Assembly: GCF_028687615.1 (NCBI RefSeq)
Contig: NZ_JAQTZU010000005.1
Span: forward strand, 1 to 64,000
Length of the DNA: 64,000 nucleotides
Reading direction: 5' to 3'
Source of the DNA: Methylovulum sp.
Lineage (GTDB): Bacteria; Pseudomonadota; Gammaproteobacteria; Methylococcales; Methylomonadaceae
Shown here: positions 1 through 64,000 of the stretch, one piece after another
Numbering within the stretch: the first letter of the stretch is position 1
Layout: every line of letters starts with the position of its first letter
The notes under the pieces: generated by a model
What the model was told of the DNA's origin: nothing
Databases searched by the model: none
The model's input: only the letters and a program-made list of their open reading frames with translations
Translations under genes and position numbers: made by a program

Positions 1-85
1 ACAGGGACATGCCCAGCAGGGCCGTCGCCATCACCGGGCGTTTCTTGATCGGCCCCAGCAGGCCGGGCTTGTGCTTTAGTTTCAT
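1..85 (-). CDS. Partial polysaccharide-export inner-membrane protein (KpsE-like?)
   Basis: Only the first 28 codons lie in the window; the gene runs off the left edge. Its ATG (83-85) overlaps the TGA of the upstream ABC ATPase gene (82-84) in an ATGA junction, so the two are probably translationally coupled. The visible peptide has a basic start (Lys-rich, then PIKKRP) leading into a hydrophobic stretch (VMATALLGMSL). That fits a short cytoplasmic N-terminus followed by a first membrane helix. In capsule export loci the gene beside kpsM-kpsT is often the KpsE/BexC/CtrB-type periplasmic adaptor, which has this layout. The assignment is inferred from context; too little sequence is present to prove it. 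Confidence 0.45.
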   Translation of the reverse strand, partial: MKLKHKPGLLGPIKKRPVMATALLGMSL

Positions 86-744
86 TTCTTGATGCTGTCT
101 TTGTAGGCGCTCAGCGCGTCGTCTAGGGCGTCAAACCAAACCGCCCGTCCTTTGTTTATAAAAATTCCTGAAGTGCAAAATTCTTTTAAAGCACCTTCAC
201 CGTGCGCAGCCATAATCAAGCTGGCTTGGCCGACCATGTTTTTAAACGCATCGGAAGCCTTTTGCCTGAAACTGGCATCACCGGCTGAAGTCGCTTCATC
301 AGAAATATAGACTTCGAATTTAAAGGCCAAGGAAATCCCAAATTGGAGACGTGATTTCATGCCAGGTGAATAAGTCCTTACCGGTTCGTCAAAAAGACTT
401 CCAATTTCAGCAAAATCCTGGATAAAAGCCAGCCGCTCAGGAATATCGTCTTCATGGCCGTGGATACGACAGAGAAATTTAGCATTTTGCCGTCCAGTAA
501 GTGACGGTTGCATATTGGCAGAGCCAATAGGCCAGGACATTCGGCAATGGCGTTCAATACGCCCGCGACTGGGTTGGTCAACCCCCCCAATAATCCGTAA
601 TAAAGTGCTTTTTCCGGCCCCATTGCCACCGACGATGCCAACACTGACATTGCGGGGAATGACAAAAGACACATCTTCCAATACCCATTTGCCTGGCCCG
701 TGGTCTGTTTGATAGCGTTTAGAGATATTTTCAACAATTATCAT
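82..744 (-). CDS. kpsT: Capsule-type polysaccharide ABC transporter ATP-binding protein (KpsT-like)
   Basis: A 220-aa ATPase that would energise export of a polysaccharide across the inner membrane with the KpsM-like permease encoded just upstream. Walker A is GGNGAGKST at about residues 39-47. The signature is the KpsT-type SPGMKSRL in place of the usual LSGGQ, and Walker B is followed by DEATSAGD. The start is set at the ATG at 742-744, because it overlaps the permease stop (741-743) in an ATGA junction and gives the normal family length. The open frame extends 23 codons further upstream, inside the permease gene, and that part is unlikely to be translated. The downstream gene is again joined by ATGA. 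The exported polymer cannot be told from this window. Confidence 0.9.
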   Translation of the reverse strand: MIIVENISKRYQTDHGPGKWVLEDVSFVIPRNVSVGIVGGNGAGKSTLLRIIGGVDQPSRGRIERHCRMSWPIGSANMQPSLTGRQNAKFLCRIHGHEDDIPERLAFIQDFAEIGSLFDEPVRTYSPGMKSRLQFGISLAFKFEVYISDEATSAGDASFRQKASDAFKNMVGQASLIMAAHGEGALKEFCTSGIFINKGRAVWFDALDDALSAYKDSIKK

Positions 745-1544
745 TTGATTAGGATTCTTCGCGCAAAATGAATTTGTAAGGCCAAACCAAAAAAAATGGA
801 AACAAGTGCGCATTGATACAAATACGTCAGATTCGTTCCATTGACCACGTGATAGTAAGATGACACCCCCAAGCGGGCAACTTCCAATCCATGCGCGAGA
901 GGATTGTAAAGCACCCAGCCAAGATAAGGCTGAGGGATACTGTGTAAAGGGAATATGGCCCCCGAGGTAAAATAAATAGGCATCCCTAACAAACCAATGA
1001 CCTTACCAAATTCAGGAACCAATTCAACGGTCACAGAACAAATCATCCCATATCCTAAGCCCATAAGCCAAAGCCCGAAAAATGCCGACAACATCATGCC
1101 GGCATCATCAGGTATCAAGTCAACATTGATCAGAAAGATGGCGCCGGCAGAAGTGATAATTATGACAAGCAACGCTATAAAACCTTCAAGAAAAGCGCGT
1201 GTCAGCAAGGTGTCGATGGGCTTGACTTGCCGATAACCAAACAGGGTCTTGTTGGCACTGATGGCGTTCTGCACTTGTGAGGATGTCCGCTTATAAACCG
1301 AGATGAAGGTTAAACCCACGATCAACCAAGCCAGTACGTCTATGCCGCTGACGACTTTCATACGAATGACCGTGAAAATAACCAGCATGACGGCTACATT
1401 AAGGATCGGTTCGCCGAGCAGCCACACCGCAGCTCCACGCCCAGATGATAATCGGGTTACCGCTTCCCGCAAGAATAGCGCATTCCATACTGACAAGGTG
1501 ACAGCCAGAGGTGTTCTTAAACGCTCATTAGAGGGGGTTGTCAT
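741..1544 (-). CDS. kpsM: Capsule-type polysaccharide ABC transporter permease (KpsM-like)
   Basis: A 267-aa integral membrane protein of the ABC-2 transporter family, matching KpsM/BexB/CtrC in length and pattern. The N-terminal cytoplasmic stretch (LFLREAVTRLSSGRG) is followed by about six hydrophobic helices, including VMLVIFTVI, FIALLVIIITSAGAIFLI and LSAFFGLWLMGLGYGM. The YFTSGAIFPLHSIP region near the C-terminus is typical of the family. It pairs with the KpsT-like ATPase by an ATGA overlap and is the first gene of the visible operon. No strong Shine-Dalgarno sequence is seen before its ATG. The next 1.5 kb upstream is gene-free and repeat-rich, so the promoter must lie there or very close to the start. 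Confidence 0.9.
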   Translation of the reverse strand: MTTPSNERLRTPLAVTLSVWNALFLREAVTRLSSGRGAAVWLLGEPILNVAVMLVIFTVIRMKVVSGIDVLAWLIVGLTFISVYKRTSSQVQNAISANKTLFGYRQVKPIDTLLTRAFLEGFIALLVIIITSAGAIFLINVDLIPDDAGMMLSAFFGLWLMGLGYGMICSVTVELVPEFGKVIGLLGMPIYFTSGAIFPLHSIPQPYLGWVLYNPLAHGLEVARLGVSSYYHVVNGTNLTYLYQCALVSIFFGLALQIHFARRILIK

Positions 1545-1843
1545 AATGGATAGGTTGTTTGGACAAAATTAATTATGGGGGTAAATCTTTTTGATATTGA
1601 AAAACCGGAATCGCCAGATGCTATGGATGCTATGGCTACAAACGGATTCTAACTTGGTGACCGCAGATGGCGAAATATCAATATATAACAAACGGGCGTT
1701 AGTTATTATGTTGGAAATAACGGCTTACTACTTCGGTTACGAGTCTATCACGCCGTGAGCAACGTGATCAATAGCCAGCCCTGCAAACCCAATAGCCCAG
1801 CTCATTTAAAGCCGATCTTATATACCAGCAGCTATCTTTTGAT

Positions 1844-1979
1844 GGTAGTTCCGCAATCGGAATGATAATAGATTTGTCAATAAAATATTGCGATGACTGT
1901 ACGCCTTGAAGTACGGGCATTCGACCCAATAAATCGGTAGGCTTGACTTTTTACAAATCATTCCGATTGCAGGACTACC
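1844..1979. mobile_element. MITE family 1, copy A (136 bp, 8-bp target duplication)
   Basis: A 136-bp element with terminal inverted repeats of about 23 bp (one end GGTAGTTCCGCAATCGGAAT, the other the complement of GGTAGTCCTGCAATCGGAAT). It is flanked by a perfect 8-bp direct repeat, CTTTTGAT, at 1836-1843 and 1980-1987, which is the expected footprint of transposition. A second copy of exactly the same length lies at 41252-41387 in the opposite orientation. It is too small to encode a transposase and must have moved in trans. The two copies differ at only a few positions, so activity was probably recent. Confidence 0.9.
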
Positions 1980-2411
1980 CTTTTGATAACATGACAAAAA
2001 TAATGTCGCAGGAGTTATTCCACATAAATCCCAATTCTTGTTTAGGGTTCGGTAAAAAACAACTTTCCGATTTGAATTAGGATACAGGAAGCCAGTAGGG
2101 GCGAATCCATTCGCCCTAGGGATTAAAATCACCCCTACAAAATGTACCCGTCAAAATTTAAGGAAGCTATTTTTAGCCAAATCCTTATCAAGATGTTGCG
2201 TTTATGATTGTTATTTCTGGTTAATGGTACTGTTTAAAATTAATTTTGTTTGTGAAAAATTACCCAAATTTTAAATACGCCAAAATCTTTAGGAACGGAC
2301 AAATATCGCTAGCGGTTAAATTCGGGCTGTTTTTTAAACAAATTCAACTTACAAGGATGGGAAAAAGATTGTTAATCCGCCCCTACCTAGAAGGTCACTG
2401 CCAATAAGTTA

Positions 2412-2554
2412 AGAACGTGTTTTAAAAGCTGCTACACGGTTCGATTGCTGCGTTGCGCGGTGCTCGAAATCCTCATGTACTCCAGTACACTCCGATTTCT
2501 CCGCTCCGTGCGCCTTGCACTCGAACCGCTCGCTACGCTTTTAAAACACGTTCT
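2412..2554. repeat. Imperfect palindromic interspersed element (143 bp)
   Basis: The ends are AGAACGTGTTTTAAAAGC and its complement GCTTTTAAAACACGTTCT, a perfect 18-bp inverted pair. Inward, similarity continues imperfectly: CGGTTCGATTGC is mirrored by GCACTCGAACCG. The centre is another near palindrome, GAAATC...TACTCCAGTACA...GATTTC. The whole unit could fold into one long cruciform or hairpin. No second copy occurs in this window, and no coding potential is seen. Confidence 0.7.
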
Positions 2555-3094
2555 AAGAAAAACTTCTAACAATTATAGTGTTATAAATAATTGATTGAGC
2601 CTGGATAGTAGGATGTGCTGTATCCGGGCATAAAAGGTACGAAGCGCATCTATCGAGTTTTCCCGCGATGGACGCCCCTCCTGTCATCGGCACATCCTAT
2701 AGCTATCTCATTGAAATATAATGAGAAAACATTAACTTAATGGCAGTGGCCTAGAAGATGGCAATTGACTATTATCCATCATCTGGACACATAGAATTAA
2801 CATATCTTTTTCTTTATGCGTCGACCCAATAATTTATAATTTTTTAGTGCTAATCGTATTTTTTGCAAGATTTAACCTAATCGTGCAAAAGCATTGCAAA
2901 TTTTGTATAGTTATAACTGTTTGACGTTGACAAGTTGTTAATATTATTTAAAATCGAGTTCAGCCTCAAACATCCGTTCCTAATGTCATTTATGGTATAT
3001 TGATTTTGCCAAATCTTTAGGAGCCGCAAAATCCACTGCATAATCAGCACCCCCCCATCCCAAAAGCTAAAACGCACCCACCTCCGTTTCAGGA

Positions 3095-3111
3095 TTAGAA
3101 ACACATAAAAT
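3095..3111 (+). promoter_or_regulatory. Shared 17-bp motif upstream of the first chemosensory gene
   Basis: TTAGAAACACATAAAAT lies just before the start of the first response-regulator gene. A copy with one difference (TTAGAAACACACAAAAT, about 8731-8747) lies upstream of the receptor gene of the same cluster. Two near-identical 17-mers before two genes of one system may be a common operator or promoter element, or chance in AT-rich DNA. No known binding-site consensus was recognised. Confidence 0.3.
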
Positions 3112-3115
3112 CGCA

Positions 3116-4036
3116 ATGGTTGACTCTATGATGGCACAAAATATTTCACCCTCTGAAAATAAAGAAAAACATGACGATCAGCAACTTCGGGTGGTCATTT
3201 TAGGATTTGAATCCGCAGATGAAGAAAGGCTTATCCGTACATTTCAATGTGACCGGACTGAAGGGCGAAGATACTTCCCTAGCAAATCTTTAGAAGAAAA
3301 AAGCAACGGCATTGTTATTGTCAATTATGACAACCCCTTAGCCCTACGGGAAAAAGATGCGATTCTGGAAGCCTATCCTCAATCCCAAGTGATGGCGGTA
3401 AGCCGTGGCCCCCTGAAGGAAGCGCCTGCCCATCACCTACGCGGAATGTTAATTGCCGCCAGAGTGTTTAGTGTGCTCGACAAAGTGCCAGTAGAGCCCT
3501 CTTGTGGCGACACCTTAGCCCCACAACCAATAATTGCCGGCACGCCATTGCAAGTGGTTGCCATAAAGCCACTGGCATCCACACCAACGGCCCCTATCGA
3601 AAAGCCAGTAGCACCAGTCATTTCAACATCGCCCAACAACGCTGGCTTCCGTGCCTTAGTGGTGGATGACAGCCTTGCCATCCAAAAGTCTTTGGAACTT
3701 AATCTTGCCACCTTGCCGCAAATCCAAGGCATTGATTTTGCCAATAACGGCGAAATTGCCATAGAGAAAGCTGAAGCCCAACAATATGACCTCATTTTCT
3801 TGGATATTATGATGCCGGGCATTGACGGTTACGAAACCTGTGGTCTTTTACGAAAAAAACCGGAGTACAAAAAAACGCCCATTATTATGGTGTCAGGAAA
3901 AAACTCACCTTTGGACGAGGTTAAAGGCGTGGTAGCCGGCTGTACGACTTATTTGACAAAACCGATACAGCCGGAGGCGTTTCAAAAACTCGGCACCAGG
4001 TTGATTTCTTGGCTAGAAAAGCAAAAAAAACCGTAA
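3116..4036 (+). CDS. Two-domain response regulator of a Pil-Chp-like system
   Basis: 306 aa. The C-terminal half (about residues 175-300) is a complete CheY-like receiver: acidic pair VVDDS, phospho-acceptor Asp230 in FLDIMMPGIDG, Ser in MVSGK, and conserved Lys in TKP. The N-terminal half (about 20-125) has a hydrophobic beta/alpha rhythm (LRVVILGFES, GIVIVNYDN, QVMAVSR) but no acidic pocket, so it may be a degenerate receiver. A Pro/Ala-rich linker joins the halves. It is the first gene of a run of response regulator, response regulator, CheW, CheA and receptor, and probably plays the PilG role in signalling to a surface motor. The start is uncertain: ATGs at 3116, 3128 and 3131 all lack a strong ribosome-binding site. 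Confidence 0.8.
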   Translation: MVDSMMAQNISPSENKEKHDDQQLRVVILGFESADEERLIRTFQCDRTEGRRYFPSKSLEEKSNGIVIVNYDNPLALREKDAILEAYPQSQVMAVSRGPLKEAPAHHLRGMLIAARVFSVLDKVPVEPSCGDTLAPQPIIAGTPLQVVAIKPLASTPTAPIEKPVAPVISTSPNNAGFRALVVDDSLAIQKSLELNLATLPQIQGIDFANNGEIAIEKAEAQQYDLIFLDIMMPGIDGYETCGLLRKKPEYKKTPIIMVSGKNSPLDEVKGVVAGCTTYLTKPIQPEAFQKLGTRLISWLEKQKKP

Positions 4037-4109
4037 CCATCATCTTGTCTTGCTGAGGCAACGGTTTCGGCAATCTTTAAATTCCAACCTAATTTAGGTA
4101 AAGCCCCCC

Positions 4110-4472
4110 ATGCCCATACAAAAAATTTTAATCTGTGACGATTCCCAAACCGATTTAATGAACCTGAGAAACTCGTTAGCAGACGCCAATTGCCTGTTTA
4201 TTACGGCAAGTAATGGTGATGAAGCGGTTAAAAAGGCAAAATCTGAACAACCTGATGTCATTTTTTTGGACATTGTCATGCCAGGTATGGATGGTTATGC
4301 CGCTTGCCGCACCTTGCGGGATGACCCTGAAACCAAGCACATCCCTGTTATTTTCGTCAGCAGTAAAAGCCAAAAAGCGGATCGTGTTTGGGCGCAAATG
4401 CAGGGGGCAAAAGATTTAATCGCTAAACCATATAATGCAAAAGAAATTGCCGATAAATTAGCCAATCTCTAA
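4110..4472 (+). CDS. pilH: Single-domain CheY-like response regulator (PilH-like)
   Basis: A 120-aa stand-alone receiver with no output domain. The acidic pair is in ICDDSQ, the phospho-acceptor is Asp54 in FLDIVMPGMDG, and the switch and Lys residues lie in FVSSK and AKPY. It sits 73 bp after the two-domain regulator and 39 bp before the CheW-like gene, the same relative place as PilH in pilG-pilH-pilI clusters. PilH-type regulators act as a second phosphate acceptor or sink for the shared kinase, opposing PilG. Naming it PilH rather than a generic CheY rests on gene order and sequence type together. Confidence 0.82.
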   Translation: MPIQKILICDDSQTDLMNLRNSLADANCLFITASNGDEAVKKAKSEQPDVIFLDIVMPGMDGYAACRTLRDDPETKHIPVIFVSSKSQKADRVWAQMQGAKDLIAKPYNAKEIADKLANL

Positions 4473-4511
4473 GTAATTATTTTATATACCTTAATTTTGG
4501 AGCATCACTCA

Positions 4512-5039
4512 ATGGAAATAGCAGGGTTTAAGATGTCCGGCCTAGTCGACACTGGATTTCCGTTAGTGCCGCAAGCAGAAACCCAAATAGAAAGCGTTTT
4601 TGGCATTCGCATCGGAAGCCTGGGCTTTTTAATATCTACGGCGGTTTATTGTGAAGTGCTCGATAAAGTTCAAGTCAGCGCGATGCCTAATGTGCATCCT
4701 TGGATAAGCGGGTTATTAAATTTGCGCGGCAATTTGGTGCCGGTTTTCGATTTGCACAGGGTATTGGAAGAAAAAGCGGCTGATCCCAAAAAACGCCGTC
4801 TATTTGCCATTGACCGTGGCGATAAAGCGGCTGCACTGTGGATAGATAGTTTTCCTGAGATCAAAAACAGCGCGTCCTTGCTGCCTCTTGAAGAGCTTCC
4901 CTTGCTAGCGCCTATTTTGCAAGCATTTGTCACCGGTGCTTATGAACAAGACGGGCAAGTTTGGCTTAAGCCCCAGTTTGAAGATTTTTTTAAAGTGCTA
5001 GGGCATCACCAGCATAAAACAGAGGAAACGGTGACATGA
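4512..5039 (+). CDS. pilI: CheW-like coupling protein (PilI-like)
   Basis: 175 aa, essentially one CheW domain. Recognisable features are the GIRIGSLGFLIS strand region, then WISGLLNLRGNLVPVFDLH, the classic CheW docking segment around the receptor/kinase interface. CheW proteins link receptors to the histidine kinase in the membrane-proximal array. The start is set at the ATG at 4512 because GGAG (4499-4502) lies 9 nt upstream; an in-frame TTG at 4497 would place the Shine-Dalgarno inside the gene. The stop overlaps the start of the kinase gene (ATGA at 5036-5039), so CheW and CheA are translationally coupled. Confidence 0.87.
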   Translation: MEIAGFKMSGLVDTGFPLVPQAETQIESVFGIRIGSLGFLISTAVYCEVLDKVQVSAMPNVHPWISGLLNLRGNLVPVFDLHRVLEEKAADPKKRRLFAIDRGDKAAALWIDSFPEIKNSASLLPLEELPLLAPILQAFVTGAYEQDGQVWLKPQFEDFFKVLGHHQHKTEETVT

Positions 5040-8000
5040 CAGAAATAGCCCAGATCACGCCGGAATCAAAAAAAGATGGGGATCCTGCCTCTGTTCTTGG
5101 GCAGCTTGCCGACTTGTCGGCGCAGGAAGGCTATTATGGGCTACAGGATGCCAACCTGGTGCTCGTCGATGTGATAAGCGGGCTTCCGGCAGCAACGGAT
5201 TTAAACTCATTGCTTACCGCTTGGACTTTACTGGCGGAACAATATCTGGCCCAACCGACAACCCAATCGGCAAAAGCAATAATCGCTTATCTTCGTCGTC
5301 CAGAATTGGGCATCCCGATGGAAGACGAAGAATTTGCCATGCTCGAACAACAGCTTTGTTTTGACGCAAATGCTCCCGATGCGGAAGAAACAGCCGCCGA
5401 AATCCAACCAGATCCGCAAGCTACCGAAACACCCTCCATCCTGGATACTTCCAGCATCGCACTAACCCGGCAATCTTTGGATGCACACATCGCCAACATG
5501 GAAATGCTTGCCGATCAAGCCGCTGCTGATGGGTTTTATGGTCTCCAGGATGCCAATCTTTTATTGGCAGAAGCCCTGCGGGAAACAGACCTGGAAGCCG
5601 TCGGCGCAGATGTGGTGTCCATGCTTGCCTATTGGTCCGAACTGAACAAGCTTTACAACAAGCAGCCCAACGAAGCCATAAATGCGATCATTGCTTTCCT
5701 TCGCCAACCCACATTGAATATCCCTATGGGCGAGGATGAATTTGCCTTGTTGGAAGAGCAAATGACTATCGCCGCCGATGGTAACGGGCCTGATCAAGCC
5801 GCCAACGAAAACCGGGATGATTTGCCATCGGCCTTTATCCCAAGCCGTGCCGATGACGACACTTTTTCAGAAGCTTTTTCAGAAGATTTTTCAGAAGCTT
5901 TGTCACCCGTGACGCAGGAACTGGTCGGCTTATTGCTGCTGGAAACCCGGCAAGTCTGTTCCTGCCTAGAAAATATAACCATCGGCAACAGCAGCTCGGT
6001 GTTGGAGAGCTTGCAGCAAACCTCAGAGGAACTGGAACGTTTCGCCAATGCCGCCAAGACAGCGGGATTTACCGGGCTAGGGCAAATTTGCCTCCATATC
6101 AATCAAAACTTGCATCGTTTTCTTAAACAAATCGATTTGTTCACCGCCGAAAATTTAGAATTGTTGCTGGAATGGCTTGCTCAAGTCCAAGACTATTTAC
6201 CGTCATTCAATGACCGTAGTGCGGCGCAACTGATCGTCAGTGGCTTGGCTGATGAGCAATGGCCCGTGCCAATGGCACTCGAAGAATTGTCGGGCATCCT
6301 GATGCAAATTCGCGCGGAAAGTTCTTCCGTAGAGGATCAATCCGAAGCTGAACGTGAGCAAGCGGCGCGTAGCGGTACCGCAACCGATGAAGATGTGTCG
6401 CTCGCCTTGCCAGGCGATGTCAATCAGGAACTATTGGAAATTTTACTGCAAGAATTGCCAATACAGACCCAGCAATTCTCCGAAGCCGTGCAACGTATGC
6501 AAACTGGCAGCAGCGAGGCTCTGGAAATTGCCCAGCGGGTCGCCCATACCCTCAAAGGTTCGGCAAACACCGTTGGCATTAAAGGCATTGCCGTATTGAC
6601 GCACAATTTGGAAGATATTTTGACCGTCTGCGCCAATGGGCAAAAATTGCCAGGACGTACCTTGAGCAACGCCTTGGTCAATGCCGCAGATTGTTTGGAA
6701 GCCATGAGCGAGGCCCTCATGGGCTTTAGTCCGCCGCCTGATGACGCCAAGGCGGTATTGCAGGAAATCCTCGATTGGGCCAACCGGATTGATAAGGATG
6801 GCATACCGGATTCCGACACAGAAGGAAACGAAATAACAGCCACCATTGATTCCGGTGCTGGGCTTGAGTCGGTCGAAAAACCCGTTCCGGCAGCCGCCCC
6901 AATCACCATGATGCGGGTTCCTGCCAATCAAATTGAAAACTTGTTCAGGCTTTCAGGCGAAAACATCATCCTTAACAGCCAGGCGAACGAAACCCTGCGC
7001 CGCATGAAAAAGCAGTTACAGACCATACAGTTACAATTCTCGCACTTACAACAATTGAGTGCTGAATTGGAACAATTGGTTGATCTTAAGGATTTGTCCG
7101 GCCAGGCCGTAACGTCAACAGGCCCGGATTTTGATGCCTTGGAAATGGATCAGTATAACGAACTGCATACCGCCAGCCGCCGTTTGATCGAAGCGGCGGT
7201 CGATGCCCGGGAGATGAGCCTTGATGTCCAAAAAGAACTGGAACAAATGGACGAGGTTCTGGATTATCAGCAACGCTTGATGCTTGAAACCCAAGAATCC
7301 ATCATGAAGACCCGCTTGGTCTCGGTGGCGACCATCAGCCCGCGTTTGCAGCGGGCGTTACGGCAAACTTGCCGACTGACCGGCAAGCAAAGCGATTTGA
7401 GCCTATCCGGTGAAGAGCTGTTGATTGACAGCGATATGCTACATTCTATGGTTGATCCGCTGATGCACTTGTTGCGTAATGCCGTCGACCACGGCATTGA
7501 AAACGAAGCGGACCGCCTACAACTCGGCAAAGCTGCTCAGGGCCACATATCCATCCGCTTTGAGCGGGAAGGCAATAATATCTTGGTGAGCTGCCAAGAC
7601 GATGGCCAGGGCCTGGATTTCAACGCCATCCGTGCCGCCGCCGAAAGGCGCGGTGTGCTGGCACCCGATCAAGAAGCCTCAGAAGATGACTTAAAGCGTT
7701 TTATCCTGCGCCCCAATTTTTCCACCCGCACCCAATCTACCCAGACCTCAGGACGCGGAGTCGGTATGGATGTCGTGTATTTCCAGGTTGTAAACCTTGG
7801 CGGGACGCTCGGCTTGCATTCCCGTAGAGGCCAGGGCTTGACCGTTGAACTGCGGATGCCTTTGCCATTAAGCCGGTCACACGCACTCTTGGCGAATGCC
7901 GGCCCGTATCGGGTGGCAATTGCCAGCAAAGGCATCAAGCAAGTTTTATATTCTGGACCCGATGACTTTGCCACCAGCGATGGACAAGCCATGCTCCGCC

Positions 8001-8710
8001 TGGAAGATAAGGCTTATCCGGTACTATCGCTGAACACGCTGTTGCATGTCCCGCAAAATCCCCGGCAAATGCACACGAATGGTGTTGTCCTGCTGGTGCA
8101 AAACGGTGATGACATCACGGCTGTCTTGCTGGATAGCGTTACTGACAGCCTGGATATCGTCATAAAAAACTTTGGCTATTACCTCAAGAAAATACCAGGT
8201 TACCTGGGCGCGGCAATTATGGGCGATGGTCTAGTCGCTCCCGTGTTGGACGTACCTGAACTGCTCAGGACTTCCGTTGCGGCTTGGAATTTGGACACGA
8301 TTGAAGCCATCGAAATAGAGGAGCCAAAATCGCTGTTGCCAACTATCCTGCTAGTGGATGATTCCCTCAGCCAGCGTCGCGCCCTTGAGCAACTGCTGGA
8401 AGACGCGGGCTTCAACACCATCTCGGCGCGTGACGGTATCGAAGCCGTCAACCTGCTGCAACAGATCAAACCGGATTTGGTGCTCACCGATTTGGAAATG
8501 CCCAGAATGAACGGCATAGAACTCACCGCGCATATCCGCTCGAAAGCCGCGATAAAAACCTTGCCGGTCATCATGATCACGTCACGGACCACGCAAAAAC
8601 ACCGCATGATGGCTGAAGGTGCCGGGATCAATTTTTATCTCGTCAAACCGGTACGGGAAGACGAGCTGCTCGCGAAGATGCAAATGTTGATGGAAGCAAG
8701 CGTATCGTAG
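5036..8710 (+). CDS. chpA: Hybrid CheA/ChpA-type histidine kinase with C-terminal receiver
   Basis: 1224 aa. The N-terminus carries about three related helical repeats of about 100 aa: residues about 25-115 and 155-250 share G(Y/F)YGLQDANL and IPM-(E/D)EF-LLEQ patterns, and a weaker copy lies at about 340-425. They have no phosphorylatable His. A true HPt domain follows with His504 in AHTLKGSA, then the dimerisation helices and a CheA-type ATPase (LLRNAVDHGIE, DDGQGLD, SGRGVGMDVV). A CheW-like domain and a C-terminal receiver with acceptor Asp1152 (LTDLEMP) complete it. Pseudomonas ChpA has the same plan with more HPt-like units. It would phosphorylate the two upstream regulators. No cheR or cheB gene is present in the cluster. 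Confidence 0.9.
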   Translation: MTEIAQITPESKKDGDPASVLGQLADLSAQEGYYGLQDANLVLVDVISGLPAATDLNSLLTAWTLLAEQYLAQPTTQSAKAIIAYLRRPELGIPMEDEEFAMLEQQLCFDANAPDAEETAAEIQPDPQATETPSILDTSSIALTRQSLDAHIANMEMLADQAAADGFYGLQDANLLLAEALRETDLEAVGADVVSMLAYWSELNKLYNKQPNEAINAIIAFLRQPTLNIPMGEDEFALLEEQMTIAADGNGPDQAANENRDDLPSAFIPSRADDDTFSEAFSEDFSEALSPVTQELVGLLLLETRQVCSCLENITIGNSSSVLESLQQTSEELERFANAAKTAGFTGLGQICLHINQNLHRFLKQIDLFTAENLELLLEWLAQVQDYLPSFNDRSAAQLIVSGLADEQWPVPMALEELSGILMQIRAESSSVEDQSEAEREQAARSGTATDEDVSLALPGDVNQELLEILLQELPIQTQQFSEAVQRMQTGSSEALEIAQRVAHTLKGSANTVGIKGIAVLTHNLEDILTVCANGQKLPGRTLSNALVNAADCLEAMSEALMGFSPPPDDAKAVLQEILDWANRIDKDGIPDSDTEGNEITATIDSGAGLESVEKPVPAAAPITMMRVPANQIENLFRLSGENIILNSQANETLRRMKKQLQTIQLQFSHLQQLSAELEQLVDLKDLSGQAVTSTGPDFDALEMDQYNELHTASRRLIEAAVDAREMSLDVQKELEQMDEVLDYQQRLMLETQESIMKTRLVSVATISPRLQRALRQTCRLTGKQSDLSLSGEELLIDSDMLHSMVDPLMHLLRNAVDHGIENEADRLQLGKAAQGHISIRFEREGNNILVSCQDDGQGLDFNAIRAAAERRGVLAPDQEASEDDLKRFILRPNFSTRTQSTQTSGRGVGMDVVYFQVVNLGGTLGLHSRRGQGLTVELRMPLPLSRSHALLANAGPYRVAIASKGIKQVLYSGPDDFATSDGQAMLRLEDKAYPVLSLNTLLHVPQNPRQMHTNGVVLLVQNGDDITAVLLDSVTDSLDIVIKNFGYYLKKIPGYLGAAIMGDGLVAPVLDVPELLRTSVAAWNLDTIEAIEIEEPKSLLPTILLVDDSLSQRRALEQLLEDAGFNTISARDGIEAVNLLQQIKPDLVLTDLEMPRMNGIELTAHIRSKAAIKTLPVIMITSRTTQKHRMMAEGAGINFYLVKPVREDELLAKMQMLMEASVS

Positions 8711-8758
8711 CAAGCGCACTGGCATCCAATTTAGAAACACACAAAATTTTAGCCCATG

Positions 8759-8780
8759 ATTTCGGAGCTAAATCCGAAAT
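8759..8780 (+). other. Hairpin in the chpA-receptor intergenic gap
   Basis: ATTTCGGA (8759-8766) and TCCGAAAT (8773-8780) form a perfect 8-bp stem with a 6-nt loop, between the kinase stop and the receptor start. No T-run follows, so it is not a standard terminator. It could be a processing, stability or protein-binding site. It lies just after the second copy of the 17-bp motif TTAGAAACACACAAAAT. Confidence 0.45.
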
Positions 8781-8827
8781 TGGCTTGCAGATGATCTTTG
8801 ATGATCTTTAATTAAGGGAAACATAAA

Positions 8828-11038
8828 ATGAAACAAAACAAGGCAAGTCTGTTTAGTCGGCTACTGCTGTGGCAAAAGTTTGCGATATTGGGTGTCATCG
8901 CCATTGTTTTGGTGGTTTTGCCGTTTGGCTTTTATCTTGTCGGTGCGCAAAATGGCATTACGGTGACGCAAAAAGAAATCGACGGCATAAAGCCATCGGG
9001 CAATATGATAAAAATTGTCCAAATGACGCAGGAATACCGTAGCTTGGCGTCACGGGCCTTAGGAGGCGACAAGTCCAATATCGCTAATCTTGAGCTTAAG
9101 GCCAAAGAAATTGATGATGCTATTGCGGCGATGGACAACTTGCTCAAAAAAAGCGTCAGGGACCAAGCCACGGTCAAAAATTGGGGTATTGCCAAAGAAC
9201 ACTGGCAAACGTTGGCTGAGCAAGTAAAAAGCCATAAGCTCACCGCTTTGCAAGCATTAAAGGCACAAACCGATTTAATCGCGGAATACTTTGTGATCAT
9301 TGATAAATTGGCCGACTTTTATTTGCTATCGTTTGATCCTGAAGCCGGTTCCTATTTCATGATCCGCTCGGCGTTATACGCCATGCCGCAATTGACGGAA
9401 ACACTGGATAAAATACGCAGCTTAGGTACCGGCATATTGATGGGCAATAAAACCGATACCGCCGGGACCGCGTTCCTTAGCTCGTTTATTTCGGAGGCTA
9501 AAAGCCATCAACAAGAATCATCGTCCCAATTACAAAAAACGATGGCTCTCGTACCGAACGTGAAAACTAAATTGCAAACGCCGATGCAAGCCGCCTTCAC
9601 CGCAGTCGACAACGTCTTTAAGCTAACTGAAACTGAAATAATTGCTAAAGAATCAATTGATTATGACCACAAGGATTTTTTTAATGCCTATACAACGGCA
9701 ATCAACGGTGTTTTCGACTTGAACACCCAGTCCATCGTTGCATTGAAACAATTGCTTGAAGACCGGAAAAACCGTTTGCTGACAGAATTGTTCACCGTGA
9801 GCAGCGGCATTTTCTTCCTGTTTGTCGTCGGTGCGGTCATTGCTTTTTATGTCTCGCGTAGCATTACCGTGCCTGTCAAACATTTGGTAAGCGTTATGCG
9901 CAAACTTTCTGAAGGAGATAGCAGCGTTCGCTCCAATTTAGGAAACCTCGATGAAATTGGCGTGATGGGCCGCCAATTCGATGCCTTGGTTGACCAACGC
10001 GAAATGATTAGCGTCACCATCCAAAAAGAAAATGAAAACCTCAATAACTCCATCATTGAATTGCTTTATGCGGTGGCAAAACTGTCGCAAAGGGATCTGA
10101 CTGCCAAAGCGACGGTGGCCGAAGACGTGACCGGCCCGGTGGCGGATGCCTTGAACCTGCTCGCCAATGAAATGGCAAAAGTATTAAACCGTGTCGTGCA
10201 AATCGCACATGACGTTGCGGACGTGTCCGGTCAGGTGCAAACCCAAGCAGCCACGGTCATTAATCTGGCGGCGGATGAAAAGCAAGATGTCGAACAAGCG
10301 GCCCTTGAACTTAACGAAGCCTCGGTTGCCATGAAAGATATTGCCAAATTGGCATTTTCATGCAACGAAGCGGCACAGAAAGCCATTGAGAACACCAACA
10401 AGGCGCAAGAGTCGGTAATCGACACGGTACAAGGCATCACGACCATCCGCGACACCATCCGCGAAACTGAAAAACGGATCAAACGCCTCGGTGAACGCTC
10501 ACAAGAAATCGGCGGCGTCGTGAACTTGATCAACGAAATTTCTGAACGCACCCACATCCTCGCGCTCAACGCCTCCATGCACGCCGCCTCGGCCGGTGAA
10601 GCCGGACGTGGCTTCGCGGTGGTTGCCAACGAAGTGCAAAAACTGGCGGAAAACTCGCGTGAAGCGACATCAAAAATCGCCGCGCTAGTCAACAATATCC
10701 AGGTGGAAACGGCAGATACGGTAATCACGATGAACGATGCGATCAGCCAAGTGGTACGCGGGACTGACCTCGCCCAACAAGCCGGTAATGAAATGCGCGA
10801 AACCCGCGACACTACCTCGGAGTTGGTGCAATTGGTCAAACGGATTGCCGAAAGCTCGACCACCCAGTCGGAAACCTCGTTACGTCTGGTGGAACGCGCC
10901 CAACAAATCCAAAAAAGCACTAACCAAACTTATGACCAATTGCAGGAGCAAGGCCGGCAAACTGACCTTTTGGTGGATTTGTCCAATAACCTGGTGTCAT
11001 CGGTTGGAGTATTCACTTTGCCTAAAACGGTCGGCTAG
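8828..11038 (+). CDS. pilJ: Methyl-accepting chemotaxis protein (PilJ-like)
   Basis: A 736-aa receptor. A first membrane helix lies at about residues 18-40 (FAILGVIAIVLVVLPFGFYLVGA), then a long periplasmic region of about 280 aa that is helical and Ala/Leu-rich, and a second helix at about 325-345. A HAMP segment (VPVKHLVSVMRKLSEGDSS) precedes the cytoplasmic coiled coil. The signalling hairpin tip is typical: NEISERTHILALNASMHAAS followed by GEAGRGFAVVANEVQKLAE. It closes the chemosensory cluster and would feed the CheW/ChpA complex. RBS AAGGGA (8814-8819) precedes the ATG. PilJ is the closest family given gene order and the His-Ile-Leu tip variant; the ligand is unknown. Confidence 0.87.
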   Translation: MKQNKASLFSRLLLWQKFAILGVIAIVLVVLPFGFYLVGAQNGITVTQKEIDGIKPSGNMIKIVQMTQEYRSLASRALGGDKSNIANLELKAKEIDDAIAAMDNLLKKSVRDQATVKNWGIAKEHWQTLAEQVKSHKLTALQALKAQTDLIAEYFVIIDKLADFYLLSFDPEAGSYFMIRSALYAMPQLTETLDKIRSLGTGILMGNKTDTAGTAFLSSFISEAKSHQQESSSQLQKTMALVPNVKTKLQTPMQAAFTAVDNVFKLTETEIIAKESIDYDHKDFFNAYTTAINGVFDLNTQSIVALKQLLEDRKNRLLTELFTVSSGIFFLFVVGAVIAFYVSRSITVPVKHLVSVMRKLSEGDSSVRSNLGNLDEIGVMGRQFDALVDQREMISVTIQKENENLNNSIIELLYAVAKLSQRDLTAKATVAEDVTGPVADALNLLANEMAKVLNRVVQIAHDVADVSGQVQTQAATVINLAADEKQDVEQAALELNEASVAMKDIAKLAFSCNEAAQKAIENTNKAQESVIDTVQGITTIRDTIRETEKRIKRLGERSQEIGGVVNLINEISERTHILALNASMHAASAGEAGRGFAVVANEVQKLAENSREATSKIAALVNNIQVETADTVITMNDAISQVVRGTDLAQQAGNEMRETRDTTSELVQLVKRIAESSTTQSETSLRLVERAQQIQKSTNQTYDQLQEQGRQTDLLVDLSNNLVSSVGVFTLPKTVG

Positions 11039-11408
11039 CATCGCTAACTGGACAGGTTCTAAGGCTCAAACGGAACTTAGAACCTGCGGGGGCTTGGACA
11101 CCAACTAAAACGTACCCGCACCGGCGAATCCCCCACTTCCACCCCACCTTTGACTTAAATACACTTATCCAGACAAAGCCGCCGTTACATACCCTATTCT
11201 TTGTAGCCCCAAAGCCCACTAAATCAGAGTCCATCAAACCTTCTGCTTGGACGAAAATATTCCCCTAACTAGCCATAAGCCTTTTATTGGCTAAAGATAT
11301 TCGACCAACAAGCTTTTTATGGATGATTTTAAATTCTAATCAATAGCCTAAGCATGTATCATATAAACATCAGCTTTATTATAGCCATTACCATTATTTC
11401 ATTATTAA
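11039..11408. other. Intergenic region with a terminator-like hairpin
   Basis: 370 bp between the receptor and rnr. A perfect 11-bp stem, CAGGTTCTAAG (11053-11063) and CTTAGAACCTG (11076-11086), lies just after the receptor stop. It is probably the 3' end structure of the chemosensory operon, though no T-run follows. The rest is AT-rich towards rnr and shows no gene; an rnr promoter is expected in 11300-11400, but no clear -35/-10 pair stands out. Confidence 0.55.
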
Positions 11409-13694
11409 ATGCCCTTGAAGTCTAAAAAAGACGTTGATTTCAGTTCAACAAAAGACCCATACGCCCAGCGCGAAGCTGAGAAGTATGAAAAACCCATCCC
11501 CAGCCGCGAACTTATCCTCCAGTTAATCGAACATGCCGGCAAGCCCTTGTTACGCAAGGAAATTGCCGAAGCGTTCACAATGGAGAGCGAAGACGAGCTG
11601 GAAGCTTTGCGCCGCCGCCTACGCGCGATGGAGCGCGACGGGCAATTGCTGTTCAACCGCGAACAACGCTACTGCCTAGTCAACAACAAAGATTTGCTTG
11701 TCGGGCGCATCATCGGCCATGCCGACGGCTTTGGCTTTATCCGCCCCGATGATGGCTCGGACGATTTGTTCCTGTCGCCACGCGAAATGAACCCGCTGCT
11801 ACACAATGACCGCGCGATGGTGCGTATCGTCGGCATCGACAAGAAAGGCCGCCGCGAAGGCGCAGTTGTGGAGATACTGGAGCGTAACACCCACCAAATC
11901 GTCGGACGGCTCTACAAAGAAGACGGCTTCACCTACGTCATCCCCGACAACAAAAACATTTCGCAAACTGTTTTGCTGCAAAAAGACGGCGTCGGCAAGG
12001 CCAAGCAAGGCCAGATCGTCGTCGCCGAAATTGTCGAACAACCCACCAAACTGCGCCAACCGATAGGCCGCATCATTGAAGTGCTAGGTGACCATCTTGC
12101 GCCAGGCATGGAAATTGAAATGGCGTTGCGCTCACACGATTTGCCGCATCGTTGGCCTGACGAGGTATTGGAAGAAATCAAACCGCTGACACCGGAAGTG
12201 CCGGAAGCCGCCAAAGCAGGCCGCGTCGATTTGCGTAGCATTCCGCTAGTCACCATCGACGGCGAAGATGCCCGCGATTTTGACGATGCCGTCTACGCCA
12301 AAAAAACCCCTACTGGCTGGAAGTTGTTGGTCGCCATCGCCGATGTTTCGCATTATGTGCAGATCAACACGGCATTGGATAACGAAGCCAAAAACCGTAG
12401 CACGTCGGTGTATTTCCCCGAAAACGTCATCCCGATGTTGCCGGAAATTTTGTCCAACGGCCTGTGTTCGTTAAACCCGCATGTTGACCGCTTGTGCATG
12501 GTCTGCGAAATGCTCATCGACCACGACGGCAACGTCACCCGCGCCAAATTTATGGAAGCGGTGATGAATTCCCACGCCCGCATGACTTACACCGAAGTGG
12601 CGAAAATCTTGGTGGAAGATGATGCGGCATTGAAAGAAAAATACAAACCGCTACTCAAGCATTTAAAAGAGCTGTACGCGCTCTACCAAGTGCTGCGCAT
12701 GAAACGCGAACAACGCGGCGCGATGGATTTTGACACCCAAGAGACGCGCATCGTGTTTGGCGACAACCGTAAGATCAGCAAAATCGTCCCCGTCACCCGC
12801 AACGATGCCCACAAGCTGATTGAAGAGTGCATGATCACCGCCAACAGCGTTGCGGCGAAGTATCTGAACGGCAAAAAAATGCCTAAGTTGTTGCGTATCC
12901 ACGAAGGGCCCAGCGCGGACAAGTTGTTTAATCTGAAAACCTTTTTGGGCGAGTTGGGCTTACGGCTGGGCGGCGACTCAGAACCAAAACCCTTGGACTA
13001 CATGCACTTGGTCAACAGCATCAAAGGCCGCCCTGACGCACATCTGATCCAAACCGTGTTGTTACGCTCGCTCTCGCAAGCCGTCTACAGCCCTGAATTA
13101 AAAGGCCATTTCGGCTTGGCGCTGGAAGCTTACGCGCATTTCACTTCGCCTATCCGCCGCTATCCCGACTTGCTTGTCCATCGCGCCATCCGCCACTGTC
13201 TGCAAGGCAAAAAAGCTGACAGCTTTTACTACGGCGTGCCCGATATGGTCATGCTGGGCGAACATTGCTCCGCCAACGAACGCCGCGCCGACGATGCTAC
13301 CCGCGATGTCGTCAGTTGGCTGAAATGCGAATACATGATGGATAAAATCGGCGACGAATTCAGCGGCATCATCTCCGCCGTCACCTCGTTCGGTTTCTTC
13401 GTCGAACTGGCGGAAATTTACGTCGAAGGTTTGGTGCATATCAGCAACCTAGGTCAAGACTATTTCCACTTCGACCCCACCAGCCACCGCCTCTTAGGTG
13501 AGCGCACCAACACCACCTACCGTTTGGGCGATAGTGTCAAAATAAAAGTCGTGCGTGTGGATTTGGATGAAAAGAAAATGGATTTTGAGCTGGTGTTGAA
13601 AGAGGCTTCGGTTAAGAAAGCGGGAGATGCGCCAGCCAAATCGGCTAAGCCTAAGAAGAAGCGGAAGAGAAAACCGAAGTCCAAAAATGATTGA
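11409..13694 (+). CDS. rnr: Ribonuclease R
   Basis: A 761-aa processive 3'-5' exoribonuclease of the RNB (RNase II/R) superfamily, which degrades structured RNA. Domain order is typical: an N-terminal winged-helix-like segment (about 30-95), cold-shock/OB domains (VGRIIGHADGFGFIRPDDG at about 98), the RNB catalytic core with metal-binding acidic cluster DGEDARDFDDAV (about 284-295), an S1 domain (EFSGIISAVTSFGFFVEL, about 643), and a Lys-rich tail (KKKRKRKPKSKND) that is characteristic of RNase R and absent from RNase II. It stands alone on the plus strand. The neighbours give no functional hint. Confidence 0.96.
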   Translation: MPLKSKKDVDFSSTKDPYAQREAEKYEKPIPSRELILQLIEHAGKPLLRKEIAEAFTMESEDELEALRRRLRAMERDGQLLFNREQRYCLVNNKDLLVGRIIGHADGFGFIRPDDGSDDLFLSPREMNPLLHNDRAMVRIVGIDKKGRREGAVVEILERNTHQIVGRLYKEDGFTYVIPDNKNISQTVLLQKDGVGKAKQGQIVVAEIVEQPTKLRQPIGRIIEVLGDHLAPGMEIEMALRSHDLPHRWPDEVLEEIKPLTPEVPEAAKAGRVDLRSIPLVTIDGEDARDFDDAVYAKKTPTGWKLLVAIADVSHYVQINTALDNEAKNRSTSVYFPENVIPMLPEILSNGLCSLNPHVDRLCMVCEMLIDHDGNVTRAKFMEAVMNSHARMTYTEVAKILVEDDAALKEKYKPLLKHLKELYALYQVLRMKREQRGAMDFDTQETRIVFGDNRKISKIVPVTRNDAHKLIEECMITANSVAAKYLNGKKMPKLLRIHEGPSADKLFNLKTFLGELGLRLGGDSEPKPLDYMHLVNSIKGRPDAHLIQTVLLRSLSQAVYSPELKGHFGLALEAYAHFTSPIRRYPDLLVHRAIRHCLQGKKADSFYYGVPDMVMLGEHCSANERRADDATRDVVSWLKCEYMMDKIGDEFSGIISAVTSFGFFVELAEIYVEGLVHISNLGQDYFHFDPTSHRLLGERTNTTYRLGDSVKIKVVRVDLDEKKMDFELVLKEASVKKAGDAPAKSAKPKKKRKRKPKSKND

Positions 13695-14026
13695 TTTTAG
13701 TCGTGGTTTGCAAAGTATAACGAGAGCCTAAACGGGTTTGTTCCAACAATAGGTGCCTTAAGCGAGCCGTTCCGTAACGTTTTCAGTACCTATAGCGATT
13801 TTGAAACCTGGTCCCGCCCTATTACCCATGTTAAAAATTTTTGCATCGCTACTTAGGAACGGGCATGAAATAATTTCCGCACCAGCCCGTCAGACCAGTC
13901 AGGTTTTGATACCCTCCGGGGCACAAGAAACCTGACAGGTCTTGATCCGCGAATTTATTCCATGCTCATTTCTTAGTTGCCAATTGTTGTGCTGGGAGAC
14001 GCATGGGAAAGTCGTGTAAGAACGGG
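13695..14026. other. Repeat-containing intergenic region
   Basis: 332 bp between converging rnr and the superoxide-reductase-like gene. It holds a 125-bp inverted-end element (13852-13976). It also has the 15-mer GTTCCGTAACGTTTT (about 13779-13793), which recurs at about 47475-47489. No gene or clear terminator is seen. Confidence 0.6.
13852..13976. repeat. Small interspersed element, family 3, copy A
   Basis: The left end CTTAGGAACGGGCATGAAAT is mirrored imperfectly by the right end, whose complement begins CTAAGAAATGAGCATGGAAT. A related element with the same outer sequence lies at 27654-27761. The interior contains a second inverted pair around AAACCTGACAGGTCTTGAT, a sequence also seen in the hairpin at 22444-22476. 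No target duplication is visible, so whether it is mobile is uncertain. Confidence 0.55.
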
Positions 14027-14452
14027 TTAAACTTCTACCGAACTCAACCACAAGTCGTGTTTGTTGCATAAACTCAACGCATACAAGGTGCCGCTATAGC
14101 TGTCGAGTGTAAATGTAGATATGGGGGCTTTGTCTTCCATAGGGTTGAACATTTTTTCGGCGATGAATTGATGGTTTTTATCTAACAACACATGTTTGAC
14201 GATGTAATGTTCGTAGCCTTTCATTTCATGGGCGGTGACGACTTTAACAACCACTTTACCATCGGCTTTGCCCACTTCAATGTTTGGCAAATGCGTTGCA
14301 GCTTTACCGCTCCAGCGGCCAGACGATTCTTTGGTGTAATAAATGTCCGCAGTGGCAACGGTTTGGCTGCTTTCGGCTTGTGCCATTGTTGGTGCAATCA
14401 GGCTGGTTGCCAGACCTGTTGCGCTTAATTGGATAAAATCACGACGTTTCAT
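14027..14452 (-). CDS. Tat-exported superoxide reductase-like (desulfoferrodoxin-type iron) protein
   Basis: 141 aa. The N-terminus is a twin-arginine signal (MKRRDFIQ, hydrophobic stretch, AQA cleavage site), so the folded protein goes to the periplasm. The mature part matches the iron-binding domain of superoxide reductase/neelaredoxin. Candidate centre ligands are all visible in order: His in ATHLPNIEV, His in TAHEM, His in YEHYI, then Cys and His in SLCNKHDLW, which corresponds to the usual CNLHGLW. That centre, Fe(His)4(Cys), reduces superoxide to peroxide without making O2. Spacing between the ligands is compact but plausible. A good RBS (GAGGAG) precedes the ATG. It is transcribed towards rnr; the gene behind it encodes a membrane protein of unknown role. 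Confidence 0.72.
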   Translation of the reverse strand: MKRRDFIQLSATGLATSLIAPTMAQAESSQTVATADIYYTKESSGRWSGKAATHLPNIEVGKADGKVVVKVVTAHEMKGYEHYIVKHVLLDKNHQFIAEKMFNPMEDKAPISTFTLDSYSGTLYALSLCNKHDLWLSSVEV

Positions 14453-14567
14453 AGTGCTCCTCGTTTATTGGTAATTGCGTCATTGGCTTGCCACTTAAGC
14501 GGCGACGTGTTTAGCCACGCCCGTATCCTAGCTTAAGCAGGCATCGGAATTGCTTTTTTGTGCCGGT

Positions 14568-15356
14568 TTAATCATTGGCACCTTGATAAACATTTTTTCG
14601 GAGTTTTTGTGATTTGACATAGCCTCGCACCGTAGCAGCGAACCCCATGACCCAGGGAGATCCGCCGATGGCGACGGCATCGACCAGACAATACCACGCT
14701 GCGACACCGCTAGGCGGGTTGCCCTGGGGCAGGTGCAGGACAGGGTCGATAGCCGCCCATTTCCAGGTACCGGCCGCCGTGCCAATCAGCTCCAGCCAAG
14801 TGGTGATAAAAAACGCCGCCAAATAGACCATAGGCGAGCGGCCTTTAAACAAGTAGGCCAAAAATACGGCAAACAACAATGCGCCAACATAGTCGCCTTG
14901 TGCAGGTATGCCGCTGACACCCCATAATGACCACAACCCGCAAACAAGCACCACAAAAGCGGCAATTTGTCTGGCATAAGCTAAAAAGAATCCTGAACGC
15001 GCCAATGCGACCGCAGTTAAATAGACCATGCCGTGACCAGGTGGTACATAAGCCGGCACATTGCCAAAGCGGTAGGTGTAGCCGCCCATGTAAGGGGAGG
15101 CGAAATGTTCGCCGATGGTGGCAAACATCACGGCGATCAAGACTTGCACCCTGACGTCTTTACTTTCGCCCAGCAACAGGCCGGTCAAAAACACCCAACC
15201 ACAAACGCCCAAGGCATTTTGCTTTGCCATATCGGCGTTGGCATCGCTTATCAAACAAACGGCGACGCAAAAAAAGGTAAATGCCGCGATGAAATAATCT
15301 CTTTTTTTGTGGAGATAATCTGAATTTATTTCAGGAAAATGCCGTAGCACAAGCAC
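14568..15356 (-). CDS. Polytopic membrane protein of unknown function
   Basis: 262 aa, about seven to eight hydrophobic helices. I do not recognise the family. Two conserved-looking loops resemble each other: GEHFASPYMGGYTYRFGNVP (about residue 85) and ELIGTAAGTWKWAAIDPVL (about residue 184). Each has an acidic residue, a Gly/Thr-rich turn, an aromatic pair and a following Pro/Gly segment. This suggests an internal duplication around a possible active site facing the membrane. Glu-Gly-aromatic loops occur in membrane carotenoid enzymes, but that is only a loose analogy. The only in-frame start at this position is GTG (15354-15356), so the true N-terminus is uncertain. It starts 14 bp after the stop of the YqaA-like gene and probably shares its transcript. 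Confidence 0.65.
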   Translation of the reverse strand: MLVLRHFPEINSDYLHKKRDYFIAAFTFFCVAVCLISDANADMAKQNALGVCGWVFLTGLLLGESKDVRVQVLIAVMFATIGEHFASPYMGGYTYRFGNVPAYVPPGHGMVYLTAVALARSGFFLAYARQIAAFVVLVCGLWSLWGVSGIPAQGDYVGALLFAVFLAYLFKGRSPMVYLAAFFITTWLELIGTAAGTWKWAAIDPVLHLPQGNPPSGVAAWYCLVDAVAIGGSPWVMGFAATVRGYVKSQKLRKNVYQGAND

Positions 15357-15370
15357 CTCATTTCTTATTA

Positions 15371-15796
15371 TTAATTAAAAACCCAGGCTATTGCGGCATA
15401 TCTGCCCAGTTTACCCAACATGATCATTAAACAGGCGGGCCAAAAAGACAGTCTTAACCAGCCACCAGCAAAACAAAGGGCATCACCCAAAACCGGTAGC
15501 CACGAAAACAAAAGTATCCACACGCCCGCTTTTCTGATGATAACCAGGGCTTTTTGTTGGTTTGCCGGTAAAAGTCCAGCAACAGAAACTTTTGTAGCCG
15601 CCAACGCACCTAATCCCCATGTCGTCATTGCCCCTAGGGTATTGCCCAGTGTTGCAACTATGAGCAATTGTCCAATCGGGTAATGCCTTTGGTTGACCAG
15701 TAAAGCCAAAACGACCTCGGAACCGCCAGGTGCGACGGTTGATGAAATAAAGGCGCTGATAAACAATCCTGACAATCCGGCAATGCTTTCCTGCAT
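15371..15796 (-). CDS. yqaA: YqaA-family (DedA-related) inner membrane protein
   Basis: 141 aa, four or so hydrophobic helices. The pattern STVAPGGSEVVLALL, then GNTLGAMTTWGLG, then LLFSWLPVLGDALC-AGWLRL matches YqaA, a short relative of the DedA/SNARE-associated membrane proteins implicated in envelope homeostasis. The start is the ATG at 15796, preceded by GAGGGAG; the in-frame TTG one codon earlier is less likely. The protein sits in a minus-strand run with the unknown membrane protein downstream. The substrate is not known for the family. Confidence 0.8.
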   Translation of the reverse strand: MQESIAGLSGLFISAFISSTVAPGGSEVVLALLVNQRHYPIGQLLIVATLGNTLGAMTTWGLGALAATKVSVAGLLPANQQKALVIIRKAGVWILLFSWLPVLGDALCFAGGWLRLSFWPACLMIMLGKLGRYAAIAWVFN

Positions 15797-15835
15797 CAAT
15801 AAAACTCCCTCTGGGCCTGACCATCGTTTCCATAG

Positions 15836-15866
15836 AAAAACCTGTGTTTGAAAACACAGGTTTTTT
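15836..15866 (-). terminator. Rho-independent terminator of the copper operon
   Basis: On the minus strand AAAACCTGTGTT and AACACAGGTTTT pair across a short loop and are followed by a T-run, 12 bp beyond the stop of the cupredoxin gene. The stem is symmetrical with T-rich ends both ways, so it could also stop plus-strand transcripts. Confidence 0.85.
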
Positions 15867-15877
15867 ATCCTTCAGCT

Positions 15878-16792
15878 TTATGACTTTGGCAACATTTTGT
15901 TTTTACCACTTAAAATCAGTTTTAACAGGGAAGAGCAAAGCTTGGTTACACGATCAATTGCCAAAGCCAGCCATTCGAAAATGGTGGCAATAATTTCTGA
16001 TGCGCTCATGCCTTTAAACTTACGAGCTAAAAACGGTGCGGCTACTAAGCCCAAGGCCAAACCGATAACCGTCATACCAGTAAAAAAACCTTCCTGTTGC
16101 GGCGGAAGCGTTTTTGTCACCGATTTGGCTGCTGCCAATGCCACAACCGGTGTTTGGGCGGCTATTTTCGCTTCTGCTTCAGCCGTGGCAATTAATTCGG
16201 GTAAGCTGACTTTATAATCATCGACCACAACATTGGCGGTAACGCCCGGAATACTTGGCAAATCTCCGTCGCCTTCTCCTACCTTGAGCTGGGCTTTCAT
16301 GCCTTTTTCCATGTGCTGGGCAATATCGCAATGGACAAGATAAGTTTTATCTCCCGGAGGTAAAATCAAGGTGCCGGATATTTTTGCAGGCCCTGATATT
16401 TCCAGATGGAACATGCCCTTAGGATATAGATATTTGGGCAGGCCATGCATCATCCATTGATGGCGGATTTTGTCTTCATTGACAAAATGAACAGTCAGTT
16501 TAGTACAAGGTTTGAAGCGGAATTCTTGGGTGTCAAAAGCAAACATCCGTCCAGGAAACTTTTCGGCATATTTATGGCCCGCGTGGACAGTAATTTCCTT
16601 GGTTTCAGAAATGCTATCGCAACCGCCGGGCAGGACATCGGCATTTTGCCCCATGACCATTCCACCTGCCATGTCCATCAAGTGCCCATCACCGTGGTTC
16701 ATGAGTATGCCATCATGTTCCATATAATCCACTGCTACCACAGGTGCAGAAAAAACAACTGCCAGCAGACCCACCGATAAGAACTTCACCAT
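15878..16792 (-). CDS. Membrane-anchored periplasmic cupredoxin
   Basis: 304 aa. A signal peptide (FLSVGLLAVVFSAPVVA) leads into a His/Met-rich N-terminus (EHDGILMNHGDGHLMDMAGG), then a cupredoxin domain (about 75-180) with a type-1-like ligand set: His in RHQWMMHG, then Cys, His and Met in VHCDIAQHMEKGM. An Ala-rich linker and one membrane helix (about 240-260) anchor it, followed by a basic cytoplasmic tail. The start is fixed by a perfect AGGAGG six nt before the ATG at 16790-16792; an ATG five codons upstream contains the Shine-Dalgarno itself. It is the second gene of a two-gene operon with the PmoD-like gene. Likely role: copper relay or electron transfer at the membrane. Confidence 0.8.
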   Translation of the reverse strand: MVKFLSVGLLAVVFSAPVVAVDYMEHDGILMNHGDGHLMDMAGGMVMGQNADVLPGGCDSISETKEITVHAGHKYAEKFPGRMFAFDTQEFRFKPCTKLTVHFVNEDKIRHQWMMHGLPKYLYPKGMFHLEISGPAKISGTLILPPGDKTYLVHCDIAQHMEKGMKAQLKVGEGDGDLPSIPGVTANVVVDDYKVSLPELIATAEAEAKIAAQTPVVALAAAKSVTKTLPPQQEGFFTGMTVIGLALGLVAAPFLARKFKGMSASEIIATIFEWLALAIDRVTKLCSSLLKLILSGKNKMLPKS

Positions 16793-16836
16793 TCTTTGCC
16801 TCCTCATTTGGTTAAAACCAATCGGCTAAAGCAGGA

Positions 16837-16872
16837 CTGGCTGAACATTTCGCGGACGATATGTTCAGCCAG
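16837..16872 (-). other. Intercistronic hairpin in the copper operon
   Basis: CTGGCTGAACAT (16837-16848) and ATGTTCAGCCAG (16861-16872) form a perfect 12-bp stem in the 102-bp gap between the PmoD-like gene and the cupredoxin gene. No T-run follows on the minus strand, so it is more likely an mRNA-stability or partial-attenuation structure, giving unequal expression of the two genes, than a full terminator. Confidence 0.6.
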
Positions 16873-16894
16873 CCACTCTTAGCCAAGTTATCGA

Positions 16895-17485
16895 CTATTT
16901 TTTAATTGCTGCAATGGCATTGTCAATTGTCTTTTTAAACCCTGCATGGGAAAGATAGAACACATATAAACCAGCGAATACAAAGAATACATACAACAAG
17001 ATATTGCTTTTGCCAATTGCCGGGCCTGTACCCGCTTTAAAGCTCATGTGGGCATCCAATCTTTCGCCTTGGTCAGGTACCAGGGTGATGTGGATTAAAT
17101 ATTTACCGGCTTCGGGAACGCCATTTGGCAATTCAAGATTGACCGAGCCGGCTTTATGTTTTGCCGCTGGCAGGAAGAATACGCGGGTGCCTTCCGGCTC
17201 CTTGGTGACTTCAAATTCTATTGTCATGTTTCTATAGCGCATGTCCTGATAATCGAACACTAATTGGGTTCTGGTGTTGTAGCCTGGCAGACTGCCGCAA
17301 AATTCTTGGGCTGAATAGGCTACGGGCTGATAAGCCGTATAATGGATCCAATGCGATGGCTCCAGTTCGAATTTACATTGATCCGTATCTGTACCGGCGG
17401 CGCCACCGTGGGCCCATAAAGAAGCGGAAAAAAACAATCCCAACAGAAACCAACAAGCTTTTCTAAAAATATGTGCGGTTTTCAT
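16895..17485 (-). CDS. Periplasmic copper-associated membrane protein (AmoD/PmoD-like)
   Basis: 196 aa. Signal peptide with predicted cleavage at SLWA/HGG, which would leave His as the first mature residue. The periplasmic domain has two Cys (one near residue 37 in DQCKF, the other in EFCGSLP), a TAYQP motif, FDYQDMRYRNM, and ends with a single membrane helix (about 158-178) and a basic tail. The order signal, Cys, YQP, FC, R-M, C-terminal helix resembles AmoD/PmoD proteins found with ammonia and methane monooxygenases, one of which binds copper in a CuA-like site. That family call is my inference; it should not be read as proof of a nearby pmo operon. RBS GGAAGG precedes the ATG. Confidence 0.55.
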   Translation of the reverse strand: MKTAHIFRKACWFLLGLFFSASLWAHGGAAGTDTDQCKFELEPSHWIHYTAYQPVAYSAQEFCGSLPGYNTRTQLVFDYQDMRYRNMTIEFEVTKEPEGTRVFFLPAAKHKAGSVNLELPNGVPEAGKYLIHITLVPDQGERLDAHMSFKAGTGPAIGKSNILLYVFFVFAGLYVFYLSHAGFKKTIDNAIAAIKK

Positions 17486-17703
17486 AATACCTTCCCGTCT
17501 TGATAAATAATAATTATTATATAAACATTAATTGCCCTTTTTAAGGTGTGGGCCAACCGGAAACAACCTTTCTTCGCCATAGATTGACTGATAGCAATTG
17601 TCAACTCTAGCATATCAAGCCCACCAAATAAAGGTCTCAATGAAAGCAAGCTTACCACTAAATATAGCATTAGCAAATTCTCATACTATTACTGTTCTAT
17701 TGC

Positions 17704-17709
17704 TATACT
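17704..17709 (+). promoter_or_regulatory. Possible -10 box of pgi
   Basis: TATACT about 54 bp before the pgi start, in AT-rich DNA. A matching -35 is poor, so this is a weak prediction. Confidence 0.3.
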
Positions 17710-17762
17710 TTCTGTCATTTCGTAGACTTAAGCCATTATCACAATAACGGAGCCTCCCCAAC

Positions 17763-19400
17763 ATGTCATCTTTGACTACTTCAAAAGCGTGGACTGCATT
17801 GCAAGACCATTACCATCAGATTAAAAATTTTGCCTTACGCGACGCTTTTGAACAGGATCCCCAACGCCACGCCAAATTATCACTGACTTTCAACGACATT
17901 CTGTTCGATTACTCAAAAAACCGAATTACCGAAGCGACCTTGCCCTTATTAATAGAGCTGGCAAAAGAGGTGAAGCTTGAAGAAAAAATCGAAGCCATGT
18001 TTTCAGGTGCCATGATCAACACCACTGAACAACGTGCGGTTTTGCATACCGCCTTACGCAACCGCAGCAATAAACCTGTTTATGTTGACGGCAAAGACGT
18101 GATGCCGGACATCAATCGGGTGTTGGCCAAAATGCGCATGTTTTGCGATTCAGTGCGTTCCGGTAATTGGAAAGGTTACACTGGCAAGGCCATTACCGAC
18201 GTGGTCAATATCGGCATAGGCGGCTCCGGCCTGGGTCCGAAAATGGTGTCTATGGCCTTGACTCCTTACAGCACAGAGGCTTTAAAAGTCCATTATGTTT
18301 CAAATGTTGATCAAACCGATGTTGTTGAAAAACTGAAGCCGCTCAATCCTGAAACCACCTTGTTCATTATTGCTTCGAAAATATTCAACACCCAAGAAAC
18401 CATGATGAACGCCAAATCCGCGAAAAACTGGTTTCTGGCGAAAGCACAAGACCCTAACGCCGTCGCCAAGCACTTCGTCGCCATTTCCACCCATGCGGAA
18501 AATGTTGCCGCCTTCGGCATCGATACCGACAACATGTTTGAATTCTGGGATTGGGTCGGCGGACGATTCTCGTTGTGGTCAGCCGTGGGTTTGTCCATCG
18601 CCTTGTACATTGGCATGGACAATTTCGAAGAGTTGCTGCAAGGCGCACATGAGGTGGATGGACATTTCCGCTCCACGCCGTTTGAAAAAAATATCCCCGT
18701 CATCATGGCCTTATTAGGCGTTTGGTATAACAACTTTTTCGACGCTGATTCCCACGCTTTACTGCCGTATGACCAGTCCATGCGCTATTTTGCCGATTAT
18801 TTCCAGCAAGGCGATATGGAAAGCAACGGCAAAAGCATCACCATGACAGGTGAAAAAGTCAACTACAGCACCGGCCCGATTATCTGGGGCCAGCCCGGCA
18901 CGAACGGGCAACATGCGTTTTTCCAGCTTATCCACCAAGGCACCAAACTGATACCCTGTGATTTTCTGGTTGCCGCCAACAGCCATTATAATTTGCCGGA
19001 ACACCACGATATTCTGGTTTCCAACTTCCTTGCCCAACCGGAAGCGTTGATGAAAGGCCGGACGCTTGAAGAGGTCAAACAGGAATTGACACCTGCCGAA
19101 TGTGAAGACCCTGTCTTGGTTGCGTCCAAAGTCTTTGAAGGCAACAAACCCTCGAATTCATTTTTGTGCAAAAAAATGACCCCGAAAACATTAGGTTCAT
19201 TGTTAGCATTTTATGAGCATAAGATTTTTGTCCAAGGCGTGATTTGGAATATCAACTCGTTTGACCAAATGGGCGTGGAATTGGGTAAAGTGTTGGCGAA
19301 AGTCATTTTGCCGGAATTGCAAAATGACGAAGTCATCAGCAGCCATGACAGTTCCACCAATGGGTTGATTAATGCCTATAAACGTTTGAAATCTTCGTAA
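17763..19400 (+). CDS. pgi: Glucose-6-phosphate isomerase
   Basis: 545 aa, full length for the bacterial/eukaryotic-type enzyme that interconverts glucose-6-phosphate and fructose-6-phosphate in the cytosol. Family signatures are present: [16 protein letters not shown] (about 149), the [17 protein letters not shown] region, and [15 protein letters not shown] near the C-terminus. RBS GGAG lies 10 nt before the ATG. The gene stands alone, converging with tadA after 37 bp. In type I methanotrophs this enzyme would connect ribulose-monophosphate-cycle hexose phosphates with glycogen and the oxidative pentose branch; that role is inferred from the presumed host. Confidence 0.96.
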
Positions 19401-19437
19401 TTGACCCGGAACTGGCGCATTGCCGAAATGTTATGCG

Positions 19438-20046
<609 letters not shown>

Positions 20047-20133
20047 TCAGGCCCAACAACCCCGCCATCGCTCTGATCGTAGAACCCCCGTGTCGTTTCA
20101 AAATCAATTTTTCGTGCTTTTCGTGGACACCTT

Positions 20134-21717
20134 TTATTCCCATTCAATCGTCGCAGGCGGTTTGCCGGAAATGTCGTAAGTGACACGGGAAATGCCCGCC
20201 ACTTCGTTGATGATGCGGCGGGAAATCAAATCCAAAAACTCGTAAGGCAGATGCGCCCAACGGGCGGTCATAAAATCAATGGTTTCGACAGCGCGGATGG
20301 CGATGACATAATCGTACCGCCGCCCATCGCCCATGACACCGACAGATTTGACGGGCAGGAACACGGCAAATGCCTGGCTGACTTTATCGTACAAATCATG
20401 ACGGTACAGCTCTTCGATAAAAATTGCATCGGCAAGTCTTAACAAATCAGCGTATTCCTTTTTGACTTCACCTAAAATCCGCACGCCCAAACCAGGGCCG
20501 GGGAAGGGGTGGCGGAACACCATTTCGGCGGGCAGGCCCAATTCCAAACCAATTTTGCGCACTTCGTCCTTAAACAATTCACGCAATGGCTCGACCAGTT
20601 TCAATGTCATATTGTCCGGCAAACCGCCGACATTATGGTGGGATTTGATCAAATGCGCCTTGCCGCTTTTCGCGCCCGCCGATTCAATTACGTCAGGATA
20701 AATCGTGCCTTGTGCCAGCCAACGGGCATCGGTCAGTTTGGCGGCTTCTTGGTCGAAAATTTCGATGAACAAGTTACCGATGATTTTGCGTTTTTGCTCC
20801 GGGTCGCAGACACCCGCCAAGGCCGCCAAATAGCGCGCTTCGGCATTGACGCGGATGACTTTCACGCCCAGATGTTCGGCAAACACGACCATGACCTGGT
20901 CGCCTTCGTGCAGGCGCAACAGCCCGGTATCGACAAACACGCAAGTCAATTGAGTGCCAATCGCTTTGTGTAACAAGGCCGCGACAACGGACGAATCGAC
21001 GCCGCCCGACAAACCTAAAATCACATGGTCGCTACCGACTTTGGTACGCACGGTCTGGATGCTGCCTTCAATGATGTGGCCTGCCGTCCATAACGCTTCG
21101 CAGCCGCAAATGTCCAAGACAAAACGCGACAAGATACGTCCGCCTTGTTGGGTGTGCGTCACTTCGGGATGGAATTGCAGGGCGTAAAAACGGTTGGTTT
21201 CGTCGGCGATACCGGCAATCGGCGCACCCTCGGAACTGGCGATGAGCATGAATCCTTCGGGGAGAACCGTCACGCGGTCGCCGTGGCTCATCCAGACATC
21301 CAGCAAGCCATAGCCTTCGGGCGACAAATGGTCTTCAATACCGTTCAGTAATTTGGAATGCCCACGGGCGCGGATTTGCGCGTAGCCAAATTCGCGGTGG
21401 CTGGAGCTTTCGACTTTGCCGCCCAGTTGTTCCGCCATCGTCTGCATTCCGTAGCATATCCCCAGCACGGGTACGCCCAGTTCAAACACGATCTGCGGGA
21501 CGCGGGGCGTGTCATTGCTGGTGACGGTTTCCGGCCCACCGGAGAGGATGATGCCGTTGGGCGCGAAATTTTGCACTTCGTCGGCAGGGCATTCGCAGGA
21601 ATAAATTTCGCAATAAACGCCAATTTCGCGGATGCGGCGGGCGATGAGCTGCGTATATTGGGAGCCAAAATCCAGGATCAGGATTTTGTGTGCGTGGATG
21701 TCGGTTGTTTGCGTCAC
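20134..21717 (-). CDS. guaA: GMP synthase (glutamine-hydrolysing)
   Basis: 527 aa. It converts XMP to GMP in two modules. The N-terminal class I glutamine amidotransferase has the nucleophile in GICYGMQ and the His-Glu pair in FHPEVTH. The C-terminal ATP pyrophosphatase has the P-loop LSGGVDSS and the dimerisation segment [16 protein letters not shown], ending KPPATIEWE as in E. coli. The start is taken as GTG (21715-21717), which places [19 protein letters not shown] like other GuaA proteins. There is no ATG in the upstream frame, which opens at a TTG inside or beyond a terminator hairpin. guaB is not adjacent but 4.3 kb away on the other strand. Confidence 0.95.
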
Positions 21718-21747
21718 GGTTGCACTCGGTTCGATGGGTGTGGTTTG

Positions 21748-21781
21748 TCCAAAAATAAAAAGGGGTTCACAAAGAACCCCT
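21748..21781 (-). terminator. Rho-independent terminator just upstream of guaA
   Basis: On the minus strand AGGGGTTC and GAACCCCT pair across a 5-nt loop, followed by TTTTTATTTTTG. It lies about 95 bp beyond the stop of the glycine-zipper lipoprotein gene, so it may simply end that transcript. It is also only about 31 bp before the guaA start, leaving hardly any room for a separate guaA promoter, so attenuation of guaA is possible. Confidence 0.8.
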
Positions 21782-21876
21782 CGAATCAATCTATCATATC
21801 GTTACCGCTTTAACATTCCAAGGCCAAGAAAATGGCTTTTTTGAAAATTAACGGCTCGATATTGAACAAGGCAAGA

Positions 21877-22272
21877 TTAACGGATGACATGGTGTCCACG
21901 TCCGCTCATGCAGTTGTTATAAGCATTTTTATAGCGTTCTTCGGCTGTAAAGCCCTGTTTGGCTGCGCCACCCAAACCGCCAGCCGCCGCACCTATCGCA
22001 GCACCCATGCCCGGATTGCCGGTGAATGCACCGACCACGGCCCCGCTAGCACCGCCGACTAAGCCACCTACGCCGGCACCGATAGCCGTTTCTTTTGCCG
22101 TGCCACCTGAGGCTTGCGAGGCCAGTTGTTTGCATTCCGCCATATCCTGGTTAATACGGAAGGCATTAGGGTCATTATAGCTATCAACGGTAGGCGTCCA
22201 TCCCGTTTGGCTCGCACATCCAGAAAGCGCCAATATTCCTACAACAGCCAGCTTGATCGATAATTTTTTCAT
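21877..22272 (-). CDS. Glycine-zipper outer-membrane lipoprotein
   Basis: 131 aa. Lipoprotein signal with lipobox LSGC, followed by a short polar region and then a glycine-zipper segment (GAGVGGLVGGASGAVVGAF, then GMGAAIGAAAGGLGGAA). Such zippers insert into or associate with membranes, as in SlyB/Rcs-type and YMGG proteins. The C-terminus (YKNAYNNCMSGRGHHVI) keeps the Cys motif seen in many of these small lipoproteins. Start: ATG at 22270-22272 with AGGAAA upstream; the longer frame adds an unlikely 11 residues. Probably an envelope stress or stability factor; the exact role is unknown. Confidence 0.82.
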   Translation of the reverse strand: MKKLSIKLAVVGILALSGCASQTGWTPTVDSYNDPNAFRINQDMAECKQLASQASGGTAKETAIGAGVGGLVGGASGAVVGAFTGNPGMGAAIGAAAGGLGGAAKQGFTAEERYKNAYNNCMSGRGHHVIR

Positions 22273-22305
22273 GTAAATTTCCTTTATTGTTAATGTAACA
22301 GGCAT

Positions 22306-22665
22306 TCCAGTTTATTTAAGGCATTCTGAATCAATCCTGAATTTCAGTTTATCTAACATACACCCTAAAACTAAAAATCTTGGGACGTAATTATACTTAG
22401 GATTTGGCTAAAAATAACTTCCCGGAACCATTCTTGAAACCCTAGACCTGACAGGTTTCAAAAACCTGTCAGGTCTTAATATCGGGAAGTTATTAATGGT
22501 CAAACCCTTAACAGGTTCAATCATGTTTTTGGTTTTTGGAGCGCGGTCATCTTGACCGCAACTGGCGGGCAGGATGCCCGCGCTCCCCCCAGTTTGCAAC
22601 GTCCCACTAAAAACCGAAAACTTGACCGCTTGAAGTATACCTAACAGGTTCAATCATGTTTTGGC
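22306..22665. other. Intergenic region packed with nested hairpins
   Basis: About 360 bp with no gene. It contains the inverted pair AATAACTTCCCG / CGGGAAGTTATT (22413-22494) enclosing a perfect 15-bp stem (22444-22458 with 22462-22476, AGACCTGACAGGTTT). There is also a long imperfect palindrome at 22538-22586 bounded by GGAGCGCGG and CCGCGCTCC, and 21-bp direct repeats at 22509-22529 and 22642-22662. Confidence 0.75.
22509..22662. repeat. 21-bp direct repeats flanking a palindrome
   Basis: TAACAGGTTCAATCATGTTTT occurs at 22509-22529 and again, identical, at 22642-22662, the second copy ending 3 bp before the stop codon of the DUF2914 gene. The 112 bp between them hold the palindrome at 22538-22586. 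This looks like insertion of a palindromic element with duplication of neighbouring DNA, or a tandem duplication interrupted later. Confidence 0.7.
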
Positions 22666-23394
22666 TTATTCTTGTTCTGTGATGAGTTCCAAATATTTTT
22701 CATCCAACAAATTGCCGTGGTCATCAACCAGCCTGACCGTCCAGTTGCCGCCGGCTTGCCCATCCAACGTGCGATGCGTGGTCACGCGCCAACGGTCGGC
22801 ACTGACTAGTAGCGGCTCTTTGGCGACCTGGATGCCATCACGCAGCCATTCATGGTAAAGGGTTTTTCCGTTCATCCCCCTCAACTCAGTGAAATAATAC
22901 ACCGTGACCGGCTTGTCAGGTTTTACGCGTAAGGCCTGGGGTGCTTCATTGGCCGGCTCCTTATTTAGGACCCGCATGGTCAGCAAGGCCCGGCGTACCC
23001 GTGGTGATTCTTTTGATGACGGTGCAACTTGAGAAATACCAACCTGTTTGTTGATGCTTAACGGTTCCTTTTCGTTGCTCATTCTGGAATCGACAGGCGC
23101 GGCATTATGGTTTTCAGGGCTTGCCACGGCTTGCGTTTTAGCAGGGCTTGCCACCGAAGTTTGCGAAATGCCCCCACTCTCCCTAGCTTTGGCAACAACG
23201 GCAACCGGTTTTCCATCGCCTCCGCTAAAAATATAAACCAGCAACACTAGCAAACCAAGCAACAGCCCTGCCGCCAAGCCAATTCGCCGGACATTCCAAA
23301 CCGTTATGACTTGGGCGGTCGGCTGTGATCCGTCACCTGCCTTTGTAGCAGTCGGATACTTAACTTTAATCACCAGATTTCTTTTCTCAGCCAT
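22666..23394 (-). CDS. DUF2914-domain membrane protein
   Basis: 242 aa. A short cytoplasmic N-terminus (about 1-40), one membrane helix (about 43-60, IGLAAGLLLGLLVLLVYIF), a low-complexity Ala/Ser-rich linker, and a C-terminal DUF2914 domain: VYYFTELRGMNGKTLYHEWL, VSADRWRVTTHRTL, GNWTVRLVDDHGNLL. DUF2914 is a small beta-rich domain often exported or periplasmic; its function is not established. The start at 23392-23394 (MAEKRN) is preferred over one three codons upstream. The stop lies at the edge of a duplicated 21-bp sequence. It follows trpC in the same direction with a gap of 47 bp between the trpC stop and this start. Confidence 0.75.
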   Translation of the reverse strand: MAEKRNLVIKVKYPTATKAGDGSQPTAQVITVWNVRRIGLAAGLLLGLLVLLVYIFSGGDGKPVAVVAKARESGGISQTSVASPAKTQAVASPENHNAAPVDSRMSNEKEPLSINKQVGISQVAPSSKESPRVRRALLTMRVLNKEPANEAPQALRVKPDKPVTVYYFTELRGMNGKTLYHEWLRDGIQVAKEPLLVSADRWRVTTHRTLDGQAGGNWTVRLVDDHGNLLDEKYLELITEQE

Positions 23395-23441
23395 AACGAT
23401 CACTCAAAGTCGGTTTAACTAGCAATAGCCTGTTTATTTTT

Positions 23442-24242
23442 TTACAGCATAAACAATTCACGCATTTTTTGGCCAGGACTGTCCGCACGCATAAATGCCT
23501 CGCCAACCAAAAAACTGTAAATGCCGTTGTCCAGCATCAACCTGACATCTTCCGGCGTATGGATACCGCTTTCGGTGATGATGATGCGTCCCGCCGGGAC
23601 TTGTGCCTGTAAATCCAGAGTCGTTTGCAAAGCCGTATCAAATGTACGCAAATTTCGGTTATTGATGCCCAGCAACGGGGTGTCCAAGACCAGGGCGCGG
23701 GCCAGTTCTTCGGTATTATGCACTTCCACTAGCACATCCATGCTTAATTGCTTGGCGATAGCTTCCAGTTCGTGCATCAGGCTATCTTCCAACGCGGCGA
23801 CAATCAGCAAGATGCAGTCGGCCCCTAAAGCACGGGCTTCGTAGATTTGGTAAGGATCGACCATAAAATCTTTCCTCAGTACGGGTAGCGGGCAACGTTC
23901 CCTAACCATTTGCAGATACACTTCGGAACCTTGGAAAAATTCCTTATCGGTCAATACCGACAAACACGTCGCGCCATTCATCGCATAATCTTGGGCGATG
24001 CTGACGGGTTCAAAGTTTTCGCGGATCACGCCTTTGCTAGGAGAGGCTTTTTTGATTTCGGCAATAATTGCCGCTTGTTTGGCGGCGACTTTTCTTTGCA
24101 AAGCCTCGGCAAAACCGCGCGGCTTAGTGACGGTTTCGGCAATGTCTTCCAGGTTGGCAATCGACCTTGATTGTTTGCGCTTGGCGACTTCGAGCGTTTT
24201 TTGGTCAAGGATTTTTTGTAAAATATCAGGGGGATTGGTCAT
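23442..24242 (-). CDS. trpC: Indole-3-glycerol phosphate synthase
   Basis: A 266-aa TIM-barrel enzyme that closes the indole ring in tryptophan synthesis. Signature [13 protein letters not shown] (catalytic Lys) is at about residue 60, [22 protein letters not shown] follows, and [10 protein letters not shown] and [10 protein letters not shown] mark later active-site loops. It stands alone as a monofunctional protein, not fused to trpF as in enterics. It lies 58 bp after trpD in the same direction, the usual order trpD-trpC. Confidence 0.95.
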
Positions 24243-24300
24243 ATTGCAGTCAACAAATGGCGGTGGTTATGGGGATTGGGTGGCGGCATCATTGCAACAG

Positions 24301-25332
24301 TCAAGCACCCGGCGCAGTGAACTGTTGGCTAAATTCAATCAAGGCGGTCATTTTGCCACGGGCAGCGCCGCTGGCTATGGCTTGCCGCGCCTTTGCCACG
24401 CCGGTTGCAATTGAATCGGCGAGATTGGCTGCGTACAGGGCGGCCCCTGCGTTCAGCAAGACAATATCCCGTGCCGCCCCAGGCTGGTCGTCCAGCACAC
24501 TTTTAACCATAGCCAAACTGGATGCCGCATCGGTGACGGCCAATCCGGCAAGGCTGGCCCGTTCCAAGCCGAATTGTTCCGGGGTGAGCGTGTAGGTGAA
24601 AATTTGACCATCGCGTAATTCGGCAACACTTGATGCCGAGGCAATGCTGAGTTCATCCAAACCATCATCGGCATGGACGACCAAAACATGCCGGCTACCG
24701 AGTTTTTTCAACACTTCCGCCAAGGGCACCAGCCATTCTTTGCCAAACACGCCGATTAACTGGTTGGGCGCGGCGGCTGGATTAACCAGCGGCCCCAGGA
24801 CATTAAACAGCGTCCTAACGCCCATTTCTTTGCGTACCTGGCGGGTATGCCTCATCGCGCCGTGATGGTTGGGCGCGAACAAGAAGCCTACGCCTAGGTT
24901 ATTGACGCATGAGGCGACTTGCGCGGCGGTCAAGTTGAGGTTGACCCCCGCCGCTTCCAGCACGTCGGCACTGCCACAAGTGCTGGAGACCGAGCGGTTG
25001 CCGTGTTTGGCGACTTGCCCGCCCGCCGCCGCGACGACAAACGCGCAAGTCGTGGAAATATTGAAGGTGTTGGCGCCATCGCCGCCGGTACCGCAGGTGT
25101 CGATAACATGTTCGCCGTTGACCGTGATTTTGTCCGCTAATTCGCGCATCACTTCGGCGGCGGCGGTGATTTCATCAACACTTTCGCCCTTGCAACGTAA
25201 AGCGACCAAAAAACCACCTAGTTGTGCGTCGGTGGCTTTGCCTGCCATGATCTCGCGCATCACGCCGCGCATGGCTTCAAGACAGAGGTCTTGCCGCTCC
25301 AATACCGCTTGTAGCGCGTTTCTAATGTCCAT
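24301..25332 (-). CDS. trpD: Anthranilate phosphoribosyltransferase
   Basis: A 343-aa enzyme that transfers phosphoribose to anthranilate. It has [17 protein letters not shown] (PRPP-binding glycine loop, about 79-95), [19 protein letters not shown], and [23 protein letters not shown] (anthranilate channel). The usual partner trpG (glutamine amidotransferase) is not next to it; upstream instead is a small lipoprotein gene only 12 bp away, on the same strand. Confidence 0.95.
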
Positions 25333-25344
25333 CGTGCCTATTAA

Positions 25345-25821
25345 TTAAGGCGCGGCCGCAGGTGCTGGGTGCGAGAAATTTGGCTCTTTGGGCGGTACGT
25401 TTTCTTGCAAACAATGGTAGGCGGCGTTTTCGTATTTGATTCGTAAGGATTGCGGGTTTTCATGTTCATCCAAAAACTTTTCCGCTTCTTGCGCGGTTAG
25501 GTCTTTCATCAAAAACGTGGCGATACAGGTGCAGGGACGTTCAAAACGCTTTTTGTCTTCATCTTTATTGTCCGAGTTTTTTGTTTCCCGCTCAACACAT
25601 TGCGCCGCAAATACTTGCTCAAATTTTTGCTTTTCATTCTCAGTGACTTTAGCCTCGCCGGAATGGTCAAACGGGTTGGGGTTATGGGTGGGTTTGCTTT
25701 TAGTTGCCACCGGTTTTTCTTTCTTATCTGAATTATCTGAACAGCCACTGACCGACAAGGCCAAGACACCACACACCATCGCTGCAAAAATAATTTTTGA
25801 GGTCAATTGTAAAGTTTTCAT
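25345..25821 (-). CDS. Small Cys-containing lipoprotein upstream of trpD
   Basis: 158 aa. Lipoprotein signal (KIIFAAMVCGVLALS) with lipobox VSGC, then a very charged, Lys/Glu/Asn-rich region, and a domain with three further Cys (AAQCVE, RPCTCIA) plus one in AYHCLQ. The C-terminus is Pro/Ala-rich. The pattern (Cys early, CxC, an EAEKFLDEH helix, late Cys) suggests a disulphide-stabilised helical domain; I do not recognise the family. The start is taken at 25819-25821 so that the lipobox falls at a normal distance; an ATG five codons earlier is possible. It shares a transcript with trpD-trpC and is divergent from guaB. Confidence 0.7.
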   Translation of the reverse strand: MKTLQLTSKIIFAAMVCGVLALSVSGCSDNSDKKEKPVATKSKPTHNPNPFDHSGEAKVTENEKQKFEQVFAAQCVERETKNSDNKDEDKKRFERPCTCIATFLMKDLTAQEAEKFLDEHENPQSLRIKYENAAYHCLQENVPPKEPNFSHPAPAAAP

Positions 25822-25969
25822 AAGGTTTGGACGCATGAATAATGTTAAGAAGACGCACAGTTTGCTTATATTCCAAGCCTGTGGCTTATGCAGGAAAGTT
25901 TCAGACTTTATCATTTTATTCAACGGCATTCTACTTTCTTGCATGTCCTCGGACGGCTCATGACCGTAA

Positions 25970-27511
<1,542 letters not shown>

Positions 27512-28008
27512 TTTCCTCGGGATTGTTAAGACCGATTGCCTTCACGCAAACTGTTTGGCAATGAATTAATGGCTTTGCTCGCCCAATAACCAACCGGCCG
27601 CCAATGTGTATGCCCCTAATTTATTGTAAGTGGCGGGCTATTAAGATAATGTACTTAAGAATAGGCATGAAATAACTTGAACATTTGATTTCCCTCACCC
27701 TAGCCCTCTCCCGGTGGGAGAGGGAACAAGTTGTCGATGTTATTTCATGCCCGTTCCTTAGGTGGTTTTCGATAAAGAACATACCATCAAAAATACTTTT
27801 TCGTAGAAAAACTAAAGTCCACGAAAATCACGAAAAAGATAACTTGGAGACGTTTTTTTCGTGTTTTTTGTGTCGCCTAATGCGCCTACTGTTGGCTTTC
27901 GTGGACAGATTTTTTGGTAAATTCATTGCAGGAAATCGCCTTAGCTTGACGAAAACCCTCCTGCCTTCATACATCGGCTGACCATATCAGACTTAAGGGT
28001 ACAACATC
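27512..28008. other. Repeat-rich intergenic region
   Basis: About 500 bp, no gene. It holds a family-3 element (27654-27761), whose interior includes the common CCCTCACCCTAGCCCTCTCC stretch. It also holds a pair of Cys-His-like CACGAA motifs: GTCCACGAAAATCACGAAAAA at 27817-27837 and TTTCGTGGACA near 27897-27907, forming inverted ends. Related CGTGGACA sequence lies at 20108-20129 and a degenerate relative near 47490-47520. An AAGGG ribosome-binding site sits just before the next gene; no convincing promoter was seen. Confidence 0.6.
27654..27761. repeat. Small interspersed element, family 3, copy B
   Basis: The left end CTTAAGAATAGGCATGAAAT and the right end, whose complement begins CTAAGGAACGGGCATGAAAT, form imperfect inverted repeats. 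The right end is identical to the left end of the element at 13852-13976 over ggaacgggcatgaaataa. No target duplication is visible. Confidence 0.6.
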
Positions 28009-29481
28009 ATGGGGATGCTCAGCCTATTGCTCTGGACTCCGGCTATTGGCAGCTTGCTGCTGATATGGATTCCCGGACAAAATATCAGCCAAGTGCGTCT
28101 GGTTGCCAACCTGTCCACAACGGCAACCTTATTGCTCAGTGCTTGGCTGCTTAGCCAATATGCCCCCCATGACCCCGCCTTGCAATTCACCGAGTTTTTT
28201 GCCATCAACCCGGCTTTGGGCAGTGCTTATTCACTGGGTGTTGATGGTTTGTCCATGCCCTTGCTAATGCTTTGCACCTTGCTTTCATCAGCCGCCATGT
28301 TGGCTTCGCTAAACCTGGGCATACATGCCAAAGCCTTTCATCTCTGCTTGCTGGTTTTGGAATTCGGTATGCTGGGCGTATTGCTCGCCCAAGATTGGGT
28401 GTTGTTTTATATTTTTTGGGAAATCAGTTTAATTCCGCTGTTCTTTTTGATTGGTCGTTGGGGCGGCAACCGTAGCCATGCCGCCAGCCTCAATTTTGTC
28501 TTCTACGCGCTAGTAGGCTCCGTGTCCATGTTGATCAGTTTGCTGGCCCTTAGCCAGTACCATCTTGAACATAGCGGTTCGTTAATGACATCGATCCAGA
28601 ACTCGGCGAAAGCGATGCCAGTCCAGCAACAAGTTTGGGTGCTGCTGGGCTTTTTGCTTGGTTTTGGCATCAAATTGCCGATTTTCCCTTTACACGGCTG
28701 GCTACCGCTGGCGTTTGTCAAAGCTCCAGTGGCGGTCAGTTTGTTATTGTCAGGCGTGTTATTCAAAATGGCGGCTTATGGCTTGCTCAGGGTCTTGGTC
28801 ATCCTGCCGGACGCGGCGCATATCCTGCAACCCTTGCTGGTGTTGCTGGCACTGACCGGTATGTTGTATGGCTGCTTGCTGGCTTGGCGGCAAAGCCATC
28901 TGAAAGCCATGATCGCTTATGCTTCCATCAGCCAAATGGGAGTGGTGCTTTTGGGCATCAGCAACCTGAATCAAGCGGGCATTCAGAGTGCGGTACTGCA
29001 AATGACCGCCCACAGCTTGACTGCCGGGGCGTTGTTGTTGTTGACCGAGCAACTGTACCAACGCACCCATAGCCGCTTAGTCCAAGATTATGGCGGCCTG
29101 ATACCCTTGATGCCGCGCTGGTCTGGCCTGATGATTATCAGCCTGTTCGCCGCAATGAATTTGCCAGGGACTATCGGTTTTATTGCCGAATTGCAAACCC
29201 TGGCGGCTTTTTATCCGCAATGGGGATGGCTATGGGTTTTTATCGCATTTAGCCTATTGATTACCGCCGCTTACCTCATCCGCACCCTTAGCCTGTTGTT
29301 TATTGGCGAAATTCCACCGCCCCGCCAAGCACTGGAGGATTCGCGTCCGTTAGAAGCGCTGGTGGCGGGGATCATGGTCACGGCTATCGTGGCCTTGGGC
29401 TTGTTACCTGAATCATTGCTTGATTTGTCAGCCAGCACGATTTCGCACCTGCATCATTTGCTCAATCCCCTGGCTTTATAG
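28009..29481 (+). CDS. NuoM/DabB-like proton-translocating membrane subunit
   Basis: 490 aa, about 14 hydrophobic helices, homologous to the NuoM/NuoL/MrpD antiporter-like subunits. Key residues are placed as in that family: Glu in YIFWEISLIPLFFLIG (helix 5 Glu), Lys in GFGIKLPIFPLHGWLPLAF (helix 7 Lys and HGWLP loop), and His/Lys later in QMTAHSLTAGALLLL. No other complex I genes surround it, so it is not part of nuo. Instead it is followed after 8 bp by a DUF2309-type (DabA-like) protein. This makes it the DabB/MpsA-like half of a two-gene inorganic-carbon or ion-transport unit, though closer to NuoM than usual. RBS AAGGG is upstream. Confidence 0.8.
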   Translation: MGMLSLLLWTPAIGSLLLIWIPGQNISQVRLVANLSTTATLLLSAWLLSQYAPHDPALQFTEFFAINPALGSAYSLGVDGLSMPLLMLCTLLSSAAMLASLNLGIHAKAFHLCLLVLEFGMLGVLLAQDWVLFYIFWEISLIPLFFLIGRWGGNRSHAASLNFVFYALVGSVSMLISLLALSQYHLEHSGSLMTSIQNSAKAMPVQQQVWVLLGFLLGFGIKLPIFPLHGWLPLAFVKAPVAVSLLLSGVLFKMAAYGLLRVLVILPDAAHILQPLLVLLALTGMLYGCLLAWRQSHLKAMIAYASISQMGVVLLGISNLNQAGIQSAVLQMTAHSLTAGALLLLTEQLYQRTHSRLVQDYGGLIPLMPRWSGLMIISLFAAMNLPGTIGFIAELQTLAAFYPQWGWLWVFIAFSLLITAAYLIRTLSLLFIGEIPPPRQALEDSRPLEALVAGIMVTAIVALGLLPESLLDLSASTISHLHHLLNPLAL

Positions 29482-29489
29482 GTTCAAGC

Positions 29490-31322
29490 ATGTCCATACC
29501 TGCCGAAAAACTCGCCTTCTTCCGCTCCCAGGTTATTGGGATTGTCGATGGTTTGGTCAACGACCCGTCCTGGCGGAATAGTCAGGCATTGCCCGTTTCT
29601 GAAGGGCATTGCCGCCAACTTTATCAGCAAGGACGGATTAACGATGCCAATTTGTCCGCCGCATTCGATGAGCTTGCCGATTTACAGGCAAAACAGCCCG
29701 TTTGTAGTATTGGTGGTAGCATTGGTGGCCGCATCATCACCCGTGGGGATATTTACCGTATCGCCCTGTTGTTTGATATGTCCGCCGTCAACGCTGGCCC
29801 GTTGGCCTGGTGGCGTGATGAAATGTCCGCCTTCAGCAAAATGCAGCCCGATTTGCCTGATCCTGTGCGCCAAAAGTTACTCGCAGATGCCAAGGAGTCC
29901 GATGTTATACAGGATTTGTGGATGGCGTTGCTTGGCATCCTGGATTTGCCTGATGATGCGTCTGAGTACATCGCGCCTAGCATGTCTGGCTCAAATACGG
30001 AGCCAGAAAACACGGGTTTGGGTTGCGCCCCTTTTAATTTGAGGAACGTAGCCGCAACGGATCTGCCAAAAAGCTGGCTGGATGGCAACGATGTCCATAA
30101 CGCGCTCAGACACCTAGCGGGTGCAGAACTTGACCGCCTATTGGCGTTGTTGGGCGTAACGCTTAGCCTGCGGGATTTGCTGCGATCCTTAAGCGGCGTT
30201 GATATTCTCGAGGCGATCAACCAGCAATTGCAGCGCATTGATGGGCTACAGGTGGATGCCGGGGTTTCCGCATGGTCTACCGCCGCACATCAAAACCCCG
30301 GTTTATATGGATTATGGCGTACATTGGCAGGTCATGATGCCGGTCTTTTTTTACATCAACTCCCTGATTGGCAAAATATAATCACCGAATTGCCTGAAGA
30401 TGCGGTATCGACAATCATCCTGCAACTGCAACGCTTTGATATTCCACCTAGCCAATGGCAAGCGTATTTGCACCGCTTGGCCTTGGAATCACCCCATTGG
30501 CTACAAGCCCACCATCCATCCCGCCACGCGCCAACACCGGCACTGGCTGATTTGCTGGCAATACGCCTGACGCTGGACAGGCTCTGGCTGAACCAGGTTT
30601 GTCATGAGCTGTGGAAAATCGAAGCCAAAATCAGCTCCTTGCAAGCGTATTTCCGTAAAAATTTATCCGAATTCTGGGTACGCCTACAGCTTTATCAGGG
30701 CAATTTGCCGGAACATCTCACCCAGCAAGCCGAAGCCCTGATCATCCGCTCAGGCTCCGAACGCCAGTGCCGGACAGACTGGCAACATCTGGCGGATATG
30801 GCATTGTTAGTTCAGTTCCAGCCATGCACCCAGCCCACTCGGCAAAGCCAGGAAAATAACAGCGGTTGGCGATTGTTCCGGCTGTTCCAACATTTAGGAT
30901 GTGATGCCGGACATGTCCAAACTTTAGACAAAACGGACTTACATGCGCTACTATCCGTGCTGGATGGTTTTAATTTGACAGAACGCCAAAAGATTTGGCG
31001 TCATGCCGTGTGGCATCATGATCAGGAAGCGACGCTTGCAAGCAGCCATAGCGAACAGGAAACGACTGGGGCAAAGTCTGGAGTAAAGCCTCTATTCGGC
31101 TTGCTTGATCGTGGTGAAAATCCTACGGATGCAAGCGGGCGGCTTGCGCATCCTGCGAGCCATCGTTTCAATCTGGACAATAGGTTTGGGGACAGTTTAC
31201 GCGGCTCCCTTTTGTTGGCTTATCTGTGGGTTTTCATCAGTGCGCCGTTGCTGCTAGGCAATATCCTAATCAAAACTTTCTTGCCGCAACTGCATCGCCG
31301 GCTGCATTCAACAAGCAATTGA
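29490..31322 (+). CDS. Truncated DabA-like (DUF2309) protein lacking the zinc-site motif
   Basis: 610 aa. The first 510 or so residues follow the DUF2309/DabA family: LYQQGRINDANLSAAFDEL, NPGLYGLWRTLAGHD, DIPPSQWQAYLHRLALESPHW, LADLLAIRLTLDRLWL, ERQKIWRHAVWHHDQ. At the place where DabA proteins carry the zinc-site motif FCIDVRSE, this protein has FGLLDRGE, so both the Cys and Asp ligands are missing. It then jumps to a segment like the later membrane-proximal helix (RGSLLLAYLWVFISAP) and stops. The C-terminal GHG and Cys-rich parts are absent. Comparison is from memory of YbcC/DabA. Either a decaying gene or a repurposed non-catalytic partner of the NuoM-like protein. A MITE lies 60 bp downstream. 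Confidence 0.7.
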   Translation: MSIPAEKLAFFRSQVIGIVDGLVNDPSWRNSQALPVSEGHCRQLYQQGRINDANLSAAFDELADLQAKQPVCSIGGSIGGRIITRGDIYRIALLFDMSAVNAGPLAWWRDEMSAFSKMQPDLPDPVRQKLLADAKESDVIQDLWMALLGILDLPDDASEYIAPSMSGSNTEPENTGLGCAPFNLRNVAATDLPKSWLDGNDVHNALRHLAGAELDRLLALLGVTLSLRDLLRSLSGVDILEAINQQLQRIDGLQVDAGVSAWSTAAHQNPGLYGLWRTLAGHDAGLFLHQLPDWQNIITELPEDAVSTIILQLQRFDIPPSQWQAYLHRLALESPHWLQAHHPSRHAPTPALADLLAIRLTLDRLWLNQVCHELWKIEAKISSLQAYFRKNLSEFWVRLQLYQGNLPEHLTQQAEALIIRSGSERQCRTDWQHLADMALLVQFQPCTQPTRQSQENNSGWRLFRLFQHLGCDAGHVQTLDKTDLHALLSVLDGFNLTERQKIWRHAVWHHDQEATLASSHSEQETTGAKSGVKPLFGLLDRGENPTDASGRLAHPASHRFNLDNRFGDSLRGSLLLAYLWVFISAPLLLGNILIKTFLPQLHRRLHSTSN

Positions 31323-31381
31323 GCCATTCTATCTTTAGGTTAGCTTAGGTGATTTTAGAAGCAACAATCTAAAACAATCTA

Positions 31382-31676
31382 GGCTCTATATGGGTTTCAG
31401 GGTCTTTTGTCCATTAATCAATATAGCGACCATAAATACATCCGTCATTCCGGCAGGGATTGCCGGAATCCAGTTCACAGGGAGGTGAACGGTTACAATT
31501 ATGCCCAAAAATAGATATTCGACTATTTTTAAACGCTTGTTGTGACACAGATGCCATCCCTAGCATCTGGATTCCGGCAATCCCTGCCGGAATGACGCAT
31601 ATTTTGGAGGTTGCCATGCTTATTGACAGTTTAGCTTACGCCTTTAGTAAAAAGACCCCAAAACCCATATAGAGCC
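31382..31676. mobile_element. MITE family 2, copy A (295 bp, 8-bp target duplication)
   Basis: Ends are GGCTCTATATGGGTTTCAGG and the complement of GGCTCTATATGGGTTTTGGG. A perfect 8-bp direct repeat ACAATCTA flanks it (31374-31381 and 31677-31684). The interior contains a long imperfect inverted repeat (CGTCATTCCGGCAGGGATTG with CAATCCCTGCCGGAATGACG). A second, 330-bp copy lies at 41671-42000. No transposase is encoded. GG-starting ends with 8-bp duplications suit an ISL3-type transposase in trans; that is inference. Confidence 0.92.
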
Positions 31677-31792
31677 ACAATCTAAATAGTAGTCCGCCTG
31701 AAAATCCAATGACTTGTCAAACACCTCTTTTGCCCTATATCGTAAGGTCAGCGTACTGGTTTCCAGCCGCCCTTACTCCCAGGAATATGCAC

Positions 31793-32209
31793 ATGACCGA
31801 AAAACCACACCCAAACGAAAAACCAAGCCCCGGCGTCCAGGAAGAGATCGACAGGCTCACGCCTGAACAATTCAGCATTTGCCGTTTAAAAGCCACGGAA
31901 CCGCCGTTTACCGGCAAATATGTCGATTGCAAAAAAGTCGGGACTTATCATTGTGTTTGCTGCGGCAACGCCTTATTTGCATCGGCAACTAAATTTGATT
32001 CTGGCTCAGGCTGGCCAAGTTTTTGGGATGTGCTGTCCGGCACCAGCGTCGCCGAACACGCGGACAGCAGTTATGGTATGCGCCGTGTTGAAGTCACCTG
32101 CAAAAGCTGTGCAGCCCATTTGGGCCATGTTTTTACTGACGGCCCCGCACCGACAGGCTTGCGTTACTGCATCAATTCCGCCGCCCTTGATCTGCACGAA
32201 ACCTTATGA
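31793..32209 (+). CDS. msrB: Peptide methionine-R-sulfoxide reductase
   Basis: 138 aa, cytosolic (no signal). It reduces the R epimer of methionine sulfoxide. Zinc-binding CxxC pairs are CVCCGN and [21 protein letters not shown] and the catalytic Cys in RYCINSAAL are standard. The start is set at 31793 because AGGA (31781-31784) is 8 nt upstream; the ATG at 31787 is too close, and the open frame before that is unlikely. The stop overlaps the start of the aminopeptidase gene (ATGA at 32206-32209), so both are coupled. Confidence 0.94.
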
Positions 32210-33507
32210 ACGGACACTTGCACACCCAACAATTGCTGGATTTTATCGATGCCAGCCCCAGTCCCTGGCATGTGGTGGCAAACATGGTCGAACGCCTCGG
32301 CCATCATGGCTTCCAGGCCCTGGATGAAACCGAGCATTGGCAATTACAGGCAGGTGGACGCTATTATGTTGTCAGGGGGGATTCCTCCCTCATCGCCTTT
32401 AGGTTGGGGCAAAAGCCGTTGTCTAGCACGGGCTTTAAAATTATCGGCGCCCATACCGATTCGCCCGGGCTACGCATCAGGCCAAATGCCGGCAGTTGTT
32501 TGGACGGATTTGTACGTTTGGGCGTGGAAATTTATGGCGGCCCAATCCTCGCAACCTTTACCGACCGTGATTTAGGTTTGGCTGGACGACTCAGCTATAA
32601 AACCTCGCAAGGTTCCATCGCCAATACGCTGGTGTGCTTTGACCGCCCCTTGCTTAGATTGCCGAATCTGGCCATCCACTTGAACCGGGGTGTCAATGAT
32701 GATGGTCTCAAATTGCAAAAACAAAACGAGCTGCCTTTGCTGTTGGCGCGATGGACGCAGGAACAACTGCCGCCCGATTATTTCCAGTCACTTTTGGCAC
32801 AACAGGCCGGGATAACGGGCGAGCGGATTTTGGCTTGGGATTTGGCGGTTTATGACACCCAGCCCGGCGCGTTCTGGGGGGCAAACCAAGAATTTTATGC
32901 CGACAGCCAATTGGATAATCTGGCATCTTGCCATGCCGGGCTGACCGCCTTGCTTGATGATGCGGTGCTGGAAAATGATGGCACACAGGTTTGTGCGTTT
33001 TTTGATCATGAGGAAATCGGCAGTGAAAGCCATAAAGGCGCGGCGGGCAGTTTTCTCCCCGATATTCTCCAGCGCATCGCCATCGCCACGGACACTGGAT
33101 TGCAGGCATATCACCAAACCCTGGCAAAAAGCGTCATGATCAGTGCTGATATGGCCCATGCGTATCAACCGAATTTTCCTTTGGCTTACGAGCCCGAACA
33201 CAAGGCCATTGTCAATAACGGCCCGGTCATTAAAGTCAATGCCAGCCGCCGTTACAGCAGCGAAAGTGGTTCAGAAGCCTTATTTGCCCATTATTGCCAA
33301 GAAGCGGGCGTCCCTTACCAATATTATTCGCACCGTTGTGACTTGCCTTGCGGCAGCACCATAGGCCCGATAGTGTCCGCAAAATTGGGCATAGCTTGCG
33401 TGGATGTCGGCAACCCACTATGGGCGATGCACAGTATCCGTGAAAGCGCGGGGGTACTAGACCACAATTATATGATCCTGGTACTTAAAAGGTTTTTTTG
33501 TGGTTAG
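32206..33507 (+). CDS. apeB: M18-family (aspartyl-type) aminopeptidase
   Basis: 433 aa, full length for peptidase family M18. Di-zinc ligands and catalytic residues are visible: His-Thr-Asp in [43 protein letters not shown], and the C-terminal [14 protein letters not shown] with the last His ligand in LWAMHSIRE. It trims acidic N-terminal residues from peptides in the cytosol. Linked to msrB by an ATGA overlap; protein repair and peptide turnover fit together, but the pairing may be incidental. Confidence 0.93.
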
Positions 33508-33565
33508 CAATGTGTCTATACTAGGCCATCACCATTTTTATAGTTAATTATCCAGGGCAGGCCGA

Positions 33566-34153
33566 TTGCATCCGCTATTCTTGTATTACCTGCGCTCCTC
33601 TCAGGTTACGAAAATAAACTTTATAAAATTGCCTTGGGTTTTAGTGGGCTTTTGTTGCCTGCTATTTTCGCAACCGCTTTATGCAGATGCCGTTGAATAT
33701 AAAATTAAAGCGGGGTATCTTTATAATTTCACTAAATTTATCACCTGGCCCGAAGATAAATCGGCAAGCTTTAATCTGTGCATTTTGGGGGATGACCCGT
33801 TTGGCGCATTGATCGAACCCATTGAGCAGCGCACGGCCTTTGGCAAACCGATTAAACTGTTCAGGCTTGATAATATCAACACACTGCTCCGCATCAGCAA
33901 AACAACCCTTTGCCATATTCTCTTCGTCAGTTCGTCTATCCCCATCCCGCCATCAATCCATAAAGACAAAAACATTTTGATGGTCGGCGAAAGTGAAAAT
34001 TTTGCCCGCAATGGCGGCATGGTCGGCTTTATCACCGAGGACAGCCGGATAAAATTACAAATCAACCGAAAAGCATTTCAAGAAAGTGAACTAAAAGTCA
34101 GTGCGAAATTAATGGAAGTTTCCGAACTAATTGATGGTGATAGCCATGATTGA
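33566..34153 (+). CDS. yfiR: YfiR-family periplasmic regulator
   Basis: 195 aa. Signal peptide (WVLVGFCCLLFSQPLYADA), then a YfiR/DUF4154 domain: YKIKAGYLYNFTKFITWPE, FNLCILGDDPFG, CHILFVSSS, NGGMVGFITEDSRIKLQIN. In the YfiBNR system YfiR is a periplasmic inhibitor of the diguanylate cyclase YfiN, sensitive to redox and envelope stress. There is no ATG near the expected N-terminus; TTG at 33566 is the most likely start. The gene overlaps the diguanylate cyclase gene by 8 bp, as expected for partners. Confidence 0.85.
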   Translation: MHPLFLYYLRSSQVTKINFIKLPWVLVGFCCLLFSQPLYADAVEYKIKAGYLYNFTKFITWPEDKSASFNLCILGDDPFGALIEPIEQRTAFGKPIKLFRLDNINTLLRISKTTLCHILFVSSSIPIPPSIHKDKNILMVGESENFARNGGMVGFITEDSRIKLQINRKAFQESELKVSAKLMEVSELIDGDSHD

Positions 34154-36551
34154 CAAAATCCGCCGTCTTTCCATTCGTGGCAAACTGTTGTCGACGATCT
34201 TGTTTCCCAGCCTAATTTCTTTGTTATTTGCGGGCATCGTTTTGATTGCGCTGGAAACGGTCGAATTTAAAAAAGTTGTCGAGAACGACCTGACCACACT
34301 GGCGACCGTGATAGGCAACCGTAGCACCGCCGCACTGATGTTCGGCGACCCTGATTTAGCCAAGGAGAATTTGGCGGCGCTAAATATCCAGCCGGCAGTG
34401 CAAGCGGCCTGTGTCTACAATAAACCAGGCCAGCTTTTCGCGCAGTTCCTAAAAGCCCCCCTAAACGCCGTCTGGATCTGTCCGCCTAACATTGCCGGAC
34501 AGTCCAGCCATTTTGAAAACAATCTGTTTTGGGTCGTGGTACCCATTGTTGATAAAGGGGAGCATGAGGGTTCCATCCTCGTACACGCCGATTTTTCCGA
34601 CGCTTACGGACGCAAGATACAGTTCACCCTGATGGTGTTTTTGGTGATTGCCGCTTGTTCAATCATCGCTTTCTTTTTAACGGCACCGTTTATTAAACTG
34701 ATCGCCTTGCCGGTAAAAAAACTGGTGGCAACGGTTAAGGCCATTTCTGATACCAAAGATTTTTCATTACGCGCCGAAAAACATTATAACGACGAACTAG
34801 GCGTCTTGGTCGATGCCTTCAATGGCTTGATAGAGCGCGTGGAAAACCAAAACCGGGCATTGACTCGTGCCAAAGACCGCTATCTGGCCTTGTACGATGA
34901 CAACCCAACGATGATTTTTAACCTGGGCGAAACCGGACTGATTATGTCAGCCAACCTGACAGGGGCAAATCACTTAGGCTTAAGCGTCAATGCCCTGGAA
35001 GATTGCTCGATCTTGGATTTTGTACATCCTGCCGATTTGGCGTTGATGAGCGAATTAATCGTGGAATGCCTTGCCAGCCCATCGACTGTCCACAAGCAGG
35101 AGCTGCGGCAAGTCTGCGATAACGGCCGCATTATTTGGGTCAGGGCCACCGCCCGGATGGCCGGTTATGATGGGCAACAAAACAATTTGTTGCTGGTCTG
35201 TGAGGATGTCACGGAGACCCACAAGCTCAGCCAACAAATTGCCTATCAAGCCAGCCATGATGCCTTGACCGGCCTGGCTAACCGCAGTGAATTTGATAAA
35301 GCGGTAAAAAACGCCATTGCCCTGGCGAATACCGACAATTCTGAACACGCCTTGTGTTATCTGGATTTGGACCAGTTTAAAATCGTCAATGACACCTCCG
35401 GGCATTTGGCCGGCGATGAATTGCTCCGGCAATTGGGCGATTTGCTGAAAAAACATTTGCGCCGCAATGATTTCATCGCCCGTCTAGGAGGGGACGAATT
35501 TGGTGTGCTGATGTATCACTGCACACTCGATGAAGCGGTTGTCGCCAGTGAAAAAATACGCGATGCCATCAGGGATTTTCATTTTGCCTGGGAAGGACGG
35601 CGTTTTTCAGTCGGCGTCAGTATCGGGATTGCCTCCATTAAGGACACTAGCGGCAATGCCGTCAACCTGCTCAAAGAAGCCGATGCCGCCTGCTATGCCG
35701 CCAAAGACAAAGGCCGCAACCGCGTCCATGTGTTTCGGCCTGATGATGAAGAACTGGCAATTCGGCATGGTGAAATGCAATGGGTGCAAAAAATCCAGCA
35801 AGGTTTGGAACAGGATTTATTTTGTTTGTATGGACAACCCATAGCAGGCATAGCCAAACCAGATGAAAAACTGCATTTTGAAACCCTGGTGCGTTATAAA
35901 GAGGCCAAAGGCACCATCATCCCGCCAGGCGCTTTTTTGCCGGCCGCCGAGCGTTACAATCTGGCTCCGGCGATGGATAGATGGGTGATAAAGAATCTGT
36001 TTGCATGGATCGCCGAAACCCCTAACTTTCTTGAACAGCTCGAACTCTGTTCAATCAATCTATCAGGTTTGTCGCTCTCTGATGATGACCTGTTCAATTT
36101 TATCCTTGAGCAGTTTACGTTTTGGAATATTCCTACCCAGAAAATCTGTTTCGAGATTACCGAAACCGCCGCGATTGGCAATCTGACCAGCGCCACCCGT
36201 TTTATTCATAAACTCAGGGACAAGGGCTGTTCGTTTTCGCTGGATGATTTTGGCAGTGGCTTGTCGTCGTTTGCCTATTTAAAAAACCTGCCAGTGGATT
36301 TTTTAAAGATTGATGGCTTGTTCGTCAAAGATATTCTCGATGATAAAATCGACCTTGCTATGGTTAAGGCCATTAATGAAGTCGGGCAAATGATGGGCAA
36401 AAAAACCATTGCCGAATTTGTAGAAAACGAAAAAATATTTAACTTGCTTAAAGAGTTAGGCGTGGATTACGCTCAAGGCTACGGTATTGGCAAACCCGTG
36501 CCCTTGCAGGATCTCAAGTTGATAATACCTTTTAAACGTGACACGCAATGA
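34146..36551 (+). CDS. YfiN-like sensor with PAS, GGDEF and EAL domains
   Basis: 801 aa. Two membrane helices (about 20-40 and 160-185) bracket a periplasmic domain like that of YfiN/DgcN (GNRSTAALMFGDPDLAKENL). HAMP, PAS (ALYDDNPTMIFNLGETGLIM), GGDEF and EAL domains follow. The cyclase motif is intact (LGGDEFGVL, about 448). In EAL the motif reads FETLVRY (Glu present, Ala to Thr) with LDDFGSGLSSFAYL and IDGLFV kept, so phosphodiesterase activity is possible. It would make or break cyclic di-GMP under control of YfiR. The start is the ATG at 34146, overlapping the yfiR stop; the stop overlaps the TonB receptor start (ATGA). Confidence 0.87.
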   Translation: MIDKIRRLSIRGKLLSTILFPSLISLLFAGIVLIALETVEFKKVVENDLTTLATVIGNRSTAALMFGDPDLAKENLAALNIQPAVQAACVYNKPGQLFAQFLKAPLNAVWICPPNIAGQSSHFENNLFWVVVPIVDKGEHEGSILVHADFSDAYGRKIQFTLMVFLVIAACSIIAFFLTAPFIKLIALPVKKLVATVKAISDTKDFSLRAEKHYNDELGVLVDAFNGLIERVENQNRALTRAKDRYLALYDDNPTMIFNLGETGLIMSANLTGANHLGLSVNALEDCSILDFVHPADLALMSELIVECLASPSTVHKQELRQVCDNGRIIWVRATARMAGYDGQQNNLLLVCEDVTETHKLSQQIAYQASHDALTGLANRSEFDKAVKNAIALANTDNSEHALCYLDLDQFKIVNDTSGHLAGDELLRQLGDLLKKHLRRNDFIARLGGDEFGVLMYHCTLDEAVVASEKIRDAIRDFHFAWEGRRFSVGVSIGIASIKDTSGNAVNLLKEADAACYAAKDKGRNRVHVFRPDDEELAIRHGEMQWVQKIQQGLEQDLFCLYGQPIAGIAKPDEKLHFETLVRYKEAKGTIIPPGAFLPAAERYNLAPAMDRWVIKNLFAWIAETPNFLEQLELCSINLSGLSLSDDDLFNFILEQFTFWNIPTQKICFEITETAAIGNLTSATRFIHKLRDKGCSFSLDDFGSGLSSFAYLKNLPVDFLKIDGLFVKDILDDKIDLAMVKAINEVGQMMGKKTIAEFVENEKIFNLLKELGVDYAQGYGIGKPVPLQDLKLIIPFKRDTQ

Positions 36552-38683
36552 ATATCAAAGCCATAACGTCTGTTAGCTTTCTACTTTTTACTTTCTGCCC
36601 TGGCAAGGTCTTGGCTGAAGCCGAAGTGGAAATGGAAGATTATTTTGCGATGTCACCTGCTGAACTCGCCAATATCCCGGTCACCATAGCCACCGGCACC
36701 CCAAAACCCGTGTTCCAGTCCGCCGCCATCACCAGTGTCATCACCGCTGACCAGATCAAATCTATGGGCGCGACCGAGCTGCATGAAGTCCTGGAAACTG
36801 TTCCTGGTGTTCATGCCAGTATTAAAGAAGGGGATTATGACTATAGTTACAGTATGCGGGGCATTAGCAATAACGCCAATTCACAAGTTCTGATTTTGCT
36901 AAACGGCACCCGCATTACCACGCCTTTTGGTGGCACATTGATGACGGGCACAGAAATGCCATTGGAAGCTATCCAGCGCGTAGAGGTGATCCGTGGCCCT
37001 GGTTCCGCATTATACGGTGCCGATGCTTTTGCTGGCGTCATTAATATAATCACTAAAAAAGCGGGTGACATTAATGGTACCCGGGCAGGTGTGCGTGCCG
37101 GCAACTGGGATACCCAAAGCACTTGGGGGCAGCATAGCACCGAACTGGCAGGCTGGAATATTGGCACTAGCCTGCAATATCAACATACCCAAGGTGATGA
37201 CGGGCGTGTTATGGATGCCGACGCCCAAACAGCATTCGACAATGCACTTCAAACTCATGCCTCACATGCACCAGGGGCTTTAAACTCACGCTATGAAACC
37301 TTGAACGGGCATCTTAACTTACAGCGCAAGCACTGGAATATTGGCTTCTGGGGGTTTAATTCAATGGATGCCGGGACACGTGCAGGTATTGCTGGCGCCT
37401 TAGACCCTAAGGGCATCGCTAACGGCGAACAATATTTAGGTGATGTGCGGTTTTCCACAGAAGATTGGCTGGATGATTGGGAATTGACCGCCCACGCAAG
37501 TTATCTACGCACTAATTTTCTCGCGCAACTGCAACTATTTCCTGATAAAACCAGATTACCTATAGGCCCTGATGGCAATATCAATACTTCGGATTTTTCA
37601 TTGATAAACTTTCCTGATGGTGTGAATGCCAATGTCGGACGTTTAGAAAAAATCCCCTCCTTTGAATTAACGTCAATTTTCCGTGGTTTAAATCAGCATG
37701 TCGTGCGCTTGAACACGGGGTTTCGCCATGAAGCAATTTCAACTACGGAAAGTATAAATATAGGCACGGGGGTGATAACGGACAATACCCAAACCGTAGT
37801 AAACGGGCAGCTAACCAACCTTACCGGAACGCCTTTTGTCTACTTGGCTGATACCAATCGCTCAATTTGGTCATTAGTCGCCCAAGATGAATGGCAAATC
37901 GCCAAAAACTGGCAACTGGCTTCAGGTGTGCGTTATGACAATTATTCTGATTTTGGCGGCACATTAAATCCGCGTTTGGCTCTGGTTTGGGATATTAATA
38001 AGCGGTTAACCGGAAAACTGTTATATGGCAGGGCGTTCAGGGCGCCCAATTTTTCAGAACAAGGCACACAAAACAATCCTGTCGTACTGGGCAATAAATA
38101 CCTGAAACCTGAAACCATCAACACCACTGAGCTGGCCTTTGATTATCGTCCCTTATTGTCACTGCATACGACACTAAACATATATTATTATGAGATTAGC
38201 AACCTTATATCCACTGTGCCAATGACCGATGGCTTAAGCCAATATCAAAACAACGGCAATCAAAACGGTTATGGTTCTGAATTTGAGTGGGACTGGCAAT
38301 GGGGCCAACAGTGGAATATAAAAGGCAATTATGCTTGGCAGAATGCAACCAACGCGGCAACCGATAAGCGGATATCAGGCGTACCGGAACACCATATTTA
38401 TGTCGCTTTAGGCTGGCATTTTTCGCCTCAATGGAACATACAACCCCAACTTAACTGGATAGGAGGAAGGACTCGCGCATTAGGCGACCAACGCCAGCTA
38501 GACGATTATGAGACCGTTGATCTCACACTGCGCGGTAAAAAATTATTTAAACATTTAAATCTTGCCGCTTCTTTACGAAATGCTTTTGATGGGCATCCTC
38601 TTGAACCTGCGGCTTTGCAATTACCACAAAATTTGCCTTTGGCTGGCAGAAGTTTTTATTTTGAAGCCTCCATCGATTTTTGA
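36548..38683 (+). CDS. TonB-dependent outer-membrane receptor
   Basis: 711 aa. Signal peptide, then MEDYFAMSPAELANIPVTIATG, the plug start typical of the BtuB/FepA-like group. The plug domain (about 60-170) has VPGVHASIKEGDYDYSYSMRGI and VEVIRGPGSALYGADAFAGVINII, and a 22-strand-type barrel ends in an aromatic C-terminus (SFYFEASIDF). The ligand is unknown; no siderophore, cobalamin or metal genes flank it. It is the last gene of the yfiR / cyclase / receptor operon, joined by ATGA, so it takes the place of the lipoprotein YfiB as the outer-membrane component. Confidence 0.92.
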   Translation: MNIKAITSVSFLLFTFCPGKVLAEAEVEMEDYFAMSPAELANIPVTIATGTPKPVFQSAAITSVITADQIKSMGATELHEVLETVPGVHASIKEGDYDYSYSMRGISNNANSQVLILLNGTRITTPFGGTLMTGTEMPLEAIQRVEVIRGPGSALYGADAFAGVINIITKKAGDINGTRAGVRAGNWDTQSTWGQHSTELAGWNIGTSLQYQHTQGDDGRVMDADAQTAFDNALQTHASHAPGALNSRYETLNGHLNLQRKHWNIGFWGFNSMDAGTRAGIAGALDPKGIANGEQYLGDVRFSTEDWLDDWELTAHASYLRTNFLAQLQLFPDKTRLPIGPDGNINTSDFSLINFPDGVNANVGRLEKIPSFELTSIFRGLNQHVVRLNTGFRHEAISTTESINIGTGVITDNTQTVVNGQLTNLTGTPFVYLADTNRSIWSLVAQDEWQIAKNWQLASGVRYDNYSDFGGTLNPRLALVWDINKRLTGKLLYGRAFRAPNFSEQGTQNNPVVLGNKYLKPETINTTELAFDYRPLLSLHTTLNIYYYEISNLISTVPMTDGLSQYQNNGNQNGYGSEFEWDWQWGQQWNIKGNYAWQNATNAATDKRISGVPEHHIYVALGWHFSPQWNIQPQLNWIGGRTRALGDQRQLDDYETVDLTLRGKKLFKHLNLAASLRNAFDGHPLEPAALQLPQNLPLAGRSFYFEASIDF

Positions 38684-38700
38684 CCCCACGACTTGATTAA

Positions 38701-39420
38701 TTAATAATTTCCTTTTTCAGTCAACATACCCCATAACTGCTGGTTTTCATTCGCTATGTTCTCAACTAACTCCTCGATTTTAATGATACACGGCCATCTC
38801 TCCCCGTGATAATCCAGCAACGGGCCTATTTTTATAAAATGAACCCCCGCCGATGACAAAAAACGGAACCACGCAGGTTCCAACGTTCCAAAAAGATATT
38901 CAATATTATGTTCATAACAACTTTTTATTAAGCAGGTTATCAACGCAAAACTCATATGAGGAAGCGCCCGACGTTCTAGCAAAGAGAAATACTCCCGGTT
39001 TTCACAAACACCTTCGTTTATTGCCACCAAGGTGTTTGATTCATTCTTTCTTCTTTTAAACGCTTTGGATATGCAAAATCGGGACGCTTCTGCCAAGTTA
39101 GCCCGGTTAATTTGTTGCATCAGAGCGGTATTGTCGATTTCACAATTGACTTCAATTGGAAATAACTCTTCTGGGAACGTAACATTAGGCAAGACAAGCC
39201 GGGTAGTGGCGGCATAGTCCCCAGAGCTCCGATGGCGGATTAAATAATGCACGGAGTGTTGGTCAAATTCATCATATTCCATCTTGTCAGGATAATCATC
39301 AGGACTAAAAACGCCCATTTCGAAACAATAAACTTGATAACGGAGCTTATATACTTCATTTTTAAGCTCTTTTGAAATGGCAGGGACCATTTCAAAATAC
39401 TGATTAAAAGCGTCAATCAT
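38701..39420 (-). CDS. LuxI/FeeM-like acyltransferase (PEP-CTERM/exosortase-associated type)
   Basis: 239 aa, GNAT-like fold of the autoinducer-synthase group. Conserved Arg and acidic residues sit as in LuxI and N-acyl amino-acid synthases: KLRYQVYCFE, DKMEYDEFDQHSVHYLIRH, and AATTRLVLPN. The closest named family from memory is the PEP-CTERM/exosortase system-associated acyltransferase (TIGR03694). No PEP-CTERM protein or exosortase is encoded nearby. Start: ATG at 39418-39420 with TTAGG upstream. It follows the heme-oxygenase-like gene after 7 bp. Predicted activity: acyl transfer to an amino-acid or related amine; the product is not known. Confidence 0.75.
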   Translation of the reverse strand: MIDAFNQYFEMVPAISKELKNEVYKLRYQVYCFEMGVFSPDDYPDKMEYDEFDQHSVHYLIRHRSSGDYAATTRLVLPNVTFPEELFPIEVNCEIDNTALMQQINRANLAEASRFCISKAFKRRKNESNTLVAINEGVCENREYFSLLERRALPHMSFALITCLIKSCYEHNIEYLFGTLEPAWFRFLSSAGVHFIKIGPLLDYHGERWPCIIKIEELVENIANENQQLWGMLTEKGNY

Positions 39421-39427
39421 ACTAAAC

Positions 39428-40060
39428 CTAATGGCTATTAAAATCAGTAAAAACACTTATCCAGGAACCACACATCATCTTTCCCCCTTCGAGACAAGCA
39501 ACCGGGTTATTATCAAAATAGCGTGAGCATAAGTCGATAATTTCTTCACCATGTATCAGATCAGCTTCTAAATGAATGGCAACCCAGCGTTTTTGTTTTT
39601 TATTTAACCCTAAGCGTTCAAAAAAAACGTTACCTTCCATCTGTAAATGTTTGGCTATATTTTCAAAAACATAAACTGCGCCTAAGTAAGGATAGATGTT
39701 GTCACCTAAATTAAACCATCTGGCATGAAAGTTTTTAACTGATTGGGGTATTGCTTCAGAAACATCATCCCCTAACTCCCTTAGATCTTCCCTGGCTAAA
39801 ATATAATGTGCCTGTTCCTCACTAACCATGTGGTTAAAATATTTCTTTAACTCTTCGTTATGGGCAATATTGCCCGCATGTCTTATCATCTCACCGCTTC
39901 TGGCCGTGTAATGATACATGGTGTTTAAAAACTGTTTGTATTGCTCCAAATCGAAACCATTAGCTCCTAAAAACGGCTTAAAGGTATTTGCCGCTTTTTC
40001 AGCAAGCACTTCAAGCTCTTGGATAGCGTACACTTCATCAGATATTGAGGGATTTTTCAT
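39428..40060 (-). CDS. Heme-oxygenase-like fold enzyme, candidate diiron oxidase
   Basis: 210 aa, all-helical, of the TenA/heme-oxygenase-like superfamily. Metal-ligand type residues recur: GEMIRHAGNIAH, VSEEQAHYILARE, and HLEADLIHGEEI. The E..H and HLEAD..H pattern matches heme-oxygenase-like diiron oxidases and oxygenases rather than a heme oxygenase or TenA thiaminase, whose signature Cys is not seen. It is first in a two-gene operon with the LuxI/FeeM-like acyltransferase, so it may modify the acyl chain or amino acid. The ligand assignment needs a structural model. Confidence 0.7.
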   Translation of the reverse strand: MKNPSISDEVYAIQELEVLAEKAANTFKPFLGANGFDLEQYKQFLNTMYHYTARSGEMIRHAGNIAHNEELKKYFNHMVSEEQAHYILAREDLRELGDDVSEAIPQSVKNFHARWFNLGDNIYPYLGAVYVFENIAKHLQMEGNVFFERLGLNKKQKRWVAIHLEADLIHGEEIIDLCSRYFDNNPVACLEGGKMMCGSWISVFTDFNSH

Positions 40061-40404
40061 TGATCAACCTATGTGTTTACTATCGAAATTTATTGACTAT
40101 TTTTAGCCGTCATTTTTGAGTGAAGCAGAAGATTTTGTGAAAAAATAGCTTGGGAGTTTCATTTTTAGTCAATAATGTGGTTTAACTCCATTTTCAGAAC
40201 CCTCCCCAACACACCATTGTCCAGAATTAAACTGAATGCCTCACATTTGGCAAATATATGGGAATTATTGCCTAATTCTTTACAAACGCGTTGAGATTAA
40301 CCCACCATTCCGCTTTTTGGCAATTATTTTGATAACAACAGACCTTTTTACAGTCAATTCTAACCGGTCAATAAGCCACCCATACCACAGGCTAAGGATA
40401 ATTC
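40061..40404. other. Intergenic region, divergent promoters expected
   Basis: 344 AT-rich bp between the divergent heme-oxygenase-like and methyltransferase genes. I see no gene, no repeat shared with other parts of the window, and no strong promoter pair. Confidence 0.5.
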
Positions 40405-41190
40405 ATGTCACTCCCTAAAGGCTATTTAGATACCGAAGCCCTCGATATTTTTGCCAAACTGCTCAATAACATCAAACAGCGTAGCTACGATGCCATGTCC
40501 ATTAAAAAAGGCCATAAGGTATTAGACTTGGGCTGTGGCCCAGGTACTGACACCGTCCCTCTAGGGTTATTGGTCGGCAACCAGGGCCAAGTCATCGGTG
40601 TGGATTACGATTTGGCGATGCTGGCCGAAGCCAATCAACGCGCGGAGCAAGCGGGTGTAAGCGCGTGGGTCAAGCATCAGCAAACCGATGCCGCATCCCT
40701 GCCTTTTGATAGCAATTATTTCGATGCCTGCCGCAGTGACCGGCTCTTTCAACATTTGCCTAATCCGGTACAATCCTTGTCAGAAATGGTCAGGGCAACA
40801 AAATCCGCTGGCAGGGTAGTTATCGTGGATACTGACTGGGGATCCTTATCCATTGATACTGACGAAATTGACATTGAGCGGCGATATGCACGGTTTGTCG
40901 CCTGTTCCGCCTTGCATAACGGTTATTCAGGACGCACATTATGCCGGCTCTTCAAACAACAAAACTTAACGGATATTAGCTTTGAAGTTTTTCCGGTTGC
41001 AGTTACCCGAAGCATGTTGATCCGCCAGGCAACACAAGCGGACAGGACGGAACAAGATGCCGTTGCCGCCGGAGTCCTCTCTACTGAAGAGGTGCAACGC
41101 TGGCGTGGCAGCCAAGCACAGGCGGATGCCGAAGGCGTGTATTTTGCCAGTGTCAATATTTTCCTAGTTACTGGCCGCAAACCCGAATGA
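40405..41190 (+). CDS. SAM-dependent methyltransferase, class I
   Basis: 261 aa. SAM-binding motif I is VLDLGCGPGTDTVPL, followed by VIGVDYDLAMLAEA (acidic ribose ligand) and the aromatic or hydrophobic motif region FDACRSDRLFQHLPNP. The family is UbiE/COQ5-like small-molecule methyltransferases. The substrate is unknown. RBS AAGGA precedes the ATG. It is divergent from the heme-oxygenase-like operon, so a shared pathway is possible but unproven. A MITE lies 61 bp downstream. Confidence 0.85.
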   Translation: MSLPKGYLDTEALDIFAKLLNNIKQRSYDAMSIKKGHKVLDLGCGPGTDTVPLGLLVGNQGQVIGVDYDLAMLAEANQRAEQAGVSAWVKHQQTDAASLPFDSNYFDACRSDRLFQHLPNPVQSLSEMVRATKSAGRVVIVDTDWGSLSIDTDEIDIERRYARFVACSALHNGYSGRTLCRLFKQQNLTDISFEVFPVAVTRSMLIRQATQADRTEQDAVAAGVLSTEEVQRWRGSQAQADAEGVYFASVNIFLVTGRKPE

Positions 41191-41251
41191 TTTGGCTAAA
41201 CAATCGCCTTGCGGCCAAGTTTTTGCCACGCCCGAACTCTTAACGGTCATG

Positions 41252-41387
41252 GGTAGTCCTGCAATCGGAATGATTTGTAAAAAGTCAAGCCTACCGATTT
41301 ATTGGGTCGAATGCCCGTACTTCAAGGCGTACGGTCATCGCAATATTTTATTGACAAATCTATTATCATTCCGATTGCAGGACTACC
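41252..41387. mobile_element. MITE family 1, copy B (136 bp)
   Basis: Perfect 23-bp terminal inverted repeats beginning GGTAGTCCTGCAATCGGAAT. Same length as copy A at 1844-1979 and nearly the same sequence, opposite orientation. No 8-bp target duplication: the left flank is CGGTCATG, the right AAAAATTG. The right flank is a helicase-gene fragment, so one side was probably lost by deletion or recombination after insertion. Confidence 0.88.
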
Positions 41388-41670
41388 AAAAATTGTAGAG
41401 GATGATGTTTTCATATTCCAAACCCTTGGCTTCCTGAATGGTGAACACCAGTGGCGTACGGAAATGCTGTTGCGCGGCGGGTTTTTGCTCGACGGTCATG
41501 ACGATGACCGCAAACAGTGTTGACGCACGGGTTTTGGAGTCCAGTTCCTCGCGGATGGCGGCGGTGTCCTGCAAAAACAGCACTTCGCCTTGGTTATGAC
41601 CGTTGCTTTCGACCAGATAATGGCTTTCCTTGTCTATCGAGCCGAAGCGTTGGTTTTTGATTTTTAAAAT
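41388..41670 (-). pseudogene. Remnant of a UvrD/Rep-like superfamily I helicase
   Basis: A continuous 94-codon frame with no start, truncated at both ends exactly at MITE borders. The peptide contains VFTIQEAKGLEYENIILYNF, which resembles the helicase motif V (T.H.AKGLEF) of UvrD/Rep-type enzymes. Upstream comes a segment (KNQRFGSIDKESHYLVESNG...TAAIREELDSK) like the 2B/2A linker of such proteins. Downstream it ends within MITE copy B; upstream it ends at MITE family 2 copy B. Neither flank continues a helicase frame. Confidence 0.7.
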
Positions 41671-42000
41671 GGCTCTATATGGGTTTTAAGGTCTTTTGCT
41701 AAAAATATACGTTAAGTCATTAATAAGCGTGGTTATCTCCAAAATACCCGTCATTCCGGCATACCCTCTGGGGCATAAAGGGATTGCCGGAATCCAGATG
41801 CCAAGGATGGCATCTGGGTCACAACGGGCATTTAAAAACAGTCAACCATCTATTTTTTGTCCTAATTGTAACCGTTCACGTCCTTGTGAACTGGATTCCG
41901 GCAATCCCTTTATGCCCCAGAGGGTATGCCGGAATGACGGGGGTATTTATGGCCGCTATATTTATTAACGGACAAAAGACCTTAAAACCCATATAGAGCC
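41671..42000. mobile_element. MITE family 2, copy B (330 bp)
   Basis: Same ends as the element at 31382-31676 (GGCTCTATATGGGTTTTAAG and complement). Longer because the internal inverted repeat has extra units (CATACCCTCTGGGGCATAAAG and its mirror). No perfect target duplication: TTTAAAAT on the left, AAAATTAA on the right. It borders the helicase remnant. Confidence 0.88.
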
Positions 42001-42064
42001 AAAATTAATTGGTGATCTGAATGAAGCAACGCGAAACTCAGGAAAATCCGTATGGCGGTTCCTG

Positions 42065-43213
42065 TTACTTGTTCTGTGTTGTTGGCCGGGGATGGCTGCG
42101 CACATAGTCGATGCACCTTAGGATTTCTGGCGCACCGTTATGTTGATACCTCCCTGTTTGTTCCTGGGCCCACTGGTAAAAGCCTTCGCATAACGCTTCC
42201 AAACCCGGATTCCCCGCCAGGTAGGCAGCAATGATTTTCACCATTCCATATCCGAACTTGCCAATCTCAAAGAGAGAAGAAGCTTCTTCGAGGGTATTAA
42301 AATGGTATTCAAAGCTTGATAAGGTTTTGTATTGCGCCAGCGCTGGCAATAGATAAGCCTGTAATTTCATGGTTAGCTGCGCCACGACCGCATCAATTTG
42401 TTCAAACCGTTTAATATAATATCGCCCTCCCATTCCCCCCACTTCAAATTCATCAGTCCCTTCAATCCACTTATCCGAGTTCAAAGAAAGCGTGGACATT
42501 TTCGCCACATCTTCTAGAGATTTGTCTGGATAGGCATGTTCACAAATTAGGTCTGAAATGGCATGGCAACGTAGTGTCGTTACAATGCCGAGCTCGGCAA
42601 AAAGCGGCAAACCATAACACCCTGGAGACCAAAGCATAATTTCACACCAGCTTTCTGGATGGATTTGTTTGAACAGGTGTTTATTTTTGTAAGCTGTGTA
42701 ACCGTGTTCGAGCATAAGCGGAGCCAGGCGCTCAAAAACGATGTCCAGCACTTCTTCGTTTGTCGGTTGCTTTATTGTGGATGAAGCAGGGGTGGTTTTG
42801 CCCGGCATCCTCAATACGTTGCCGTCTGGCAAATACACCTCTCCCGCTTGCTCATCCATCACGCAAAGCCCTAACTCAGCGGCTTCCTGCATCACAAACG
42901 GGCGGACTTCGTCAAACAAATCATTTAGGTTAAGCCCTAAACCATAAACCGCATCAAAGGTTTTACCATTGAGTGGCGAATCAGTCCAAGCCAATTCGGA
43001 CAAATCAAAATCATCATCCCCGTCTTCATCAAACGGCACCGAATCCATATCTGGATAGCGTTGTTTAAGCCGCTCGGCCAGGGCGATGAATTTCGGGTTA
43101 AACTCACTTAACTGACAAGACTGCAAAGTTTCAAGAAGCTGCAAAGCAGCATCAATGCTCACGGGAAAAGGTTTATTTACGGGATTATCCCAAATTTGTA
43201 CGACATAGCTCAT
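42065..43213 (-). CDS. Hypothetical two-part protein, possibly immunity-type
   Basis: 382 aa, soluble, no signal. The N-terminal third (MSYVVQIWDNP...NPKFIALAERLKQRYPDMDS...WTDSPLNGKTFDAVYG, ending VMDEQAGEVYLPDGNVLRMPG) resembles a domain I associate with proteins beside secreted toxins. The C-terminal part (ERLAPLMLEHGYTAYKNKHLFKQ, CYGLPLFAELGIVTTLRCHA) looks like a DUF4304-type module. Both statements are impressions from pattern, not searches. It sits between MITE-bounded debris and a frameshifted gene. No toxin gene is visible nearby. Treat the function as unknown. Confidence 0.6.
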   Translation of the reverse strand: MSYVVQIWDNPVNKPFPVSIDAALQLLETLQSCQLSEFNPKFIALAERLKQRYPDMDSVPFDEDGDDDFDLSELAWTDSPLNGKTFDAVYGLGLNLNDLFDEVRPFVMQEAAELGLCVMDEQAGEVYLPDGNVLRMPGKTTPASSTIKQPTNEEVLDIVFERLAPLMLEHGYTAYKNKHLFKQIHPESWCEIMLWSPGCYGLPLFAELGIVTTLRCHAISDLICEHAYPDKSLEDVAKMSTLSLNSDKWIEGTDEFEVGGMGGRYYIKRFEQIDAVVAQLTMKLQAYLLPALAQYKTLSSFEYHFNTLEEASSLFEIGKFGYGMVKIIAAYLAGNPGLEALCEGFYQWAQEQTGRYQHNGAPEILRCIDYVRSHPRPTTQNK

Positions 43214-43340
43214 AGGTATTTTTCTCTGTTAAGGTTTGGTCGGCTAATGACACTGATTTTATTAAAATGGATGACGGCAATTAGGGTTGCTTTCCGTGCC
43301 GACTCTATCTTTAGCGCGGGCACATCCGGTTAGGGTCAAT

Positions 43341-43678
43341 TCAAACTTTATTAAAAATTTCAATGCTGGCTAGGAAAAATAAACCGGCCGTTATCGCCGC
43401 TAAAATCTTCAATTGCTGAAGAAGCTTGGCCATATCGGCATCCTTAATAACCATGATTGAAAACACCAATGTCATTGGGATTAACAGGATAAGCCTAGTA
43501 ATCAAAATCGTATCGTATAATTCATCGATATGGGGGCCGATACACGCATCGGTTGTTGCTGACGCTCTGGCTGGACAACTAAAAAAATATAGTCTGGAAT
43601 AAAATTCCCAGTGGGCAAAACCACGAGAAATACCATGATGCCGATAAAAATACGCAGAAAGAAGTGTTTTGTATTCAT
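43341..43678 (-). pseudogene. Small membrane protein, probably frameshifted
   Basis: A gene start at 43676-43678, with AAGGA upstream, opens a 58-codon frame (MNTKHFFLRIFIGIMVFLVVLP...) that ends at 43502. A second frame continues as YDTILITRLILLIPMTLVFS and AAITAGLFFLASIEIF to a stop at 43341. Joined by one shift they give a plausible protein of about 112 aa with three membrane helices. The overlap contains a run of five G (43532-43536, C on the coding strand), a typical slip or sequencing-error site. The 136-codon frame at this place would start with unlikely sequence. Confidence 0.55.
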
Positions 43679-44094
43679 TTTTGGTTTTTTCCTTAACTGA
43701 ACGCTTTAAGTTGAGTGAGCTTGCAACATCCATCGCAAGCCTAATTTCCAAGCTCTTAGATGATGGAGTATCGCTATGGCTTAATCATTTATGCACTTAA
43801 CCGATTCAAAACGATGAACTCGACAAAACACACTCGGAGAAATTATGCCACGGGTATAGCCTTCTTTCCTGCACTTATCGGTTGCGCTTTCAACTCCCTG
43901 CCGGCCAATAGGATCCGCGTAGTTCCTGTCAAAAACAGTTTCAATACTAGCCACATAGAGCCATTTTTTTAATGCGTAACTTCATATAATTGATAACCTA
44001 TGCCCCATCCCATTTTATGGGCATTACAAACTAAGCAACTACTGGCCCTAGCTTAGTATAATGCGTCTTTTTTATGATGACGAAAGAGGTGCAT
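43679..44094. other. Intergenic region before the SMR remnant
   Basis: About 416 bp without a convincing gene; a 70-codon plus frame (43760-43972) has no recognisable features. A perfect TATAAT at 44057-44062 lies 33 bp before the SMR start, but no -35 at proper spacing. I looked for guanidine-riboswitch features, often upstream of this transporter family, and found none. Confidence 0.5.
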
Positions 44095-44397
44095 GTGGCG
44101 AGGTTATTGTTGTTTCCTGCAGGGTTTGTGGAAATAATTTTTGCGTTAAGCCTTAAGTATAACGAAGGATTCACCAAGCTTTGGCCTAGTGTGGCAACGA
44201 TGATCTCAGGCGTCGGTAGTTTTTATTTGCTGATGTTGGCAATTAAAACCTTAATTGGCAACGGAGCTTTCTGCTCCCGTCCCACTTTGAAAACGTACAA
44301 CCTTGAAATAAGGAAACATCTTCTAAATCAAAGCTTATCTCTCTATAAAGGTATGCGGTTTTTCAGTCAGATGGGAGTAGATACAAACAATAAATAG
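44095..44397 (+). pseudogene. Truncated SMR-family efflux protein (SugE-like)
   Basis: A GTG start (44095-44097, AGAGG upstream) opens 100 codons. The first 50 match SugE/EmrE-type proteins: VARLLLFPAGFVEIIFALSLKYNEGFTKLWPS carries the key Glu in helix 1, and GSFYLLMLAIKTL is helix 2. After KTL the sequence diverges (IGNGAFCSRPTLKTYNLEIR) and the last two helices of the four-helix family fold are missing. It is therefore unlikely to be a working transporter. Confidence 0.75.
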
Positions 44398-44866
44398 ACG
44401 AAATATTTCAGTTTTGAGCTGGACGGCGAAGTGATTCCGCATCCAAGCCTGAATCAGCCAGATGTCGGGAAAGCCGCGCACACTGTAAGTTTTAAATCTC
44501 AATTGCTTGCGCCTTAAGCGGTTGCGTGAGGACAGCATCACCCAGCTTTACCAAATTACCAGCGAATTGCAACATGACACCGAAGCCTTGAGGCAATTTT
44601 TACTGCTGGAACTTCAAGAAACTAAAAGTTTCATTAATGCGCGTAAACAATAGTTTGGTTAATTTGAAAGTGGGCTTGGTATGGGTAAATATTTTGAACC
44701 CTTTAGGAAGCCAAAATGAAAACGCTATGGCAAACGTAACTATTGAAGATATTAAGTGTCCAATTTTTTCGGCTGTATCCAAATCCGTTTATACTTTTTT
44801 AAACGATGATATCTGGGAAGGCGACGATCATGACCATTATTTGTAAGCCATTAAAAAATAACCACA
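44398..44866. other. Decayed region with gene fragments
   Basis: About 470 bp. A 44-codon plus frame near 44520-44651 (LREDSITQLYQITSELQHDTEALRQ...) reads like the C-terminal coiled part of a lost gene. A further frame near 44727-44846 (VTIEDIKCPIFSAVSKSV) has no recognisable match. No start, RBS or promoter supports either. The ccmG gene begins at 44867. Confidence 0.5.
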
Positions 44867-45400
44867 ATGCTTAAATACCTCATCCCCCTAATCCTGTTCA
44901 TCGTCATGGCGGTTTTCCTCGCTATCGGTTTGAACTTAAAGCCTAACGAAATCCCTTCGCCATTGCTAAACAAGCCATCGCCCGCTTTCGCCGCGCCTAA
45001 GCTGCAAGCACCAAACGAAAAACTGGCGACCGCCGACCTAAAAGGCCAAGTCTGGTTGTTCAATGTCTGGGCTTCGTGGTGTGTGTCCTGCCGTGAAGAG
45101 CATCCGGTGTTAAATGAATTTGCTAAACAAAAAGCAGTGACGATTATCGGCTTGAATTACAAAGACGACCCCGCCGCCGCGAAAACTTGGCTGGATACCT
45201 TGGGCAATCCGTACAATGTCAGCATTATGGATCAGGACGGGCGCATCGGTTTGGATTGGGGCGTTTATGGTGTACCGGAAACCTTTGTAATGGATAAAAA
45301 AGGCATTGTGCGTTACAAACACACGGGGCCGGTGATGCCGGACGATGTCCAAAACGTTTTCCTGCCCCTGATCGCCCAACTGCAAGCGGAGGCTCCATGA
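44867..45400 (+). CDS. ccmG: Thiol:disulfide oxidoreductase of cytochrome c maturation
   Basis: 177 aa, membrane-anchored thioredoxin (also called DsbE). An N-terminal helix (YLIPLILFIVMAVFLAIGLNL) anchors it; the redox centre is WASWCVSCREEHPVL, and the cis-Pro loop is YGVPETF. It keeps apocytochrome c or the heme-handling partners reduced in the periplasm. The stop overlaps the ccmH start (ATGA). The rest of the ccm genes (A-F) are not in this window. Confidence 0.93.
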   Translation: MLKYLIPLILFIVMAVFLAIGLNLKPNEIPSPLLNKPSPAFAAPKLQAPNEKLATADLKGQVWLFNVWASWCVSCREEHPVLNEFAKQKAVTIIGLNYKDDPAAAKTWLDTLGNPYNVSIMDQDGRIGLDWGVYGVPETFVMDKKGIVRYKHTGPVMPDDVQNVFLPLIAQLQAEAP

Positions 45401-45909
45401 AACCCGGCATACTGATGTTATTACTGCTATTATCGCCATTCGCCGCCGATGCCATTGACTCGCGGCAGTTCGCCAATCCTGAGCAACAGGAAGCTTACGA
45501 AACGCTGACTTCGGAACTGCGTTGCTTGGTTTGCCAAAATCAAACCATCGCCGATTCCAACGCCGAACTGGCTGCGGATTTGCGTAGGCAAGTCCAAGAA
45601 ATGTTGGAGCAAGGCAAATCGCGCGAGGAGATTGTGCGGTTTATGACCGACCGCTACGGGGATTTTGTGTTGTACAAACCGCCGTTTAAATTAAAAACGG
45701 GCTTGCTCTGGTTGGGGCCGATAGTGTTTTTGCTGCTAGGTTTAGTGGCGGTATTTTTTGTCATCCGCCAGCGCCAGCCCCGTTCCCAACGGGACTTTGG
45801 CATACACACCCTCCCTGGCGATAAAAAAAGGGATGCTGATGTAGAAAATACACAAACCGAAAAATTGGCGAAAATCCGCCGTTTGTTAGATGAAGGGGAT
45901 GCTTCTTGA
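45397..45909 (+). CDS. ccmH: Cytochrome c-type biogenesis protein CcmH
   Basis: 170 aa. Signal peptide (LLLLLSPFAADA), conserved CcmH motif LRCLVCQNQTIADSNAELAADLR (redox CxxC), RYGDFVLYKPPF, and a single C-terminal helix (GPIVFLLLGLVAVFFVI). Short CcmH without the TPR part; the TPR protein is encoded separately as CcmI, the usual split in many Proteobacteria. Overlaps ccmG (ATGA) and the next start (TTGA). Confidence 0.93.
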   Translation: MKPGILMLLLLLSPFAADAIDSRQFANPEQQEAYETLTSELRCLVCQNQTIADSNAELAADLRRQVQEMLEQGKSREEIVRFMTDRYGDFVLYKPPFKLKTGLLWLGPIVFLLLGLVAVFFVIRQRQPRSQRDFGIHTLPGDKKRDADVENTQTEKLAKIRRLLDEGDAS

Positions 45910-47147
45910 TTACCTTGTTTTGGCTGCTGGTCGGCCTACTGATACTCATCGCCTTGGCGATTATTTTGCCACCGCTGTGGCGGCAACGCACGGTGCTTGC
46001 CGCCGATATGGACACGCGTAATATCGTGATTGCCAAAACGCGGCTGGCGGAATTAAAAGATCAATTACAATCCGGCGCACTGACGCAAGCGCAATACGAA
46101 GATCAACGCACCGAGCTGGAATTGGCTTTGGCAGATGATTTGGACATCACCACTGCAAACGCTACGCCCGCGCAGGGCCGCTGGTTGGCTTATGTGTTGG
46201 CGATGTTGCTGCCGTTGTCGGCATTGGCTTTATACGCAGGCTTAGGCACTTATCAAGCCATTACGCCCACACCGGAAATGCTAGGCGCTGCCCAACCTGC
46301 CACGCCGAACGTCGAAGACATCAACAAAATGGTCGCCAAACTCGCCGGGCGTATGAAGACCAACCCCACCGATGCCGAAGGCTGGACGATGCTGGGCAAG
46401 TCTTACAAATACCTGCAACAATTCCCCAAAGCCGCCGATGCGTTTGCGAAGGCTTATGCCTTATTGGGCGAGCAATCGGAGATTATGTTGTTATACGCCG
46501 ACGCGCTCGCCTTTGCCAATAACGAGCAAATGGCGGGCAAGCCGGCGGAACTGGTGTTTAAAGTCCTGGCTCATGAGCCGGACAACATCACCGCCTTGTG
46601 GTACGGCGGCATGGCGAAAGCGCAAACGGGCGAAGCGGCGGAAGGCGTAAAATTATGGCGTAAGTTATTGACTTTATTGCCACCGGATTCACCAGCACAA
46701 CAGGAAGTGAAGACATTGTTAAGCAAATTGGAGGCGGCTGCGCCAGGTGGTGTTGCTGGCGGTGCGCCAACTGAAACGGTAACCGCCGCGCAAGCTCCCC
46801 CTATCGCGCTGGAAATCCAAGTCAGCCTTGCACCTGAATTGCAAGCGTCGGTTACGCCTAATGATACGGTGTTCATTTACGCCCAAGCCCTAACGGGTTC
46901 CCGTGTGCCGCTGGCGATCATCCGCAAGCAAGTCTCGGATTTGCCATTGACCGTGACCTTGACCGATGCGCTGGCGATGATGCCAAACATGAAGCTGTCA
47001 AACTTTGCCGACGTGAAATTATTGGCGCGGGTGTCCAAATCCGGCAATGCCATGTCGCAGCCAGGGGATTTGATTGGCACGGTGGAATCGGCGGCAACGT
47101 CCGACAAAAATAACCACGCCATCGTCATCAATTCTCAGGTCAAATGA
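45906..47147 (+). CDS. ccmI: Cytochrome c biogenesis protein CcmI (TPR)
   Basis: 413 aa. N-terminal helix pair (LFWLLVGLLILIALAIILPPL and WLAYVLAMLLPLSALALYAGLG) and a periplasmic TPR region: TDAEGWTMLGKSYKYLQQFPKAADAFAKAYALL and further units. It binds apocytochrome c and passes it to CcmF/H. The C-terminal part (LEIQVSLAPELQASVTPNDTVFIYAQAL) is the beta-rich domain of many CcmI proteins. The start is TTG at 45906, overlapping the ccmH stop. Confidence 0.9.
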   Translation: MITLFWLLVGLLILIALAIILPPLWRQRTVLAADMDTRNIVIAKTRLAELKDQLQSGALTQAQYEDQRTELELALADDLDITTANATPAQGRWLAYVLAMLLPLSALALYAGLGTYQAITPTPEMLGAAQPATPNVEDINKMVAKLAGRMKTNPTDAEGWTMLGKSYKYLQQFPKAADAFAKAYALLGEQSEIMLLYADALAFANNEQMAGKPAELVFKVLAHEPDNITALWYGGMAKAQTGEAAEGVKLWRKLLTLLPPDSPAQQEVKTLLSKLEAAAPGGVAGGAPTETVTAAQAPPIALEIQVSLAPELQASVTPNDTVFIYAQALTGSRVPLAIIRKQVSDLPLTVTLTDALAMMPNMKLSNFADVKLLARVSKSGNAMSQPGDLIGTVESAATSDKNNHAIVINSQVK

Positions 47148-47362
47148 CGGTGGAAGAGCGGATTATCGAGCTGGAAATCAAAGCCGCGTATCAGGAAGAT
47201 TTGTTACAGGCATTGAACCATATCGTCAGCCAGCAACAGCAGCAAATTGACCGTTTGGAAATGACTTGTACATTGCTTAATGAGCGCATCAAAAGTATTT
47301 CAACCCAGCGGCAAGAGGATGAAAATCTGAGCAATGCCCATGAAATACCGCCGCATTATTAA
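47144..47362 (+). CDS. slyX: SlyX family protein
   Basis: 72 aa. One coiled coil (VEERIIELEIKAAYQEDLLQALNHIVSQQQQQIDRLE region) and the conserved end PPHY, which defines SlyX. Its function is not known. It overlaps ccmI (ATGA), so it is expressed with the cytochrome c maturation genes. Confidence 0.9.
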   Translation: MTVEERIIELEIKAAYQEDLLQALNHIVSQQQQQIDRLEMTCTLLNERIKSISTQRQEDENLSNAHEIPPHY

Positions 47363-47582
47363 TTGATGATGCACACGACCAGCCGCTGTCCACGACCCGT
47401 AAGAGCGCGAAGCGAAAAACCCGAAAGGCGCGAAAAATAAGTTTTGGATCAATGGCATGAAGGGTAAGGAAGCGGTTCCGTAACGTTTTTTTGCGTGCCT
47501 TTCGTGATTTTTGTGGGCAAGTCCGCCACATAACATTCAAACCTGAAAATAGCGTCCTTTACTCATAACACTGTAAACGTTA

Positions 47583-48518
47583 ATGAAAAAAATCCCCGTC
47601 GGTATCAGCAGTTGCCTCTTGGGTGAAAATGTCCGTTTTGATGGCGGCCATAAGCGTGATTCCTATATCGTTGGGACATTGGGCGAATATTTTGATTTCC
47701 GCCCGTTTTGCCCCGAAGTGGCGATTGGCTTAGGCATACCCCGGCCAACAGTGCATCTGGTGAAAATCAACCGGCAAATCCGGTGCGTAGGCGGTAAAGA
47801 TACGGATAATGACGTGACGGAGCGTTTACAGGTTTACGCCTCGCAAGAACAAGCTGCATTTGCGGATTTATGTGGTTATATTTTAAAAAAAGATTCGCCT
47901 AGCTGCGGTATGGAGCGCGTAAAAGTGTTCACTGGCGGACAGCCGCGCAAAGAAGGCGTGGGCATTTATGCGGCGGAGATGATGCGTAATAATCCGCTTT
48001 TGCCCGTGGAAGAAGAAGGCCGCCTAGGCGATGCCAATTTGCGCGGGAACTTTATCCAGCGCGTAACTATTTTTTACCGCTGGAAACAATTGTTGGCAAA
48101 AGGCCTCACGGTGAATAGTTTGATGACCTTTCATACCCGGCATAAATTGATTATCATGAGCCACGCCGACGACCGTGAGTTAGGCCACAAACTGGCAGGT
48201 ATTACGAAAGACAATCTCGCCGCCGTAGCGGGGCAATACATCTCCCAGGTAATGGCATTGCTGAAAATTGTGGTTAATCGCGGCAATCATGTCAATGTCT
48301 TGCAGCATATCCAGGGTTATCTGAAAAAGGAGCTGTCCGCTGATGACAAAGCCGAATTGTGTGGACTCATCGAGCGTTACCGCAACGGTGAAGTGCCTCT
48401 GATCGTGCCGCTAACTTTACTCAAGCACAATTTCCGCAAGTCGCCAGACCCGTATATTGAAAATTCTTATTACCTGTCGCCCTATCCACAGGAATTACGT
48501 TTGCTTAACCCATTATGA
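47583..48518 (+). CDS. DUF523/DUF1722 protein (YbgA-like)
   Basis: 311 aa. N-terminal DUF523 (about 1-150) with SSCLLGENVRFDGGHKRD, FCPEVAIGLGIPRP and KKDSPSCGMERVKVF: three Cys positions that would bind an iron-sulfur cluster as in the thiouracil desulfurase TudS. The C-terminal DUF1722 (about 180-300) has YRWKQLLAKGL, FHTRHKLIIMSH and LLKHNFRKSPDPYIENSYYL. The substrate is unknown; a role in thiolated nucleobase metabolism is inferred only from TudS. Confidence 0.85.
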   Translation: MKKIPVGISSCLLGENVRFDGGHKRDSYIVGTLGEYFDFRPFCPEVAIGLGIPRPTVHLVKINRQIRCVGGKDTDNDVTERLQVYASQEQAAFADLCGYILKKDSPSCGMERVKVFTGGQPRKEGVGIYAAEMMRNNPLLPVEEEGRLGDANLRGNFIQRVTIFYRWKQLLAKGLTVNSLMTFHTRHKLIIMSHADDRELGHKLAGITKDNLAAVAGQYISQVMALLKIVVNRGNHVNVLQHIQGYLKKELSADDKAELCGLIERYRNGEVPLIVPLTLLKHNFRKSPDPYIENSYYLSPYPQELRLLNPL

Positions 48519-48652
48519 GCCAACCTACACTTTAAAGCTTGCGTGAACTCCATCACAAAAACCTCATTAGCTGCTTTTTACACCGCCGGTTGGCATACCG
48601 GCATGATACATTTCATTTTTCTCTCCTCTCTAGTTGAAAGTCTTTAAATATT

Positions 48653-49303
48653 ATGAATATACAACAAAAAGCACACCCTTGGCATGGTATCAGTTCAGGC
48701 GATAATCCACCGGTGATTGTGACCGCCTTTATCGAAATAGTCCCTTCAGATACCGTCAAGTATGAAATTGACAAAATCAGTGGTTATTTGAAAATTGACC
48801 GACCACAAAAATTTTCCAACACCGTCCCTACCCTTTACGGCTTTATCCCACAAACCTATTGTGCGGAAGAAGTTGCCGAATTCGCCGAATTAAAATCCGG
48901 CAAGCAGGTGGCTAAAGGTGACGGCGATCCCTTGGATATTTGCGTCCTCAGCGAGCGCACGGTCACGCATGGCAATATCATTTTGCAGGCGATCCCTATC
49001 GGCGGTTTCCGGTTGCTGGATAAAGGCGAAGCGGACGACAAAATCATCGCCGTCATGAAAGGCGATGAATTTTATCGCCAATGGAGCGATGTTTCAGACT
49101 GTCCTGAATCGTATATCAACCGTTTGAAACATTATTTTTTGACCTATAAAAACCTGCCAGGCGAACATAGCTCCTGTGAAATCACCAATGTCTATGGTCG
49201 TGAAGAAGCGCATGAAGTGATACGCCGTTCTATGCAGGATTATCAAAACCACTATGGTTGCAGCCCTTGGATTAAAAGGCGTTCTTCAGATAGCGTCGCT
49301 TAA
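48653..49303 (+). CDS. ppa: Inorganic pyrophosphatase (family I)
   Basis: 216 aa, cytosolic. The signature DGDPLDICVL binds Mg, with further acidic residues in EADDKIIAVMKGDEFY and KHYFLTYKN. The N-terminus is longer than in E. coli PPase and the FEY-like substrate segment reads KYEIDKISGYLKIDRP, a variant group of the family. A methanotroph with PPi-dependent phosphofructokinase may use PPi as an energy carrier, but no such gene is visible here. Confidence 0.9.
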   Translation: MNIQQKAHPWHGISSGDNPPVIVTAFIEIVPSDTVKYEIDKISGYLKIDRPQKFSNTVPTLYGFIPQTYCAEEVAEFAELKSGKQVAKGDGDPLDICVLSERTVTHGNIILQAIPIGGFRLLDKGEADDKIIAVMKGDEFYRQWSDVSDCPESYINRLKHYFLTYKNLPGEHSSCEITNVYGREEAHEVIRRSMQDYQNHYGCSPWIKRRSSDSVA

Positions 49304-49400
49304 GGGGATACAAAACCGGAACTTGGTTGGCAAATTGTAGAGGGCATCCACTCAAAACAGGATACCCGCTCAATTGCCATCCAGGAAACACTGGTTGACA

Positions 49401-50351
49401 TTAACCCAGCGCGTTATCTAGAAGCATCATGATGATAAAGCCGATCATCAGGGCAAAGGTCGCATAACGCGAACGTCCATTGGCATGGGTTTCGGGGATG
49501 ATTTCTTCACTGATGACAAACAACATGGCCCCGGCGGCAAAGCCCATTGCGATGGGCAATATCGGTTCAAAAATAGTCACCATCGTTATGCCCAGCAAAC
49601 CGCCAACGGGTTCGACCAAGCCGGTCAACGTGGCAATCCCTACCGCCCGCCAGCGGTTATAGCCCAATCCCACTAGCGGCAAAGCCACCGCCAAACCTTC
49701 GGGAATGTTTTGCAAGGCAATCGCCACGGCTAAAACCACGCCGTTGTTCATTTCCCCAGAACCAAAGCTGACCCCGACTGACATGCCTTCAGGGAAATTG
49801 TGGATGGTGATGGCGATAATGAACAGCCAGATTTTTTGCAATGAATTCACTTGCGTGTCAGAAACGCTGTCAAAATGCACATGCGGTAATTGACGGTCGG
49901 CATAATGCAGAAATAACGCCCCGACCAACATGCCAATGGAAACCACATAAATGCCATTGCCGGGCCAAATCAAATTACCGTAATTCATGCCCGGGACCAG
50001 CAACGAAAACGCCGTTGCCGCCAACATGACCCCCGCCGCCGCCCCCAACATCGTGTTGAAAAGATTGTTGGAGATATTTTTAAAAAACAGCGCGGGCAAT
50101 GCCCCTACACCCGTTGCCAAACCAGCGAGTATGCTGGCAAAAAAACCTATCACGACAATTCTGCCGAACATCAGGTAAAGGCTGCCGAACACCACTATTT
50201 GCGATAGCAAAAACAAGCCCGCCACCGTCGCCCAACGCTTTATGGGCGGCATAGCCAGCAGTTGTTGGTAATACGCAGTGGCTTGCAGCCGGACGATTTG
50301 GGTTTGCAGATAGCGTTGGCAATGGCTTGCCGTGTCGGTTATGAATGTCAT
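49401..50351 (-). CDS. ZIP-family divalent metal transporter
   Basis: 316 aa, eight or so helices. The ZIP metal-binding helices are clear: ITIHNFPEGMSVGVSFGSG and IALQNIPEGLAVALPL, with TGLVEPVGGLLG. An N-terminal extension carries an additional hydrophobic segment before the first core helix. It imports zinc, iron or similar ions. Alone on the minus strand, followed after 251 bp by the hydrogenase region. Confidence 0.9.
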   Translation of the reverse strand: MTFITDTASHCQRYLQTQIVRLQATAYYQQLLAMPPIKRWATVAGLFLLSQIVVFGSLYLMFGRIVVIGFFASILAGLATGVGALPALFFKNISNNLFNTMLGAAAGVMLAATAFSLLVPGMNYGNLIWPGNGIYVVSIGMLVGALFLHYADRQLPHVHFDSVSDTQVNSLQKIWLFIIAITIHNFPEGMSVGVSFGSGEMNNGVVLAVAIALQNIPEGLAVALPLVGLGYNRWRAVGIATLTGLVEPVGGLLGITMVTIFEPILPIAMGFAAGAMLFVISEEIIPETHANGRSRYATFALMIGFIIMMLLDNALG

Positions 50352-50486
50352 GGTATTACCTGTGTGGACGTGGGTTGGGCTAACGGGGCATTATATCCAA
50401 ATACCTGGGTTTGATGCGGTTATTGATGTCCAGGACGGCAAGCGTGGGATTACAACGCTGGGACGCGGTAAATGTTGCTCTGAGCA

Positions 50487-50573
50487 GGACAGGGTTTTGT
50501 AACCCCGTCCTAAACTTTTTAAGGTGCCGGTACCCCATTGAAACCTTAATGGAACGGGTAACAAACCCGTTCC
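50487..50573. repeat. Pair of hairpins between the ZIP and acetyltransferase genes
   Basis: GGACAGGGTT / AACCCCGTCC (50487-50510), followed by a T-run on the plus strand, and a perfect 9-bp stem GGAACGGGT / ACCCGTTCC (50551-50573). They lie just after the 3' end of the large minus-strand operon. No T-run follows on the minus strand, so they act, if at all, as mRNA 3' end protection. Confidence 0.5.
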
Positions 50574-50602
50574 AGCGTGGGGCATATAGTTTTACATCTG
50601 AT

Positions 50603-53284
50603 CTAAACCCGCAAATCCTTCACCACCCGCACCACCTCGACCGTATCAGCCACGGTTTCGACACTAAAGCCCAGTTTTTTCAGCAGCGACAACATGCCTG
50701 CGTTAGTCGCCAAGACTTCCGCTTCAAAAAACGTGATGCCTTTGTTTTTGGCGGTCTGCATCAAGGCGTTCATGAGTTTTGTGCCTATGCCTAAGCAATG
50801 GCAATCGTCCGCCACCACCAAGGCAAATTCGACCGAATGCCCGTCAGGATTTTTGATATAACGCCCCACGCCCAGTTCGTTGGGCATATTGGCATCTTCG
50901 GTCACGGCGACAAACGCCATTTCGCGGTCATAATCAATTTGCGTGAAGCGCACGATCATTTCCGGTGTCAATTCATGCAAGGCTTGGCGGAAACGGAAGT
51001 GTTTGGTTTTTTCCGACAAACGGCTGACAAAATCCTTTTCCATCACGGCGTCTTCGGGGCGGATGGGGCGGATGGTGATGTTGGTGCCGTTGGTCAGTTG
51101 GTGATGCTGGGCCAGTTCATGCGGATAAGGATGTATCGCCATGTGCGCGTAACGGGTCAGTTGGTGCGAGACTTCGGCTTTGATACGCGCATCGACGGCA
51201 ACCGCGCCGTGTTCGTCAACAATCAGCGGGTTGATGTCCAGCTCCAAGATCTCCGGCAATTCGCTGACCATCGTTGAGACATTCAGCAACACGTCGACCA
51301 AGGCTTGGGGGTTAGCGGGCGGCAGTTGCCGGAAAGCTTGCAAATATTTTGCGGCTTTGGTTTTCGCCAGCATTTGCTCGACCATGTAAGCGTTCAACGG
51401 CGGCAACGCGACCGCGCTGTCTTTTAAGATTTCCACCATCGTGCCGCCCAGACCGACGCTGATGGCCGGGCCGAACACCGGATCCCTGACCACGCCTATC
51501 ATGATTTCCCGTCCGCTAGTCGATTTGAACATCGGCTCGACCGTCATGCCGACTTCTGTGATTTCAGGATGCTTTTGTTTGATGGCGGCTTCCATTTCGA
51601 CGAAGTGGCGCGATATGTCCAGCACGCTGCCGATGTTCAGGCGCACACCGCCAATATCGGATTTATGGCTGAATTCCGCCATATTGACTTTCAGCACCAC
51701 CGGAAAACCCATCGTTTCGGCGGCGATCATCGCGTCTTTGGCACTGGAGACTTTGATAGTTTGCGTCACTTTGATATGGAACGCCGCCAATACCGCTTTC
51801 GCTTCCTGTGCGGTCAGCACTTGGCGGCCTTCTGACAACACGCGCTCGATGATCAACCTCGCCCCTGCCACATCCGGCGTTGCCAGATCGTCGCCCGGCA
51901 TAGGGATTTGTTTCAAGAGGATTTGGTTTTGCATGTAATGCGCCAGAAAAGAAAACGCATCCACCGCCACTTCCGGCGTACTGAAGTGCGCGACATTGCT
52001 GTTGGCGAACAGGTTGCGGCCTTCCTGCACCCGCGCCCCGCCTGTCCAGGTCGCCAATACCGGTTTTGTGCTGGCTTTCGCGCCGTCGATAATGCTGTGC
52101 GCGACTTGGGTGGGGTTGGTCATCGCTTGCGGGGTCAGTATCACCAGAATGCCGTCGATGTTGTCATCGGCGAGGCACACGTCCAAGGCTTGTTGGTAAC
52201 GTTCGGACGTGGCGTCGCCCAGAATATCGACCGGATTGGCGTGTGACCAATGCGGCGGCAACACGGCGTTTAGGGCGGTGATGCTGGCTTCGCCCAGTTC
52301 CGCCATTTTCACGCCGACATCTTCGGCGCGGTCGGTCGCCATCACGCCGGGGCCGCCCGCGTTGGTGATGATGGCGAGACGGTTGTCCTTCACGACATAG
52401 TTGTTCGCCAAAATCCGCGCCGCCGAAAACAGTTCGGTGATGCTATAGGCCCGCACCACGCCGGCCCTTGCAATCGCCGCATCGAACACATGGTCGCCGC
52501 CGACCATCGCCCCCGTATGTGACATCGCCGCCTTGCAACCCGCTTCGTGGCGGCCGGATTTGATCAGGATCACGGGCTTCAAACGCGCCGCCGCTTTAAG
52601 GCCGCTCAAGAAGCGGCGGGCATCGCGTATGCCTTCGACGTACATCAAAATCCCTGTGGTTTTGCTGTCGGTCGCCAGATAATCCAACACCTCGCCAAAA
52701 TCAATATCCGCCGCCCCACCCATGGACACCACGGTGGAAAAGCCGATGTCCTGGGATTTGGCCCAATCCAAAATTGCCGTACATACCGCACCGGATTGCG
52801 ATAACAGGGCCAAACTACCGTCTTTAACAACGCCGTCGCCAAACGTGGCGTTCAGGTGCCCGCTAGGACGGACAACCCCCAAACAGTTAGGGCCGATGAG
52901 GCGGATGCTGTAACGGTGGGCAATATCCAGCACTTCCTGTTGCAGGCGTTTGCCTTCGTCGCCCAGTTCGCCAAAGCCGGCGGTGATGATGATGATGGAG
53001 GTGACGTTTTTTTCGCCGCATTGGCGGACTATGCCGGGTACGCTGGGCGCGGGTGTGGCGATTACGACCAAATCCAAGTCTTCGGGGACGGACATCAAGT
53101 CAGGATAGGCTTTTAAACCCAACAACGTCTCGCGTTTATTGTTGACCGGATACAGCCCGCCTTTGAATTCGGCTTCCAGCATATTCAGCAACAGCCGATA
53201 GCCCACGCTGTCTTCGCGCTCGGATGCACCAACGATGGCGACAGTTTTAGGGGTAAAGAAACGGCTTAAATAATGTGGGCCCAT
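50603..53284 (-). CDS. pat: NDP-forming acyl-CoA synthetase fused to a GNAT (protein lysine acetyltransferase, Pat/YfiQ-like)
   Basis: 893 aa. The N-terminal part is an acyl-CoA synthetase-like module (CoA-binding VAIVGASEREDSVGYRLLLN, GPNCLGVVRPSG, LLSQSGAVCTAILDWA). A middle ATP-grasp follows (FPVVLKVNMAEFSHKSDIGGVRLNI). The last 170 residues are a GNAT acetyltransferase (LVVADDCHCLGIGTKLMNALM). Pat/YfiQ proteins acetylate acetyl-CoA synthetase and other enzymes. The catalytic His of the synthetase module is replaced by Asn in the region LINAGG/ITNAGGPG, as usual for Pat. It lies 62 bp after hoxW, same strand, and may be cotranscribed. RBS GGAG is clear. Confidence 0.88.
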   Translation of the reverse strand: MGPHYLSRFFTPKTVAIVGASEREDSVGYRLLLNMLEAEFKGGLYPVNNKRETLLGLKAYPDLMSVPEDLDLVVIATPAPSVPGIVRQCGEKNVTSIIIITAGFGELGDEGKRLQQEVLDIAHRYSIRLIGPNCLGVVRPSGHLNATFGDGVVKDGSLALLSQSGAVCTAILDWAKSQDIGFSTVVSMGGAADIDFGEVLDYLATDSKTTGILMYVEGIRDARRFLSGLKAAARLKPVILIKSGRHEAGCKAAMSHTGAMVGGDHVFDAAIARAGVVRAYSITELFSAARILANNYVVKDNRLAIITNAGGPGVMATDRAEDVGVKMAELGEASITALNAVLPPHWSHANPVDILGDATSERYQQALDVCLADDNIDGILVILTPQAMTNPTQVAHSIIDGAKASTKPVLATWTGGARVQEGRNLFANSNVAHFSTPEVAVDAFSFLAHYMQNQILLKQIPMPGDDLATPDVAGARLIIERVLSEGRQVLTAQEAKAVLAAFHIKVTQTIKVSSAKDAMIAAETMGFPVVLKVNMAEFSHKSDIGGVRLNIGSVLDISRHFVEMEAAIKQKHPEITEVGMTVEPMFKSTSGREIMIGVVRDPVFGPAISVGLGGTMVEILKDSAVALPPLNAYMVEQMLAKTKAAKYLQAFRQLPPANPQALVDVLLNVSTMVSELPEILELDINPLIVDEHGAVAVDARIKAEVSHQLTRYAHMAIHPYPHELAQHHQLTNGTNITIRPIRPEDAVMEKDFVSRLSEKTKHFRFRQALHELTPEMIVRFTQIDYDREMAFVAVTEDANMPNELGVGRYIKNPDGHSVEFALVVADDCHCLGIGTKLMNALMQTAKNKGITFFEAEVLATNAGMLSLLKKLGFSVETVADTVEVVRVVKDLRV

Positions 53285-53346
53285 GGTTGCTCCGTAATAA
53301 AAAGGGTAAATGAATTAAGGGTAGCATTTTTGTGGTTTTTGCCGGA

Positions 53347-53850
53347 TTAAATTTTAACGTTTGTATATTGCCGCCACACCGAAACATCCAAATCAGCCAA
53401 CAATTTTTCGACAAACGTGCAAGCCGCCGCCAAATGCCGCGCCGCCGCCACGCTCAATCCCTCACCCAACTCAAACGACTCACCTTTGATGCTCAACAAA
53501 AAACACGGCGGGGGAGCTTGTTTTTTTATGTTTTGGTAAACATCCAATACGGCCGCCGGATTCATGGCATGAGTGGTATAACTGTCGTCCCTGGCAGGTG
53601 CAAGTTCAGTAAAATCAAAGGCATTGGTGCAAGCCACCGACGCATCGACAAACAATACCAACCCACGATGTTCCAAATCCAATGCGTGTTCAATCTGCAA
53701 TTGAAAATCTGACAAAATATCCACGAAGCGCGAAACCTGTTGTGCATTTTCTTCAAGATATTCCAACAACAACGGCCCTAAGGCATCATCGCCACGGCTG
53801 AGGTTGCCGTAGCCAAAAATTAAAACCGGCTTGGTTTCAGACACGCTCAA
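53347..53850 (-). CDS. hoxW: [NiFe]-hydrogenase maturation protease
   Basis: 167 aa. HycI/HybD-type protease: the N-terminal LIFGYGNLSRGDDALGP includes the Ni-sensing Asp, and LVLFVDASVA the second acidic residue; a late His region is in HAMNPAAVL. It cleaves the C-terminal tail of HoxH after Ni insertion. It overlaps hoxH by 14 bp if the TTG at 53850 is used, or by 8 bp if the GTG at 53844 is the start. Confidence 0.88.
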   Translation of the reverse strand: MSVSETKPVLIFGYGNLSRGDDALGPLLLEYLEENAQQVSRFVDILSDFQLQIEHALDLEHRGLVLFVDASVACTNAFDFTELAPARDDSYTTHAMNPAAVLDVYQNIKKQAPPPCFLLSIKGESFELGEGLSVAAARHLAAACTFVEKLLADLDVSVWRQYTNVKI

Positions 53851-55330
53851 TGTCGCCGTTGCCGTGTTTGACCAATTTGTCGATTAACGCGCCACCCGCA
53901 TCTATCAATTCCAATTGCAAGGGCATTTTGCCAACCGCATGGGTGGCGCAAGACAAGCACGGGTCATAGGCCCGTATCGCCACTTCCAGATTGTTCAGCA
54001 GCGGCTCGGTCAATTCCCGCCCGGACAGATATTCCGCCGCGACCTGGCGCACAGATTCGTTCATGCCCATATTGTTGCTGGTCGTCGAGACAATCAGGTT
54101 GGCTTTAGTGACGATGTCGTTTTCATCGACTTGGTAATGGTGGAACAAGGTGCCGCGCGGGGCTTCGATCACGCCTATGCCTTCGTAACGTTTTTCGCCG
54201 TGAGCCACCAGTTCGCCGCCCAACAGATCGGCATCGTGCAACAGTCCCTTGATGCTTTCCGCGCAATGCAGGAGTTCAATCAAGCGCGCCCAATGGAAGG
54301 CCAAGGTACTGTGTACCATCGCCTCGGGGCTATGGGCTTTAAATTCCATCCGCGCCGCTTCCGCCAATGGTGTATTGATATAATCGCAGTTGTTCACCCG
54401 AGCCAAGGGCCCGACGCGGTACCAACCTTCTTCCTTGCCCAGCGACAACAGGTAAGGGAATTTCATATACGTCCACGAACGCACTTCCTCGTGTATCAAG
54501 TCGTTATAACGGCAATAATCGAAATGGTCGGTGATGGTTCCGCCAGCGGCATTTTTGGCGCGGATACCGCCGTGGTACAGTTCCAACGCACCGTCTGGCT
54601 TGACCAATCCCAGGTAATTGCTGCGGATGGTCGCAAAATCATCGTAATACGGCAGATTGGCACAGTGGACTTTTTTGATCAAAGCCACCGAATCAACAGC
54701 CCATTGGATGATTTGATCAATATCCGCCAGCAGATAATCGCGCTCTTCTTTGCTCAAGGCCTTGTTCATGCCGCCCGCAATCGCGCCCGTGCCATGCACC
54801 CGTTTGCCGGACACCATACGGATCACTTCCTGCCCGTATTTGCGCATCTTCACGCCTTGTACGCCAATATCGGGATAATCCGCCAACACCGCGATGATGT
54901 TGCGCTTGCCGATGTCGCTTTCAAACCCGAACAATAAATCCGGGCTGGACAAATGGAAAAAATGCAGCGCGTGCGATTGCAACACTTGCCCGAAATGCAG
55001 CAAACGGCGCAGTTTGTCGGCGGATACGGGCAGGTTTTCCGGGTCAACGCCGACCAATTGGTCGATGGCTTTTGCCGCAGCCAAATGATGGCTGACCGGG
55101 CAAATCCCGCATAAACGCTGGACTAAAACCGGCAATTCCCAATACGGGCGGCCCTGGATAAAACGCTCGAAGCCACGGAATTCCACAATATGCAGACGGG
55201 CTTGCTGGACTTTGTTGTTTTCGTCCAGCAACAAGCTGACTTTGCCATGCCCTTCCACGCGCGAGACAGGATCAACAACGACACGTTTCAAATTGTCACG
55301 GTTTGGGGCGGTTTCTAAATGTTCGTACAT
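53837..55330 (-). CDS. hoxH: NAD-reducing [NiFe] hydrogenase large subunit
   Basis: 497 aa. The NiFe site Cys pairs are Cys74/Cys77 in RLCGICPVSHH and Cys458/Cys461 in DPCLSCATHA. The C-terminal 33 residues after His464 would be cleaved by HoxW, and are present here. Group 3d type by its HoxFU partners. The 5' flank (55331-55495) separates it from a glycosyltransferase-like gene placed between hoxY and hoxH. Confidence 0.95.
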   Translation of the reverse strand: MYEHLETAPNRDNLKRVVVDPVSRVEGHGKVSLLLDENNKVQQARLHIVEFRGFERFIQGRPYWELPVLVQRLCGICPVSHHLAAAKAIDQLVGVDPENLPVSADKLRRLLHFGQVLQSHALHFFHLSSPDLLFGFESDIGKRNIIAVLADYPDIGVQGVKMRKYGQEVIRMVSGKRVHGTGAIAGGMNKALSKEERDYLLADIDQIIQWAVDSVALIKKVHCANLPYYDDFATIRSNYLGLVKPDGALELYHGGIRAKNAAGGTITDHFDYCRYNDLIHEEVRSWTYMKFPYLLSLGKEEGWYRVGPLARVNNCDYINTPLAEAARMEFKAHSPEAMVHSTLAFHWARLIELLHCAESIKGLLHDADLLGGELVAHGEKRYEGIGVIEAPRGTLFHHYQVDENDIVTKANLIVSTTSNNMGMNESVRQVAAEYLSGRELTEPLLNNLEVAIRAYDPCLSCATHAVGKMPLQLELIDAGGALIDKLVKHGNGDIERV

Positions 55331-55495
55331 GGTTGTTTCTTCCGGTTAGTGGTCGCAACCCAATATCTTATAGTTAAGATTTAATTGGATTTAAATTCAT
55401 TTTCAATAGGATAATTAGTTATCCAGTGCCATTTGGATCAAAACTTATACTTTATATAAAAGCATTATGGCTTCTCATAGCCGACAATGTAACTG

Positions 55496-56278
55496 TCATA
55501 GCAATTCTGAAAAAATTCCAAGCATCCTATCCATTAAAGGCCTTGCCCATTCCAATGACCCATCAATTTCCAAATCAATCTGTTTACAACGGTGCACATA
55601 ACATTCGACGCCACTGCTTAATTTTTGCTGTGATGAAAAATCACCCTTCAGAAGTTGTTCCAAAAATATAGTCGATGTTGGATTTTTATTAGTTACCGAC
55701 CAGTATTCGTTAATGATTTTTTTTGAATTTCGACTCTCCAAAAAACCATCGGCACCGCCGTGTTGTGATACGGTAATAAAATTCTCAGGCGTTTTAGCAA
55801 GATACTGCCCGGTAATTGCGTAATTGTTGGTGAAGCAATAGCCATCAATATTACGCCGCACTATGATTTTTTCTCTATGCGTACCAAAGGCGACAGATCC
55901 CCAAACAATGCCACCAACTTGATCGCTATGGTCAACATTTGCTAAAAGGCTGGTGATTTTTGGGTGGACCCAATCATCATCATCGGTAAAAAAATAAAAA
56001 CTTTTCTCAGAAACCAAAGACTCAGGTGGTTCAAGGCCATTGAACAACTCAGCATCTTCAACCATAGCGAAGTTGGATAAAGCAATTTCTTTTATTTCTT
56101 GACGGATATCGATAAAAGAACGTTTGAAGGTTTTATTCCAAAGGTCTGCCGACAGGTTCACCTGTTCAGGCGGACGCCCCATGAGAGCACAAAACTCCCG
56201 TGATTGTTTTCTAAATTCGCTATCTGAAATAGATTTCCAATCTGGACTTTGGCGCAAAAAAATATAGGTTTTTGACAT
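55496..56278 (-). CDS. Putative glycosyltransferase-like protein inserted in the hox operon
   Basis: 260 aa, soluble. FYFFTDDDDWVHPKITSLL resembles the nucleotide-sugar or metal-binding acidic motif of GT-A enzymes, and the rest (HGGADGFLESRNSKKIINEYW) suits a nucleotide-sugar-binding fold. I know no hydrogenase-related role for such a protein. Its AT-richer composition and position between hoxY and hoxH suggest a later insertion. An inverted repeat (CAAGCCCTTC / GAAGGGCTTG) lies at about 56313-56340 beside it. The call is tentative. Confidence 0.5.
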   Translation of the reverse strand: MSKTYIFLRQSPDWKSISDSEFRKQSREFCALMGRPPEQVNLSADLWNKTFKRSFIDIRQEIKEIALSNFAMVEDAELFNGLEPPESLVSEKSFYFFTDDDDWVHPKITSLLANVDHSDQVGGIVWGSVAFGTHREKIIVRRNIDGYCFTNNYAITGQYLAKTPENFITVSQHGGADGFLESRNSKKIINEYWSVTNKNPTSTIFLEQLLKGDFSSQQKLSSGVECYVHRCKQIDLEIDGSLEWARPLMDRMLGIFSELL

Positions 56279-56356
56279 GAAAATGGCCTATTTTATTTTT
56301 TGTTCAAGCCCTTCTCCTTGAAAAAAGGGAAGGGCTTGAGAGTTGCCACTAAAACC

Positions 56357-56896
56357 TCAATCATAATGCACCAACTCATAATCCAATTCCGGCTCCCTGC
56401 CTTCCAACAAATCGGTCAAAAACTTCCAGAACACATCGGCAGATGGCGGACAGCCGGGCAGGTAGTAGTCAATTTTCACCACTTCATGAATCGGGCGCAC
56501 TTTGTCCAACAATAAGGGCAATTCCACATCGCTGGGGATTTGCGGGTTTTCGACACCTATGCCGTCCAGATAAGCTTCGTTCAGGCATTCTTCCAGCGGG
56601 ATGAAATTGCGCATCGCAGGCAGGCCGCCGTTGATGGCGCACGCCCCCACCGCAACCAGAATTTTGCAGTTTTTGCGGAATTCGCGCAGGGTATGGACGT
56701 TTTCGGAATTGCACACGCCGCCTTCAATCAGGCCGATGTCGCAATTACTGGCGTGTTCAATGTCGGTGATCGGCGAGCGGTCGAATTCGACCAATTCGGC
56801 GAGGGCGACCAGGCGTTCGTCCAAATCCAGAAACGACATGTGGCAGCCGAAGCAGCCCGCCAGTGAGGTGGTTGCGACGCGGATTTTATTCGCCAT
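56357..56896 (-). CDS. hoxY: NAD-reducing hydrogenase small subunit
   Basis: 179 aa. It binds the proximal [4Fe-4S] cluster: Cys in SLAGCFGCHMS, later GGVCNSENVH, VAVGACAINGG and YLPGCPPSA. The start is the ATG at 56894-56896 (RBS GGAGC), which overlaps the hoxU stop by 11 bp; a frame extending upstream is not used. Partner of HoxH. Confidence 0.94.
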   Translation of the reverse strand: MANKIRVATTSLAGCFGCHMSFLDLDERLVALAELVEFDRSPITDIEHASNCDIGLIEGGVCNSENVHTLREFRKNCKILVAVGACAINGGLPAMRNFIPLEECLNEAYLDGIGVENPQIPSDVELPLLLDKVRPIHEVVKIDYYLPGCPPSADVFWKFLTDLLEGREPELDYELVHYD

Positions 56897-57704
56897 GATG
56901 TTGCTCCGAGACGACTGCCAAGGATGGTGGCCGCGACTGCTCCCGGCAGTCGTCGGCATTTCCTTCATCCATGAAGGTCAGAAGTGCCTCATCCGGTCGG
57001 GAACCGGATGAGGCCAGGCTGATTTCGTCAATTTGCTGATGGTCGTACAGACGCTGGCCTATCGGCACTTGGTAGCCGGTACGTTTGATTAAAATCGCGC
57101 CGGTCGGGCAGACATGCGCGGCTTGGTCGTTCTTGTCCAAATTGGTGTCTTTCAAGTGGCCGCTTATCGAGTTGACGATCAGGTGCTTGTTGATGCCGCG
57201 CCCTGCAATAGCGAACACGTCTTTGCCGTCGTGCTCGCGGCTGGCACGCACGCACAGGGTGCAAAAGATGCAGCGGTTGTGGTCGATGAGCACATCGGGA
57301 TGCGATGCGTCCACTTCGCGGTGCGGATAAAACAGCGGGAAATGGTCATCGAGCATGTTCAAATGATAGGCCACGGCTTGCAGTTGGCAGTTGCCGGATT
57401 TTTCACAGGACGGGCAAAAATGGTTGCCTTCAACGAACAACATTTGGGTGATTTTTTTGCGGTCATCGGTCAGTTCTTTGGTGTTGTTCAACACGTCCTG
57501 GCCTTCGGCGGCGGGGAAGGTGCAGGCGGAACAGTTGCGTCCGTTGACTTTGACGGTGCAGAGTTTGCAACTGCCATGCGGCGTGAATTCGGGATGGTGG
57601 CAAAGATGCGGGATGTACACGCCCGCCGCCGTTGCCGCCTGCATGATGGTTTGCCCGTCTTCAAACGGGATGGTTTTGCCGTCTAGGGTGATGGTTTTAG
57701 TCAT
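56886..57704 (-). CDS. hoxU: NAD-reducing hydrogenase iron-sulfur subunit
   Basis: 272 aa, NuoG-N-terminal-like. It has a [2Fe-2S] ferredoxin domain (CKLCTVKVNGRNCSACTFPA), the NuoG His-Cys cluster region (NHFCPSCEKSGNCQLQ) and a 4Fe-4S motif (NRCIFCTLCVRASREHDGKDV). It links HoxF to HoxYH. The start is the ATG at 57702-57704 with AGAGG upstream; it overlaps the stop of the small membrane gene by 8 bp. Confidence 0.93.
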   Translation of the reverse strand: MTKTITLDGKTIPFEDGQTIMQAATAAGVYIPHLCHHPEFTPHGSCKLCTVKVNGRNCSACTFPAAEGQDVLNNTKELTDDRKKITQMLFVEGNHFCPSCEKSGNCQLQAVAYHLNMLDDHFPLFYPHREVDASHPDVLIDHNRCIFCTLCVRASREHDGKDVFAIAGRGINKHLIVNSISGHLKDTNLDKNDQAAHVCPTGAILIKRTGYQVPIGQRLYDHQQIDEISLASSGSRPDEALLTFMDEGNADDCREQSRPPSLAVVSEQHHGE

Positions 57705-58185
57705 GTTCTGCCTCTGTTGGCTGTAAATACGCTGGGGTTTGGGAATATTTCCGCAGGGCGGTTGCAAATTGCGCTAAAACGGGTCCGCATTTCTCACGGC
57801 TGCCTTCTGCCAATTCGATGTCCCGACCATCCGCCATTGTGATCCGCGTGGTGAAATGCGGGTCGCCTTCGGAATCTTTTGATTCGACAAGGCGCATATC
57901 CCGGACTTGGTCGTGGCGATAATCAAGCCGTAAGATCTTTAACGGGTAGCGCAAGACTAGCCTGATGCCCGTGGCTTCCAGCCATAAGGACACGCAAGGC
58001 TTGCTGTACGCATAGCTACCGATCATGGCGGCCAGTGTCAGCAAAGCCAGCGCGGAAACCGCTTTAAACATCGGGTCGATATTGGGATCGCCGCCAAAGC
58101 TGAGCGAGGCTATCGCTAATGCCACCGTTATCATAAAAGTCGCCAAAACCCAGATGGCAATCGGTAAATTGTGTTTGAATTCCAT
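57697..58185 (-). CDS. Small membrane protein with a PH-like or bPH-type domain
   Basis: 162 aa. Two N-terminal helices (IAIWVLATFMITVALAIASL and AVSALALLTLAAMIGSYAYS) and a cytoplasmic beta-rich domain (VSLWLEATGIRLVLRYPLKILRLDYRHDQVRDMRL...TRITMADGRDIELAEGS) reminiscent of bacterial PH domains. I do not recognise a hydrogenase-specific family. The 8-bp overlap with hoxU shows it belongs to the same transcript. It might tie the soluble hydrogenase to the membrane, but this is only a guess. Confidence 0.6.
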   Translation of the reverse strand: MEFKHNLPIAIWVLATFMITVALAIASLSFGGDPNIDPMFKAVSALALLTLAAMIGSYAYSKPCVSLWLEATGIRLVLRYPLKILRLDYRHDQVRDMRLVESKDSEGDPHFTTRITMADGRDIELAEGSREKCGPVLAQFATALRKYSQTPAYLQPTEAEHD

Positions 58186-58223
58186 GATGCTTGCTCTCAC
58201 GATAAAATCAGCAATCCCGCCAA

Positions 58224-58634
58224 TCAGATAAAAGGATTCAGCAAACGGACACCGCTACGCTCAACGTCACGGACATTGCGGGTGACTAAGGTCAAATCGT
58301 GTTCCAAGGCGGTAGCTGCCAACAGGCCATCAATGGCGGGTAAAAGATTAGGGACATTCAATCTTCCCCAGCGGTCGGCAATCGTTTTATTGACTGGCAA
58401 AACCTGTTGGGTGACGTTATTTTCAATTTGTTGTAGCCATTGTTCAAGTGACTGTCCGGCAATCGGGTCACGCAAGCGAATTTGTTCCACTCCACGACGA
58501 ATTTCTCCTAAAATCAAAACGGAGACATAAAGTTCATCACTATTAGTTTGCGAAAACCAAGCGGATACGCCGCCGTTGCATTTGTTGCCTTTGCGTAATT
58601 CGGACAGGATGTTGGTATCTAACAAATATCCCAT
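58224..58634 (-). CDS. PIN-domain toxin (VapC/FitB-like)
   Basis: 136 aa. Acidic active-site residues are in place: LLDTNILSELRKG, VSVLILGEIRRGVEQI, PAIDGLLAATALEHDLTLVTRNVRDV. VapC-type toxins cleave tRNA or rRNA. It overlaps the antitoxin gene by 16 bp. The pair sits inside the hox operon, 38 bp upstream of the small membrane gene. Confidence 0.88.
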   Translation of the reverse strand: MGYLLDTNILSELRKGNKCNGGVSAWFSQTNSDELYVSVLILGEIRRGVEQIRLRDPIAGQSLEQWLQQIENNVTQQVLPVNKTIADRWGRLNVPNLLPAIDGLLAATALEHDLTLVTRNVRDVERSGVRLLNPFI

Positions 58635-58858
58635 GATTCGTCCCTACCCTGATCCAAAGGCCGCAAGAAATCTTCGTCTTCGCCGACATTGGGCATTGCC
58701 GACAACAGGCTTTTCCAGTCTTTTTCATTCACGTCTTGATTGCTGGTGTGCTGGTTATCCAGCAAAAGCAACACGCGGACGGGGGTTCCGTCAGTCAAAT
58801 GTTCGGGGATATGAATTTGTTGCTGCTGGATGGTAGTTTCAAATTCTATGGCTTGCAT
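58619..58858 (-). CDS. Antitoxin of the PIN toxin
   Basis: 79 aa. N-terminal IEFETTIQQQQIHIPEHL and GTPVRVLLLL match the AF2212/AbrB-like antitoxin start; the acidic C-terminus (EDEDFLRPLDQGRDESWDIC) would wrap and block the toxin. It begins 20 bp after the hoxF stop. Operator sites were not recognised. Confidence 0.8.
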   Translation of the reverse strand: MQAIEFETTIQQQQIHIPEHLTDGTPVRVLLLLDNQHTSNQDVNEKDWKSLLSAMPNVGEDEDFLRPLDQGRDESWDIC

Positions 58859-58878
58859 GATTGTTGTTTCCTATGGAT

Positions 58879-60693
58879 TTATTCCTCAACCTGTGCCAAA
58901 TGCGCCGCCGCATCATTACGGCCCGCCATGCGCCGCGCCGTTTCCAGGGCGGCATCCAAATCAAACCCCGGCTCGTAACTGATTTTTTTCAGTTGCGCTT
59001 GGTACAGCTCCGGGTAACGCTCCAAGGTCGTGATGATGGGATTGGCGGCGGTTTGCCCCAAGCCGCAATGGCTATGGTTTTTGACCAAACGGCACAGCTC
59101 TTCCAAAGCCACCACATCACCCGCCGAGCCGTGGCCTTCGATGATTTTATCGAGTTGTTTTTTCAATAAGGACGTGCCGACACGGCAAGGCGTACAAAAT
59201 CCGCAGCTTTCATGGGCGAAAAAGTGCGTGAAATTATTGACTATGGCTAGGATATTGCGGCTGTTGTTGAAGATGATGAACGAGCCGCCGGTGGCCAGGT
59301 CTTCAAAGGCCAGTTTGCGGTGGAATTCCTGATTGGAAATAAATGTGCCGGATGGCCCGCCAATTTGTACGCCCAGCACGTCGTCAGCACCGCAGCCATC
59401 CAAGATGGTCTGTATGCTTGTGCCGAACGGATATTCATAAACGCCGGGACGGGCGCAATCGCCGCTGATGCTGAGGATTTTTGTGCCTTTGGATTTTTCC
59501 GTGCCAATGTTGGCGAACCACGCGCCGCCGTGCACGGCAATCGCCGCCGCCGCCAAAAACGTCTCGACATTGTTGACCACCGTGGGTTTGCCCAGATAAC
59601 CCTGGGTGACCGGATACGGCGGGCGGTTGCGCGGGATGCCCATTTTGCCTTCCAGCGATTCGATCAAGGCCGATTCTTCGCCGCATATATACGCCCCTGC
59701 GCCCAAGCAGATTTCAATATCGAAATCAAAGCCTTTGCCCAAAATGTTGGTGCCCAGCAAACCGGTGTCGCGCCGTTGTTGCAACACCGCTTGTAGTTTG
59801 TCGAACAGGAACAGATATTCACCACGCAGATATAAAAAGCCTTGCTCCGCGCCGATGATGGACGCGCACACCGTCATGCCTTCAAACACTTGGTCGGCGT
59901 AACTGTTCAGCAACACGCGGTCTTTAAATGTGCCGGGCTCCCCTTCGTCGGCGTTGCAAATCACATAGCGTTGGGGCTTTTTTTGTGCGCCCACATCGCA
60001 GAATGCATCTTCTTCCGGTACTTCATAACACAAATGCCATTTCCAGCCCGTGGTGTAGCCTGCCCCACCTCTGCCGCGCAAACCGGATTGGGTGATTTCC
60101 GCCAACGTTTCCTGCAAGCCGCGTTTAAATGTCGCCGCCAAGGCGGCACCCTGAGTGATGGGCTGGCCCAGCAATAAGCCGGGCTGATAAATGTTATCGG
60201 CCACCTGAAATAATTCGGCGGGCCATTGCTCCAGCGGTTTTTGCTGGTCAATCAACCCGGCAATCAAGTCAATTTTCGTGACATCCAGCCGCGTCAACGC
60301 ATAGCCATTGACCAAACCTGCCGGCCCTTGGTCGCACAGGCCGGTGCATGAGGTGTTGTCCAGGCTGACCACGCCATCGCCACGCACCCCGCCGACTGTA
60401 AGCTTTAATTTTTCAGCCAGATAGCCCATTAACTGATGCTTGCCTAGGATATGGTCGGTAATCGAATCACTAATCAGCAATTCATACTGGCCTCTGGGCT
60501 GCAAATGGAAAAAGCTGTAAAACTCCACCACACCGATAACTTGGGTACGGGGGATATGCAAGCATTCAGCCAATTGCCCTATCGCCTCTTCAGGCACATG
60601 GCGATAACGGGATTGAACCGCCCTTAGCATGGCTAGCAAATGCGTGGACTGATAGCCATGTTTTGCTGCGAGATCCTGGATAAATTGTCTCAT
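58879..60693 (-). CDS. hoxF: NAD-reducing hydrogenase diaphorase subunit HoxF
   Basis: 604 aa, NuoE-like and NuoF-like parts fused. The NuoE-like part (about 1-150) has TSCTGLCDQGPAGLVNG but no second Cys pair; Ralstonia HoxF, from memory, has the same feature. The NuoF-like part binds FMN and NAD (RGRGGAGYTTGWKW, CNADEGEPGTFKDR, GAGAYICGEESALIESLEGKMG) and a [4Fe-4S] cluster (ESCGFCTPCRVGTS with CGLGQTA). First gene of the operon in the direction of transcription. Exchanges electrons with NAD in the cytosol. Confidence 0.95.
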   Translation of the reverse strand: MRQFIQDLAAKHGYQSTHLLAMLRAVQSRYRHVPEEAIGQLAECLHIPRTQVIGVVEFYSFFHLQPRGQYELLISDSITDHILGKHQLMGYLAEKLKLTVGGVRGDGVVSLDNTSCTGLCDQGPAGLVNGYALTRLDVTKIDLIAGLIDQQKPLEQWPAELFQVADNIYQPGLLLGQPITQGAALAATFKRGLQETLAEITQSGLRGRGGAGYTTGWKWHLCYEVPEEDAFCDVGAQKKPQRYVICNADEGEPGTFKDRVLLNSYADQVFEGMTVCASIIGAEQGFLYLRGEYLFLFDKLQAVLQQRRDTGLLGTNILGKGFDFDIEICLGAGAYICGEESALIESLEGKMGIPRNRPPYPVTQGYLGKPTVVNNVETFLAAAAIAVHGGAWFANIGTEKSKGTKILSISGDCARPGVYEYPFGTSIQTILDGCGADDVLGVQIGGPSGTFISNQEFHRKLAFEDLATGGSFIIFNNSRNILAIVNNFTHFFAHESCGFCTPCRVGTSLLKKQLDKIIEGHGSAGDVVALEELCRLVKNHSHCGLGQTAANPIITTLERYPELYQAQLKKISYEPGFDLDAALETARRMAGRNDAAAHLAQVEE

Positions 60694-60826
60694 GGGGTAC
60701 GCTGCCTTAAATTTATAAAGTTACAAATTATTTCTAATGAGGGGGCCGCTGGCTGCTATGGTTTAATCTTACCTGCTTGAATGCCCATTAGTATGGTGAT
60801 GATAACTCGATACTATTATCGGACGA

Positions 60827-61696
60827 TTAAATAGTTTTTTGCATCCAAAAACTCCCTCCGCCAAGCAATTGACCATCAAAGCGTTGTTTTACCTGGGCCG
60901 GAAAAACATAATGCATATAGGCACAGCCAAAAACCACGCGAAAAGCCGATGAAAACATCAGCAAAGCCCGGAGCACGTATTGCTCATTCCAGCTACGGTT
61001 ATGTTTTATAACCCATTCCCTTGGATAATCGCGGGGGAAAAAAATGTCGTGGATATGGATAAACACACCGGCTTTTAAGCGTGGCAAGATATTAAAATAA
61101 AGATAATTGACATCGCTGCCGGTTTTGGCGACATGGGAAGAATCAATGAATAAAATATCGCCGCCCTCTAATTGATCAAAAAATTCCAAGTCAATCTGCT
61201 CTACTTTTGATTCAATCACTTGATGCAGCCCGGCAATTTTCTCTTTTAAAAACGGACGGGGAAAAGGCTCAATGCAGGTGAAGGTTAATTGCCCGTCTAA
61301 AAAACGGCGGTTCACGTCGGCGGTCAATAAAGATGAAAATCCTGAGCCAACTTCAATCATGCGCTTAGGTTTTAATTTACGTAACATCGCAAATAAAGCC
61401 ACCGCATCCAGGCCGCTAAATAAACCGTTGGCAAGAAAAAACTGGTCTTCAGGCAAACCGTCTTGAGCCGACGGATAATCAAAATCTTTCAAGACCTTGG
61501 CAATATCCGTTTGGAGGAACTCCAGTTGTTGGCTTTCATTAAAATCAATGCCCAGTAACGTAGGCAATTCTCTAGGCCAAATCTCATCAGCCCGTGCTTC
61601 CAACTCAATATTGTTCACAATAGGCGAATAAAAATGCCCTAGAGGAAATGAAGTCGTGATGGGTTGCCGCTTTGGATTTACATTTTCAGTCGCCAT
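60827..61696 (-). CDS. Class I SAM-dependent methyltransferase-like protein
   Basis: 289 aa. SAM motif I is MIEVGSGFSSLLTADV, then FTCIEPFPRPFL as the acidic loop, and a later GDILFIDSSHVAKTG, as in Methyltransf_24 / cephalosporin-hydroxylase-like proteins. The last third (FIHIHDIFFPRDYPREW) is typical of that group. The start is the ATG at 61694-61696. Small-molecule or glycan methylation is possible. It lies 133 bp upstream of hoxF on the same strand. Confidence 0.8.
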   Translation of the reverse strand: MATENVNPKRQPITTSFPLGHFYSPIVNNIELEARADEIWPRELPTLLGIDFNESQQLEFLQTDIAKVLKDFDYPSAQDGLPEDQFFLANGLFSGLDAVALFAMLRKLKPKRMIEVGSGFSSLLTADVNRRFLDGQLTFTCIEPFPRPFLKEKIAGLHQVIESKVEQIDLEFFDQLEGGDILFIDSSHVAKTGSDVNYLYFNILPRLKAGVFIHIHDIFFPRDYPREWVIKHNRSWNEQYVLRALLMFSSAFRVVFGCAYMHYVFPAQVKQRFDGQLLGGGSFWMQKTI

Positions 61697-61907
61697 CTTA
61701 TTGCCTGTCAGTTTTATGTATAAGTCTCTATGTAAATTAAAATTTTTTTGGTGCCTGCAATAGCCCAAGCAATTCCATTGCCCTACAGACTCCCATCCCA
61801 GTCTACAATATTTCGGCTACAAAGCCTCTCATTTCAATTTCTCGTGGCCTTAGACTTTCGATATTCCAACCGAAATGACGCTATTTTCAATAAAGCTTTC
61901 GATAAAA

Positions 61908-64000
61908 CTAAACTTTCCCCAAACGTTGCTCGGTATCCAACACCAACTGCGTGGTCTGCAACACGGTGTCAGGATTCAGGCTCATCGAATCAATGCCGAT
62001 TTCGACCAGATATTCCGCCATTTCAGGATAATCCGACGGGGCTTGTCCGCATAATCCGCAATGTCTATGGTTGCGGTGCGCCCCGGTCACGGCCAGGCGG
62101 ATCATTTCCTTAACGCCTGCATCGCGCTCGTCAAAATCAGCGGCGACGATGGCCGAATCGCGGTCCACACCCAAGGTCAATTGCGTCAAATCGTTGGAGC
62201 CGATAGAAAAGCCGTCGAAATGTTCGGAAAACGCGTCAATCAGGATGACGTTGTTCGGAATTTCGCACATGACGTAGATTTCCAAGCCGTTGTCGCCGCG
62301 CTTTAAACCGAGTTCCGCCATGTAAGCCAACACGCGTTTAGCTTCGTCGATACGGCGGCAGAACGGGATCATCAGGGTCACGTTGGTCAATCCCATATCC
62401 TCCCGCACCCGCTTCATCGCGGCGCATTCCAAGGCGAAGCCTTCGGCATACGCCGGATGGCTGTAGCGGGATGCGCCACGGAAGCCGATCATGGGGTTTT
62501 CTTCGTTGAATTCAAACCATTTTCCGCCCAACAAGGTGGCGTATTCATTGGTTTTGAAGTCGGACATCCGCACCACCACCGGCTTGGGATAAAACGCGGC
62601 GGCAATCGTCGCGACGCCCTCGGACAATCGCTGGATGAAAAAATCGGCGGCGGTGGCATGGTTGCGCGTCAGTTCGGTCAGTTGCTCCAGTTCATCGGCA
62701 TCTTGCACCCGCTCAGGATGCAGCAGGGCCATTGGATGCGCCTTGATGTATTCAGTGATGATAAACTCCATACGCGCCAGCCCCACGCCGTCATTGGGCA
62801 GGAAGCTGGTCTTGAACGCCAGCTCGGGGTTGCCGATGTTGAGCATGATCTTGGTTTTGGGGCGTTGCAGGCCGGACAAATCCGTGGTTTGGATTTCAAA
62901 AGCCAGCGTGCCTTCGTACACTTTGCCGTTATCGCCTTCGGCACAGGACACGGTCACGGGCGTGTTGTTTTTGATGGTGGTCGTGGCGTTGTCACAGCCG
63001 ATGACCGCTGGAACACCCAATTCGCGCGAAATGATCGCCGCATGGCACGTCCTACCGCCACGGTTGGTGACGATAGCCGAGGCGATTTTCATGATCGGCT
63101 CCCAGTCCGGCGTGGTCATGTCGGCGACCAGCACATCGCCCGCCTTAAAACTGCCCAATTGCCCGACATGCTCGATAATCCGCGCATTGCCCGTGGCAAT
63201 TTTGCTGCCCACGGCATGACCGGTGACGATGGCAGTGCCTTTGTCTTTTAGCACATATTGCTCCAAGATCATGCCGCTCAATTGCGACACCACCGTCTCA
63301 GGCCGCGCTTGCACGATGTAGAGCTTGCCGTCGATGCCGTCTTTCGCCCATTCCATATCCATCGGTTTGGCGTGTCCGGCCTTGTCGCTGTAATGCTTTT
63401 CGATTTTTAAAGCGTAATCGGCGAGGGTCAGGACATCGGCATCATCCAGGCAAAAGCGTTGGCGTTCTTCTTCAGACGTGACGATATTGCGGGTGGGTTC
63501 GCGGGTGCGCCCGTCGCTGTACACCATCTTGATTTTTTTCGCACCCAAGGTGCGCTTCAACACGGCGCGGTGGCCTTGGCGGAAGGTGGGTTTGTGGACA
63601 TAAAATTCATCGGGGTCCACCGCGCCTTGCACGACGTTTTCGCCCAAACCATAAGCCCCGGTGATGAACACGACATCGCTGAAACCGGATTCGGTGTCCA
63701 ACGAGAACATCACGCCGCTGGCATCCAAATCCGAACGCACCATTTTCATGATGCCGATGGACAGGGCCAGTTTGAAGTGGTCGAAGCCTTGGTCGATGCG
63801 GTAGTGGATGGCACGGTCGGTGAACAGGCTGGCAAAACAGCGTTTGCAGGCTTCCAGCAGGGCTTGCTCGCCGCGTATGTTCAGGTAAGTGTCTTGCTGG
63901 CCTGCGAAACTGGCGGTCGGTAAATCCTCGGCGGTGGCCGAACTACGCACGGCAACGCTTAAATCTTCGCCGTATTGTTGTTGCAATTGCGCGTAAGCCG
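61908..64000 (-). CDS. ppsA: Phosphoenolpyruvate synthase, 3' part (gene runs off the window)
   Basis: About 697 codons are visible; roughly the first 95 residues of the usual 790 are missing at the right edge. It converts pyruvate and ATP to PEP, AMP and phosphate. The phospho-accepting His is in GGRTCHAAIISRELGVPAVIGC. The ATP-binding part begins VAVRSSATAEDLPTASFAGQQDTYLN; the C-terminal PEP-binding barrel has SIGSNDLTQLTLGVDRDSAIVA and the Cys in HCGLCGQAPSDYPE. An essential gluconeogenic step when growing on one-carbon or lower acids. Confidence 0.94.
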   Translation of the reverse strand, partial: AYAQLQQQYGEDLSVAVRSSATAEDLPTASFAGQQDTYLNIRGEQALLEACKRCFASLFTDRAIHYRIDQGFDHFKLALSIGIMKMVRSDLDASGVMFSLDTESGFSDVVFITGAYGLGENVVQGAVDPDEFYVHKPTFRQGHRAVLKRTLGAKKIKMVYSDGRTREPTRNIVTSEEERQRFCLDDADVLTLADYALKIEKHYSDKAGHAKPMDMEWAKDGIDGKLYIVQARPETVVSQLSGMILEQYVLKDKGTAIVTGHAVGSKIATGNARIIEHVGQLGSFKAGDVLVADMTTPDWEPIMKIASAIVTNRGGRTCHAAIISRELGVPAVIGCDNATTTIKNNTPVTVSCAEGDNGKVYEGTLAFEIQTTDLSGLQRPKTKIMLNIGNPELAFKTSFLPNDGVGLARMEFIITEYIKAHPMALLHPERVQDADELEQLTELTRNHATAADFFIQRLSEGVATIAAAFYPKPVVVRMSDFKTNEYATLLGGKWFEFNEENPMIGFRGASRYSHPAYAEGFALECAAMKRVREDMGLTNVTLMIPFCRRIDEAKRVLAYMAELGLKRGDNGLEIYVMCEIPNNVILIDAFSEHFDGFSIGSNDLTQLTLGVDRDSAIVAADFDERDAGVKEMIRLAVTGAHRNHRHCGLCGQAPSDYPEMAEYLVEIGIDSMSLNPDTVLQTTQLVLDTEQRLGKV

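Follow-up and report, generated by a model that had tools for sequence, protein, structure and literature searches.

Heme-oxygenase-like (HO-like) dimetal oxidases (HDOs) act mostly on fatty or amino acids (PMC13108848), and about 85% of the HDO groups analysed in PMC11363339 are reported to carry the motif E-H-X-H-D-H or E-H-X-H-E-H. Acyltransferases of the TIGR03694 type that are linked to exosortases have been named N-acyl amino acid synthases (PMC7293339; PMC11072679; each with reference to Craig 2011), and NasP is cited in PMC7293339 as a cAMP-activated synthase. In the methanotroph Methylomonas LW13, a mutant in an exosortase-linked synthase gene lost its polysaccharide band and gradient growth (PMC11072679). 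An O2-using partner for such a synthase would be of direct interest because the methanotroph enzyme is tied to this band and to growth in oxygen gradients. Elsewhere, an O2-dependent desaturase acts on N-acyl tyrosine, and in the thalassotalic, kyonggic and stieleriacine clusters a nitroreductase-family gene similar to that desaturase sits with the synthase gene (PMC12479983).

To place a locus of Methylovulum sp. among these systems, we analysed a stretch of 64,000 nucleotides (contig NZ_JAQTZU010000005.1, positions 1 to 64,000), referred to here as the window, in which an HO-like gene and a LuxI/FeeM-like acyltransferase gene are neighbours. Whereas the N-acyl dehydrotyrosine clusters (thalassotalic acids, kyonggic acids, stieleriacines, tyrazolones) combine a nitroreductase-family oxidising enzyme with a ThiF-like cyclase, the window pair has a PF14518 oxidase instead and no adjoining ThiF-like gene. 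Both kinds of enzyme are already known; the module that joins a candidate HDO with a candidate N-acyl amino acid synthase is a new combination of them. No description of the pairing was found in the literature searched, which left most subscription journals outside it, so its absence is unproven; nor was an acyltransferase context for an HDO found in the passages searched of PMC11363339 (2024) and PMC13108848 (2026). With only two genes, a unit of this kind lends itself to testing and could bring to light an HDO reaction and a class of lipid that are both new.

Gene organization

Two genes 7 bp apart had been proposed in the initial annotation, and both open reading frames and the gap between them are present as described (Table 1). 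They lie side by side on the minus strand, the oxidase gene as the upstream partner and the acyltransferase gene downstream, with a GTG at 39456 as an alternative, overlapping start of the latter. The acyltransferase gene and a TonB-dependent receptor gene, which ends at 38683, face each other with their 3' ends, and on the opposite flank the pair is divergent from a methyltransferase gene (40405-41190). Purifying selection acts on both genes: between the window and Methylovulum miyakonense, dN and dS are 0.13 and 1.33 for the oxidase and 0.095 and 0.56 for the acyltransferase. A promoter scan returned about as many matches as in shuffled sequence. Adjoining the pair at 33566-38683 (plus strand) is a series of YfiR/HmsC-like, CHASE8-GGDEF-EAL and TonB-dependent receptor genes, and the same row also adjoins the pair in M. 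miyakonense.

Table 1. Features of the oxidase-acyltransferase locus in window coordinates
Feature	Coordinates	Strand	Evidence
HO-like dimetal oxidase (HDO) candidate, first gene of pair, 210 aa	39428..40060	-	ORF; PF14518; model; folds
E82 codon, predicted metal ligand (preceding E81 is the alternative)	39815..39817	-	E in 107/110 HO-like rows
H85 codon, predicted metal ligand	39806..39808	-	H in 106/110 HO-like rows; CADD H88
E133 codon, predicted metal ligand	39662..39664	-	E in 102/110 HO-like rows; CADD E142
H163 codon, predicted metal ligand	39572..39574	-	H in 109/110 HO-like rows; CADD H174
D167 codon, predicted metal ligand	39560..39562	-	D in 102/110 HO-like rows; CADD D178
H170 codon, predicted metal ligand	39551..39553	-	H in 109/110 HO-like rows; CADD H181
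7-bp intergenic gap, GTTTAGT	39421..39427	-	oxidase TAG stop to acyltransferase ATG (39420)
LuxI/FeeM-like long-chain N-acyltransferase, 239 aa	38701..39420	-	TIGR03694, PF13444, PF21926 FeeM; E111-x-S-R
E111 codon, candidate catalytic Glu of E-x-S-R	39088..39090	-	invariant in 25/25 relatives

Oxidase fold and metal ligands

The oxidase belongs to PF14518, which it matched at 44.5 bits, above the curated cut-off of 28.9. An AlphaFold2 model, built from an alignment of four sequences only, had a pLDDT of 84.6 and the seven helices of the heme-oxygenase bundle. Its nearest solved folds (Foldseek, VIA-align 2) were 3dde (Z 20.7) and CADD (1rcw; Z 19.9), the latter superposing over 199 residues at 2.5 A rmsd, and TenA, HrmI, UndA (Z 16.8) and BesC followed close behind; identity to the matched structures was about 9-17%. 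Such Z values alone cannot tell an HDO from TenA, and it is the metal ligands that can. In the profile alignment five oxidase residues fall on the CADD residues given in Table 1, and E81/E82 lie beside the CADD glutamate pair 81/82, CADD numbers being counted along the printed alignment. We take CADD residues 81/82, H88, E142, H174, D178 and H181 to be its metal ligands. By this alignment the oxidase has the full set of three histidines and three carboxylates on core helices and conforms to the E-H-X-H-D-H motif. The metal-ligand pattern of HO-like diiron oxidases that had been noticed at this locus is supported by the fold together with a complete ligand set, whose convergence is indicated indirectly by its alignment with CADD. 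The protein shares with known HDOs the seven-helix fold, the PF14518 match and an E-H-E-H-D-H ligand set, and differs from them by its acyltransferase partner.

The proximity of TenA and CADD to the best fold match does allow a reading in which the oxidase is a TenA-like or CADD-like protein (p-aminobenzoate synthase), functionally unrelated to its neighbour and there by accident. We consider this improbable. TenA does not need the metal ligand set that is complete here; CADD K152, which with Tyr27 we presume to be self-sacrificed by the CADD p-aminobenzoate synthase, falls on G143 of the oxidase, and the part around Tyr27 is gapped in the alignment. Adjacency in four genomes with differing flanks, together with recurrence in remote genomes (see below), also speaks against an accidental neighbour.

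Acyltransferase family and genomic setting

The acyltransferase (ACYLTRANSFERASE) matched the NCBIfam family TIGR03694 (exosort_acyl, PEP-CTERM/exosortase-associated acyltransferase) over positions 2-238 of 241 with 235.9 bits against a cut-off of 111.95, and PF13444 with 59 bits against 22. The match to PF21926 (FeeM) was just above cut-off at 27.4 bits, and that to the Pfam LuxI autoinducer synthase family PF00765 just missed it (23.1 bits, cut-off 24). The protein also matched structures of AHL synthases, and the E111-x-S-R stretch aligned with WEWSR of a solved autoinducer synthase; the predicted model was poor (pLDDT 43.7). These family and structure matches agree with the earlier description of the protein as an autoinducer-synthase-like acyltransferase, and we regard it as a candidate N-acyl amino acid synthase. 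It shares with the exosortase-linked synthases the full-length TIGR03694 match (236 bits) and the E-x-S-R motif, but differs in having no exosortase or PEP-CTERM gene nearby and in having an oxidase partner.

The window genome encodes one exosortase (contig C51) and gave five PEP-CTERM matches (contigs C6, C20, C43, C51 and C56); contig C15, the one with the window and the pair, had neither. The initial annotation had noted no exosortase or PEP-CTERM gene near the pair, and the distribution over contigs agrees with it. A TIGR03694 gene above cut-off was present in 58 of the 101 relatives, and 12 of these 58 had no exosortase match (two scans joined by hand), near-complete, single-contig assemblies among them; the family is therefore not bound to exosortase.

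The AHL synthase structure matches and the weak autoinducer-synthase match in Pfam would fit a pair that forms an AHL-type quorum-sensing module, a reading that we rejected as highly improbable. The LuxI cut-off was missed while that of TIGR03694 was far exceeded, and the LuxR autoinducer-binding domain PF03472 had no match in the window genome, which is 99.96% complete; a LuxR-type quorum signal is unlikely because the genome lacks this ligand-binding domain. Of the modified N-acyl signal or lipid suggested at the outset, the lipid stands as the likeliest product, and a quorum signal is not supported.

Conservation of the gene pair

The oxidase family was searched in 101 relatives, in a class sample (369 genomes) and a phylum sample (398 genomes), and by a contig pattern scan with two narrow peptide patterns that yielded only the three close relatives. 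In the genomes searched, the tight oxidase family is confined to the window genome, M. miyakonense, a Methylovulum MAG and Methylocucumis oryzae. In all four, a TIGR03694 gene in the same orientation comes straight after the oxidase gene, at distances of 7, 7, 43 and 14 bp, so that the adjacency first seen in the window is kept in 3/3 of the close methanotroph relatives found. The outer neighbours are common to the window and M. miyakonense and different in the other two, giving three neighbourhoods. In a tree of TIGR03694 proteins the four paired genes and one without an oxidase (L041) form a five-row group (support 93/91), and other close TIGR03694 relatives also have no oxidase neighbour. 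Relatives within the genus such as L041 indicate that the acyltransferase also occurs alone. The acyltransferase of Methylocucumis oryzae (L050 6627-7313) ends in a short, divergent C-terminus and is possibly damaged. In many genomes of the window's order, a PF14518 domain forms part of a long frame that runs to about 600-870 residues.

Remote members of the oxidase family were found with oxidase profiles, and the best matches were then inspected; the remote pairs consequently give no frequency. They come from other families and classes, and those that were aligned share about 20-25% identity with the window oxidase. Among these best matches, and apart from operons of the T_hemolysin/AMP-ligase/SDR type, HO-like genes adjoin FeeM- or GNAT-type acyltransferase genes in seven genomes. 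The acyltransferase gene comes first in two of them, G214, where all acyltransferase matches are below cut-off, and G522 (FeeM, 103.5 bits); in most of the acyltransferase-linked pairs the oxidase gene leads. The acyltransferases of G592 and G718 match PF13444 above cut-off, and those of G850, G899 and G1049 carry a C-terminal cyclic-nucleotide-binding (cNMP) domain (60-74 bits). The full ligand set is present in 10 of the 11 acyltransferase-linked oxidases, the exception being that of G214, where Ala replaces D167. The three cNMP-domain acyltransferases, when loosely aligned, show Thr or Ser in place of E111, so acyltransferases of this type may not all share one mechanism. At L193, L194 and L197 a GNAT/FeeM-type acyltransferase fused to a cyclic-nucleotide-binding domain adjoins an HO-like gene.

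As it is kept in all three close relatives found and recurs in seven remote genomes, the adjacency is not a matter of chance. This recurrence in distant bacteria suggests a small undescribed pathway to oxidised fatty-acyl amino-acid lipids. More tentatively, and somewhat against the odds in our judgement, modules of oxidase and N-acyl amino acid synthase may be a general undescribed route through which Pseudomonadota form oxidised N-acyl amino acid lipids with O2, in some cases with cyclic-nucleotide gating by a binding domain of the synthase itself.

Proposed function of the pair

Our preferred reading, to which we give a probability of roughly one half, is that the pair is a two-gene lipid-tailoring module in which the oxidase modifies the amino-acid part of an N-acyl amino acid. 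From the family assignments and described analogues we infer a substrate, a product and an order of steps as follows. Like FeeM and Nas enzymes, the acyltransferase would attach a long fatty acyl chain, with acyl-ACP as the probable donor, to the amino group of an amino acid. The oxidase would bind two iron ions (or Fe/Mn) through E82, H85, E133, H163, D167 and H170, activate O2 and oxidise the amino-acid part of the N-acyl product by desaturation, oxidative decarboxylation to an enamide, or hydroxylation. The end product may be a modified N-acyl amino acid or a head group for the cell surface. That acylation would precede oxidation is indicated indirectly, by analogy. The single analogy of the LW13 mutant in the exosortase-linked synthase suggests that the pair could have a role in a surface polymer.

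The order of steps may also be the reverse, and this is the serious rival, although we hold it to be clearly the less probable: the oxidase would start from a free amino acid or amine and modify it by N-oxygenation, C-C cleavage or desaturation, and acylation would follow. The product might then be, for instance, a hydroxamate or an unusual amino acid in acylated form. The fold matches include the N-oxygenase HrmI, several characterised HDOs act on amino acids (PMC13108848), and the oxidase gene leads in pairs of the window type. The last point is countered by G214 and G522, where the acyltransferase gene comes first, and because of these two remote pairs gene order says nothing firm about step order.

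Alternatively, the oxidase could act in the manner of UndA on a fatty acid or acyl chain, with the acyltransferase drawing on that acyl pool or competing for it. The fold comparison matched UndA as well, and other oxidase relatives adjoin AMP-ligase/SDR or ketoacyl-synthase-III-like genes; against this, no fatty-acid gene adjoins the window pair and the sequence indicates no fatty-acid pocket, and we consider the reading unlikely. Modification of the amino-acid part after acylation remains our preference.

Other genomic contexts of oxidase relatives

A general rule that HO-like genes adjoin acyltransferase genes is not supported: at about 19 class-level PF14518 loci, where short same-strand neighbours were judged by eye, none was acyltransferase-like. 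No acyltransferase neighbour was seen at the oxidase match in G221, and a search of the order of G214, represented by a single genome, added nothing. The neighbour at L064 (G047) appeared GNAT-like by eye, had no Pfam match and was dropped.

At L202, L203 and L205, which are lower-scoring matches, an HO-like gene directly follows a gene judged by eye to be 3-ketoacyl-synthase-III-like. Oxidase relatives at L053, L054, L117, L118, L121 and L130, and in part at L057-L060, share an operon with genes for an AMP-ligase and an SDR; this operon also includes a T_hemolysin (PF12261) gene wherever the retrieved sequence extends far enough. This T_hemolysin/AMP-ligase/HO-like/SDR operon has a relative of the window oxidase, but its gene set is otherwise different. 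As a possible hidden relative of the acyltransferases, T_hemolysin was compared with them by profile, at probabilities of 10.7 and 1.3.

A plasmid search with the oxidase returned one match, a 27% relative without a directly adjoining acyltransferase gene, at 113282-113932 of Vibrio cyclitrophicus plasmid NZ_CP135178.1 (L188), which is typed as conjugative. Methyltransferase and transporter genes surround it, and a GNAT-annotated gene lies about 4 kb away.
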